Both the position numbers and the translations under genes were made by a program. 42,576 bases of DNA. Source: Bifidobacterium breve (lineage in GTDB: Bacteria > Actinomycetota > Acidimicrobiia > Acidimicrobiales > Ilumatobacteraceae). A model generated the notes under the pieces. The model saw only the letters and a list, made by a program, of their open reading frames with translations, did not search any database and had not been told where the DNA came from. Below are positions 1-42,576 of this stretch, in pieces. Each line of letters starts with the position of its first letter. The stretch's first letter is position 1. The DNA is taken from the NCBI GenBank assembly GCA_945893395.1, contig CAMDEC010000007.1, positions 1 through 42,576 of the forward strand, written 5' to 3'.

Positions 1-771
1 TATCAAGACGGCGATGAATGGGTGATCAACGGACATAAATGGTTTATTTCGGGGGCGCGTGGCGCGCAGTTTGCGCTGTTGGTCGCGCGCACCGAAGACA
101 ATCCTGATCTGCCCCAGGCCGCGAACTCGTGCTTCATCGTTGATATACCCAGCGAAGGTTTCAACATCGTACGAGACGTCGAAACTATGTCGGGTGGCCA
201 TAATCACTGCGAGATTTTGATCCAAGATCTTCGTGTATCGGCGAAAAATATGTTGGGTGGGCGAGGACAAGGTCACTTGCTGGGTCAGTATCGCCTCGGG
301 CCAGCACGACTCGCACATTGCATGCGCTGGATCGGTCAAGCAGAGATCGCGCTCGACATGATGGTCGACCGTGCGCTGAAGCGTTATTCGCACGGCTCGG
401 TGCTTGCCGAGAAACAGGGTATTCAATGGCTGATCGCCGACTCTTCAATGGAGCTTTACCAATGCAAGTTGATGGTCTTGCATGCGGCATACAAAATTGA
501 AAACGGCCAGAGTTTCACCTCAGAAGTTTCAATGGCGAAGCATTTCGTCGCCAATAGTTTGTGGAGAATTATCGATCGTGCGATTCAGGTGCATGGTGCG
601 CTCGGCTATTCAACCGACACACCACTGGCGCACATGTTGCAACAAGCCCGATGGAGCCGCTTCGCCGACGGCGCCGATGAGATTCATCAAATGCGCATCG
701 CCCAACGCACTATTGCCGCTTACAAAGATCACGGCTCAACAAAGCTTGCGACCGGAGACCTGCCGTTGTGA
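1..771 (+). CDS. Acyl-CoA dehydrogenase, C-terminal part (5' end outside window)
   Basis: The reading frame is open from base 1, so the gene starts upstream and about 256 residues are visible. The product should be a FAD-dependent acyl-CoA dehydrogenase, which makes the trans-2-enoyl-CoA and passes electrons to ETF. Visible parts are the end of the middle beta domain (INGHKWFISGA near the start) and the C-terminal helical bundle with HGALGYS and ARWSRFADGADEIH. Where classical enzymes have the YEGT catalytic Glu, this sequence reads ADGADEIH, placing an Asp there; this resembles the ACAD10/ACAD11-like branch. The stop overlaps the next gene's GTG start by four bases, so the two are probably translated together. 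The family call is secure; the substrate is unknown. Confidence 0.9.
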   Translation, partial: YQDGDEWVINGHKWFISGARGAQFALLVARTEDNPDLPQAANSCFIVDIPSEGFNIVRDVETMSGGHNHCEILIQDLRVSAKNMLGGRGQGHLLGQYRLGPARLAHCMRWIGQAEIALDMMVDRALKRYSHGSVLAEKQGIQWLIADSSMELYQCKLMVLHAAYKIENGQSFTSEVSMAKHFVANSLWRIIDRAIQVHGALGYSTDTPLAHMLQQARWSRFADGADEIHQMRIAQRTIAAYKDHGSTKLATGDLPL

Positions 772-1736
772 CGGCTAAACAGCACACGACGTTCGGCGTT
801 TTTATTCCGCAGGGTTGGAAAATGGAACTTGTTTCTATCTCTGACCCAGTTGCTAAATGGAACAAAGCAGTCGAGATCGCCCAGTTGGCAGAAAAACTTG
901 GTTACGACTCGATCTGGGTCTACGACCACTTTCATAACGTGCCACGTCCGGCTCATGAGGCGGTGTTTGAATGCTGGACGGTCATGGCGGCGATGAGTCA
1001 GCGAACATCCAAAATTAGACTCGGCCAAATGGTCGGGTGCAATTTGTATCGCGAACCGAGTTTGTTGGCAAAAATCACCTCGACGCTCGATGTGATTTCA
1101 GGTGGTCGACTTGACTGGGGTATCGGTGCGGGTTGGTATGAGAACGAATGTCGTGGTTATGGGTTCGATTTTCCTGAACCAAAAGTGCGTATTGCGATGT
1201 TGCGTGAGTGCGTTGAAATCGTGCGCTCAATGTGGACCCAAGAAGAGACGAATTATTCCGGCAAGTACTACAACTTGGTTCGTGGCAACTGCGACCCCAA
1301 GCCGCTGCAAAAACCACATCCGCCAATCTGGATCGGTGGCGGAGGTGAACAACTGACGCTGCGAGTCGTTGCGCGTTATGCCGACTATTCAAACTTTGGT
1401 GGCAGCCCCGAAGAGTTCGCCCGAAAACGTGAAATTCTGAAAGGTCATTGCGTAGCCGTCGGTCGTGACGAATCAGAGATTCGCAAAACCTGGTCGCCAG
1501 ATGTGTTCGTTCGCCGAACCGAAAAAGAGATGAAGGCTGCCGGTTCACTGAGTCTGCGAGCCGACCCGTTTGATGATTGGCAAAAGAACAATCTTGTCGG
1601 CACCGTCGAACAAGTCACCGAAAAAGTTCAAAAATATATCGACCTAGGCTGCAGCGGGTTTATACCCTGGTGCGCCGATTATCCGAGTTCTGAAACGGTC
1701 GAGTTGTTTGCCGAAGTAATGAACAACTTCAGATAA
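768..1736 (+). CDS. LLM-class F420-dependent oxidoreductase
   Basis: This 322-residue protein belongs to the bacterial luciferase-like TIM-barrel family, in the actinobacterial branch that normally uses coenzyme F420. Typical blocks are the N-terminal FGVFIPQGW, DSIWVYDHFHNV near residue 48, the GRLDWGIGAGWYENE segment near residue 113, and KPHPPIWIGGGG near residue 183. The C-terminal region with GTVEQVTEKVQKYIDLGC is typical of the family. The GTG start overlaps the upstream acyl-CoA dehydrogenase stop as GTGA, which suggests a shared lipid or acyl-CoA catabolic operon. The substrate cannot be read from the sequence. F420 rather than FMN use is inferred from the subfamily. Confidence 0.9.
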   Translation: MTAKQHTTFGVFIPQGWKMELVSISDPVAKWNKAVEIAQLAEKLGYDSIWVYDHFHNVPRPAHEAVFECWTVMAAMSQRTSKIRLGQMVGCNLYREPSLLAKITSTLDVISGGRLDWGIGAGWYENECRGYGFDFPEPKVRIAMLRECVEIVRSMWTQEETNYSGKYYNLVRGNCDPKPLQKPHPPIWIGGGGEQLTLRVVARYADYSNFGGSPEEFARKREILKGHCVAVGRDESEIRKTWSPDVFVRRTEKEMKAAGSLSLRADPFDDWQKNNLVGTVEQVTEKVQKYIDLGCSGFIPWCADYPSSETVELFAEVMNNFR

Positions 1737-1740
1737 ATCT

Positions 1741-2199
1741 TTACAAGTAATAGCGAAAGACAACTTCGGCGACACACGAAGGCTTTTTCGCGCCTTCCAC
1801 TTCAAAAGTTGTCTCGAGGGTTACTTGTACGCCACCAGTTACATCTTCGACACTCAAAAGTTTTGCGCCTGCGCGAAGCTTCGAGCCCACTGGCACTGGT
1901 GATGGAAAACGAACTTTGTTCGTGCCGTAATTGACGCCCATTGCCACACCTTCGACGGCGAATATTTGAGGCAGCAAGACGGGGCCAAGTGACAGCGTGA
2001 GATATCCGTGTGCGATCGGACCACCGAATGGGCCGGCTTTGGCGCGCTCGATATCGATGTGAATCCACTGATGATCACCGGTTGCATCGGCAAAGCGGAT
2101 GACCTGATCTTGAGTGATTGTGAGGTAATCAGAAAATCCGAGGTGATTACCCACTTGGGCTTTGAGTTCGTCGACACCTTTGATTATCAGTCTTGGCAT
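1741..2199 (-). CDS. MaoC-family (R)-specific enoyl-CoA hydratase
   Basis: This 152-residue single hot-dog protein would hydrate trans-2-enoyl-CoA to (R)-3-hydroxyacyl-CoA, or act on a related thioester. The catalytic hydratase-2 motif is clear: FADATGDHQWIHID at residues 36-49 (Asp42 and His47 predicted catalytic), followed by FGGPIAHGYLTLSL. The arrangement closely resembles mycobacterial HtdZ (Rv0130), but orthology is not proven. The gene converges on the F420-type oxidoreductase with only four bases between the stops. Its own upstream gap to the membrane-protein gene is 40 bases. Its position beside an acyl-CoA dehydrogenase fits fatty-acid or sterol side-chain metabolism. Confidence 0.9.
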   Translation of the reverse strand: MPRLIIKGVDELKAQVGNHLGFSDYLTITQDQVIRFADATGDHQWIHIDIERAKAGPFGGPIAHGYLTLSLGPVLLPQIFAVEGVAMGVNYGTNKVRFPSPVPVGSKLRAGAKLLSVEDVTGGVQVTLETTFEVEGAKKPSCVAEVVFRYYL

Positions 2200-2239
2200 A
2201 TCTCAAGTGTGGCAGATAGGCAGGCTTAAAAACGAAGTG

Positions 2240-2680
2240 TCAGTGGTACCAAATCTTTTGGTGGTTTCTGCTTTGCGGATGCAATATCAGTGCGCACAAA
2301 GCAACCTCAAAAATCAAACTCAGGGTACTGCCACCAGTTAATTTGTCATAAAAAGAGAACTTGAAGCTGCTGATTCGCTCTAAATCACTGAATGCCCAGT
2401 ACCGCAACACGAAGGGCGAGAAAGCGGCGACGACGGCAAACTTGTAGCCAAGTTTCAGATCATTGGCCATGAAAATTCCTGAAAGTGCATGTAGTGCAAC
2501 AACCACCAGACCAATTACCAGACCAAATGCAAATCGACCACGCAGATGACCCAAGTAATCCGTCTTGTCGATCACGCTGATCAGGGCAAAAAACCCATTC
2601 AGATAAAGCAGCATCGCCGCAATCTGCAAAGTTTGTGGTTGCATTCGGTCGAACCATTTTCGCCAGTTGATACTTAGCAT
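2240..2680 (-). CDS. Small integral membrane protein of unknown function
   Basis: I do not recognise this 146-residue protein. It has about four hydrophobic segments that look membrane-spanning, near residues 18-37, 49-71, 79-96 and 117-134. The N-terminus is basic and amphipathic (NWRKWF) and the tail is short and basic. The loop after the second segment carries acidic and basic residues (NDLKLGYK). No catalytic motif or signal peptide is visible. The start codon lies about 48 bases from the divergent era start, so the two genes share a short promoter region. The 3' end faces the MaoC gene start on the same strand, 40 bases away, so co-transcription with the MaoC gene is possible. Confidence 0.7.
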   Translation of the reverse strand: MLSINWRKWFDRMQPQTLQIAAMLLYLNGFFALISVIDKTDYLGHLRGRFAFGLVIGLVVVALHALSGIFMANDLKLGYKFAVVAAFSPFVLRYWAFSDLERISSFKFSFYDKLTGGSTLSLIFEVALCALILHPQSRNHQKIWYH

Positions 2681-2716
2681 TGTTCAATTCTGCCAGATTG
2701 CCTAGTCGCATCTCGG

Positions 2717-2722
2717 TAGCCT
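2717..2722 (+). promoter_or_regulatory. Candidate -10 box of a leaderless era promoter
   Basis: TAGCCT ends six bases before the GTG at 2729. A TANNNT box at this distance is the known signature of leaderless promoters in Actinobacteria, with transcription starting at or beside the start codon. The same box recurs before glyS, uppS, uvrA, rapZ and gap. I see no convincing -35 element. The call is inferred from spacing and recurrence. Confidence 0.45.
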
Positions 2723-2728
2723 TTGGAC

Positions 2729-3568
2729 GTGCGCACTGCATTCGTTTCTTTGGTTGGCAGACCAAATGTAGGCAAGTCGACCCTGCTCAATGCGATAGTT
2801 GGCAAGAAAGTCAGCATCGTCTCGGACAAACCTCAGACGACTCGCACCCGTGTGCGAGGTATTTTAAATCGCGGCGACACTCAACTTGTTTTTGTGGACA
2901 CGCCAGGTTTGCATAAGGCGACAACCGCGCTGGGCGAACGCGTCAACGCAACCGCGCTTGAATCGATGCGCGACGTGGACATCGTTTGTCTGGTGATCGA
3001 CGCGACACAGCCATTTGGCTCCGGTGACAAATGGGTCAGCGAACAACTAAATATTTCAAAAGCGATAGTCGTGTTGAATAAAACTGACTCTGCAAGTTCG
3101 GCGAAAGTTCTCGCCCAACTGGCCAGCGTTTCTTCGCTGGGTGCTGCCGATTATTTTCCACTCTCGGCGATGACCGGAGATGGAGTCGAGCAATTGATTG
3201 CCGAGTTGATCAAGCGTGCGCCAGAGGGTCAGGCGATGTTTCCACCTGAAATGGTCTCAGAAACACCGCAAGCCCAATGGGTGGCAGAACTTGTACGAGA
3301 GCAATTGCTTGCGGTAACGCGAGACGAGTTGCCATATTCAATTGCCACGCGAGTTACCGAGTGGGAGTGGCCGCGTGTGCGATGTGAAATCATCGTCGAG
3401 AGAAAAAGTCAAAAGGGCATGGTCATCGGTAAATCTGGCAGTGTTCTCAAAGCGGTGGGCATCGAAGTGCGAAAGCAAATGCCCGAGGGTGCGTTTCTTG
3501 AATTGTTCGTCGTCGTGGACAAAGACTGGCAACACCGAGTAGATCGTGTTGAACGCCTCGGCTATTAA
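2729..3568 (+). CDS. era: GTPase Era
   Basis: Era is an essential GTPase that binds 16S rRNA and helps mature the 30S subunit. The GTPase motifs are complete: GRPNVGKS (G1, residues 10-17), DTPG (G3), NKTD (G4) and SAMTGDG (G5). The C-terminal KH domain has the RNA-binding loop VIGKSG and ends in HRVDRVERLGY, as in the family. The 279-residue length is slightly below the usual 290-300. I chose GTG 2729 over the in-frame TTG at 2723 because the TTG directly abuts a -10-like box, whereas the GTG sits six bases after it. The stop is four bases from the convergent GerMN gene. The usual ybeY and corC neighbours are absent, and recO lies about 6 kb away. Confidence 0.95.
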   Translation: MRTAFVSLVGRPNVGKSTLLNAIVGKKVSIVSDKPQTTRTRVRGILNRGDTQLVFVDTPGLHKATTALGERVNATALESMRDVDIVCLVIDATQPFGSGDKWVSEQLNISKAIVVLNKTDSASSAKVLAQLASVSSLGAADYFPLSAMTGDGVEQLIAELIKRAPEGQAMFPPEMVSETPQAQWVAELVREQLLAVTRDELPYSIATRVTEWEWPRVRCEIIVERKSQKGMVIGKSGSVLKAVGIEVRKQMPEGAFLELFVVVDKDWQHRVDRVERLGY

Positions 3569-3572
3569 TTGA

Positions 3573-4199
3573 TCAGCCCGTCGGGGCGACCAATAGCGAA
3601 GAGTAATCGTCAAAACTTACGGCAGATCCCGGTGTGGCTAGATTGCCTCGACCGCGCGGAACCGCAACATTTGCACCATCAACCGTGAAAATTACTTGAC
3701 CGATCCCGGGTCGACGCGTGAAGGTCATTACAAGTTGCGCAATCGCTAGGCGTTGATCAATTGGCGAGAGCGAGCTCAAGAACTGTGCCGTCGTGTCGAT
3801 TTGGGCGATGCCTTTTGAGATTTTGATCTCGGCACTTAGACTTGTGGGTAGCGCGCTGCGCAGTCCGAGTCCGTTGTCGCCTGTTGGTGGGCCGGCGATT
3901 AATGCAGCCAGAACCTGCGAGGTCGTGGCTGGGCTGACGATCGTCAGAGTTGTGGCGACCACACGATTTGCGCTGATGTAATAAAGTTCGACTGGTTCGG
4001 AGAGCACTTCAGACAATGATGTCGTCGTCTCTTCGACTGGTTCTGTGACGAGGACGGTCGTTGTCGTTGAAGTCGTCGTCGTTTGCTCGCTGAGTTCAGG
4101 GGGCAGTTCTGACTCAGAAAGTGGGACAACTTTGCTTGCGCTCGGCACGCCGCAGGCACTGATAACCAAAACTGCAACGAGAGCCACCAACTTCGACAT
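3573..4199 (-). CDS. GerMN-domain lipoprotein, LpqB-like
   Basis: This is a predicted lipoprotein of 208 residues. The N-terminus is a signal peptide with lipobox ISAC (Cys16), followed by a Thr/Glu-rich linker with runs of Thr near residues 39-62. The rest matches the GerMN fold, including LYYISANRVVA, TSQVLAALIAGPP and a final VNVAVPRG-like strand region. GerMN domains occur in spore germination proteins and in actinobacterial LpqB. LpqB follows the kinase gene mtrB in mycobacteria and modulates it; the same kinase-lipoprotein order is seen here. This protein is far shorter than LpqB and has no propeller domain. The ATG overlaps the kinase stop by one base (TAATG), so coupled translation is likely. 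A more upstream in-frame ATG at 4286 was rejected because it would bury the signal peptide. Confidence 0.85.
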   Translation of the reverse strand: MSKLVALVAVLVISACGVPSASKVVPLSESELPPELSEQTTTTSTTTTVLVTEPVEETTTSLSEVLSEPVELYYISANRVVATTLTIVSPATTSQVLAALIAGPPTGDNGLGLRSALPTSLSAEIKISKGIAQIDTTAQFLSSLSPIDQRLAIAQLVMTFTRRPGIGQVIFTVDGANVAVPRGRGNLATPGSAVSFDDYSSLLVAPTG

Positions 4200-5644
4200 T
4201 AAAATAACCGTGCTGTTTGATTGGGATCTTGGCGAATGATCGAAACGATAAATCTGGCACCGCCGTTGCTGTTCGTCTCTACCCATGCTTTGCCGCCAAG
4301 TGCTTTGGCATGCTCTTGCACGATTGCCAGGCCAAGACCGCTGCCAATGCTGTTGCGCGATGCAGTGCCACGCGCAAACCGATCAAAAATTCGTTCGCGT
4401 TCGCTTTGGGCAACGCCAGCACCACTATCTTCGACAATGATTCGCATAGTTTTTTCGTCGCCCGTAACCGAAATTGCGGTTGCTCCGCCCGCGTGATCGC
4501 GAGCATTTTCGAGCAAGTTCAAAACGATGCGTTCAATTCGTCGCTTGTCGAGCACTGTTTGGTCGTCGAGATTAAGAGTCGTAGCGAACGCAACTTGATC
4601 AAAGCCGTGACGATGCACAACTCGCTTGACCAGATCAGCAAGATTCACGGTTTCTTCCTGAGTTTTTCCTGCACCGGCGTCAAGGCGAGAAAGTTCGAGC
4701 AAATCCAGAACCGTACGGTCAAAGCGGCGCACTTGGCTGGCAATGATGTCGAATGCCTGTCGGTTTCGATCACTCAGATCGTCCCGTCGGGCTTGCATCA
4801 CCTCAACGGCAGCAACCAGGGCAGTGACTGGTGAGCGCAGTTCGTGACTTACATCGCTGGCGAAACGGGTTTCACGCTGAATGCGAGTTTGAACGGCATC
4901 AACCATGTTGTTGAAAGAACTAGCGAGTCGCGCAAGTTCTGGATCGCGCTCATCCTCGAGGCGAACATCCAAACCACCAGACGCAATGTCAGTTGCCACA
5001 GATGCAACTCGTCGCAATGGTCGTAGCACGGTGTTGCTGCTTGAGAATCCCAAAACACCGCCAGCGAGCGTGATCAGAATGATTCCGAAAATCAAGGTTG
5101 TACGAATTGTGTTGAGCGTACGTTCAACATCGGTCAGCGGAAATGCCTCGAAGTATTGTCCCGAAATCGAAGAGATCGAGATACCGAGTGCTTCATATGG
5201 TTGGCCGTCAAATTCAAATCGTTGACGACCGCTTTTTCTTTCGAGCGTTTGCGTGAGAAGTTCGGCCGGCAAGTTCGACTGGGTGAACCGCAATGGTTCT
5301 TGGGCGAAAAATGCGTCATCATCGACTAGGTGCAGAACCGCATAGCCACCATTTTCTGTGCGGATGTTGGTGACGATGTCACCCGCGTCTTGTGGATTGA
5401 CGCCAACTAGCGTGCGCAACAACTGCGCGTTGTTGATCGCTTGACTGGTCGCAAATTCGGATCTTTGATCCAATAAATACGCCCGCGTTGATGCGTAGGT
5501 GACAATGCTCAATGAAATTGCCGCAGCAAAAGCACTGAGACTGAAATACAGGATCATCCGACCGCGCAGACCGCGTAGATTTTTCGCTGTCGATAGAAAC
5601 GGTTGAAAAATTCGGTTTGGATCGGTCGTGAATTTCGCTTGCAC
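4199..5644 (-). CDS. Membrane sensor histidine kinase, MtrB-like
   Basis: This 481-residue transmembrane kinase has a first membrane helix near residues 28-52, an extracytoplasmic domain to about 180, and a second helix near 183-201. Next come a HAMP segment (about 202-258), the HisKA helix with SHELRSP (phospho-acceptor His267), and an ATPase domain. That domain shows the N box NLLENARDH (376-384), DSGAG (406-410) and GSGLGLA (434-440). The start is GTG. The downstream GerMN lipoprotein overlaps by one base. The likely partner regulator is divergent, 168 bases away. The order resembles mtrB-lpqB, although in mycobacteria the regulator gene is co-directional. The sensed signal is unknown. Confidence 0.9.
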   Translation of the reverse strand: MQAKFTTDPNRIFQPFLSTAKNLRGLRGRMILYFSLSAFAAAISLSIVTYASTRAYLLDQRSEFATSQAINNAQLLRTLVGVNPQDAGDIVTNIRTENGGYAVLHLVDDDAFFAQEPLRFTQSNLPAELLTQTLERKSGRQRFEFDGQPYEALGISISSISGQYFEAFPLTDVERTLNTIRTTLIFGIILITLAGGVLGFSSSNTVLRPLRRVASVATDIASGGLDVRLEDERDPELARLASSFNNMVDAVQTRIQRETRFASDVSHELRSPVTALVAAVEVMQARRDDLSDRNRQAFDIIASQVRRFDRTVLDLLELSRLDAGAGKTQEETVNLADLVKRVVHRHGFDQVAFATTLNLDDQTVLDKRRIERIVLNLLENARDHAGGATAISVTGDEKTMRIIVEDSGAGVAQSERERIFDRFARGTASRNSIGSGLGLAIVQEHAKALGGKAWVETNSNGGARFIVSIIRQDPNQTARLF

Positions 5645-5676
5645 ACTTCAAGCATTGCGGGATTTTTGCCAACCCC

Positions 5677-5717
5677 CACCGGCGGGTATCAAGGGGGAGC
5701 ATGACGACCCGCCGGTG
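5677..5717. repeat. Perfect 11-bp inverted repeat between kinase and regulator genes
   Basis: CACCGGCGGGT (5677-5687) and ACCCGCCGGTG (5707-5717) are exact reverse complements separated by 19 bases. The spacer also holds GGGGG, which could pair instead with CCCCC just before the left arm. The element lies between the divergent kinase and regulator genes. It could be an operator for a dimeric regulator or an RNA hairpin in the kinase leader. Neither role can be decided from sequence alone. Confidence 0.6.
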
Positions 5718-5743
5718 TGATGACCCCATACTGCTTGGCTAAT

Positions 5744-5772
5744 TTGACAGATCCCCAATAAAACTGTGCTAT
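5744..5772 (+). promoter_or_regulatory. Candidate promoter for the response regulator gene
   Basis: A perfect TTGACA (5744-5749) is followed after 17 bases by TGCTAT (5767-5772), which is only a fair -10 match. It would give a leader of about 35 bases before the GTG at 5813. The inverted repeat at 5677-5717 ends 26 bases upstream, where an activator or the regulator itself could bind. Confidence 0.4.
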
Positions 5773-5812
5773 TTCTGTAACAAATCTCAACTTCAGGGCA
5801 GAATAGAACACC

Positions 5813-6502
5813 GTGCAAAAGCTTCTTTTCATTGAAGACGACCATGACATACGGGCAGCGTTGAGTCTGGCCTTAGAAGATGAGGGCTACAACGTAATCG
5901 AGGCGTCAGATGGCACCTCGGGTCTGGCAACTTTCAGTGCCGAAACTGTCGACCTAGTTTTGCTTGATCTGCGATTACCCGACATGTCGGGTTTCGATGT
6001 TTGCCGCGAGCTTCGCCGCAAGAGTCTCGTCCCGATCATCATGGTCACCGCGCAAACAGATACACATGATCTTGTTGCGGGGTTGGAGGCAGGAGCCGAC
6101 GACTACGTGACTAAGCCGGTTGTTCCAAAAGAACTGGCCGCGCGTATTCGTGCGGCATTGCGACGCACCACCTTGTTGTCGGCTTCGGCAGCGCAGTTGG
6201 ATCGATTCGTCGTGGGCGACATCGAGATGCGCAGTGATCAGGGGATTGTCCTGAAGGGCGGCGTCGAACTGCCGTTGACCAAAACCGAGTATCGGCTGTT
6301 GCACATTTTCATGGAAAATGCAAACAAGGTTTTGTCACGAGACCAGTTGCTTGAGTTGGTCTGGGGTTATGAATACCTTGGTGATAGTCGATTGGTCGAC
6401 GCCCATATTCGACGTCTCAGGGTGAAGATTGAAGAGTCGGCAGAAGACCCGAAGATAATCGCCACGGTGCGTGGCATGGGTTATCGCTTGCTCACCGCGT
6501 AG
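5813..6502 (+). CDS. OmpR/PhoB-family response regulator, MtrA-like
   Basis: This 229-residue regulator has an intact receiver domain. The acidic pocket is in FIEDDHD, the predicted phospho-acceptor is Asp52 in LLDLRLPDM, the conserved Thr is at about 79 and Lys101 is in DYVTKP. The C-terminal winged-helix domain follows LPLTKTEYRLL, with VDAHIRRLRVKIE as the likely recognition helix and the terminal GMGYRL hairpin. It should bind DNA as a dimer when phosphorylated by the divergent kinase upstream. The start is GTG. The last 22 bases overlap the convergent helicase gene, so no terminator separates them. Naming it mtrA would go beyond the evidence. Confidence 0.92.
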   Translation: MQKLLFIEDDHDIRAALSLALEDEGYNVIEASDGTSGLATFSAETVDLVLLDLRLPDMSGFDVCRELRRKSLVPIIMVTAQTDTHDLVAGLEAGADDYVTKPVVPKELAARIRAALRRTTLLSASAAQLDRFVVGDIEMRSDQGIVLKGGVELPLTKTEYRLLHIFMENANKVLSRDQLLELVWGYEYLGDSRLVDAHIRRLRVKIEESAEDPKIIATVRGMGYRLLTA

Positions 6503-8388
6503 GTCAAAAACTCTGTGGCGCGTTCAATTTTGTTGGTGAACTCCATGGGTGGCAACATCTCGATAATTGCTTTACCGTAACTTTTGGTTACGAGTCGCGG
6601 ATCTAGCACGGCAACTACGCCCATGTCTGTTTGAGTGCGAATCAGGCGTCCTGCCGCTTGAGCAAGTTTTGTAGCGGCAATCGGTATGTCGATTGCCGTG
6701 AACGCCGACTTGCCGTAGGCATCACGACGAGCGCTCATCAACGGATCAGTCGGCACAGGAAACGGCAGTCGGTCGATTATCACGCAACTCAGTGTTTGGC
6801 CGGGCACGTCTACGCCTTGAAAGAAACTTTGCGTCGCGAACAGACAAGTTGATTCACTGGCCGCGAACTTTCTCAACAACTCCATTTTTGGCAGATCGTC
6901 TTGTTTGAGAATTTCGAACTTGAATTTGTCCGCCAAGGCGTCGTAGGCCGCGTTGAGTCTTGCGTAACTCGTGAACAATGCCAAGGTTCTGCCGCCTGCA
7001 GCGTTGATCAACTCAAAAATTTCTTTGTGCACCGCGTTGTCGCGCATACCTTGAGCGGGGTCTGGAAGATGGGAGGCACAATACAACAGCGAGTTGTTTT
7101 CATAATCAAATGGGCTGGCCACATGGCATGCGTCAAAACTGTCAGCAGTCAAGCCGATTCTTTGGGGCAGGTTCGTTGGAATTGTCGCACTGGTAAGAAT
7201 CGCCGTGCGCTGTGACCAAACCGCCTCGTGCAGGGTCGGTCCTATATTCAGTGGTCGCATTTCGAGTGAGCAACGATCGGCGTTGCCCGAGACATAAGCG
7301 ACGAATCCGCTGCGATCGGCGAGTGCGAGATCAAGATCTTCGATGAACCGAGTGCATAGCGACTGGGCACGCAGCCTTCTTTGCTTGGCCGATTCGTCGT
7401 TTGTGGCAATCGTGCGCAAAGACTCTAAGGCGTCATTGGCGCGACCGCGAACCTCGACGAGAGTCTCGCGAGATTCACTGTCAAGGGGTAGGGCCACACG
7501 TTTGTTGATGAACGGCACAATTGCATCGCGCAATCTTGCGGCACTCTTGGCGAAGCCACCCGACATCGCATCGTCGCGAATGATCGATCGCATCGCCGAG
7601 CCGATTGAAATTATTCGACTCGGAGAAAGAGCCAGACCAGCAGAATCTGTGACGACGTCTTCGAGTTCGTGGGCTTCGTCGAAAACTACGACGTCGTGTT
7701 CGCCGATGATCGTGCCTTGTGTGACGATGTCGAGCGCATAGAGCCAACCATTGACGATGACAATATCGGCGGTCTGACTTTGCGCACGCGCACGCTCAGC
7801 GAAACAATTTTCTCCTTGCGGACATCTGGACGCACCGGGGCATTCTTCGCTTGTAACGCTGACCATTGACCACGCATTTCTTTGCGGTTGCCAATCGAGC
7901 TCGCCCTCGTCGCCTGTTTTGGTTGTGCCAGACCATTCGACAAGTTTTTTCACGTCGGCTTTCGTTCGTACTGACACTTCGTCAATTTCAAGTTTTGATT
8001 GCGATCGATCTGCTAGTTCTGCGATGCGTTGGCGACAAAGATAATTGCTGCGACCTTTCAATACCGTCCAGGTCAATTGATGATCGAGAATCGGGTTCAA
8101 CGCCGCCGCCAACAGAGGTAGATCGTTTTGTGAAAGTTGATCTTGCAATGCTTTGGTAACGGTGGACACGACGATTCGTCGCCCTGAAATAACTGCTGGC
8201 ACCAAGTAACCAAGGGTCTTACCCGTGCCGGTGCCGGCCTGCACGATCAGGTGTCGGTTCTTGCGTAAAGCCCGACCAACGAGCACAGCCATTTCATCTT
8301 GGCCCTGACGTTCTTCGGCGTTTGCCAGTTCATTGGTGACACGACGCAACGCATCGAGAATTTCTTGGTCAGCGATATTCGGTGCCAT
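6481..8388 (-). CDS. dinG: DinG/XPD-family ATP-dependent DNA helicase
   Basis: This 635-residue superfamily 2 helicase shows Walker A AGTGTGKT (residues 51-58), Walker B box DEAH (237-240) and a late motif near QAAGRLIRTQTD. Four cysteines, at about 118, 183, 189 and 195, match the iron-sulphur cluster site of XPD/DinG-type 5'-3' helicases. It likely unwinds recombination or R-loop structures during repair. The N-terminus has no exonuclease domain, so it is not the DnaQ-DinG fusion of Firmicutes. Its 3' end overlaps the response regulator gene by 22 bases in convergent orientation. The uppS gene lies 20 bases upstream on the same strand, and both may be co-transcribed. Confidence 0.92.
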   Translation of the reverse strand: MAPNIADQEILDALRRVTNELANAEERQGQDEMAVLVGRALRKNRHLIVQAGTGTGKTLGYLVPAVISGRRIVVSTVTKALQDQLSQNDLPLLAAALNPILDHQLTWTVLKGRSNYLCRQRIAELADRSQSKLEIDEVSVRTKADVKKLVEWSGTTKTGDEGELDWQPQRNAWSMVSVTSEECPGASRCPQGENCFAERARAQSQTADIVIVNGWLYALDIVTQGTIIGEHDVVVFDEAHELEDVVTDSAGLALSPSRIISIGSAMRSIIRDDAMSGGFAKSAARLRDAIVPFINKRVALPLDSESRETLVEVRGRANDALESLRTIATNDESAKQRRLRAQSLCTRFIEDLDLALADRSGFVAYVSGNADRCSLEMRPLNIGPTLHEAVWSQRTAILTSATIPTNLPQRIGLTADSFDACHVASPFDYENNSLLYCASHLPDPAQGMRDNAVHKEIFELINAAGGRTLALFTSYARLNAAYDALADKFKFEILKQDDLPKMELLRKFAASESTCLFATQSFFQGVDVPGQTLSCVIIDRLPFPVPTDPLMSARRDAYGKSAFTAIDIPIAATKLAQAAGRLIRTQTDMGVVAVLDPRLVTKSYGKAIIEMLPPMEFTNKIERATEFLTYAVSKR

Positions 8389-8408
8389 TAGCCAGTCACT
8401 AACTAAAA

Positions 8409-9077
8409 TTAAATCTTCGTCAACGCAATTGCTGCATCCAGATCGACATCGTCAAAATCCGGCCATGGTCTCTCTGTAAAATATATTTTTGCCGATTTGA
8501 TTTGCCATAGCAAGAAGTTCGATATACGAGATTCACCTGATGTGCGAACGAGCACGTCCACCGGCGGTAACGAGGCATCGTAGAGCCATGACTGCAGATT
8601 TGTCGGGGTCAGTTCTTGGTCGCTAGTCACGAGTTTTACCGCTGCACGAGTGAGTTCACTGCGCGAGCCATAGTCAAACGCCACCGTCAAAACCATGCCG
8701 GTGTTTTTTGATGTGTCATCGATCGCCTTGCGAATGGCTCGCTGCACATAAAGCGGTGTACGCGAGCCCGGTTCGTCGAACGGTCGGCCAATCCAATTGA
8801 TGCGGACATTGTTTTCATTGAGTTCTTTTATTCGTCCAAATAGTTTTTTGTGCAGACCCAGGATGTGTCGCACCTCGGCGCGCGGGCGAACCCAATTTTC
8901 GGTGCTGAAACCAAACACTGTTAAGTAGTCGACTTCGCGTTTTGACGCCGCACGAACAATGTCTGCCAGAGATTCTTCTCCTGCCGTGTGGCCAGCAGTG
9001 CGCGGTAGACCTCGTTTACCAGCCCATCTACCGTTGCCATCCATGATGCACGCCACGTGGAGGAGATTCGAATTCAT
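8409..9077 (-). CDS. uppS: cis-prenyltransferase, catalytic subunit (UppS-like)
   Basis: This enzyme should condense isopentenyl diphosphates in cis to make the polyprenyl lipid carrier for peptidoglycan and glycan synthesis. Catalytic motifs are present: HVACIMDGNGRWA with Asp13, GHTAGEESL, TVFGFSTENW, and RTSGESRISNFLLWQ with Arg178 and Arg184. Two features of homodimeric UppS are missing. The metal-binding Glu (E. coli Glu213, in AELYF) is Lys197 here (AKIYF). The protein ends at residue 222, just after WPDFDDVDLDAA, without the RRFGG tail that supplies the RxG motif. The next bases do not encode that tail in any frame. Human DHDDS shows the same two losses. The partner is probably the divergent UppS-like gene at 9141. 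Confidence 0.93.
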   Translation of the reverse strand: MNSNLLHVACIMDGNGRWAGKRGLPRTAGHTAGEESLADIVRAASKREVDYLTVFGFSTENWVRPRAEVRHILGLHKKLFGRIKELNENNVRINWIGRPFDEPGSRTPLYVQRAIRKAIDDTSKNTGMVLTVAFDYGSRSELTRAAVKLVTSDQELTPTNLQSWLYDASLPPVDVLVRTSGESRISNFLLWQIKSAKIYFTERPWPDFDDVDLDAAIALTKI

Positions 9078-9084
9078 CTACGGA

Positions 9085-9090
9085 ACGCTA
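9085..9090 (-). promoter_or_regulatory. Candidate -10 box of a leaderless uppS promoter
   Basis: On the minus strand TAGCGT ends seven bases before the uppS ATG (9077). This fits the actinobacterial leaderless-promoter spacing. The intergenic region between uppS and the divergent UppS-like gene is only 63 bases, so the two transcripts must start very close together. The call rests on spacing. Confidence 0.4.
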
Positions 9091-9140
9091 ACAACTATTG
9101 GTTGGCGAATCGGGTCGGGTGAAAGTGAGAGAATATCACC

Positions 9141-9734
9141 ATGGTCAAAGTGGCACGCAATGTGAACAGTGATTTGGCCCATGTCTTGGTGTGTGCGGGC
9201 ACGATCGTCGAGTGGCTGAAGACAACGCCAGCACAATGGAAATCACAAATCGATGCACTTGTTCGCTCGGTCAGCGGAGTTGGGGTGCGATGGTTGTCAA
9301 TTTATCCTTATTCAGGGGCGGCAACTTCGCTCGAGCGTACTGAAATCTGCAATTCGATAATCGAGGCACATGGCGGACATCGTTCGGGCGATCGAGTTTC
9401 CGTGATCGCCGATGGTGGGTTGATCGTCGTGGTTGATACATGCGCCGACGGACAAGAGAGGTTCGTCAATGCGGTTGCTCAGCTTGGTGTTGCTCAGAAC
9501 ATTGACGAAGCAAAACTTGCGGCGACACTTTTGTCGCCAGCTTCTGGTGAGCCAGATTTGGTCTTGGTTTTAGGCTCACCAACCCGGGTGCCAGAGTCGC
9601 TGATGTGGGAACTTGCATATAGCGAACTTGTTTTTCTGAACGTGCCGTGGTTGAAGTGCGACGTTGAACATATTCAAATGGCGATTGGTGATTTTCAAAG
9701 ACGTGATCGTCGTTTCGGTGGTGTTGACTCATGA
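9141..9734 (+). CDS. Degenerate UppS-like protein, probable NgBR/Nus1-type accessory subunit
   Basis: This 197-residue protein aligns without gaps over its last 58 residues with the C-terminal part of UppS. PDLVLVLGS matches the IRTGGE strand, MWELAYSELVF matches LLWQIAYAELYF, and the end RDRRFGG matches RERRFGG. The catalytic side is lost: HVLVCAGTIVEW replaces HVAIIMDGNGRW, so the essential Asp is Gly20, and the first catalytic Arg is Val143. The metal-binding Glu (Glu162) and the RxG tail (Arg191-Phe192-Gly193) are kept. This is the pattern of eukaryotic NgBR/Nus1. No membrane helix is visible, unlike NgBR. The stop overlaps recO as ATGA. The role as accessory subunit is inference; an alternative is a decaying paralogue. 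Confidence 0.8.
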   Translation: MVKVARNVNSDLAHVLVCAGTIVEWLKTTPAQWKSQIDALVRSVSGVGVRWLSIYPYSGAATSLERTEICNSIIEAHGGHRSGDRVSVIADGGLIVVVDTCADGQERFVNAVAQLGVAQNIDEAKLAATLLSPASGEPDLVLVLGSPTRVPESLMWELAYSELVFLNVPWLKCDVEHIQMAIGDFQRRDRRFGGVDS

Positions 9735-10456
9735 GCCTGTATCGCGACAAGGCGGTTGTGCTTCGCACTTATGATTTTCGCGAATCTGATCGAATCATCG
9801 TGATGATGACGCTTGAACACGGCAAAGTTCGTGCGGTCGCCAATGGTGTACGCAAGATGTCGTCAAGATTTGGGTCGCGACTCGAACCATTGAGTCACAT
9901 CGATGTGTTGCTGAGTTCTGGCAAGGATCTCGACACCGTGAGTCAAGTTGAACTCGTGACCAGCGCGCGCGGACTTTACACAGATTTGGATCGTTTGACC
10001 CGCGGATTAGCGATGCTCGAAGCGATCGACCAACTGGGCATGGATGGTGAACCGACAGAGCATTTATACAAGATGTTGGTTGGTGCACTGCAGTGGCTTT
10101 CAGAGAACGACTCGGCGCTCGTGCTGGCGGCGTTCTATTTCAAGTTGTTGGTGGTCGAGGGTGTCGGAGCACACGTAGAGAGTTGTGTCGGTTGTGGTGC
10201 ACCTGGGAGCGAGTTGATTGCATTCGATTTGTTTCGTGGTGGGGGACAATGTCGAAATTGTCGCAGTGGGGTGACCATCTCATCGGATGCGTTCAAAATT
10301 ATTCAAAGCATTGTTGGCGGACAGTTGAACTATGCACTTTCGCTGCCCGAGAGCGCCGCAACCCGTGAAGTTTCGGATCTTGCCACCAAGTGCATGGAGC
10401 ATCACCTTGAACGACGACTTAAATCGATCGCCGTCTTTGAGAGCCCAGAGCGATAG
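9731..10456 (+). CDS. recO: DNA repair protein RecO
   Basis: RecO works in the RecFOR pathway, annealing single strands and loading RecA on SSB-coated gaps. The 241-residue protein has the N-terminal OB fold (YRDKAVVLRTYDFRESDRII), the central helical part, and a zinc site formed by Cys152, Cys155, Cys174 and Cys177 (CVGCG and CRNC). The start overlaps the UppS-like gene by four bases (ATGA), so the two are translated together. In mycobacteria recO is followed directly by uppS; here the neighbour in the same operon is the degenerate paralogue, placed before recO. Confidence 0.93.
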   Translation: MSLYRDKAVVLRTYDFRESDRIIVMMTLEHGKVRAVANGVRKMSSRFGSRLEPLSHIDVLLSSGKDLDTVSQVELVTSARGLYTDLDRLTRGLAMLEAIDQLGMDGEPTEHLYKMLVGALQWLSENDSALVLAAFYFKLLVVEGVGAHVESCVGCGAPGSELIAFDLFRGGGQCRNCRSGVTISSDAFKIIQSIVGGQLNYALSLPESAATREVSDLATKCMEHHLERRLKSIAVFESPER

Positions 10457-10492
10457 TCGCAAATGCGGCTCAAATATGCGCTGCATCTGTAA

Positions 10493-10498
10493 TAGTCT
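10493..10498 (+). promoter_or_regulatory. Candidate -10 box of a leaderless glyS promoter
   Basis: TAGTCT ends six bases before the GTG start at 10505. It matches the TAGNCTGA form seen before rpsA and rapZ. No purine-rich ribosome binding site precedes this GTG, which agrees with leaderless initiation. Inferred only. Confidence 0.4.
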
Positions 10499-10504
10499 GA
10501 GTGT

Positions 10505-11812
10505 GTGCCCGCGCAAGATTTAGATCAAATCGTAAACCTGTGCAAGCGACGCGGGTTTGTTTATCCGAGCGGCGAAATATACGGCGGGTTTAGATCTTCG
10601 TACGACTACGGTCCGCTCGGTTCGTTGATGTTGCGCAACGTCAAGGACGCATGGGTGCGCACGATGGTGCAGCAGCGCGACGACGTCGTATTGATTGACT
10701 CTGCAATTCTGGGGTCTCCGCAGGTGTTTGAGGCCAGCGGTCATCTCAGCAATTTCAGTGACCCACTCGTTGATTGCACGGTTTGCAAACGTCGATTCAG
10801 ACAAGATCAACTCGACGATCGAGATTGCCCACAATCAAAAAAGGGTTGTGCGTTCACCGACGCGAGGGCATTCAACCTGATGTTCAAAACCCAAGCCGGA
10901 CCAATCGAGGGGGAGGGTGCGACCGTGTATATGCGACCTGAGACGGCTCAAGGCATGTTCGTTAATTTTGCCAATGTTTTGCAGACAAGTCGCAAAAAAC
11001 CGCCATTTGGCATTGCCCAGGTTGGAAAAAGTTTCAGAAACGAAATCACGCCCGGCAACTTTATTTTTCGCACGCGCGAATTTGAGCAAATGGAACTTGA
11101 GTTTTTCGTGCCGCCTAGCGAGAGCGCAAAATGGTATGACTATTGGTGCAAGTCAAGATTGCAGTGGTATATCGACCACGGCATACCGGCTGAGATGTTA
11201 CGAATCAGAGAACACGCCAAAGATGAACTTTCGCATTATTCAGCGGGCACCAGCGATATTGAATTCAAGTTTCCTTGGGGTTGGGGCGAACTTGAAGGCA
11301 TTGCCCAACGCACCGACTACGACTTGAAGCAACACGCCGAACACTCGCGACAAAAACTCGAATATTTTGATCCAGCGACGAACGAAAGATATGTGCCGTA
11401 TGTTGTCGAACCTGCTGCAGGGGCCAATCGTACGATGGCAGCTTTTTTGTTGGCGGCCTACGACGAGGATGTCGTCAATAATGAACCACGCACCGTACTG
11501 CGATTGCACCCGCGACTTGCACCGTTCCAGATTGCCGTGTTGCCGTTATCAAAAAAAGACACGCTGATGCCTCTGGCCAAAAAAATTCATGCCATGTTGG
11601 GGGCTCGGTATATGTGCGACTTTGACGAGACTCAAGCAATTGGACGCCGATATAGACGACAAGACGAAATCGGCACTCCTTATTGTGTGACGGTCGACTT
11701 CGATTCGCTCGAGGATGATTCTGTGACGATTCGTGAGCGCGATACGACGGCGCAGAGTCGGGTAAAGATAGATTCGTTAATAACTGAACTTTCGCAGAGG
11801 CTCGGCTACTAA
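10505..11812 (+). CDS. glyS: Glycyl-tRNA synthetase, alpha2 type
   Basis: This enzyme charges tRNA-Gly. The 435-residue class II synthetase is of the dimeric single-chain type rather than the alpha2-beta2 type. Visible blocks are FVYPSGEIYGG and YDYGPLG near the N-terminus, class II motif 2 around GKSFRNEITPGNFIFRTREF, and motif 3 AGANRTMAAFLLAAYDED. The anticodon-binding domain begins LAPFQIAVLPLSKK and ends with the TIRERDT region. A CTVCKRRF pair plus a later Cys suggests a partial zinc-like insertion. The GTG start has no Shine-Dalgarno but a -10-like box six bases before it. The next gene, the ABM-domain gene, follows after 33 bases. Confidence 0.95.
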   Translation: MPAQDLDQIVNLCKRRGFVYPSGEIYGGFRSSYDYGPLGSLMLRNVKDAWVRTMVQQRDDVVLIDSAILGSPQVFEASGHLSNFSDPLVDCTVCKRRFRQDQLDDRDCPQSKKGCAFTDARAFNLMFKTQAGPIEGEGATVYMRPETAQGMFVNFANVLQTSRKKPPFGIAQVGKSFRNEITPGNFIFRTREFEQMELEFFVPPSESAKWYDYWCKSRLQWYIDHGIPAEMLRIREHAKDELSHYSAGTSDIEFKFPWGWGELEGIAQRTDYDLKQHAEHSRQKLEYFDPATNERYVPYVVEPAAGANRTMAAFLLAAYDEDVVNNEPRTVLRLHPRLAPFQIAVLPLSKKDTLMPLAKKIHAMLGARYMCDFDETQAIGRRYRRQDEIGTPYCVTVDFDSLEDDSVTIRERDTTAQSRVKIDSLITELSQRLGY

Positions 11813-11845
11813 TAGAAAATACCAATCAAAACGGAAGGAAGAATT

Positions 11846-12151
11846 GTGGGCAAGGTAGCAGTAGCGGTCAAGTTAAAAATAAAAGAGGGCCAACGCGACG
11901 CAATGACCGTCGCGGTGATGCCAGGTATTGCGACGGCAAAAGCCGAGAGTGGCACAGATGTTTATATTTTCCACCATGATGCCGTAGACCCGAATGTCGT
12001 TTGGTTTTACGAACTTTATGCCGATCAAGATGCCGCCAATTTGCACATGGGATCTGATGCGTTCAAGTCGTGGTCCAAGACTCTCGCACCATTTGTAGAT
12101 GGAGCCCCTGAGTTTTCATTTTTGACACCGATAGGCGGCAAGGGGCTTTAA
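11846..12151 (+). CDS. Antibiotic biosynthesis monooxygenase (ABM) domain protein
   Basis: This 101-residue protein has the dimeric alpha-beta barrel fold of the ABM/YgiN family: an N-terminal strand VAVAVKLKIKEGQRDAM, the central VWFYELYADQDAANLHMGS block and the ending FKSWSKTLAPFV. Members include quinol monooxygenases, haem-degrading proteins and proteins of unknown role, so the reaction is uncertain. A clear purine-rich ribosome binding site (GGAAGGAAG) lies upstream of the GTG start. The gene sits between glyS and trpC, with three bases to the trpC TTG, so it is probably transcribed with the trp genes. No pathway role in tryptophan synthesis is known to me. Confidence 0.82.
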   Translation: MGKVAVAVKLKIKEGQRDAMTVAVMPGIATAKAESGTDVYIFHHDAVDPNVVWFYELYADQDAANLHMGSDAFKSWSKTLAPFVDGAPEFSFLTPIGGKGL

Positions 12152-12154
12152 TCT

Positions 12155-12928
12155 TTGTATCTCGACAAGATTCTCGCCAAGCATCGTGAAACGGCAATTG
12201 CAGATACGCGTAACTTAGACGAGCTGGTTTCGAAGGCAAAGAAGTCGTCACCGTCGCGCGGCTTTACCGACAAGTTGCGCAAAGATTCGGTAAAAAAAAT
12301 GGCGGTAATCGCAGAAATCAAGCGGCGATCACCCTCGCGCGGCGTGCTGAATGAAAACTTGCAGGTATCGGTCACTGCCGAGCAATATCGCCGAGGTGGC
12401 GCATCCTGCATTTCTGTGCTCACGGATGCCGAGTTTTTCGGAGGTTCAAGATCTGATTTGGAGGGTGCACGATCTGCGGTCGACTTGCCGGTTCTTCGCA
12501 AAGATTTTACGGTCTCGCCCAAAGATGTTTGCGATGCAAAACTTATGAATGCCGACTGCGTATTGCTGATCGTGGCCGCACTCAACAAGTCTGAACTGGC
12601 AGAGTTTCACGGTCTTGCAACTGAACTTGGCTTGGATGTGCTTGTCGAGATACACGATGAAACCGAACTCGAGATTGCGCTGGAAATCAAAGCGTCGTTG
12701 ATTGGTGTGAATCAACGCGATCTAAAAACTTTTGAGGTCGATCATCGGCGAGCGGTGCGAATGGCGAGAATGATGCCGGCGAATGTCGTGCGAGTAGCCG
12801 AGTCCGGTGTCAAGACACGGGCTGACGCACAAAGTTTGCGCGACGCCGGTTACCACGCCGTGTTGGTCGGCGAATCCCTCGTCACCTCTGAAGACATCGT
12901 AAAAAGTGTCAGCGAATTGGGCGTCTAG
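12155..12928 (+). CDS. trpC: Indole-3-glycerol-phosphate synthase
   Basis: TrpC closes the indole ring, converting CdRP to indole-3-glycerol phosphate. The 257-residue TIM barrel shows the catalytic IAEIKRRSPSRG block near residues 52-63, SVLTDAEFFGGS, LPVLRKDF with the catalytic Lys, DCVLLIVAAL, LVEIHDETEL, LIGVNQRDL and the ESGVKTRADAQ and LVGESL phosphate-binding loops. The start is TTG at 12155, supported by AAGGGG about nine bases upstream. The stop TAG touches the trpF ATG without a gap, so translation is coupled. The genes for the earlier steps (trpE, trpG, trpD) are not in the window. Confidence 0.95.
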   Translation: MYLDKILAKHRETAIADTRNLDELVSKAKKSSPSRGFTDKLRKDSVKKMAVIAEIKRRSPSRGVLNENLQVSVTAEQYRRGGASCISVLTDAEFFGGSRSDLEGARSAVDLPVLRKDFTVSPKDVCDAKLMNADCVLLIVAALNKSELAEFHGLATELGLDVLVEIHDETELEIALEIKASLIGVNQRDLKTFEVDHRRAVRMARMMPANVVRVAESGVKTRADAQSLRDAGYHAVLVGESLVTSEDIVKSVSELGV

Positions 12929-13552
12929 ATGTTCATAAAAATCTGTGGCATTACAAATGAGCAAGATGCGTTGCTAGCTGTCGCGCTTGGTGCCGACGCT
13001 TTAGGTTTCGTGTTTGCACCATCGCCTCGCCAGGTTGCGCCACAGCGGGTCAAGGAGATCGTGCGTAGATTGCCCCAAAACATAATCACTGTCGGCGTGT
13101 TTCGCGATGAGCACCCCCAACGAGTGGTCGAGACAGTTCGTGAAGCAGGTTTGTTTGGCGCGCAACTGCACGGTCATGAATCGGTACAAAATGTTGCGGA
13201 AGTGATGGTGGATTTGCATTGGGTGATCAAGGGGGTTGTTGCCGGTTCAGTTGAAGCGGCGCGAGCCGATGACTATTTGACCGATCTGATTCTCGTGGAT
13301 TCGCCAAACCCCGGGTCTGGAGTCGCTTATGACCGAAGTTTGATCGCCGAGTTGCCGGACTCTGTACGCATTGTGTTGTCTGGCGGGTTGACTGCCGAAA
13401 CCGTTGAGTCGGCGATCAGCGATGTTTTGCCGTGGGGCGTAGATGTTTCTTCTGGAGTTGAGAAGCGACATGGTTACAAAGATCCGATCAAACTAAAGCG
13501 ATTCATTGACAACGCGCGAATGGGTTTTGAGAAAATAGCAGGGGATTCTTAA
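12929..13552 (+). CDS. trpF: Phosphoribosylanthranilate isomerase
   Basis: TrpF converts PRA to CdRP by an Amadori rearrangement. The 207-residue barrel has the dedicated TrpF motifs: KICGIT with the catalytic Cys6, [34 protein letters not shown] with the catalytic Asp124, and the phosphate loops [10 protein letters not shown] and DVSSGVE. Many actinobacteria, such as Streptomyces and Mycobacterium, have no trpF and use the bifunctional PriA instead, so a dedicated gene is notable. The ATG directly follows the trpC stop. It is one codon-adjacent member of trpC-trpF-trpB-trpA, with 28 bases to trpB. Confidence 0.94.
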
Positions 13553-13580
13553 TCGCTCTTCGGATACATTTGTTGTTGCG

Positions 13581-14771
13581 ATGAACCCAGAGCAAGTGCC
13601 TCGAGAACTACTCACACCTGGGGCAGACGGTCGATTCGGTGAGTTCGGAGGCCGTTTCGTGCCCGAGACTTTGGTGCCGGCGTGCGAAGAACTTGAAAGA
13701 GCATTCAACGAGGCGTGGAGTGATTCACTTTTCAGAACCGAACTCGACGATCTTTTGCGCGAATATGCGGGTCGTCCGTCAATCCTGACCGAGTGTCACA
13801 ATCTTGGAGCACAACTTGGCATTCGTCTGATTCTTAAACGCGAAGATCTAAACCACACCGGTTCGCACAAAATCAACAGTGTGTTGGGTCAAGTGTTGCT
13901 TGCAAAGCGGATGGGCAAGAAACGAATCATTGCCGAAACTGGAGCAGGTCAGCACGGCGTGGCTTCGGCAACTGCGGCGGCACTGCTTGGTCTTGAATGC
14001 AAGGTGTACATGGGCGCTGTTGATATCGAACGACAGTCGCTGAATGTTTTTCGAATGAAGCTTCTCGGGGCGACGGTTGAAGCGGCAAATTCAGGAAGTC
14101 GGACGCTAAAAGATGCGGTCAATGAGGCGATGAGAGATTGGGTGGCGAGCGTTGAAACCAGCTATTACTGCATCGGTTCGGTAATGGGGCCGCATCCGTA
14201 TCCGTTCATGGTTCGGCAATTTCAAAGTGTGATCGGTAAAGAAGCACGCAAACAGTTTCAAGAGATATGCGATGGTAGCGATCCGAATATTGTCGTGGCA
14301 TGCGTCGGTGGCGGTTCAAACGCAATGGGTATTTTCTCGGGGTTCATTGATGCCGACACTCGTTTGGTCGGCGTTGAGCCCGCGGGCGGTGCTGCTGTAG
14401 GTCGTGGCACGCCTGGCGTTGTGCACGGCATGAAGAGTTATTTGATGCAAGATGAATACGGTCAGGTGCAAGAAGCACACTCAATTAGTGCTGGTCTTGA
14501 TTACCCGGGTGTCGGACCTGAGCATTCGTATCTTGCGTCGGTGGGTCGTGCAGAGTATCCAAGTGTCAACGACCAAGAAGTGATCGAAGGCTTTAAATTG
14601 TTGGCGCGTGCTGAAGGCATAATTCCTGCGCTTGAATGTGCGCACGCTGTGGCATGGATCGCCAAAGAGGCGCCGAAGATTCAAGGACAAACAGTGTTGA
14701 TGAATCTGTCTGGTCGCGGCGACAAAGATGTGGCTCAGATGATGACGATTCTCGGCGATTCGCTGAGTTGA
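13581..14771 (+). CDS. trpB: Tryptophan synthase beta chain
   Basis: TrpB joins indole with L-serine using pyridoxal phosphate. The 396-residue protein is full length for the TrpB1 type. The N-terminus has [16 protein letters not shown], the PLP Lys is Lys97 in HTGSHKIN, and [10 protein letters not shown], the phosphate cradle [10 protein letters not shown] and the GVGPEHSYL segment follow. The C-terminus has the NLSGRGDKD loop. No Shine-Dalgarno is evident before the ATG, which lies 28 bases after trpF. It is followed after 13 bases by trpA, with which it forms the alpha2-beta2 complex and channels indole. Confidence 0.96.
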
Positions 14772-14784
14772 AGACGAAGTTTTC

Positions 14785-15591
14785 GTGAAGTCTGCGCAAC
14801 ACAAGCCGGGTGCACTTGAGACTCGGTTGCGTCAGACGCGCGATACGGGTCGAAAAATTCTTGTTCCTTATATAACGGGTGGTTTGACGGGTTGGATTGA
14901 TGCGATTCGTGGCGCGGCAGCCAACGGGGCAGATGCGATAGAAATCGGCATACCTTTTTCTGACCCCGTAATGGATGGACCGATTATTCAAATGGCATCC
15001 GAGAAGGCGTTGCGCGACGGTGCAACTCCGATTTCGATTTTGCACGAACTGCGAGGTGTAGATGTTTCCATTCCGTTGATCGTGATGTGTTATTACAACA
15101 CTGTTTTTCGCGCAGGGCACACCAGGTTCGCCAATTCGCTGCGCGAGGCGGGTGTCGTGGCGGCAATCGTGCCCGATCTTCCGCTCGAAGAATCGGCACA
15201 TTGGTGCGAGTCGGCCGATTCAATCGGAATTGAAACCGTAATGCTGGCTGCACCGACTGCTCCCGACGAAAGATTGCCCCGAGTGGTTGAACGAGCCAGA
15301 GGATTCGTGTACGCAGTCGGTTTGCTCGGTGTCACGGGTGAACGCACTGAACTTGCAACAACTGCAGTGGCGATGGCGACGAGATTGAAGAAAATTACTG
15401 ACATGCCGGTGCTGGTCGGAGTTGGCGTCTCAAATGCAGCACAGGCACAACAGGCGTGTGCCGTTGCCGACGGTGTAATACAGGGTGCGTCTGTCGTGCG
15501 AAGGCTTTTAGATGAGGGTGCCGACTCTGTGGCGCAATATGTTGGCGAGGTCCGTGCGGCGATTGATACTCCCGTATCCACCAACCGCTAA
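14785..15591 (+). CDS. trpA: Tryptophan synthase alpha chain
   Basis: TrpA cleaves indole-3-glycerol phosphate and passes indole to TrpB. The 268-residue TIM barrel shows AIEIGIPFSDPVMDGPIIQ with catalytic Glu53 and Asp64, the ILVPYITGG start strand, CYYNTVF, AAIVPDLPLEE and the VTGERTEL loop. The phosphate-binding VGVGVSNAAQA is near the C-terminus. The start is GTG, 13 bases after the trpB stop. The gene ends 20 bases before fabZ, which may be co-transcribed. Length and motifs are normal. Confidence 0.95.
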   Translation: MKSAQHKPGALETRLRQTRDTGRKILVPYITGGLTGWIDAIRGAAANGADAIEIGIPFSDPVMDGPIIQMASEKALRDGATPISILHELRGVDVSIPLIVMCYYNTVFRAGHTRFANSLREAGVVAAIVPDLPLEESAHWCESADSIGIETVMLAAPTAPDERLPRVVERARGFVYAVGLLGVTGERTELATTAVAMATRLKKITDMPVLVGVGVSNAAQAQQACAVADGVIQGASVVRRLLDEGADSVAQYVGEVRAAIDTPVSTNR

Positions 15592-15611
15592 ATTATTGCC
15601 ATGATTAAAAA

Positions 15612-16040
15612 GTGAGTTCGTTTCCCGCGCCCAGCGAAATTATTCCGCATCGCCCGCCATTTTTGTTCGTCGATTCGCTGACCGCGTTGCAGCCGGGGCT
15701 GAGTGCGACTGGTCTCTGGCATTTAACCGGCAGCGAAGATTTTTTTGTTGGTCACTTTCCGGGTCGTCCCACCTTGCCCGGTGTGTTGATCTGCGAAGCG
15801 ATCGCCCAAGTTGGGGCGTGTGCGATTTTGAGCGACGCCAAGTTCGCCAACAAGTTGCCGCTGTTTGGCGGACTTGACGGTGCAAGGTTCAGGCGTCTGG
15901 TCGTGCCTGGTGATGTGCTTGAAATATCGGTGCAACTCGGTCGCATGTCGGCGCGCGCCGGCAAGGGCGCGGGTGTTGCCAAAGTCAACGGCGAAATCGC
16001 CTGCGAATGCGAATTGCTGTTTGTGATCATCGACGCGTAA
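15612..16040 (+). CDS. fabZ: 3-hydroxyacyl-ACP dehydratase FabZ
   Basis: FabZ dehydrates (3R)-hydroxyacyl-ACP in type II fatty-acid elongation. The 142-residue hot-dog protein has the catalytic His13 in IPHRPPFLFVD, the GHFPGRPTLPGVL block, and the catalytic Glu62 in LICEAIAQVGA, with FGGLDGARFRRLVVPGD downstream. The start is GTG at 15612. It follows trpA by 20 bases and converges on the fab operon, separated by 44 bases that hold a hairpin. Mycobacteria use HadABC for this step, so a FabZ here marks a different arrangement. The gene completes the synthase, reductase and dehydratase set together with the opposite-strand operon; only an enoyl reductase is missing locally. Confidence 0.9.
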   Translation: MSSFPAPSEIIPHRPPFLFVDSLTALQPGLSATGLWHLTGSEDFFVGHFPGRPTLPGVLICEAIAQVGACAILSDAKFANKLPLFGGLDGARFRRLVVPGDVLEISVQLGRMSARAGKGAGVAKVNGEIACECELLFVIIDA

Positions 16041-16050
16041 GCGTCGATGC
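16029..16050. terminator. Hairpin with GTAA loop between convergent fabZ and fabF
   Basis: CATCGACGC and GCGTCGATG form a perfect 9-bp stem around a GTAA loop, a GNRA-type tetraloop on the plus strand. The fabZ stop codon lies within the loop region. No clear T-run follows on either strand, so it may act as a bidirectional or weak intrinsic terminator between the convergent genes. Confidence 0.5.
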
Positions 16051-16084
16051 GTGTTGTTGCCCCGCGTGAGTTGCGTCGCGGCGA

Positions 16085-17269
16085 CTAGTTATATGGCGCG
16101 ATGATTATCGAGCCGTTGTGGCCACCGAAACCAAAATTGTTAGAAATCGTCGGACCAGGTTGCCAAGCACGAGCGCTACCCGTGACAACGTCTACACCCG
16201 TCATTGCTGGGTCTACCACGGTTGTGTTTGCCGTAGGCGGAATCAACTTGTGTTCGAAAGAAAGCAGAACCGCCGCCGCTTCAAGAGCACCGGCCGCACC
16301 AAGTGGGTGACCAGTCACACCTTTTATCGAGGTCATCGGCGGTTTGTTGGCGAACACAGAAGCAACTGCTTGCGCTTCAGCAGAGTCGTTCAGCGGTGTC
16401 GATGTGCCGTGCGCATTTACTTGCTTAATTTCGTCAGCCGACAAACCAGCGTCTTCAAGTGCGAGTTTCATACATGCAATTGCTCCAACTCCACCGGGCG
16501 ACGGGGCGGTGATGTGGTGGGCGTCGGCGTTGCTGCCTGCGCCGAGAATTTCTCCAATGATTTTTGCGCCACGGGCGATAGCCAGATCTAGGCGCTCCAA
16601 GACGAACACGGCCGAACCTTCGCCGAAAATAAAGCCGTCGCGAGTGGCGTCGAATGGCTTGCTGATTTTTGTAGTCGAGAGCGCAGTCATGTTGACAAAT
16701 CCGGCTACCGCCGTGATCGTCGCTGCAGATTCTGCACCACCTGAGACAACTGCGTCACATCGGCCCCACGCCACAAGTCGGGCGGCGTAGCCGAGTGCGT
16801 GTGTTGCTGCGGCACACGCTGTGCAAATAGTCTCAGCAGGACCTTGAAAACCGTAGCGCATCGAGATAGCGGCGCCCGATGCATTGGACATCATCATCGG
16901 CACTAAAAACGGCGAGACGCGTCGTTCACCTTTTTCGACGCGTACGACCACTTGGTCTTCGAGCGTGCGAAGTCCGCCGATGCCGGTGCCGAATATCGTG
17001 CCGATTCGAGAGTTCTCGTATGGCAGTGCTCCTGATTGCTCGAGTGCTTCGGAGGCTGCTGCGAGCGCGTATTGCTCGCACCGATCGGCGCGACGAATTT
17101 CTTTTGGTCCATCGAAGTAGGGCGTAGGGTCCCAGTTTTCGATTACAACCGTGTGGCTACCTGAAATGCCAGGTCCGAGTAGACCTTTCCAAAAATTTTG
17201 TTTACCTACGCCACAGGGAGCAACGACTCCGTAACCGGTTATTGCGACGCGATGACCAGCACCTTGCAT
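16085..17269 (-). CDS. fabF: 3-oxoacyl-ACP synthase II (FabF)
   Basis: FabF extends acyl-ACP by two carbons with malonyl-ACP. The 394-residue thiolase-fold protein carries the Cys-His-His triad: Cys152 in TICTACAAATHAL, His287 in VNAHGTSTPLND and His321 in GVTGHPLGAAGA. GFGGHNGS near the C-terminus is the usual end block. The start region VAITGYGVVAPCG is typical. It is the last gene of fabD-fabH-fabG-acpP-fabF, 22 bases after acpP. A single FabF is seen, without a KasA/KasB-like pair as in mycobacteria. Confidence 0.95.
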   Translation of the reverse strand: MQGAGHRVAITGYGVVAPCGVGKQNFWKGLLGPGISGSHTVVIENWDPTPYFDGPKEIRRADRCEQYALAAASEALEQSGALPYENSRIGTIFGTGIGGLRTLEDQVVVRVEKGERRVSPFLVPMMMSNASGAAISMRYGFQGPAETICTACAAATHALGYAARLVAWGRCDAVVSGGAESAATITAVAGFVNMTALSTTKISKPFDATRDGFIFGEGSAVFVLERLDLAIARGAKIIGEILGAGSNADAHHITAPSPGGVGAIACMKLALEDAGLSADEIKQVNAHGTSTPLNDSAEAQAVASVFANKPPMTSIKGVTGHPLGAAGALEAAAVLLSFEHKLIPPTANTTVVDPAMTGVDVVTGSARAWQPGPTISNNFGFGGHNGSIIIAPYN

Positions 17270-17291
17270 GAATTTTTGAAACGACTTATCG

Positions 17292-17531
17292 TCAAGAAAC
17301 TTTTGCTGTTACGAGAGCGAAGGCCTTGCCGACTGTGTCCACACCCTCAAGATCGCTTTCGGGCACCGTGATGCCGAATTCTTCTTCGAGTGCCATTACG
17401 AATTCGACAAGATCGAGGCTGTCCGAGCCGAGGTCATCTTTGAAACTGGCCGTCATGGTGATTTTGGCGGCGTCGACTGCCAAAACATCGACAGCGCACT
17501 TTTTAAAACGATCGAATAGTTGTTGGTCCAT
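17292..17531 (-). CDS. acpP: Acyl carrier protein
   Basis: This 79-residue acidic protein carries growing acyl chains on phosphopantetheine. The attachment site is Ser38 in DLGSDSLDLVEFVMALEEEF, the standard ACP motif. The helices before and after are typical, ending TVGKAFALVTAKV. It lies nine bases after fabG and 22 bases before fabF, a standard order. Length is normal. Confidence 0.96.
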   Translation of the reverse strand: MDQQLFDRFKKCAVDVLAVDAAKITMTASFKDDLGSDSLDLVEFVMALEEEFGITVPESDLEGVDTVGKAFALVTAKVS

Positions 17532-17540
17532 GCAATAAGT

Positions 17541-18245
17541 CTAGTGCCCCATGCCGAGGCCGCCATCGACTGGGATTACTGCGCCAGTTATATAGCCGGC
17601 ATCTTGGGATGCGAGAAATGCAACTACCGAGGCAATTTCTTGCGCGGTTGCCATGCGTCCAAGCGGAACAGCAGCAAGCATGTTGTCGCGTTGTTCTTTA
17701 GTCAGTGCAGCCGTCATGTCAGTTTCAACCGGACCAGGTGCGACAACATTCACGGTTATCGTTCGCGAGCCAAGTTCGCGGGCCAGCGAACGCGCAAAAC
17801 CCACTAGCCCTGCTTTTGATGCGGCGTAGTTTGCTTGACCAGCCGAGCCGAGTAGACCAACCACTGAAGACATCAGAATAATTCGGCCAGATCGCGCGCG
17901 CAGCATGCTCTGGGTTGCCCGTTTGCAAACTCTGTATGCGCCAGTCAGGTTGGCGTCGATCACGCTGGCAAAGTCACTTTCAGTCATGCGCAGCAACAAC
18001 AAATCTTTGGTGATGCCGGCGTTTGAAACGAGCACTTGTACTGGTCCAAGTTTTTCTTCAACCGCGGCAAATGCAGCGTCAACTTCGCTTTGTTTTGTGA
18101 CATCGCATTTGACAGCAAAAAAATCATTATTTGGTTTCGTGTTGTTGTATGTGACCGCGACTTTGTCGCCAAGTTTTGCAAAGTGTTGGGCACAGGCGAG
18201 GCCGATACCTTTTGATCCGCCGGTCACCAGCACAACACGACTCAT
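17541..18245 (-). CDS. fabG: 3-oxoacyl-ACP reductase FabG
   Basis: FabG reduces 3-oxoacyl-ACP with NADPH. The 234-residue short-chain dehydrogenase has the cofactor loop TGGSKGIG (residues 8-15), SNAGIT, and the catalytic Ser (about 127), Tyr140 and Lys144 in ANYAASKAG. The C-terminus YITGAVIPVDGGLGMG is standard. I chose the ATG at 18245, whose ATGA overlaps the fabH stop by four bases. An in-frame ATG at 18257 would add four residues and overlap further, so it is less likely. Confidence 0.94.
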   Translation of the reverse strand: MSRVVLVTGGSKGIGLACAQHFAKLGDKVAVTYNNTKPNNDFFAVKCDVTKQSEVDAAFAAVEEKLGPVQVLVSNAGITKDLLLLRMTESDFASVIDANLTGAYRVCKRATQSMLRARSGRIILMSSVVGLLGSAGQANYAASKAGLVGFARSLARELGSRTITVNVVAPGPVETDMTAALTKEQRDNMLAAVPLGRMATAQEIASVVAFLASQDAGYITGAVIPVDGGLGMGH

Positions 18246-19192
18246 GATTGATTCCATTTTATAACCGCGCTGGCGGCCGTCATTCCGGCACCAAAACCCA
18301 CAAGCAAGACGTTGTCACCAGACTTGATGCGACCGTGATCGGCCGCATCAAAGAGCGCCAACGGAATTGTCGCCGATGACGTGTTGCCCGTGTCTTGGAG
18401 GATGACGGCGGTTTTGCTCATCGGTATGTCGAGTCGTTTGCACGCCGCTTCGATGATTCGGAGGTTGGCTTGATGCGGTACCACCAAGTCAATTTCGTTC
18501 GACGTAAGACCCGAAGCTTTCAGCGACTTCTCTGCTGAGTCAACCATGATGCGCACGGCGCGACGAAACACTTCTTTGCCCTCCATGTGTAATGTGCCGC
18601 CAACCTCGGCGTACAACAAATCTTCGAGTGATCCGTCGGCGTCAAAGTCCCAACCGAGCAGGTGACCAGGGCCGCTAACGGCATCGATAATCGCTGCACC
18701 AGATCCGTCGGCGAATAAAACTGCAGTGTTGCGATCGGACCAATCGGTGATCCGAGAAAGAGTGTCAGTGCCGATCACTAAAATACGTCGCATACCCATC
18801 GCGATCAAGCCGTGCCCGACGACGAGTGCGTAGACGAAACCCGAACAAGCAGCGTTGACATCAAATGCACCACATCGCAAGCCAAGACCGTGTTGCACAG
18901 TTGCGCTGGTTGCTGGCACGGTTCGATCAGGTGTAGTTGTTGAAAGAACAAGTGCATCAATTGTTAGTGGATCAATGCCAGCCATCTGGATTGCCTTGCG
19001 TCCAGACTCGATCGACAAACTCGCAGTCGTGCCACCGACGTGTCGCCGCTCAATACCAGTTCGTTCGCGTATCCACTCATCCGAAGTGTCCAGCGTTTTG
19101 GATAAGTCGTCGTTGGTGATTATTTTTTCGGGCAATGAAGTGCCCCAGCCAATGAACTTCGCGCCGATCGCACCCGTTGGAACTAAAGGCAT
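18242..19192 (-). CDS. fabH: 3-oxoacyl-ACP synthase III (FabH)
   Basis: FabH starts fatty-acid synthesis by condensing acetyl-CoA or a branched acyl-CoA with malonyl-ACP. The 316-residue protein has the Cys-His-Asn triad: Cys116 in NAACSGFVYAL, His240 in VPHQANLRI and Asn270 in DTGNTSSATIP. DEWIRERTGIERR near the N-terminus is typical of the family. It lies between fabD (13 bases upstream) and fabG (overlapping by four). Primer specificity, acetyl or branched, cannot be read with confidence. Confidence 0.95.
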   Translation of the reverse strand: MPLVPTGAIGAKFIGWGTSLPEKIITNDDLSKTLDTSDEWIRERTGIERRHVGGTTASLSIESGRKAIQMAGIDPLTIDALVLSTTTPDRTVPATSATVQHGLGLRCGAFDVNAACSGFVYALVVGHGLIAMGMRRILVIGTDTLSRITDWSDRNTAVLFADGSGAAIIDAVSGPGHLLGWDFDADGSLEDLLYAEVGGTLHMEGKEVFRRAVRIMVDSAEKSLKASGLTSNEIDLVVPHQANLRIIEAACKRLDIPMSKTAVILQDTGNTSSATIPLALFDAADHGRIKSGDNVLLVGFGAGMTAASAVIKWNQS

Positions 19193-19205
19193 GAAGAGAT
19201 CGCTG

Positions 19206-20381
19206 TCATATCGTTCGAAGCCAGGCGATTGGTTGGTGCGCTGTCAAGCGCTCGCCGTCGACGCTGATGTAATTCTGCAAAACCCCGTCAAACAGTGATC
19301 GAACTTCTTGATCGCCGACCATGCCCAGCACGTCTCCAACGCTAATGCGTGCCCCGTTAGCAATCGACTTTTTCGGCACGAACACACCTGCGCCCGGGCT
19401 GACAACGAGGCGCTCCACGGCAAATAGATGCTCACCCTCGTGCAACTCAGGAGTGCTTAGTGGCGAGGCTCCGATCCACCCAATTAGTTTGTCGAGTTCA
19501 TCTGGTGTGCTGATGCTGAGAGTGCGAGCAGACTCAAGAGTGCGCTTGGCCATGCCAGTGAGTACGCCACCTGGTCCGAGTTCGACGAAGTTGTTGATCC
19601 CATTTTCGGACATTGTTTGCAGGCATTGCTTCCAACGCACAGGGCTCGAAAGTTGCGCCGATAGAAGCGTTGCCCACTCGTTGCCGTGGCTGTGAGCCTT
19701 GGCGTCGACATTTGAAACAATCGGCACGTCTGAGTCGCGAGGCTTTGCCAAGGCGATTGCTTCGCGAAGTCTGTCGCGCGCTGGTGTCATTAATGGAGTA
19801 TGAAATGCGCCAGAAACTGGAAGCGACATAACACGCTTGGCGCCGATTTCTTTGGCGTGGTCAGAAGCGAGTTGAACGCCGATTGCCGTACCTGCGATGA
19901 CAACTTGTCCTGGCGCATTGAAATTGGCAACCCAAACATCGCTGTCGGCGCGTCGGCAAGCGGTTTCAACTTGGTCGTCTTCAAGACCGAGAACCGCAGA
20001 CATCACACCTGGCGACTTGAGACCAGCATCATGCATCGCAGCGGCCCGCTCGATCACGAGCCGAACACCGTCATCGAAGCCGAGCGCGCCGTTAGCAGTA
20101 AGCGCCGTGTATTCGCCGAGTGAATGTCCCGCACAAAGGCTCGGCTCAAAGCCGAGACGCTCAACGGCATCGAGCACCATCAAACTAGAAACGAATGTGG
20201 TGAGTTGAGCGTTGCGAGTATCTTTCAATGTCTCGGCGTCAGCGTGCAATAGCAAATCACCGACATCACGACCCGCAATCTCGGACGCCTCATCGACGAG
20301 TTCCCAACTTTCGTGGTCAACCCAAGGTGCGCCCATGCCTGGTCGCTGAGATCCTTGACCAGGAAAGGTGAATGCAAGCAT
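19206..20381 (-). CDS. fabD: Malonyl-CoA:ACP transacylase FabD with C-terminal barrel-sandwich domain
   Basis: FabD moves malonyl groups from CoA to ACP. Residues 1-300 are standard: FPGQGSQRPGMG, AGHSLGEYTAL with the nucleophile Ser87, and SGAFHTPLM with His194, ending at ELGPGGVLTGMAKR. The protein is 391 residues, about 80 longer than usual. Residues 321-391 look like a lipoyl/biotinyl (barrel-sandwich) domain, with SPGAGVFVP, GARISVGDVLGMV and the second half GVLQNYISVDGERL. The loop that carries the modified Lys in biotinyl or lipoyl proteins reads VGDQEVRSL, without Lys. It is the first gene of the fab operon. The region upstream, 20382-20491, holds the tRNA promoter on the other strand. 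Confidence 0.92.
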   Translation of the reverse strand: MLAFTFPGQGSQRPGMGAPWVDHESWELVDEASEIAGRDVGDLLLHADAETLKDTRNAQLTTFVSSLMVLDAVERLGFEPSLCAGHSLGEYTALTANGALGFDDGVRLVIERAAAMHDAGLKSPGVMSAVLGLEDDQVETACRRADSDVWVANFNAPGQVVIAGTAIGVQLASDHAKEIGAKRVMSLPVSGAFHTPLMTPARDRLREAIALAKPRDSDVPIVSNVDAKAHSHGNEWATLLSAQLSSPVRWKQCLQTMSENGINNFVELGPGGVLTGMAKRTLESARTLSISTPDELDKLIGWIGASPLSTPELHEGEHLFAVERLVVSPGAGVFVPKKSIANGARISVGDVLGMVGDQEVRSLFDGVLQNYISVDGERLTAHQPIAWLRTI

Positions 20382-20491
20382 CGTCTAGGGAGTGCCTTTC
20401 GTGTTGCCTACATCGTAGAAGAATTTTGCATGATTGAGTAATCTCTTTGCAGTGTGGGCCGCACTAATCGCTAGATACGCTTAGCCCGCAA

Positions 20492-20574
20492 GCCCGAGTG
20501 GCGGAATGGCAGACGCGACGGACTCAAAATCCGTTGTCTGAAAGGGCGTGCGGGTTCGACTCCCGCCTCGGGCA
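20492..20574 (+). tRNA. tRNA-Leu(CAA)
   Basis: The 83-base sequence folds as a type II tRNA with a long variable arm. The acceptor stem GCCCGAG pairs with CTCGGGC, the anticodon stem is ACGGA/TCCGT with loop CTCAAAA giving anticodon CAA, and the T arm CGGGTTCGACTCCCG is complete. The CCA end is not encoded. It reads UUG codons. A weak candidate promoter, TTGCAG at 20447 and TAGATA at 20472, lies upstream with 19-base spacing. The next gene starts five bases after the tRNA, so the transcripts may be linked. Confidence 0.95.
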
Positions 20575-20578
20575 CTGA

Positions 20579-20878
20579 ATGACAACACCAAATTTAAATG
20601 ATCGTTTTGTTGAGCGGCGCTTGCGCCGTGGCACTCAGACGATGCGCGAGTTGCGTGATGAACTGCGCATCACATCTGAGCAACTTGCGTTTATCGAAAG
20701 CGAAGCAGAAGAAAAGGAAATGCGGGCGATGGTTGCTGAAACTGCTGACGCAGCGTTAGAGCATCATGAAGCACAACGAAATCTCGAAGCGATCCAAAAG
20801 TATCACCGATATTTGTTGTCGACAATTGCCGATCATGAACTGCGTCAAGATCAGCTTCTTGACAAACTCGGCAACTAG
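20579..20878 (+). CDS. Small coiled-coil hypothetical protein
   Basis: I do not recognise this 99-residue protein. It is highly charged, with long Glu/Arg-rich helices (RGTQTMRELRDELR, FIESEAEEKEMRAM) and heptad-like spacing that suggest a coiled coil. No signal peptide, membrane segment or catalytic motif is visible. The ATG lies five bases after the tRNA-Leu 3' end and the stop 15 bases before the pdtaR GTG, so it is probably part of the pdtaR-polA transcription unit. No Shine-Dalgarno is apparent because the tRNA occupies that position. It may need tRNA processing to give a leaderless mRNA. It is conserved enough in codon pattern to be a likely real gene. Confidence 0.7.
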   Translation: MTTPNLNDRFVERRLRRGTQTMRELRDELRITSEQLAFIESEAEEKEMRAMVAETADAALEHHEAQRNLEAIQKYHRYLLSTIADHELRQDQLLDKLGN

Positions 20879-20893
20879 AACCAAGGTCTTGTA

Positions 20894-21469
20894 GTGACAA
20901 TACGAATCGTGCTGGCAGAAGACGAAGCAATTATTCGTCTTGACTTGCGCGAGACGCTTCAAGAAGAGGGTTACGAAGTAGTTGGTGACGTTGGTCGCGG
21001 CGACAAAGCGATCGAGTTGGTTCGCGAGTTGAAACCAGATGTCGCGATTTTCGACATCAAGATGCCGGGGATTTCGGGTATCGAAGCTGCAAAAATAGTC
21101 TCAAAAGAAAAGATTTGCCCGGTGGTGATGCTGACGGCGTTTAGTCAACGCGAGATTATCGAAGAGGCACGAGATGCTGGTGCGTTGGCATATCTTGTAA
21201 AGCCATTTCAGAAGACTGATTTGGTTCCAGCGATCGAATTAGCGATCGCCAGATTCGCCGAGATGCGCGCATTGAGCGGCGAAGTAGACGCACTTGGGGC
21301 ACAACTAGAGATGCGCAAGTTGATTGACCGTGCCAAAGGTGTATTGATTGATAATTATAAAATGTCGGAAGGGGATTCGTTTTTGTTCATTCAGCGCTTG
21401 GCAATGTCTGAGCGCAAAAAAATGGGTGAAATCGCCGAGCGAATAATCGCCGGCACGCTTAAACCATAA
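20894..21469 (+). CDS. pdtaR: ANTAR-domain response regulator, PdtaR-like
   Basis: This 191-residue protein joins a receiver domain to a C-terminal ANTAR RNA-binding domain. The receiver has the acidic pair in LAEDEAIIR, phospho-acceptor Asp54 in IFDIKMPG, Thr in MLTAFS and Lys in LVKPF. The ANTAR part has RAKGVLIDNYKMSE and a helix with SERKKMGEIAERI. Such regulators act as antiterminators by binding paired RNA hairpins. In Mycobacterium pdtaR (Rv1626) lies just before polA and rpsA, and the same order is kept here. Its kinase PdtaS is not in the window. The GTG start follows AAGG at about nine bases; polA begins five bases after the stop. Confidence 0.9.
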   Translation: MTIRIVLAEDEAIIRLDLRETLQEEGYEVVGDVGRGDKAIELVRELKPDVAIFDIKMPGISGIEAAKIVSKEKICPVVMLTAFSQREIIEEARDAGALAYLVKPFQKTDLVPAIELAIARFAEMRALSGEVDALGAQLEMRKLIDRAKGVLIDNYKMSEGDSFLFIQRLAMSERKKMGEIAERIIAGTLKP

Positions 21470-21473
21470 TTTT

Positions 21474-24176
21474 ATGAAATTGATGGCGCTAGACGGCAAC
21501 TCGTTGGCGTATCGGGCATTTTTTGCATTACCGACCGACATGGTTACGGCAAGTGGGCAAGTGACCAACTCTATTTATGGTTTTACGTCGATGTTCTTGA
21601 CTTTGATGCGTGATCATAAACCAGACGGTGTCGTTGTCGTGTTTGATCGCAAGGAGCCGACATTTCGCCACGAAGCGGCACCCGAATATAAAGCGCAACG
21701 CGAATCGCAGCCCGACATTTTGTATCAACAGCTGGATCTAATTCGCGAGATGTTGTCAAAAATGGGGGTCGTGTCGATCGACGCTGCCGGGTTCGAGGGC
21801 GACGACTTAATTGCGACGATCGCCGATCGTGCGCTGAAAGCAGGCGACGATTTGATCATTGTCACGGGTGATCGAGACAACTATCAATTAGTCAGCGACC
21901 CGTACATCCGGGTTCTTTACAATAAGCGCGGCGTTAGCGACTATGCGCTTTACGACGAAGCCGGCATCTTTGAGCGAACCGGCGTGACGCCGAAACAATA
22001 TGCCGACTACGCGGCATTGCGCGGAGACCCGAGCGACAATTTGGACGGCGTTCCGGGTGTCGGCGAAAAGACAGCGGCCAAGTTGATCAATCAATATAAA
22101 AATATCGAGGCGGTCTTTGATCATGCAGACGAACAGACGCCGAAACTTAAACAGTCTTTGATTGAAAGCCGAGAGCGAGTATTGCGCAACGCAAAATTGA
22201 TGGTATTGCGTCGCGATGCACCCATGAACATCGATATTCACGCTTTGTCACCGACGCCAAATATGCTCGCTGTCAAACAGATTTTCGCATTATTCGAATT
22301 CAAATCGATGTTTGCGCGGTTTGTCGAGGCGACCAAGCATTTTGCAGGGATCGATTTGACCACTGGAGATTCTGGCATAGCGAAAGACGATGATGCCGAA
22401 GGCGTCAAATCGGCAATCGTCGCGGTGACAAATAATTGTCAATCAGTCAAAGAGGCGATTGTGGCATTAAGCAAGAATGCAACAACCGATCTTGCAGGAG
22501 CTTGGTTGGGTGACCCCGGAAGATCAGAGTTGGCTGGTCTCGCAGTTGTCCAAGACGTAAAAAGTTCGACTGTGTGTTGGATTCCGACTCACTTGCTGAC
22601 ATCGCCAGAGGTCAAAAAGATTCTGGCCGGAACTTTCAAGTTTCGTGGACACAACGTCAAGCCGTTGATGCGCAGTCTTTTGAATTTGGATATCGACCTG
22701 GGCGAAATGGTTTTGGATACTGCAATAGCGGCGTATTTGCTTGACCCGTCCGAGTCGAGATATGAAATCAAACAAGTTGTGTCTCGCTACCTTGACGTCG
22801 AATTTGCTGCTTCTGATTCGAAGATTCAAGATGGTCAACTAAATTTTGAAGCGCCTGATTCGGCGAGTGTCGCCAGCACCGTTGCCGCAACAGAGGCTCT
22901 GGGTGTCGCGTTGGTGGCCCAAACCTTGGTGGATGCTCTTGCCAGTCAAAAGTTGACGAATTTGTATTCCGAGATCGAACACCCACTGGTGCGCGTGTTG
23001 GCGAAAATGGAGTTTCTCGGTGTGGCCGTCGACAGGCACCAACTCACCGAGATCAACAAACGTTTGACGGCCGAGTGTCTCGCTTTAACCAAGCAATTGC
23101 ATCAGGTTGCCAAGCAAGAGTTCAATTTGAATTCGCCGTTGCAATTGCGCAAGATTCTTTACGAAGACAAGAAACTCACCCCTGGCAAAAAGAATAAAAC
23201 AGGACCGAGCACCGATGCTGCAACATTAGAGAAACTCAAAGATCAATGGCCTGAGTTCATCGAGCCGTTGCTTGAATATCGCGAGGTCGAAAAACTCAGG
23301 TCTACTTATGGTGAAGGTTTGCTCAACGTTGTTGAGCAAGACAGCCGTATCCACGCGACTTTCAACCAGACCGTTGCGCGTACCGGACGATTGAGTAGCG
23401 ATCAACCGAACCTGCATAACATTCCCGTGCGTAGCGAACAAGGCAAGGTGTTTCGTACCGCTTTCGTGCCGCGCCAGAACTGTCTGTTCTTGGTCGCCGA
23501 CTACAACCAAATCGAATTGCGTTGCATTGCGCATCTCGCCAATGATCCAGGGTTGATTGATGCGTTCAATAAAAATGTAGATATTCATAATCTGACAGCG
23601 GCGAATGTGTTTGGTGTAGCGACCGAAAAAGTCACGAGCGAACAACGATCCAAGGCAAAAATGGTTTCGTATGGTCTGGCTTACGGCATGGAGGCCTATG
23701 GCTTGGCTCAAAGACTGGCGATCGGCGTCAGCGAAGCCAGCGAAATTTTGGAAGCATATTTTGCCGCTTTTCCGAGAGTGAAAAAATACATGGATGAAAC
23801 CGTCGAAGAGGCGCGAAAACGCGGATACACCGAGACCCTTTTCGGTCGCCGCCGGGCAATCCCCGAATTGCAGAATACGAACTTCAGAGTGCGACAGATA
23901 GGCGAGCGTCAAGCTATGAACTCGGGCATTCAAGGCTTGGCTGCCGACATTTTTAAGGTTGCGCTGGTGCGACTTGATCAGGCTCTTGAAGCCGGCGGTT
24001 TTGAGTCGCGGTTGGTGTTGCAAGTGCACGATGAGGTGATAGTTGAAGCGGTGATCGCGGAGAAAGACAAAGTTGAAACTTTGGTGCGCAAGTCGATGGG
24101 ACAGGCAGCAGAACTGGCGGTACCTCTCGAGGTGAATCTGGCATGGGGCGACAGTTGGGCCTCCGCTAAAACCTGA
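21474..24176 (+). CDS. polA: DNA polymerase I
   Basis: PolA fills gaps and removes RNA primers. The 900-residue protein has an N-terminal 5'-3' nuclease domain (about 1-300, with FEGDDLIATIADRA and RGDPSDNLDGVPGVGEKTA). A central domain that lacks the proofreading DEDD residues follows, as in mycobacterial and Taq PolA. The C-terminal polymerase domain has motif A VADYNQIELR, motif B RSKAKMVSYGLAYGM and motif C LQVHDEVIVEA. The Tyr in MVSYG, where E. coli has Phe762, is the residue known to reduce discrimination against dideoxynucleotides. It follows pdtaR by four bases and rpsA by synteny after 79 bases. Confidence 0.96.
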   Translation: MKLMALDGNSLAYRAFFALPTDMVTASGQVTNSIYGFTSMFLTLMRDHKPDGVVVVFDRKEPTFRHEAAPEYKAQRESQPDILYQQLDLIREMLSKMGVVSIDAAGFEGDDLIATIADRALKAGDDLIIVTGDRDNYQLVSDPYIRVLYNKRGVSDYALYDEAGIFERTGVTPKQYADYAALRGDPSDNLDGVPGVGEKTAAKLINQYKNIEAVFDHADEQTPKLKQSLIESRERVLRNAKLMVLRRDAPMNIDIHALSPTPNMLAVKQIFALFEFKSMFARFVEATKHFAGIDLTTGDSGIAKDDDAEGVKSAIVAVTNNCQSVKEAIVALSKNATTDLAGAWLGDPGRSELAGLAVVQDVKSSTVCWIPTHLLTSPEVKKILAGTFKFRGHNVKPLMRSLLNLDIDLGEMVLDTAIAAYLLDPSESRYEIKQVVSRYLDVEFAASDSKIQDGQLNFEAPDSASVASTVAATEALGVALVAQTLVDALASQKLTNLYSEIEHPLVRVLAKMEFLGVAVDRHQLTEINKRLTAECLALTKQLHQVAKQEFNLNSPLQLRKILYEDKKLTPGKKNKTGPSTDAATLEKLKDQWPEFIEPLLEYREVEKLRSTYGEGLLNVVEQDSRIHATFNQTVARTGRLSSDQPNLHNIPVRSEQGKVFRTAFVPRQNCLFLVADYNQIELRCIAHLANDPGLIDAFNKNVDIHNLTAANVFGVATEKVTSEQRSKAKMVSYGLAYGMEAYGLAQRLAIGVSEASEILEAYFAAFPRVKKYMDETVEEARKRGYTETLFGRRRAIPELQNTNFRVRQIGERQAMNSGIQGLAADIFKVALVRLDQALEAGGFESRLVLQVHDEVIVEAVIAEKDKVETLVRKSMGQAAELAVPLEVNLAWGDSWASAKT

Positions 24177-24206
24177 TATTTAGGCCTAAAAAATCAGTGT
24201 CGCAGA

Positions 24207-24255
24207 TAGGCTGAAGTGTCCTATCCACCTCTCCTATCCACCGAAAGTAATAACA
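24207..24255 (+). promoter_or_regulatory. Putative rpsA promoter -10 and pyrimidine-rich leader with direct repeat
   Basis: TAGGCT at 24207-24212 is a candidate -10. Transcription would then start near 24220, where CCTATCCACC occurs twice in tandem (24220-24229 and 24233-24242, 13-base period). The leader lacks a purine-rich Shine-Dalgarno. GATAGG at 24205-24210 could pair with either CCTATC only if transcription starts upstream. Pyrimidine-rich leaders are the kind of RNA that S1 binds, so autoregulation is possible. Confidence 0.4.
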
Positions 24256-25557
24256 GTGTCAACAACTCAATTGATGTCAAGCCCCGAAATGGGAACATTC
24301 GACGCAGAAGGCAATTACACCCCGCGCAAAGTTACTGAACGAGATGTCTCGTTCGTAGATTCAATCAACGAAACGATGGTTGAATTAAAAGAAGGAAAAC
24401 TCGTAACCGGCACCGTCGTGCGAATTACTCGGGATGAAGTACTTGTCGAAATCGGCTATAAGACCGAGGGCGTGATTTTGAATCGTGAACTCTCGATGCG
24501 TCATGATGCCGACCCGAACACGATCGTAAAATTGGGCGAAAAAATCGAGACTCTGATTCTCACGCTTGAAGACAAAGAAGGTCGTTTGTTGCTCTCCAAG
24601 AAGCGGGCTCAGTATGAGCGTGCTTGGGGCGACATCGAAGCAATCAAAAAAGCAGATGGCACAGTCGAAGGACTCGTAATCGAAGCAGTCAAGGGTGGTC
24701 TGATCGTTGACATCGGGTTGCGCGGCTTTTTGCCAGCGTCACTTGTCGAGTTGCGTCGCGTGCGTGACTTGGCACCATATCTTGGTCAGCGAATCACCGC
24801 GAAGATTCTCGAACTCGACCGTCAGCGCAATAACGTCGTGCTGTCACGCCGTGCATTGCTCGAAGAAAGCCAAAAGGGCACGCAGTCAGATTTCCTCGAG
24901 AACATTGCAGTCGGCGAAGTTCGCACGGGTCGAATTTCAAGCGTCGTGGCGTTCGGTGCGTTCGTCGATCTTGGAGGCATGGACGGTTTGATTCATGTGT
25001 CTGAACTTTCATGGAAGCATGTCGATAATCCGGGTGCCGTCGTGAAAATCGGTGATGAAGTTTCAGTGAAAGTGCTCGAAATTGATCGTGAACGCGATCG
25101 CATCAGTCTTTCGCTGAAGGCAACCCAGCAAGATCCATGGCAAGAGTTTGCGACTAGCCATCAAGTTGGGCAACTTGTTTATGGTCGTGTCACAAAACTC
25201 GTTCCATTTGGTGGTTTCGTGCAAGTTGGTGACGGAATCGAAGGTCTTGTTCATATCTCTGAAATGTCGACACACCATGTTGAAGCACCAGAACAGGTCG
25301 TCACGCCCGGAGAAGAGCTGTGGGTGAAGATCATCGATCTTGACCTCGCCCGACGACGAATCAGTTTGTCGATCAAACAAGCCGCCGAAGGTGGTGAGTT
25401 GGCCGAAGAATATCGTGGCCAATTCCAGACCGACGAACAGGGCAACTGGGTGAGTGGCGATGATTCGACGCGAGAGACGGCTTGGGCCGAGTTTTTTGAT
25501 CCAAATGCAGCCCCGACAGAAGCGCCACAAACCCCAGAAGAACCAAGCGTTGGCTGA
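24256..25557 (+). CDS. rpsA: 30S ribosomal protein S1
   Basis: S1 binds mRNA and helps initiate translation. The 433-residue form has four S1 motifs, as usual in Actinobacteria: around 50-115 (GKLVTGTVVRITRDEVLVEIG), 130-200 (GTVEGLVIEAVKGG), 217-285 (VGEVRTGRISSVVAFGAFVD) and 302-372 (VGQLVYGRVTKLVPFGGFVQ). The tail is acidic and Pro/Glu rich (TEAPQTPEEPSVG). The start is GTG without an obvious Shine-Dalgarno, a common feature of rpsA. It stands between polA and coaE, the mycobacterial order. Confidence 0.96.
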   Translation: MSTTQLMSSPEMGTFDAEGNYTPRKVTERDVSFVDSINETMVELKEGKLVTGTVVRITRDEVLVEIGYKTEGVILNRELSMRHDADPNTIVKLGEKIETLILTLEDKEGRLLLSKKRAQYERAWGDIEAIKKADGTVEGLVIEAVKGGLIVDIGLRGFLPASLVELRRVRDLAPYLGQRITAKILELDRQRNNVVLSRRALLEESQKGTQSDFLENIAVGEVRTGRISSVVAFGAFVDLGGMDGLIHVSELSWKHVDNPGAVVKIGDEVSVKVLEIDRERDRISLSLKATQQDPWQEFATSHQVGQLVYGRVTKLVPFGGFVQVGDGIEGLVHISEMSTHHVEAPEQVVTPGEELWVKIIDLDLARRRISLSIKQAAEGGELAEEYRGQFQTDEQGNWVSGDDSTRETAWAEFFDPNAAPTEAPQTPEEPSVG

Positions 25558-25573
25558 GTAAAAATCAGCGGTT

Positions 25574-25590
25574 AGATACGGTAAGTATCT
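25574..25590 (+). promoter_or_regulatory. Small hairpin just before the coaE start codon
   Basis: AGATAC (25574-25579) and GTATCT (25585-25590) are perfect complements around a five-base loop. The 3' arm ends one base before the ATG at 25592. It could limit ribosome access or simply be a -10 region. Weak evidence. Confidence 0.3.
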
Positions 25591-25591
25591 G

Positions 25592-26185
25592 ATGATTTTG
25601 ATTGGGCTCACTGGTGGCATTGGCTCAGGTAAATCTGAAGTTTCGCGACTGTTGGTCGCGCGTGGCGCCGAGGTAATCGACGCCGACTTGATCGTGCGCG
25701 AATTGCAGCAACCAGGCGGCGAGGTCTACAACAAGATGGTTGAGATTTTCGGTACCGAAATTATTGCGTCCGACAAATCTTTGGATCGTGCGGCGATCGC
25801 CGCGAAAGTATTCAGCGACGAGAAACTGCTCAAGACGCTAAATGATCTGATCCATCCGATCGTGCGCCGAGTGATGAACGAACGAGTCGAAAGTTTTCGA
25901 AAAACTGACAAAGTGGTGGTGCTCGACATTCCGTTGCTTGTCGAAAATCCGCGTGAAGGCCTGGATGGTGTGTTGGTCGTGGATCTGGATGTAGAAATCG
26001 CAGTTGCTCGGTTGGTCGAGCAACGCAACATGAAGTTAGAAGATGCTCGGGCACGAGTTGCCAAGCAGGCGACGCGAGAGCAACGCTTGGCGATCGCCAA
26101 CCATGTGATTGACAATTCAGGAGACAGGGACTCGCTGGTGAAAAAGATCGATACGGCATGGTCGTGGATCCACTCGTTGAAATGA
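25592..26185 (+). CDS. coaE: Dephospho-CoA kinase
   Basis: CoaE performs the last step of coenzyme A synthesis, adding the 3'-phosphate to dephospho-CoA. The 197-residue kinase has the P-loop GGIGSGKS (residues 8-15), [12 protein letters not shown] with the catalytic Asp, [17 protein letters not shown] and the lid region [19 protein letters not shown]. In mycobacteria CoaE carries a C-terminal UPF0157 domain; this one is the single-domain form. The stop overlaps the uvrB ATG as ATGA, linking translation. Confidence 0.94.
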
Positions 26186-28206
26186 GTGAGCGCAAATTTG
26201 TAGTTGAGTCTCCGTTTAAGCCAGCGGGCGATCAGCCCGAGGCGATTGCCAAACTGGCCGCTGGGGTCAAGCGTGGCGACCGTTTTCAGACACTCTTGGG
26301 CATCACGGGATCTGGCAAATCGGCGACGATCGCCTGGACGATCGAACAAGTTCAGCGTCCAACCCTGATCTTGGCGCCCAACAAATCACTGGCAGCGCAA
26401 TTGGCCCAAGAGATGCGCGAGTTTTTTCCGAATAATCGTATCGAGTATTTCGTCAGTTACTACGACTACTACCAACCCGAGGCTTACATCGCATCTAGTG
26501 ACACGTTCATTGAGAAAGATTCTTCGATCAATGACGAAATTGATCGTCTGCGCCACTCGGCGACCGCCGCCTTGTTGACGCGACGCGACACGATTGTTGT
26601 CGCGTCGGTGAGTTGTATCTACGGCATGGGTGACCCTGGTGAATATCGGGGTCATCTGCTCGAGTTGCATGCAGGCGTCGACTATGACCAGCGCAGTATC
26701 TTGGCGCGACTCGTCGATCTGCAATACGACAGAAACGATATGACCCTTGGTCGTGGCAACTTTCGTGTGCGTGGCGACACGATTGAAGTTCATCCTGCGT
26801 ATGAAGAAACGGTGACCCGCCTAGAAATGTTCGGTGACACCGTTGAGCGCATAAGTGTCGTTGATCCGGTCACGGGGGAAACCCTTCGCGATTTGAGTGA
26901 AGTAGTCGTCTTTCCCGCGACCCATTATGTGGCAGGCGAAGAACGCATGCGAGTCGCCATCGAAAACATCGAACTAGAACTCGCAGAACGATTGAAAGTG
27001 TTCGAAGCGCAAAATAAATTGCTCGAAGCCCAACGAATTCGCATGCGCACGATGTTCGATCTTGAGATGATGAAGGAGGTGGGGTATTGCAATGGCATCG
27101 AGAACTATTCGATGCATATCGATGGGCGTCAACCTGGTGAACCGCCGTTCACCCTGTTGGATTATTTTCCGAAAGATTTTTTGCTCGTAATTGATGAAAG
27201 TCATGTCGCCGTGCCACAGTTGCACGGTCAGTTTGCGGGCGATAGAAGTCGTAAACAGACTTTGGTCGAGCACGGATTCAGATTGCCGTCGGCGATGGAC
27301 AACCGTCCATTGCAATTCGAAGAGACAATGGAGCGCTTGAATCAGTGCATTTTTCTCTCTGCAACACCTGCAAAGTTCGAACTAGAACTTAGCGATCAAG
27401 TTGTCGAACAAATCGTGCGGCCAACAGGTTTGATCGACCCAGAGGTGATTGTGCGCTCGACCAAAGGTCAAATCGACGATCTGATTGAAATGATCAAGGC
27501 CAAAACTGCTCGGGGCGATAGAACGCTTGTGACGACCCTCACCAAAAAAATGTCCGAAGATCTTTCTGAATATTTGATAGAGCAGGGTCTTCGTGTCAGG
27601 TACTTGCACTCGAATATCGACACAATCGAGCGCATCGAGATATTGCGTGCTTTGCGCTTGGGCGAGTTTGATGTCTTGGTCGGCATCAATTTGTTGCGCG
27701 AAGGTTTGGACCTACCCGAGGTTTCGTTGGTGGCGATTTTGGACGCCGACAAGCAGGGCTTTTTGCGCAGTCAAACATCGCTGGTTCAAATGATCGGTCG
27801 CGCGGCTCGCAATGTCGACGGACAAGTGATTATGTATGCCGATAATCGCACGGCAGCAATGGACTATGCGATTTCAGAGACTGCGCGGCGCAGAGAATTG
27901 CAGATCGCCTACAACCTCAAGCATGGAATTGATCCGCAGACTGTGCGTAAGGCGATTGGCGACATTTTGTCGGTACTGCGACCGAGCAATACGGCGCCGC
28001 TGCCAGGTAAGGGCAGGCGCAAAGACCATGAGCGCGACAAAGTCGTCCGCGAATTGCGGGCGCTGCCTGAAAGCGAGTTGGCGCGCTTGATAATGACTTT
28101 GGAAGAAGAAATGAATTTGGCGGCCGAAGAATTGCGCTTTGAGTATGCCGCACGTCTCAGGGATGAAGTAAAGGAACTAAAGCGCGAATTAAGGGATGCC
28201 CACTAA
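26182..28206 (+). CDS. uvrB: Excinuclease ABC subunit B
   Basis: UvrB receives damaged DNA from UvrA and forms the pre-incision complex with UvrC. The 674-residue helicase-like protein has the P-loop GITGSGKS (40-47), the beta-hairpin block [11 protein letters not shown], the DEAD-type box DESH in [13 protein letters not shown], the late motifs LREGLDLPE and QMIGRAARN, and the C-terminal UVR segment [18 protein letters not shown] chose ATG 26182, which gives an ATGA overlap with coaE, over 26158, which would overlap by 28 bases. The uvrA gene follows after 20 bases. Confidence 0.96.
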
Positions 28207-28213
28207 CTTTTTG

Positions 28214-28219
28214 TAGCCT
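28214..28219 (+). promoter_or_regulatory. Candidate -10 box of a leaderless uvrA promoter
   Basis: TAGCCT ends seven bases before ATG 28227. No SOS-box-like palindrome is obvious in the 20-base uvrB-uvrA gap. The box would let uvrA be transcribed separately from uvrB. Inferred from spacing. Confidence 0.4.
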
Positions 28220-28226
28220 GCCTGTG

Positions 28227-31088
28227 ATGGCAAATCAGATAGTTGTCCGTGGTGCTCGCGAGCACAACCTCAAGAACGTCAGCGTCGAATTGCCACGCGA
28301 CAAGTTGATCGTGCTGACGGGTCTGTCGGGTTCTGGCAAGTCAAGTCTCGCATTCGACACGATATATGCCGAAGGGCAAAGACGATATGTCGAATCTCTT
28401 AGTTCATATGCGCGCCAGTTTTTGGGACAAATGGACAAGCCGGATGTGGATCACATCGACGGACTTTCTCCGGCGATTTCAATCGATCAAAAATCTTCGT
28501 CGCGCAACCCACGCTCAACTGTCGGCACGATCACCGAGGTCTACGACTATCTGCGTTTGTTGTATGCGCGAATCGGAGTGCAGCACTGCTCTAAAGACAT
28601 GACGAGACTGTCGCGCCAAACTCCGCAACAAATAGTGGATCGAATCATGAAGTTCGACGAAGGTACTCGATTTCAGATTCTTGCCCCCGTTGTGCGGGGG
28701 CGTAAAGGCGAGTATGACACTTTGCTGCAAGATTTGGCGGCGCAAGGTTTTTCGCGTGCGCGCGTCGATGGAGAAGCGGTGGAGATAAATGAATTCTTGA
28801 AAAAAACAAATCGACTGGCAAAGTATGAACAGCATCAAATTGATATCGTCGTCGATCGCCTCGTTCGTCGGGACGGAATAACCAGACGATTGACCGATTC
28901 ATTAGAGACGGCGCTGAAGCTTGCCAATGGTGTGGCAGAAATTGAAATTGTGGATGGCGTCGAGCCGATTACATTCAGCCAGCATTTGGCTTGCCCGAAG
29001 TGCGGGACGAGTTATGAAGAACTGGCGCCGAGAAATTTCTCGTTCAATTCTCCATATGGCGCTTGTGAGACCTGCCTTGGTCTTGGCACAAAATATGAGG
29101 TGGATGTCGAGTTGGTGGTGCCCGACCCGAATCTGAGTATCAATGACGGGGCGATTGCCCCGTGGCGCTCGGCACACACGCAGTATTTCACGCGGATGCT
29201 CGAAGCGGTGGCTGATCGTTTCGATATCGACTTGGATAAAAAATGGTCGAAACTTTCGCTCAAGGCGCAAAAAATCGTGATGAACGGTGTTGATGACAAC
29301 ATGATGGTCAAATATCGCAATCGCTACGGTCGCACGCGCGAATACAGCACATCATACGAGGGCGTGATTCCGTGGATCAAGCGTCGCCATGAAAGTGCGG
29401 AAAGCGACAACTCACGTGAACAGTTCGAGGGTTACATGCGCGAAGTGCCGTGCCCGTCGTGCAGTGGTGCGCGGTTGAGGCCCGCATCTCTGGCGGTGCT
29501 CGTCGAGGGCAAACATATTTCTGAAGTTTGCAATTTATCAATTGGTGAGTCGGCGAAGTTTTTGGCCGCGCTCAAACTCTCTGACCGCGATTTGATGATC
29601 GCCGAGCGGATAACAAAAGAAATAAACGCACGGCTGGGTTTTTTGTTAGATGTGGGCCTCGATTATCTGACGCTGTCGCGAGCGGCAGCGACACTTGCTG
29701 GTGGCGAGGCGCAACGAATTCGTTTGGCTAGCCAAATCGGGTCTGGTTTGGTCGGCACGCTCTATGTGCTCGATGAGCCGAGCATTGGTCTGCACCAGCG
29801 CGACAACCATCGACTGATCGAGACTTTGCAACGCTTGCGTGACCTGGGCAACACGGTGATCGTCGTTGAACACGATGAAGACACGATCAGGTCGAGTGAC
29901 TGGCTTGTAGATATTGGCCCTGGTGCTGGCGAGCATGGTGGACAAGTTGTCTACAGCGGACCAGTCAAGGGTGTGCTCAAAGTCAAAAATTCGATCACCG
30001 GCCAGTATCTTTCGGGGGAACGCAGCGTCGAGACGCCGGCGATGCGTAGGCAACCAGGCAAAGAGTTTTTAAATATTCGCGGCGCACGCGAACACAATCT
30101 CAAAAATCTCAACGTGAAAATCCCGCTTGGATGTTTCGTCGCCGTTACTGGTGTCTCCGGCAGCGGAAAGAGCACCTTGATTCGCGACATTTTGTTGCCA
30201 TCGCTGATGCAAAAGATTTACAAATCAAAAGATGCACCAGGGCGTCACACAGGTGTGGACGGCGTTATGCATCTGGACAAAGTAATTGACATGGACCAAT
30301 CTCCGATTGGTCGCACACCTCGCTCGAACCCCGCTACTTACACGGGTGTTTTCGACGACATTCGCAAACTTTTCGCGTCAACCCCAGAAGCAAAAGTTCG
30401 GGGATATATGCCGGGACGTTTCAGTTTCAACGTGCCAGGTGGTCGGTGTGAGGCATGTTCGGGTGATGGAACGATCAAAATTGAGATGCACTTTTTGCCA
30501 GACGTTTATGTGCCGTGCGAGGTCTGCAAGGGTGGTCGCTACAACCGTGACACGCTTGACATCACCTTCAAGGGCAAAAATATCGCCGAGATGCTGGACA
30601 TGCCAATCTCGGACGCCGTAGATTTCTTCGCCAATCAACCGCGTATCGCCCGTCATATGCAAACCTTTGTCGACGTCGGTCTTGGTTATGTGCGACTCGG
30701 GCAATCGGCACCCACCTTGTCGGGCGGCGAAGCGCAACGAGTGAAACTTGCCAGCGAATTATCGAAACGCAGCACGGGGCGAACTATCTATTTGCTGGAT
30801 GAACCAACCACCGGTCTGCACTTCGAAGATGTTCGCCGGTTGCTGATCGTGTTGGCGCGGCTCGTTGACTCTGGTAACACTGTTTTGGTGATCGAGCATA
30901 ATTTAGATGTGATCAAATCTGCCGATTGGGTGATCGACCTCGGGCCCGAAGGTGGCAGTGGTGGTGGAGAGGTGATTGCCGAAGGCTCGCCAGAGTCAGT
31001 AGCAAAAGTCGCGGCGTCACATACGGGAAAATATTTGGCGCAGATTCTTAAATCCAACAAGTCGACCAAAAAGTCAACCAAAAAGTAG
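28227..31088 (+). CDS. uvrA: Excinuclease ABC subunit A
   Basis: UvrA is the ATPase that finds DNA lesions and loads UvrB. The 953-residue protein has two ABC-type halves. The first shows P-loop [11 protein letters not shown] near residue 33, zinc motif CPKCG...CETCLG near 258-285, and signature [12 protein letters not shown]. The second shows [11 protein letters not shown] near 650, zinc motif CEACSGDG...CEVCKGG near 745-775, and signature [12 protein letters not shown]. The Lys-rich tail (KSTKKSTKK) is unusual but short. The start is either GTG 28224 or ATG 28227; the ATG is favoured by the -10-like box seven bases upstream. The uvrC gene follows after 12 bases. Confidence 0.96.
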
Positions 31089-31100
31089 GCTTAAGAAGAT

Positions 31101-32957
31101 ATGCAGCGTCCGGCTGGTGTCATACCTGAAACACCGGGCTCGTATCAATTTAAAGATGCGGCTGGGCGGGTGATTTATGTTGGCAAGGCCAATAATTTGC
31201 GCGCAAGGGTCAACAGTTATTTCGCCAAATCTGACACTCTGCACCCTCGCACGAGCAACATGGTCGAGGCTGCACACAGCGTCGAATGGATAGAGGTGCG
31301 CAATGAGGTTGAAGCTCTAATTCTCGAACACAGTCTGATTAATCGATATTCGCCACGGTTCAATATTCGGTTGAGGGACGACAAAAGTTATCCGTTTTTG
31401 GCCGTGACGATCGACGAACAGTGGCCACGGGCATTGGTGATGCGTGGACGCAAGCGAAAGGGCACGCGCTATTTTGGTCCGTACCCGCATCCTTGGGCGA
31501 TACACGAGACGCTTGATCTTCTGCTGAAGACATTTCCAGTACGCACTTGCTCGCCCGCGACGTTTAAACAACACGAGAGACTCGGTCGTCCGTGTTTGTT
31601 GTTTCATATTGAAAAGTGTTCGGGACCGTGCGTCGGCTCGGTGCAACCCGAGAAGTATGCCGAATTAGTGCACGATTTTTTGCAGGTGATGGATGGCGAG
31701 AGTGAGGTTGTCGTCTCGCGACTCGAGCGGCAAATGTCCGAAAGTTCGCAATCGCAAGAGTTCGAGCGCGCAGCCAAATTTCGCGACCAACTAGAAGCGA
31801 TCGAGTTGGCCCTTGAACGCCAACAGATGGTTGGTGAACGAGATGAAGATCTGGATGTGATTGGCATTGCAGAAGATGAGTTCGAGGCCGCCGTGCAAGT
31901 TTTTTTTGTACGCAAGGGTCGTGTTGTCGGACGCAAAGGCTTCATTGTTGACAAGGTCGAGGACGTAACGACCGCGCGTTTATCCGCCTTGATAGTTGAG
32001 CGACTTTACGACGAATCGCCAATTTTGGGTATACCGAAAATAGTTATAGTGCCCAGTGAACCTGAGCAAACAGAAATTTTGGAAACTTGGTTGACCCAGT
32101 TGAGAAACTCCAAAGTTGAGATTCGGGTTCCACATCGTGGCGACAAACGAGAGTTGCATGAACTGGTAACTCAAAATGCCAAACAAGAACTGAATCGCCA
32201 CAGACTTCGTCGCGCGTCGGACCACACTGCTCGATCTCGGGCGTTGATCGAGTTGCAAGATTTGCTCGGACTACCTGAGGTGCCATTGCGAATCGAGTGC
32301 TACGACATGGCGCATTTGCAGGGCACGGATTATGTCGGGTCGATGGTCGTGCTCGAAGACGGCTTGCCGATGAAGCGCGACTATCGACGATTCAAAATTA
32401 AGAGTGGCCAGGGCAACGACGACTATGCGGCAATGCGTGAGGTGCTGACTCGACGTCTCACGGCATATATAAAGCAACGAGATCAACCAGTAAATGAGCG
32501 TGGCGATCGGCCAGGTAAATTCTCGTATGCGCCGCAGTTGCTGTTGGTGGACGGCGGCAAAGGCCAGTTGGGTGTGGCCGAGCAAGTCGTGCGCGAACTT
32601 GGGTTGGAGCACGAGATACCAGTCGCATCTTTAGCCAAGAAACTTGAAGAGGTTTTTATACCAGGTAACAGTGAGGCGGTTGAGATTCCGCGCGGAAGCG
32701 ACGCGCTGTTCATGCTGCAAGTAATCCGCGATGAGGCACATCGATTCGCCAATAGATTTCACCGCGAATTGCGTGCCAAGCGCATGACGAAGAGCGACCT
32801 CGAGGGCATCAAGGGTCTTGGTGAAGTGCGCGCCAAGAAGTTGATCGTCGCTTTCGGTGGTGTGAGGCAAGTAAAAAATGCGACCCGTGAAGAATTGGCT
32901 CAATTGAAGTGGTTGCCAAGCAGCACGGCAGATGCCATCTATGCGCAATTTCATTGA
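31101..32957 (+). CDS. uvrC: Excinuclease ABC subunit C
   Basis: UvrC makes the two cuts around the lesion. The 618-residue protein has the N-terminal GIY-YIG nuclease (PGSYQF...VIYVGKANNL, residues 12-33), the UVR domain FERAAKFRDQLEAIE that contacts UvrB, the RNase H-like second nuclease (CYDMAHLQGTDYVGSMVV and LLLVDGGKGQL) and a C-terminal helix-hairpin-helix (GIKGLGEVRAKKLI). The GIY position reads GSY, a mild variant. The uvrA stop codon TAG is also part of a TAGGCT box nine bases before this ATG, so a second promoter there is possible. It is followed by rapZ after 36 bases. Confidence 0.95.
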   Translation: MQRPAGVIPETPGSYQFKDAAGRVIYVGKANNLRARVNSYFAKSDTLHPRTSNMVEAAHSVEWIEVRNEVEALILEHSLINRYSPRFNIRLRDDKSYPFLAVTIDEQWPRALVMRGRKRKGTRYFGPYPHPWAIHETLDLLLKTFPVRTCSPATFKQHERLGRPCLLFHIEKCSGPCVGSVQPEKYAELVHDFLQVMDGESEVVVSRLERQMSESSQSQEFERAAKFRDQLEAIELALERQQMVGERDEDLDVIGIAEDEFEAAVQVFFVRKGRVVGRKGFIVDKVEDVTTARLSALIVERLYDESPILGIPKIVIVPSEPEQTEILETWLTQLRNSKVEIRVPHRGDKRELHELVTQNAKQELNRHRLRRASDHTARSRALIELQDLLGLPEVPLRIECYDMAHLQGTDYVGSMVVLEDGLPMKRDYRRFKIKSGQGNDDYAAMREVLTRRLTAYIKQRDQPVNERGDRPGKFSYAPQLLLVDGGKGQLGVAEQVVRELGLEHEIPVASLAKKLEEVFIPGNSEAVEIPRGSDALFMLQVIRDEAHRFANRFHRELRAKRMTKSDLEGIKGLGEVRAKKLIVAFGGVRQVKNATREELAQLKWLPSSTADAIYAQFH

Positions 32958-32979
32958 TCGCCAAACAACACGCCGTAGA

Positions 32980-32985
32980 TAGCCT
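32980..32985 (+). promoter_or_regulatory. Candidate -10 box of a leaderless rapZ promoter
   Basis: TAGCCT ends eight bases before the GTG at 32994. Its surroundings (AGATAGCCTGAA) closely match those of the rpsA box (AGATAGGCTGAA). No Shine-Dalgarno is visible before the GTG. Confidence 0.4.
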
Positions 32986-32993
32986 GAATAGCA

Positions 32994-33845
32994 GTGGCTG
33001 ACATCTTGTTGATCGCGGGTCTTTCTGGGGCTGGGCGTTCGCAGGCTGCCGATGATCTCGAAGATTTGGGCTGGTTCGTCGTCGACAACATGCCAACCGA
33101 ATTGATCGATAAGGTCGTCGAGATCGCCGCCGTTGGCGAGGCATTAGCCAAACTGGCGCTCGTTGTAAGCACCCCTTCGGCGCAACTTGATGTCGTAGAT
33201 GTATTGAAGCGACTTCGCCTTTCTGGGCACCGCGTGCGAATGTTGTTTCTCGATGCGACCGTCGCCGAGTTGGTCAAACGTTATGGAGCGACACGACGCA
33301 AGCATCCACTTGCTGAAGGCAATTCAGGTGTCGAACAGGCAATTTCAAAAGAGCGCTCACTTCTCGAACCTGTCAAAGCCGAAGCAGATTTGGTGATTGA
33401 TACGACCAATTTGACGATTTACCAGTTGAAGTCGCAACTTGGTGAGCTGTTTACCGAAGATGGTGTGCTTGATTCTATACAAGTTTCAATAGTTTCATTT
33501 GGCTACAAGCACGGACTGCCACTGGATGTAGATCTTGTTTTTGATGTGCGTTTTCTGCCTAACCCGCATTGGGACGAGAACTTGCGGCCGTTGTCGGGTT
33601 TAGATCAACCGGTTCGCGATTTCGTAATGAGTCAAGATTTGTCGGGAGAGTTTCTGAGGCAACTGCAAAACATGCTCACAATGCTCTTGCCCGCATATAA
33701 GCAAGAGGGAAAGAGTTACTTGACTGTTGCTATCGGATGCACGGGTGGGAGACATCGATCAGTTGTGATTGCTGAGCAAGTAAAACAGTGGCTAATTCAG
33801 AACTCTCATAATCCACGCACAACGCATCGCGACATTTCTCGCTAA
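32994..33845 (+). CDS. rapZ: RapZ/YvcJ-family nucleotide-binding protein
   Basis: RapZ-family proteins bind ATP/GTP and, in E. coli, act as RNA-binding adaptors controlling amino-sugar synthesis; the actinobacterial role is less clear. The 283-residue protein has the P-loop GLSGAGRS (9-16), DLGWFVVDNMP, the Walker B-like MLFLDA, and the C-terminal block with FDVRFLPNPHW and IGCTGGRHRSV. The actinobacterial order is normally uvrC-rapZ-yvcK-whiA-gap; here yvcK and whiA are absent and gap starts 27 bases after the stop. The start is GTG. Confidence 0.93.
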   Translation: MADILLIAGLSGAGRSQAADDLEDLGWFVVDNMPTELIDKVVEIAAVGEALAKLALVVSTPSAQLDVVDVLKRLRLSGHRVRMLFLDATVAELVKRYGATRRKHPLAEGNSGVEQAISKERSLLEPVKAEADLVIDTTNLTIYQLKSQLGELFTEDGVLDSIQVSIVSFGYKHGLPLDVDLVFDVRFLPNPHWDENLRPLSGLDQPVRDFVMSQDLSGEFLRQLQNMLTMLLPAYKQEGKSYLTVAIGCTGGRHRSVVIAEQVKQWLIQNSHNPRTTHRDISR

Positions 33846-33859
33846 ATCGCTGATCCGAC

Positions 33860-33865
33860 TAAGAT
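33860..33865 (+). promoter_or_regulatory. Candidate -10 box of a leaderless gap promoter
   Basis: TAAGAT ends exactly seven bases before the gap ATG at 33873. It agrees with the TANNNT leaderless signature and lies in the 27-base rapZ-gap gap, which has no Shine-Dalgarno. Inferred. Confidence 0.45.
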
Positions 33866-33872
33866 TTCGGAC

Positions 33873-34883
33873 ATGACGATTCGAGTAGGTATCAACGGTT
33901 TTGGTCGCATTGGCAGAAATTTTTATCGCGCAGTGAAGATGTCGGGTGCCGACATTGAAATTGTCGCTGTAAACGACCTTGGTTCGGTGAAGACGATGGC
34001 CCACTTGCTTAAATACGACTCGGTGCTTGGCGTCTTGCCAAACGAGATCAAGGCCACCGATGAAGGCATCAGCATCGATTCGAAACTGCTCAAAGTTTTG
34101 TCAAAACGCGACCCGAAAGAGTTGGGATGGGGCGCTCTCGGTGTGGATGTCGTAATTGAATCAACGGGATTTTTCACCGAGCGTGACAAGGCGGCATCAC
34201 ATTTGGAGGCTGGCGCGAAGTGTGTTGTTGTGTCGGCCCCCGCGACCAACGCCGACGCGACCTTTGTCTACGGCGTGAATCACAAAGATTTTGATCCGAA
34301 AAAACATAAGGTGGTCTCAAACGCGAGTTGCACGACGAATTGTTTCGTTCCTCTAGTGAAAGTATTAGATGATGCATTTGGGGTTGAGAACGGTTTGATG
34401 ACGACGATTCACGCTTACACGGGCGATCAATCGATTGTCGACGGGCCCCACAGTGATCTGCGACGAGCGCGGGCGGCGGCGATCAACATCATTCCGACGA
34501 GCACCGGTGCCGCCAGAGCCACAAGTTTGGTTATGCAATCGATGAAAGGCAAACTCGACGGCACTTCGTTGCGGGTGCCCGTGCCGACGGGGTCGATCAC
34601 CGATTTTGTTGCGAATCTCAAAAAACCTGCGACTGTCGAAGAAATAAACTCGGCTTATAAAGTCGCGGCAGAAGGCCCGCTCAAAGGCATTCTTGAATAT
34701 TGCAGTGACCCGATCGTGTCAAGCGACGTGGTGACCAATCCGCATAGTTGTGTGTTTGACAAAGATCTGACCATGAGCATGGGCACACTCGTCAAGGTGC
34801 TGGGTTGGTATGACAACGAGTGGGGTTACTCAAATCGACTGGTGGACATGACTTCGTTTATCGGGGCCGCACTTAGTCGCTAG
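33873..34883 (+). CDS. gap: Glyceraldehyde-3-phosphate dehydrogenase
   Basis: GAPDH converts glyceraldehyde-3-phosphate to 1,3-bisphosphoglycerate with NAD. The 336-residue enzyme has the N-terminal GINGFGRIGRNFYRA, the catalytic Cys153 in SNASCTTN, the His in IHAYTGDQ, and the C-terminal WYDNEWGYSNRLVD. The Asp at 35 in VAVNDLG favours NAD over NADP. The stop TAG touches the pgk ATG, so gap-pgk-tpiA is one translational unit. Confidence 0.97.
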   Translation: MTIRVGINGFGRIGRNFYRAVKMSGADIEIVAVNDLGSVKTMAHLLKYDSVLGVLPNEIKATDEGISIDSKLLKVLSKRDPKELGWGALGVDVVIESTGFFTERDKAASHLEAGAKCVVVSAPATNADATFVYGVNHKDFDPKKHKVVSNASCTTNCFVPLVKVLDDAFGVENGLMTTIHAYTGDQSIVDGPHSDLRRARAAAINIIPTSTGAARATSLVMQSMKGKLDGTSLRVPVPTGSITDFVANLKKPATVEEINSAYKVAAEGPLKGILEYCSDPIVSSDVVTNPHSCVFDKDLTMSMGTLVKVLGWYDNEWGYSNRLVDMTSFIGAALSR

Positions 34884-35993
34884 ATGATCGCTCATTTAGA
34901 AGATCTTGGGGATGTACGCGGTAAGACGGTGCTCGTGCGCACTGACTTTAACGTGCCGATGTCGGGACCAGATGACAACAGAAAGATCGAAGATGACTTT
35001 CGAATCCGCAGTGCGCTCGAGACCTTGAATTGGCTGACAAGTCGTGGTGCAAAAGTAGTTTGCGCGACGCACTTGGGTCGTCCGAAAGGTAAGCCAGTTG
35101 CTAAATATTCTCTTGAACCAGTGCGCAAACGACTTGCTGAGTTGGCGCCAGGTGTAACTCTTCTCGAGAACCTGCGATTTGATGCCGGCGAAGAGGCGAA
35201 CGATCCCGCATTTGTTGCGAGATTGATAGGCGGCGTTGAGATTTATGTGAATGATGCCTTTGGCGCCGCGCACCGAGAGCATGCATCGATTGTCGGACCG
35301 CCGAAATCGTTGCCATCTGCCGCGGGTCGATTGTTGCAACGTGAGTTGGATGTTTTGTCTGAGATGAGATCAAACCCGAAGCGACCGTTTATCGCAGTTT
35401 TGGGTGGCGCGAAAATCAGTGACAAACTTGGGGTGATTGAAGCGCTAATTAATGTAGTAGATGAATTAGTTATTGGTGGTGGCATGTGCTTTACATTTCT
35501 GGCAGCGAAGAATCTGCCGATTGGTGACTCGCTTTGCGAACCCGATCAGATCGCGGCCTGCAAGAAACTTTTGTCGGGAAGCGTGAAAATTCATTTGCCT
35601 GAAGACATCGTCGGATTAGACGCTGATGGCGAGTTTGCAACTTTTGGCGCGCGACTGCCTGACGGAGCGAAGGGTCTCGATATTGGTCCTGGCACCGCGG
35701 CGGCGTTCGCCGACATCATCATCAATGCACGCAGCGTATTTTGGAACGGACCGATGGGGATGTTCGAAGACGGGCGTTTTGCGGCGGGTACGCGAACGGT
35801 GGCACAAGCGATGGCCGACACGAAGGCATTTACGGTTGTGGGTGGTGGAGACTCGGCTGCAGCACTTGCACAATTTAAATTAGAGACTGAAGTCGACCAT
35901 GTCTCAACTGGTGGAGGAGCGTCATTAGAGTTTCTGCAGCTTGGCGACTTGCCGGGCCTTGTGGCGTTGCGAGGAGCACCAAATGTCAAGTGA
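34884..35993 (+). CDS. pgk: Phosphoglycerate kinase
   Basis: Pgk makes ATP from 1,3-bisphosphoglycerate. The 369-residue protein has the N-terminal VLVRTDFNVPM, CATHLGRPKG, the hinge FAAGTRTVAQA region, and the C-terminal nucleotide loop VVGGGDSAAAL and STGGGASLEFL. At 369 residues it is shorter than the usual 390-415. The N-terminal and hinge motifs are intact, so small loop deletions are more likely than truncation. It abuts gap upstream and overlaps tpiA by 11 bases downstream. Confidence 0.95.
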   Translation: MIAHLEDLGDVRGKTVLVRTDFNVPMSGPDDNRKIEDDFRIRSALETLNWLTSRGAKVVCATHLGRPKGKPVAKYSLEPVRKRLAELAPGVTLLENLRFDAGEEANDPAFVARLIGGVEIYVNDAFGAAHREHASIVGPPKSLPSAAGRLLQRELDVLSEMRSNPKRPFIAVLGGAKISDKLGVIEALINVVDELVIGGGMCFTFLAAKNLPIGDSLCEPDQIAACKKLLSGSVKIHLPEDIVGLDADGEFATFGARLPDGAKGLDIGPGTAAAFADIIINARSVFWNGPMGMFEDGRFAAGTRTVAQAMADTKAFTVVGGGDSAAALAQFKLETEVDHVSTGGGASLEFLQLGDLPGLVALRGAPNVK

Positions 35994-36786
35994 GAATCGA
36001 AAACCGATCATAAGTGGCAACTGGAAGATGAATCACAATCACTTCGAGGCGATTCAGTGCGTTCAAAAACTTGCGTATCTTTTGACGAAAGATGATTTTG
36101 CTGCCGTTGACGTGACGATTCATCCTCCTTTCACCGATTTGCGAAGTGTGCAAACACTGATTGATGCCGACGAGTTGCGATTCATTCTTGGTGCCCAACA
36201 TTGTCATGAGGCCGATACGGGTGCGTTTACTGGCGAAGTGTCGGCGCTTTTTTTGGCAAAACTCAATGTGAGTTACGTGATCGTTGGTCACAGTGAGCGG
36301 CGTGAAATTTTTGGCGAGACAGATGAACTAGTGCACAGCAAAATTGCGACGATCCAAAAAAGCAAGATGACGCCGATTGTCTGCGTCGGTGAAACCCTTG
36401 CCGAGAGAGAGGCTGGTCGCACACACGACAAAGTTTTGGGTCAAGTGAGAAGCGCATTAGAGAAACGATCGATTGACCAAGTTAAGTCAATGGTGATTGC
36501 TTACGAACCGATTTGGGCAATCGGCACTGGAAAGACCGCGACTACTGATGACGCGCAGCGGGTTATCAGTGCGATCCGCGAGGAAGTCGCCAAGATCTCG
36601 TCGGCCCCAGCCGCGAATGCAATTCGATTGCAATATGGCGGCAGTGTCAAGGCCAGCAATATCGCTGAAATTATGGCTCAACCCGATATTGACGGTGTCT
36701 TGGTTGGCGGCGCAAGCCTTGACGCGGCCGAGTTCGCTCGTATTTGCCAATACCGCCTTAGGGCCACCAACAATTCATCGCCCTGA
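35983..36786 (+). CDS. tpiA: Triosephosphate isomerase
   Basis: TpiA interconverts DHAP and glyceraldehyde-3-phosphate. The 267-residue barrel has the N-terminal SGNWKMN with the catalytic Lys15, VGHSERRE with the electrophilic His, and AYEPIWAIGTGK with the catalytic Glu and loop 6. The phosphate loop LQYGGSVK and LVGGASLDAAEF follow. I chose ATG 35983, with GAGGAG about seven bases upstream, over a more 5' ATG at 35941. It overlaps pgk by 11 bases. The usual next gene secG is absent; a peptide transporter follows. Confidence 0.96.
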   Translation: MSSENRKPIISGNWKMNHNHFEAIQCVQKLAYLLTKDDFAAVDVTIHPPFTDLRSVQTLIDADELRFILGAQHCHEADTGAFTGEVSALFLAKLNVSYVIVGHSERREIFGETDELVHSKIATIQKSKMTPIVCVGETLAEREAGRTHDKVLGQVRSALEKRSIDQVKSMVIAYEPIWAIGTGKTATTDDAQRVISAIREEVAKISSAPAANAIRLQYGGSVKASNIAEIMAQPDIDGVLVGGASLDAAEFARICQYRLRATNNSSP

Positions 36787-36890
36787 ATTCATGGCAATTA
36801 CTGCTTTTTTAATCCGTAAATCAGTCTGTTAGTGTTTAACCAACTAAGGGCCGGTTTGGCTTTTACCTAATTCGACGGGGAGGTCGGAGA

Positions 36891-38642
36891 GTGAGAAAAA
36901 CCACAAAAGTGGCTCGTCTTGCTGCAGCACTCATCACCGTGTCATTAATTGGCGCGGCGTGTGGTGGCAGTGACGACGAAGCAGCAGAAGTAACAGAAGA
37001 AACAGAAGCGCCAGCCGAAGAAGTTACGGCTGTCAGTTATCCAACAAGTTTGGATGACTGCGCAAACGTCACTTATGACTATGCGAAGCCAGCAACTGTT
37101 GGTGGAATGACAATTACATATGACATCAACCCAGCCGCAGTTTGGGAAGACGGGTCGCCAATTACGGCAGCCGACTTCGCCGCCACGTGGGAAGCGTCAT
37201 TGAACACACCAGGTTCGATTTCGACATCTGGTTACGACCAAGTGACAGCGGTGGCAGCCGGTTCAAGTGACAAACAAGTTGTTGTCACTATGAAAGCCGT
37301 TTACGCGCCGTGGCGTGGTTTGTTCGGTGCACTCATCAAGGCTGCTTCAGTCAAGAACACGAAAGATGTTTCTGGGGATTATGCAGACAACATTCCGTTC
37401 TCGGGACGTCCATACAAGATTAAGTCTTGGAGCCAAGATCAAGTTGTGTTCGTGCCAAACGACAAGTATTGGGGCACCGACAAGGCTGTCACCAAGAAGT
37501 TCGTAATGGTGCCAAAGGCTGACAGCGACACAGAAATCGCCGCGCTTAAGGCTGGTGAAGTTGACTTCATTTACCCACAATTCTTTGCGGGTATCGAAGA
37601 GGCTGTGAAGCAGGACAACATTCAAACCAACCTTGACTACGGTGGCGACTACGAAGGTTTCTACTTCCAACAGAAGTGCGGACCATTCGCAGATCCGAAC
37701 TTCCGTGCGGCGTTCTCGATGTCAATCGATCGTGAAGCATTGTTCGAGCAGATCTACATTCCACTCGGTGGAAAAGAATTGCTTCAGTGCGGCCCGATGG
37801 TGCCTGGACCGTTTTGCAACGGCGACGAGTTCGCTAATGGCTACGACCCAGCAGCAGCAGAAGCTTTGTTGACCGAGAATGGTTGGACAAAGGGAACAGA
37901 CGGCTACTGGGTTGACCCAAGTGGCAATGTCCCAGATATCCGTTGGATCATCAATACCGGCAACACACGCCGCGAGAGTACCCAGGCTTATTTGATTCCG
38001 TTGCTTAATGCATCAGGTTTCAAAGTGCGCGCAGACAACTGCGATGCCGCTTGCTACTTCCAGCAACGTTTGCCAGGTATGGACTATGACATGGCGATGT
38101 ATATCAGCACAGCACCACCAGACCCGGCTTACCTCACTGGTGGTTTCGCTTGCGACCTGATTCCGACTGAAGCCAATGGCAACATTGGTCAGAACAGTCA
38201 GGGTTGGTGCAACGCTGAGGCTTCAGATTTGCTTTATGCAGCAGATGTTGATGCCGATGCAGCGACTCGTGCAGACAAGGTCAAGCAGGTTCTTGCGCTT
38301 ATGGCGAAAGATCATGTGATGTTGCCTTTGATGCAGTTCCCGAAGTCGGGTTTCGCACGTACTGACAAGGTCGGCGGTCCATGGAACGGAGAACTCAACA
38401 ACTACGCAGCATTCAACAACATTCACCTATGGGAAGATCTTGACGGTGATGGACAAATTGTGCTCGGTGCCGAGCAATGGCCAGAGTGTCTCAACCCAAT
38501 CACTGAGTGTGCAAACTCTTCGTGGATGGTTTGGACAACTGCATTCCAGGTAATGCCAGGTGCTTACGCAACTACCAATGATGGTAAGTACGTGATGACT
38601 AACCTGCTTGCTGGTGAGGCAACGGTTGTAGTCAAGGGCTAA
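36891..38642 (+). CDS. Family 5 peptide-binding lipoprotein, apparently circularly permuted
   Basis: This 583-residue protein binds oligopeptides or related ligands for the transporter encoded downstream. It starts with a signal peptide ending IGAACG (predicted lipid-modified Cys24) and a Glu/Ala/Thr-rich linker. Residues 73-96 (TITYDINPAAVWEDGSPITA) match the family's usual block after the first lobe. The family's normal mature N-terminal block, with GAEQWPECLNP and NLLAGEATV, instead lies at residues 525-583, after the loop EDLDGDGQ (515-522). The protein therefore looks circularly permuted. The start is GTG with GGGGAGG about seven bases upstream. A strong terminator follows within 30 bases. 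The 104-base gap before it has a T-run but no clear hairpin. Confidence 0.9.
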   Translation: MRKTTKVARLAAALITVSLIGAACGGSDDEAAEVTEETEAPAEEVTAVSYPTSLDDCANVTYDYAKPATVGGMTITYDINPAAVWEDGSPITAADFAATWEASLNTPGSISTSGYDQVTAVAAGSSDKQVVVTMKAVYAPWRGLFGALIKAASVKNTKDVSGDYADNIPFSGRPYKIKSWSQDQVVFVPNDKYWGTDKAVTKKFVMVPKADSDTEIAALKAGEVDFIYPQFFAGIEEAVKQDNIQTNLDYGGDYEGFYFQQKCGPFADPNFRAAFSMSIDREALFEQIYIPLGGKELLQCGPMVPGPFCNGDEFANGYDPAAAEALLTENGWTKGTDGYWVDPSGNVPDIRWIINTGNTRRESTQAYLIPLLNASGFKVRADNCDAACYFQQRLPGMDYDMAMYISTAPPDPAYLTGGFACDLIPTEANGNIGQNSQGWCNAEASDLLYAADVDADAATRADKVKQVLALMAKDHVMLPLMQFPKSGFARTDKVGGPWNGELNNYAAFNNIHLWEDLDGDGQIVLGAEQWPECLNPITECANSSWMVWTTAFQVMPGAYATTNDGKYVMTNLLAGEATVVVKG

Positions 38643-38669
38643 TCGCTCGTAACTTGAGTTAATTCAAAG

Positions 38670-38715
38670 AAGGTGCGTCGGCTCAGTTGAATCTGGGTCG
38701 ACGCACCTTTGTTTT
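38670..38715 (+). terminator. Strong intrinsic terminator after the binding-protein gene
   Basis: AAGGTGCGTCG (38670-38680) and CGACGCACCTT (38699-38709) form a perfect 11-bp stem. Six more pairs, two of them G-U, extend it inward around a TTGAAT loop, and TGTTTT follows. It should stop most transcription between the binding-protein gene and the permease gene, letting the binding protein be made in excess. Confidence 0.8.
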
Positions 38716-38775
38716 AAGGTGACATTTGAGGTGGAAGTTCTGATTTTTTTAAGCGAGTTAGGCAGACTGTAGGCG

Positions 38776-39750
38776 ATGCTCCGCTACATTCTCCGACGCC
38801 TGGCGTGGTCTGTACCCACGCTGCTGCTGGTTACTTTCTTGGTCTATCTTGCCCTGCGAATTGGTACAGACCCTGTTGAGAGCTATAAACGGGTGAACCC
38901 GCGCGCAAGTCGCGCCAAAATTCAGCAATACATCGACATAAACGGGTTGGATCCAAATTTTGTACAGGGTTACTTTAAGTGGTTAAAGAATTTCATAACT
39001 GGCGAGTGGGCACCGAGCATCAAGGGGCGTCGCGAAGTTTGGCCCGCGCTCAAGGATGCGATGGCCAATACTTTACGTCTTGGCACTGCCGCTACGGTCG
39101 TGGGAATTTTCTTTGGATTGATCGCCGGCGTGCTGGCTGCGTTGCGCCCAGGCGGCAGGCGTGATGTCTTTATAAATACGAGTGCTTTCGTTGGCATTTC
39201 GATTCCGCCGTTTATTAGTGCGATTTTATTGCAGCTTTTATTTGCGGTTTATTGGCAGCGATGGTTTGGAGAAAGTTTGTTTCCGACTTCAGGTGTCTAC
39301 CCAGCAGGGCACTCTGGTTTCGACTTGTTCTTAATGCTCAAGTTCATGGCTCTTCCGACAATTATCGTGGCGATCCAGATTATTGCGACGTATAGCCGCT
39401 ACATGCGTTCGTCACTCCTTGATGTGATGAATTCTGATTACATGCGCACCGCACGCTCAAAGGGCATTAGTGAACGCCGCATATTGATTAAACACGGGAT
39501 GCGCAACGCGCTGATACCGGTTGTGACTATTGCTGCGCTAGATGTCGGCTCTATCGTCGGCGGGTTGATCATCACGGAAAATATCTTCGCCTACCCTGGC
39601 ATGGGGCTCTATTTTTTGAAGTCGTTTGGTGATGGTGACTTTCCGCTATTGATGCCATGGATGGTTGTAATTGTTGCGTCGATCCTGCTGTTCAATTTGA
39701 TTGCAGACATTTCATATGCCTGGCTTGACCCAAGGATCCGCCTTGAGTAA
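38776..39750 (+). CDS. Dipeptide/oligopeptide ABC transporter permease, DppB-type
   Basis: This 324-residue protein has about six hydrophobic helices, starting with RRLAWSVPTLLLVTFLVYLA. The helix pairs near residues 108-128, 136-158, 190-210, 245-265 and 290-312 are typical. The cytoplasmic EAA-type loop, which contacts the ATPase, appears as YMRTARSKGISERRIL. The family's motif with RSSLLDVMNSDY also fits DppB/OppB. The promoter and translation signals before the ATG are unclear. It is the first gene after the terminator and starts the four-gene permease-ATPase run. Substrate: peptides or nickel-like ligands by family; peptide is inferred from the binding protein. Confidence 0.92.
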   Translation: MLRYILRRLAWSVPTLLLVTFLVYLALRIGTDPVESYKRVNPRASRAKIQQYIDINGLDPNFVQGYFKWLKNFITGEWAPSIKGRREVWPALKDAMANTLRLGTAATVVGIFFGLIAGVLAALRPGGRRDVFINTSAFVGISIPPFISAILLQLLFAVYWQRWFGESLFPTSGVYPAGHSGFDLFLMLKFMALPTIIVAIQIIATYSRYMRSSLLDVMNSDYMRTARSKGISERRILIKHGMRNALIPVVTIAALDVGSIVGGLIITENIFAYPGMGLYFLKSFGDGDFPLLMPWMVVIVASILLFNLIADISYAWLDPRIRLE

Positions 39751-40663
39751 TCAAAATAAAAAAGTATTGTCGCCGCGACAGATGGCATTTCGACGGTTCG
39801 TCTCGCACAAAGCCGCCGTGGTTAGTTGCATCATCATCGGAATTTTGGCATTATTTGTAATTTTGGCACCATTCACGGCGCGATACGGAGTCAATCAATC
39901 TGTGCAGGCACCACCGAATTCGTTTCTTTCGCCCCGCAGCAACGCTTGGCTCGGCACAGATGACATCGGCCGTGATCTTTACAGTCGTTTGATTTACGGT
40001 GTTCGTGTCTCACTTTTGATTGGGCTGGCGAGCGCACTAATTTCTGTAACCCTTGGCGCGCTAGTCGGAGCAGTTGCAGGTTTTCGTGGTGGCAAATTTG
40101 ACGACATCCTGATGCGTGTCACAGACCTGTTCTTGGCTTTCCCATTCTTGGTGACTTTGTTAGTGGTACGAAATGTTCTTGGTGGGTTGCCTTGGCTTAA
40201 ACCTCTAACTGGCGAAATGAACTCTGTTCGTTTCATTATTGTTTTGTTCAGCATCTTCGGCTGGATGGGTGTCGCTCGAATTGTGCGCGGTCAAGTTCTG
40301 TCGCTTAAAGAGCGAGAGTTCGTCGAAGCGGCCCGAGCCGTGGGTGCTTCAAGGCGGTACATTATCGCTCGACATTTGTTGCCTAATTCAGTTGGTCCGA
40401 TCATGGTCGCGCTTACTTTTTCTGTAGTTGGTGCAATCATCGGCGAGTCAACGCTTGCATTTTTTGGTTATGGACCTCAGGCGGGAGACGGCGCTACATC
40501 ACTCGGCATTTTGGTTGGTGCAGCCAAAGGGGCGGTACAAACTGGCTTTTGGTGGCTGGCAGTGTTTCCGTGCTTTATGTTGATCATTATTGCTCTGAGC
40601 ATCAATTTCATTGGCGATGCGTTGCGTGATGCAACTGACCCGCGTCTTGATCGGGGCGTGTGA
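39743..40663 (+). CDS. Dipeptide/oligopeptide ABC transporter permease, DppC-type
   Basis: This is the second permease, 306 residues from the TTG at 39743. I chose this start because AAGGA lies six bases upstream. The in-frame ATG at 39701 would overlap dppB by 50 bases. The N-terminal helix AAVVSCIIIGILALFVILAP is followed by the extracellular segment with WLGTDDIGRDLYSRLIYG, a signature of DppC/OppC proteins. Further helices and the cytoplasmic loop with EFVEAARAVGASRRYI, the EAA-type motif that contacts the ATPase, follow. It overlaps the permease above by eight bases and the ATPase below by one base. Confidence 0.92.
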   Translation: MSNQNKKVLSPRQMAFRRFVSHKAAVVSCIIIGILALFVILAPFTARYGVNQSVQAPPNSFLSPRSNAWLGTDDIGRDLYSRLIYGVRVSLLIGLASALISVTLGALVGAVAGFRGGKFDDILMRVTDLFLAFPFLVTLLVVRNVLGGLPWLKPLTGEMNSVRFIIVLFSIFGWMGVARIVRGQVLSLKEREFVEAARAVGASRRYIIARHLLPNSVGPIMVALTFSVVGAIIGESTLAFFGYGPQAGDGATSLGILVGAAKGAVQTGFWWLAVFPCFMLIIIALSINFIGDALRDATDPRLDRGV

Positions 40664-41643
40664 TGGCTGAAAAAGTTTTAGAGATACGCGATTTGCATGT
40701 CACTTTTGATACGCCCTCGGGGCCCCTTGAGGCAGTGCGTGGCATCGATCTCGACGTTGAAGCGGGTGAGCTTCTCGGCGTCGTAGGCGAATCTGGCTCG
40801 GGAAAGTCTGTGAGTTTCTTGGCGACAATGGGATTGCTGCCGGCCCGTGCGCGAGTTACTGGTTCGGTCTTGTTGGCGGGCGAACAGTTGATCGGTGCTT
40901 CGGCTAAACAGATGCGTTCTGTGCGGGGACGATTGTTGTCGATGATTTTTCAAGATCCGCTGTCCGCACTAAATCCGGTGCATCGAATCGGCAATCAGAT
41001 TTCTGAAATGTTGCGATCGCATCAAAGTCTGTCGTCTCGTGATGCCGACAAGCGTGCGATTGAACTGCTCGACATCGTAGGCATTCCGCAACCTAGCGAT
41101 CGCGCACGACAGTATCCACACGAATTCTCTGGTGGCATGCGGCAACGCGTGGTGATCGCAATTGCGATCGCAAATAACCCGAAGGTGTTGATCGCTGATG
41201 AACCAACGACGGCGCTCGACGTGACAGTGCAGGCCCAAATTCTCGAAGTTATTGAACGGGTGCAAGAGCGCTTCGGTACGGCTGTCGTATTGATTACGCA
41301 TGATCTTGGCGTGATTGCTCGTGTCGCGGATCGGGTCAATGTTATGTATGCGGGGCGCAATGTTGAGCAGGGCACAATCGACAACCTCTTTGACCATCCG
41401 AGTCACCCATATACGCGCGGATTATTGGCGTCGCTGCCGCGACCTGGCAAGCAGCGATTGAAGCCGATCACGGGGTTTCCGCCGAATATGGTTAACCCAC
41501 CAAAGGGTTGCGCGTTTCACCCACGGTGTGAGTTCGCCACCGATGTTTGCAAAAGTGAACTGCCGAGTCTCGTCAGTTATGGCGATTTGCAGACTGCGTG
41601 TATTCGGGCAAAAGAATTGCCAAAGGCCGTGATTTTGACATGA
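40663..41643 (+). CDS. Peptide ABC transporter ATP-binding protein, DppD-type
   Basis: This 326-residue ATPase has Walker A GESGSGKS, the Q loop in [11 protein letters not shown], signature [12 protein letters not shown], Walker [13 protein letters not shown] and the switch His in ITHDLGV. The C-terminal oligopeptide extension with [15 protein letters not shown] has the conserved Cys cluster. The start is ATG 40663, forming TGATG with the permease stop; a GTG at 40660 is an alternative adding one residue. The stop overlaps the next ATPase as ATGA. Confidence 0.94.
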
Positions 41644-42576
41644 GTTCTGAATTGTTGAAGGTGACGAACCTCGTCAAGAATTTTGAACTGCGTGTCGACA
41701 AAGGCGCGCGGCGTCGAAAGCGGACTGTCCAAGCGGTCACGAATGTTTCATTCTCCGTTGCTAAAGGTCAGACACTGGGTTTGGTGGGCGAGTCTGGTTC
41801 TGGAAAAACAACAGTTGGTCGCTGTATTTTGCGATTGATTGAGCCGACGTCTGGCAGCGTTGAATTCGAGGGCCAAGAACTGGGCTCGCTGAAATTCGAA
41901 GAGATGCGGGCGCTGCGACGAAAAATGCAGATCGTTTTTCAAGATCCGTTCGCATCGCTTGACCCAAAGATGACTGTAGGTGCGTCTATTTCTGAACCGC
42001 TGATCGTGCAGGGTGTGCCAGGCGACCACGCTGACAAGGTTCTAGAGCTGCTCGAGTTGGTCGGCCTTTCGGCTGATCACGCACAGCGATTTCCGCATGA
42101 GTTTTCGGGGGGTCAGCGTCAACGAATTGGTGTCGCTCGGGCTCTTGCCCTGAACCCGGCGCTGATCGTTTTGGACGAACCAGTCTCGGCGTTAGATGTG
42201 AGTATTCAAGCTGGTGTTGTAAACCTTTTTGAAGATCTGCAATCAAGACTCGGCATGAGCTATGTCTTTATTGCGCACGACTTGTCAGTTGTGCGTCATA
42301 TTGCTGACCGTGTGGCGGTGATGTATCTAGGAAAGATCGTCGAAATCGGTGACCAAGAAGCCGTGTACGCGAATCCGACACATCCGTATACGAAGGCATT
42401 GTTGTCCGCTGTGCCACTGCCTGACCCGAAGACCGAGCGCACAAGAAATCGGATAATGCTCGAAGGTGATGTGCCGTCACCAGTTAACCCGCCGTCAGGA
42501 TGTCGTTTTCGCACGCGCTGTTGGAAGGCGCAAGATGTATGCGCACAAGAAGAGCCGATGCTTGCTGTGCGTCCGA
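41640..42576 (+). CDS. Peptide ABC transporter ATP-binding protein, DppF-type (3' end outside window)
   Basis: The frame is open from ATG 41640 to the window edge, giving about 312 residues. Visible parts are Walker [10 protein letters not shown], the Q loop [12 protein letters not shown], signature [12 protein letters not shown], Walker [13 protein letters not shown] and His in [10 protein letters not shown]. The C-terminal extension has [15 protein letters not shown] with the usual Cys cluster, so only a few residues are probably missing. It forms the ATPase pair with the upstream gene. The ATG overlaps the previous stop by four bases. Confidence 0.93.

Follow-up and report, generated by a model that had tools for sequence, protein, structure and literature searches.

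An apparent circular permutation of single origin in a lipoprotein-like family 5 binding protein linked to OppBCDF-type genes

Introduction

The window analysed in the present study, a stretch of 42,576 nucleotides, contains a gene for a putative peptide-binding protein whose parts appear in an unusual order: the block that opens the mature chain of normal-order family 5 binding proteins lies at the C-terminal end. A preliminary description, made from the sequence alone, had proposed that the original ends of the protein were joined and new ends opened between two blocks. The question raised by the locus is whether this is a circular permutation or only resembles one. Our analysis indicates, with high confidence, that the product of this gene is a lipoprotein-like binding protein of family 5 (cluster C) with a circularly permuted chain, serving an importer of the OppBCDF type. 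The block with which the first lobe normally opens would follow the old C-terminus, and the mature chain would start where that block normally ends.

Architecture of the binding protein

The open reading frame at 36891-38642 on the plus strand is real, has a GTG start and encodes 583 residues, with the following parts:

36891..36962, plus strand: signal peptide with a lipobox-like end (residues 1-24, LIGAAC, Cys24), read from the sequence
36963..37103, plus strand: linker (residues 25-71), from alignment
37104..38435, plus strand: main body (residues 72-515), from Pfam, profile matches and structural alignment of model residues 70-519
38436..38453, plus strand: seam (residues 516-521, DLDGDG), its last two residues overlapping the moved block
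38448..38639, plus strand: moved first-lobe block (residues 520-583), from the block profile; found at the N-terminus in relatives of normal order

The Pfam SBP_bac_5 family (PF00496) matched residues 71-415 (E 2.9e-54, 185 bits against a curated cut-off of 32.4), entering the profile at position 15 with query residue 71, and none of the NCBIfam models reached its cut-off for this protein. The main body, residues 72-515, is the counterpart of the part that follows the first block in normal-order family 5 proteins, and its matches reach near their C-terminus. Family 5 membership is indicated by the profile match above cut-off together with the predicted fold of residues 71-519 and linkage to Opp/Dpp-type permeases and ATPases, the N-terminal first-lobe block being absent; because that block is C-terminal, the protein is a permuted variant and not a standard member of the family.

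As first described, TITYDINPAAVWEDGSPITA occupies residues 74-93 and occurs once. The motifs GAEQWPECLNP (residue 526) and NLLAGEATV (residue 571) likewise occur once each, and the C-terminal position of the block that holds them stands, although its start, originally given as residue 525, falls slightly earlier, homology placing the block at about 521-579. The statement that no copy of the block exists at the N-terminus was borne out by a six-frame scan of the window (stretches of at least 20 residues) with a profile of the last 62 residues. This returned one convincing copy (E 1.6e-42) and no second copy, N-terminal or out of frame, the next two matches being noise (E 0.08 and 0.32).

The GAAC of the window protein resembles a lipobox with Gly at -3, for which reason the strict lipobox pattern misses it. 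That pattern was matched by 44 of the 59 permuted proteins with enough N-terminal sequence, and GAAC was present in 13 of the other 15. The linker, residues 25-71, is poorly conserved among distant permuted relatives, and mean pLDDT in ten-residue blocks over residues 21-70 was 24-54 in the first of the two AF2 models described below.

Rotation restores an end-to-end match

The native protein was compared with a profile of normal-order relatives (510 positions, built from 34 normal-order rows, the two lowest-scoring of the 36 available at that stage being omitted) and matched it as two out-of-order pieces of 413.5 and 65.9 bits (475.6 bits for the whole protein). When the last 64 residues were moved to the front, the rotated protein matched as a single piece from profile position 1 to 509, with 493.5 bits (493.6 for the whole protein). 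Whole-protein scores of 200 rotated versions with a shuffled block averaged 414.9 (sd 1.8), with a maximum of 428.2. With all cut points tried, the best single-piece score was obtained at 513-521. The proposed circular permutation is thus supported, each of the two blocks occurring once, in swapped order, and rotation restoring one end-to-end profile match. Chance is excluded by the shuffle control and by the retention of the same order across many separate assemblies.

Pairwise BLAST comparisons with normal-order relatives gave the same exchange of segments. Against L096, query residues 75-514 aligned with 228-668 and residues 521-576 with 162-217 at 50% identity; against L136, residues 69-514 aligned with 156-610 and 518-567 with 89-138, again at 50% identity. 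The normal-order relatives could be aligned over their full length, with the first block, to EppA (6wm6, chain residues 20-562), so that the block has a counterpart at the N-terminal end of a solved structure. For many other solved family 5 chains, the alignment to the normal-order profile begins only beyond the block. Profiles of the moved block alone, built from 10 permuted or 13 mixed rows, found no family 5 chain among PDB sequences, each returning one unrelated weak match (E 0.33 and 0.46).

Block order among relatives

A total of 131 distinct open reading frames of at least 400 residues with a main-body match were obtained from 195 loci, shorter frames being left uncounted. The first-lobe block, detected at a threshold of E 0.01 with a profile built from permuted proteins only, lay at the C-terminus of 66 and at the N-terminus of 38; it escaped detection in 27, and no frame had it at both ends. 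An earlier set of 128 frames had given 66, 36, 26 and 0, respectively. Despite its composition, the profile detects the N-termini of normal-order proteins, with E values from 2e-20 (L157) to 9e-4 (L138). The frames in which no block was detected, which were excluded from the trees, are mostly distant normal-looking binding proteins, together with three from Listeria and a few fragments.

The search for homologues with the same order and for close relatives with the normal order, suggested in the preliminary description, thus found both (66 and 38 of the 131 frames). Normal-order relatives within the same class include L193 (39-40% identity) and L195 (35%), and those within the same family include L157, which is the same gene as L136, and L137 (37-38%).

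Predicted structure

Two AF2 models were examined. The first was built from an alignment of 32 rows (the window protein and 31 of the 57 members of the near-identical-locus set) and had a mean pLDDT of 57.9; the second, covering residues 71-583, was built from 47 rows (44 permuted proteins, window included, and three from Listeria) and had a mean pLDDT of 73.7. In Foldseek searches both models matched family 5 chains, with best E values of 1.1e-18 and 4.1e-24, respectively. Sequential structural alignment of the first model with VIA-align (Z up to 15.0) matched residues 70-519 from about chain residue 58 (NikA) or 108 (EppA) to the C-terminal end. The second model reached a Z of 23.9 to 8j5t over 419 residues (rmsd 8.7 Å), an alignment that covers residues 71-519 only, and a Z of about 22 to several NikA chains over 326-332 residues (rmsd about 4 Å); its full-length rows had an rmsd of 8-9 Å, and many rows start near model residue 94, at about 4 Å.

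Left unmatched by the sequential aligner were the N-terminal stretch of the solved chains and model residues 520-583. On these models the unmatched ends would form the pattern expected from a permutation, an indirect indication. Within the moved block of the second model, mean pLDDT was 83 for residues 521-530, which hold its first strand, and 81 for residues 571-580, with ten-residue blocks over 531-570 at 41-52. In the proposed arrangement the fold would be retained, the moved block would complete the first lobe, and the lipid anchor would enter the fold at a different point. Such a shift of the anchor depends on the moved block packing into that lobe.

Phylogeny and origin of the permutation

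Phylogenetic trees were inferred from the main body, leaving out the permuted block, after removal of near-identical rows at 95% (102 to 84 rows) and 85% (104 to 55 rows). In the 84-row tree all 53 permuted proteins fell on one side of one branch (support 100/100), and a single change of order was obtained in all 200 bootstrap trees. A second tree, of 55 rows with more normal-order proteins and a mixture model, placed its 31 permuted proteins in the same split (100/100), again with one change of order in all 200 bootstrap trees. Both are to be read with their long branches, their uneven composition and an outgroup that does not fall on one side of a branch. Since the permuted forms all lie on one side of one branch, the permutation apparently arose once, as judged from sequence comparison.

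Nearest to the permuted group are L193 and L195 (98/96), normal-order proteins from another family of the same class, both with Tpi upstream and OppB downstream. Because these nearest relatives share the Tpi/OppB context, the permutation most likely happened in place, between tpi and oppB, although linkage to tpi is missing from most normal-order relatives. A tandem duplication followed by partial deletion would provide a route. No duplicated intermediate with both copies of the block was found among the 131 frames, so we infer the route and do not observe it. Normal-order relatives survive in the same gene context within the class, and a before-and-after pair is thus directly comparable. Such a pair bears on how the seam is stabilised and on whether docking to the permease is sensitive to the site of lipid anchoring.

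Alternative explanations

One alternative, an assembly or annotation artefact, draws on the fragmented, metagenome-like source assembly of 117 contigs. It is refuted by many separate assemblies that show the same order, among them G049 (7 contigs) and G059 (about 20 contigs), and in which the neighbouring genes are often shared as well, and we regard it as having a negligible chance of being correct. Scarcely more credible is a truncated binding protein with a partial fold and an unrelated or decorative C-terminal tail. That the sequential aligners leave residues 520-583 unmatched would fit such a tail, but normal-order relatives have a first block that matches the tail (best E 2e-20), the tail keeps conserved residues along its length, and the end-to-end profile match is restored on rotation; an unrelated tail is thereby refuted at the sequence level. 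The preliminary description had also held a terminator 28 bases after the stop codon to argue against truncation. The hairpin is real, starting 26 bases after the stop by our fold, but a co-directional oppB follows it, and with this placement the hairpin by itself has little bearing on truncation.

A third history would give the same architecture in two steps, with the first block lost and a homologous C-terminal block later gained from another binding-protein gene. The absence of any intermediate with both copies (0 of 131) would suit this history, and a part derived from a different gene has been proposed for the comparable Tp0684 of Treponema pallidum (PMC4990184). Against it, the moved block and the main body have the same close relatives, the block being 43% identical to L193 and L195 (main bodies 39% and 35%) and 50% identical to L136 (main body 38%), and a blockless intermediate would probably not fold. 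We consider loss and regain improbable. On balance, the window protein belongs to a known family and represents a true circular permutation, apparently with a single origin.

Gene neighbourhood

The binding-protein gene is preceded and followed by co-directional genes:

32994..36786, plus strand: RapZ, GAPDH, phosphoglycerate kinase and triosephosphate isomerase, upstream, from NCBIfam
38669-38710, plus strand: strong terminator- or attenuator-like hairpin with a T-rich run behind it, in the interval separating the binding-protein gene from oppB
38776..39750, plus strand: OppB/DppB-type permease, from Pfam BPD_transp_1
39701..40663, plus strand: OppC/DppC-type permease, from Pfam BPD_transp_1 and OppC_N, true start probably downstream
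40660..41643, plus strand: OppD-type ATPase, from Pfam ABC_tran and oligo_HPY, best NCBIfam match OppD, below cut-off
41598..42575, plus strand: OppF-type ATPase, best NCBIfam match OppF, below cut-off, cut by the end of the window, true start probably downstream

Among the upstream genes, RapZ, GAPDH and TPI scored above an NCBIfam cut-off, and PGK was recognised through the PGK portion of a bifunctional PGK/TPI model, with a score below cut-off. The order from RapZ, GAPDH, PGK and TPI to the binding protein and OppBCDF (32994-42575) is partly common to permuted loci and to 11 of the 38 normal-order loci. Among loci with 900 or more bases of upstream sequence, 52 of 56 permuted ones and 11 of 38 normal-order ones showed a Tpi relative; among those with as much sequence on the downstream side, an OppB relative was present in 54 of 59 and 34 of 36, respectively. 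Gap, Pgk, Tpi, OppB and OppC occurred together in 33 of the 66 permuted loci. Two genomes of the window's family (loci L095 in G042 and L138 in G254) carry a distant normal-order protein (about 33% identity) in the equivalent place, between tpi and oppBC.

The OppB of the window is 54-99% identical to that of other permuted loci showing one (56 of 65), and 33-47% identical to that of normal-order loci showing one (35 of 38). As the window OppB is closer to those of permuted loci, the comparison is consistent with a binding protein and opp genes that are inherited together as a cassette. As predicted from these sequences, the surface protein of this group of environmental actinobacteria probably captures peptides or similar ligands for import, and it would deliver them to OppBCDF.

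The hairpin between the binding-protein gene and oppB has 18 pairs and a folding energy of -32.7 kcal/mol (z -8.26), with none of 200 shuffled sequences as stable; it was not listed by a consensus terminator scan. Its effect may be no more than to set unequal expression, with less permease made than binding protein.

A calcium-loop motif at the seam

In the window protein the old C- and N-termini are joined by DLDGDG (residues 516-521). The strict pattern Dx[DN]xDG was found at the seam of 63 of the 66 permuted proteins, the exceptions being L092, L151 and L149 (DLDGDR), and in none of the 38 normal-order proteins from the first block onward. A relaxed motif followed by a hydrophobic residue was present in 64 of 66 permuted versus 0 of 36 normal-order proteins. 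In one protein of normal order, L182, the linker carries DADGDG immediately before the block; if the permutation went by tandem duplication with deletions, such a linker could have supplied the seam.

Dx[DN]xDG is known as a calcium-binding loop, probably of convergent origin and biased to periplasmic, surface or secreted proteins (Rigden et al. 2011, PMC3123361). The window protein has the motif in common with these loops, and its seam is a putative calcium site that could bind Ca2+ and hold the former ends together. A more speculative sequence of events, which we think has a minority chance of being right, would have the permutation create a calcium loop at the seam that holds the old ends together and makes folding or ligand release calcium-dependent, and would have the altered architecture then permit orphan proteins in genus g13 that have left the importer, or a membrane-spanning receptor domain behind an Hsp70-like domain at locus L093, both described below.

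Comparison with known systems

The best structural matches of the model include EppA (6wm6), OppA of Mycobacterium tuberculosis (Rv1280c, 8j5q) and LpqW (2grv), all homologous to it in the main body (E 2.7e-20 to 4.9e-15). EppA and Rv1280c carry the first block at the N-terminus, whereas the window protein carries it at the C-terminus. For glycine-betaine binding proteins, OpuAC and ProX are permuted relative to each other and belong to a different fold cluster from family 5; our literature search returned nothing on that permutation.

A closer parallel is Tp0684 (MglB-2) of T. pallidum, assigned to 'cluster Bc', a membrane-tethered ABC binding protein with a natural circular permutation in which strands of the first lobe are relocated to the C-terminus; its authors suggested that tethering possibly favoured the new topology (PMC4990184). 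The comparison, made by description, is between different folds, Tp0684 having the Type I/cluster B glucose-binding fold while the window protein belongs to PF00496 and has its best fold matches in family 5. The calcium site of Tp0684 is common to the canonical MglB of Escherichia coli, whereas the putative calcium motif of the window protein lies at the seam of the permuted forms.

Searches of open-access full text returned no family 5 protein described as naturally permuted. The mentions in two candidate reports (PMC2588589 and PMC2265533) proved unrelated, and excerpts of a paper on DppABCDF (PMC12136057) held no usable anchor geometry. New features of the present case are the Dx[DN]xDG motif at the seam of permuted forms and a genus with permuted copies apparently without a transporter. 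As family profiles match only the middle of the window protein, further permuted cases may be hidden.

Taxonomic range and divergent forms

Matches at E ≤1e-30 were found in 96 of the 221 genomes of the window's family, not all of them permuted. Across 397 genomes of the order, 38 matched at E ≤1e-50; nine of these run through the seam and 29 stop at or before position 518 of the 577 in the model. Seven of the nine seam-spanning genomes belong to the window's family, and G265 and G385 to two others. Among 396 genomes of the phylum 14 matched, five through the seam, and among 395 genomes of the class 13 matched at E ≤1e-100, nine through the seam, all seam-spanning cases in both samples falling in the window's family. 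These three samples overlap, and misses are possible in them because at most three candidates were scored per genome. Nearly all permuted cases seen thus fall in the window's family. A search of viral contigs yielded no further relatives.

The near-identical loci come from MAG records that mostly bear the labels Ilumatobacteraceae, Acidimicrobiaceae, Acidimicrobium or Actinomycetota (some acIV), and some of their titles name lakes (Lanier, Baikal, Pavin). A few of these MAGs, for example those of L025 and L019, are titled Bifidobacterium breve or Ferrithrix thermotolerans and look mislabelled.

Genus g13 (L139, L149, L094, L154 and L155) has divergent permuted proteins with 30-34% identity, on a long branch, that keep Pgk and Tpi upstream. 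No opp genes were found downstream of L139, L149 and L154 within the 1.5-3.1 kb of available sequence. An OppB of more than 35% identity was absent from eight of the nine g13 genomes with a permuted match, all judged from incomplete assemblies; the ninth, G110, has both types. It is possible that the g13 proteins are orphans or have been repurposed.

A further variant was seen at locus L093 (G038:C29, 2325-4703, minus strand), where a frame of 793 residues combines an Hsp70-like match, a hydrophobic segment and then one permuted binding domain. The HSP70 match is weak (Pfam E 5.8e-5, 21.9 bits against a cut-off of 20.6).
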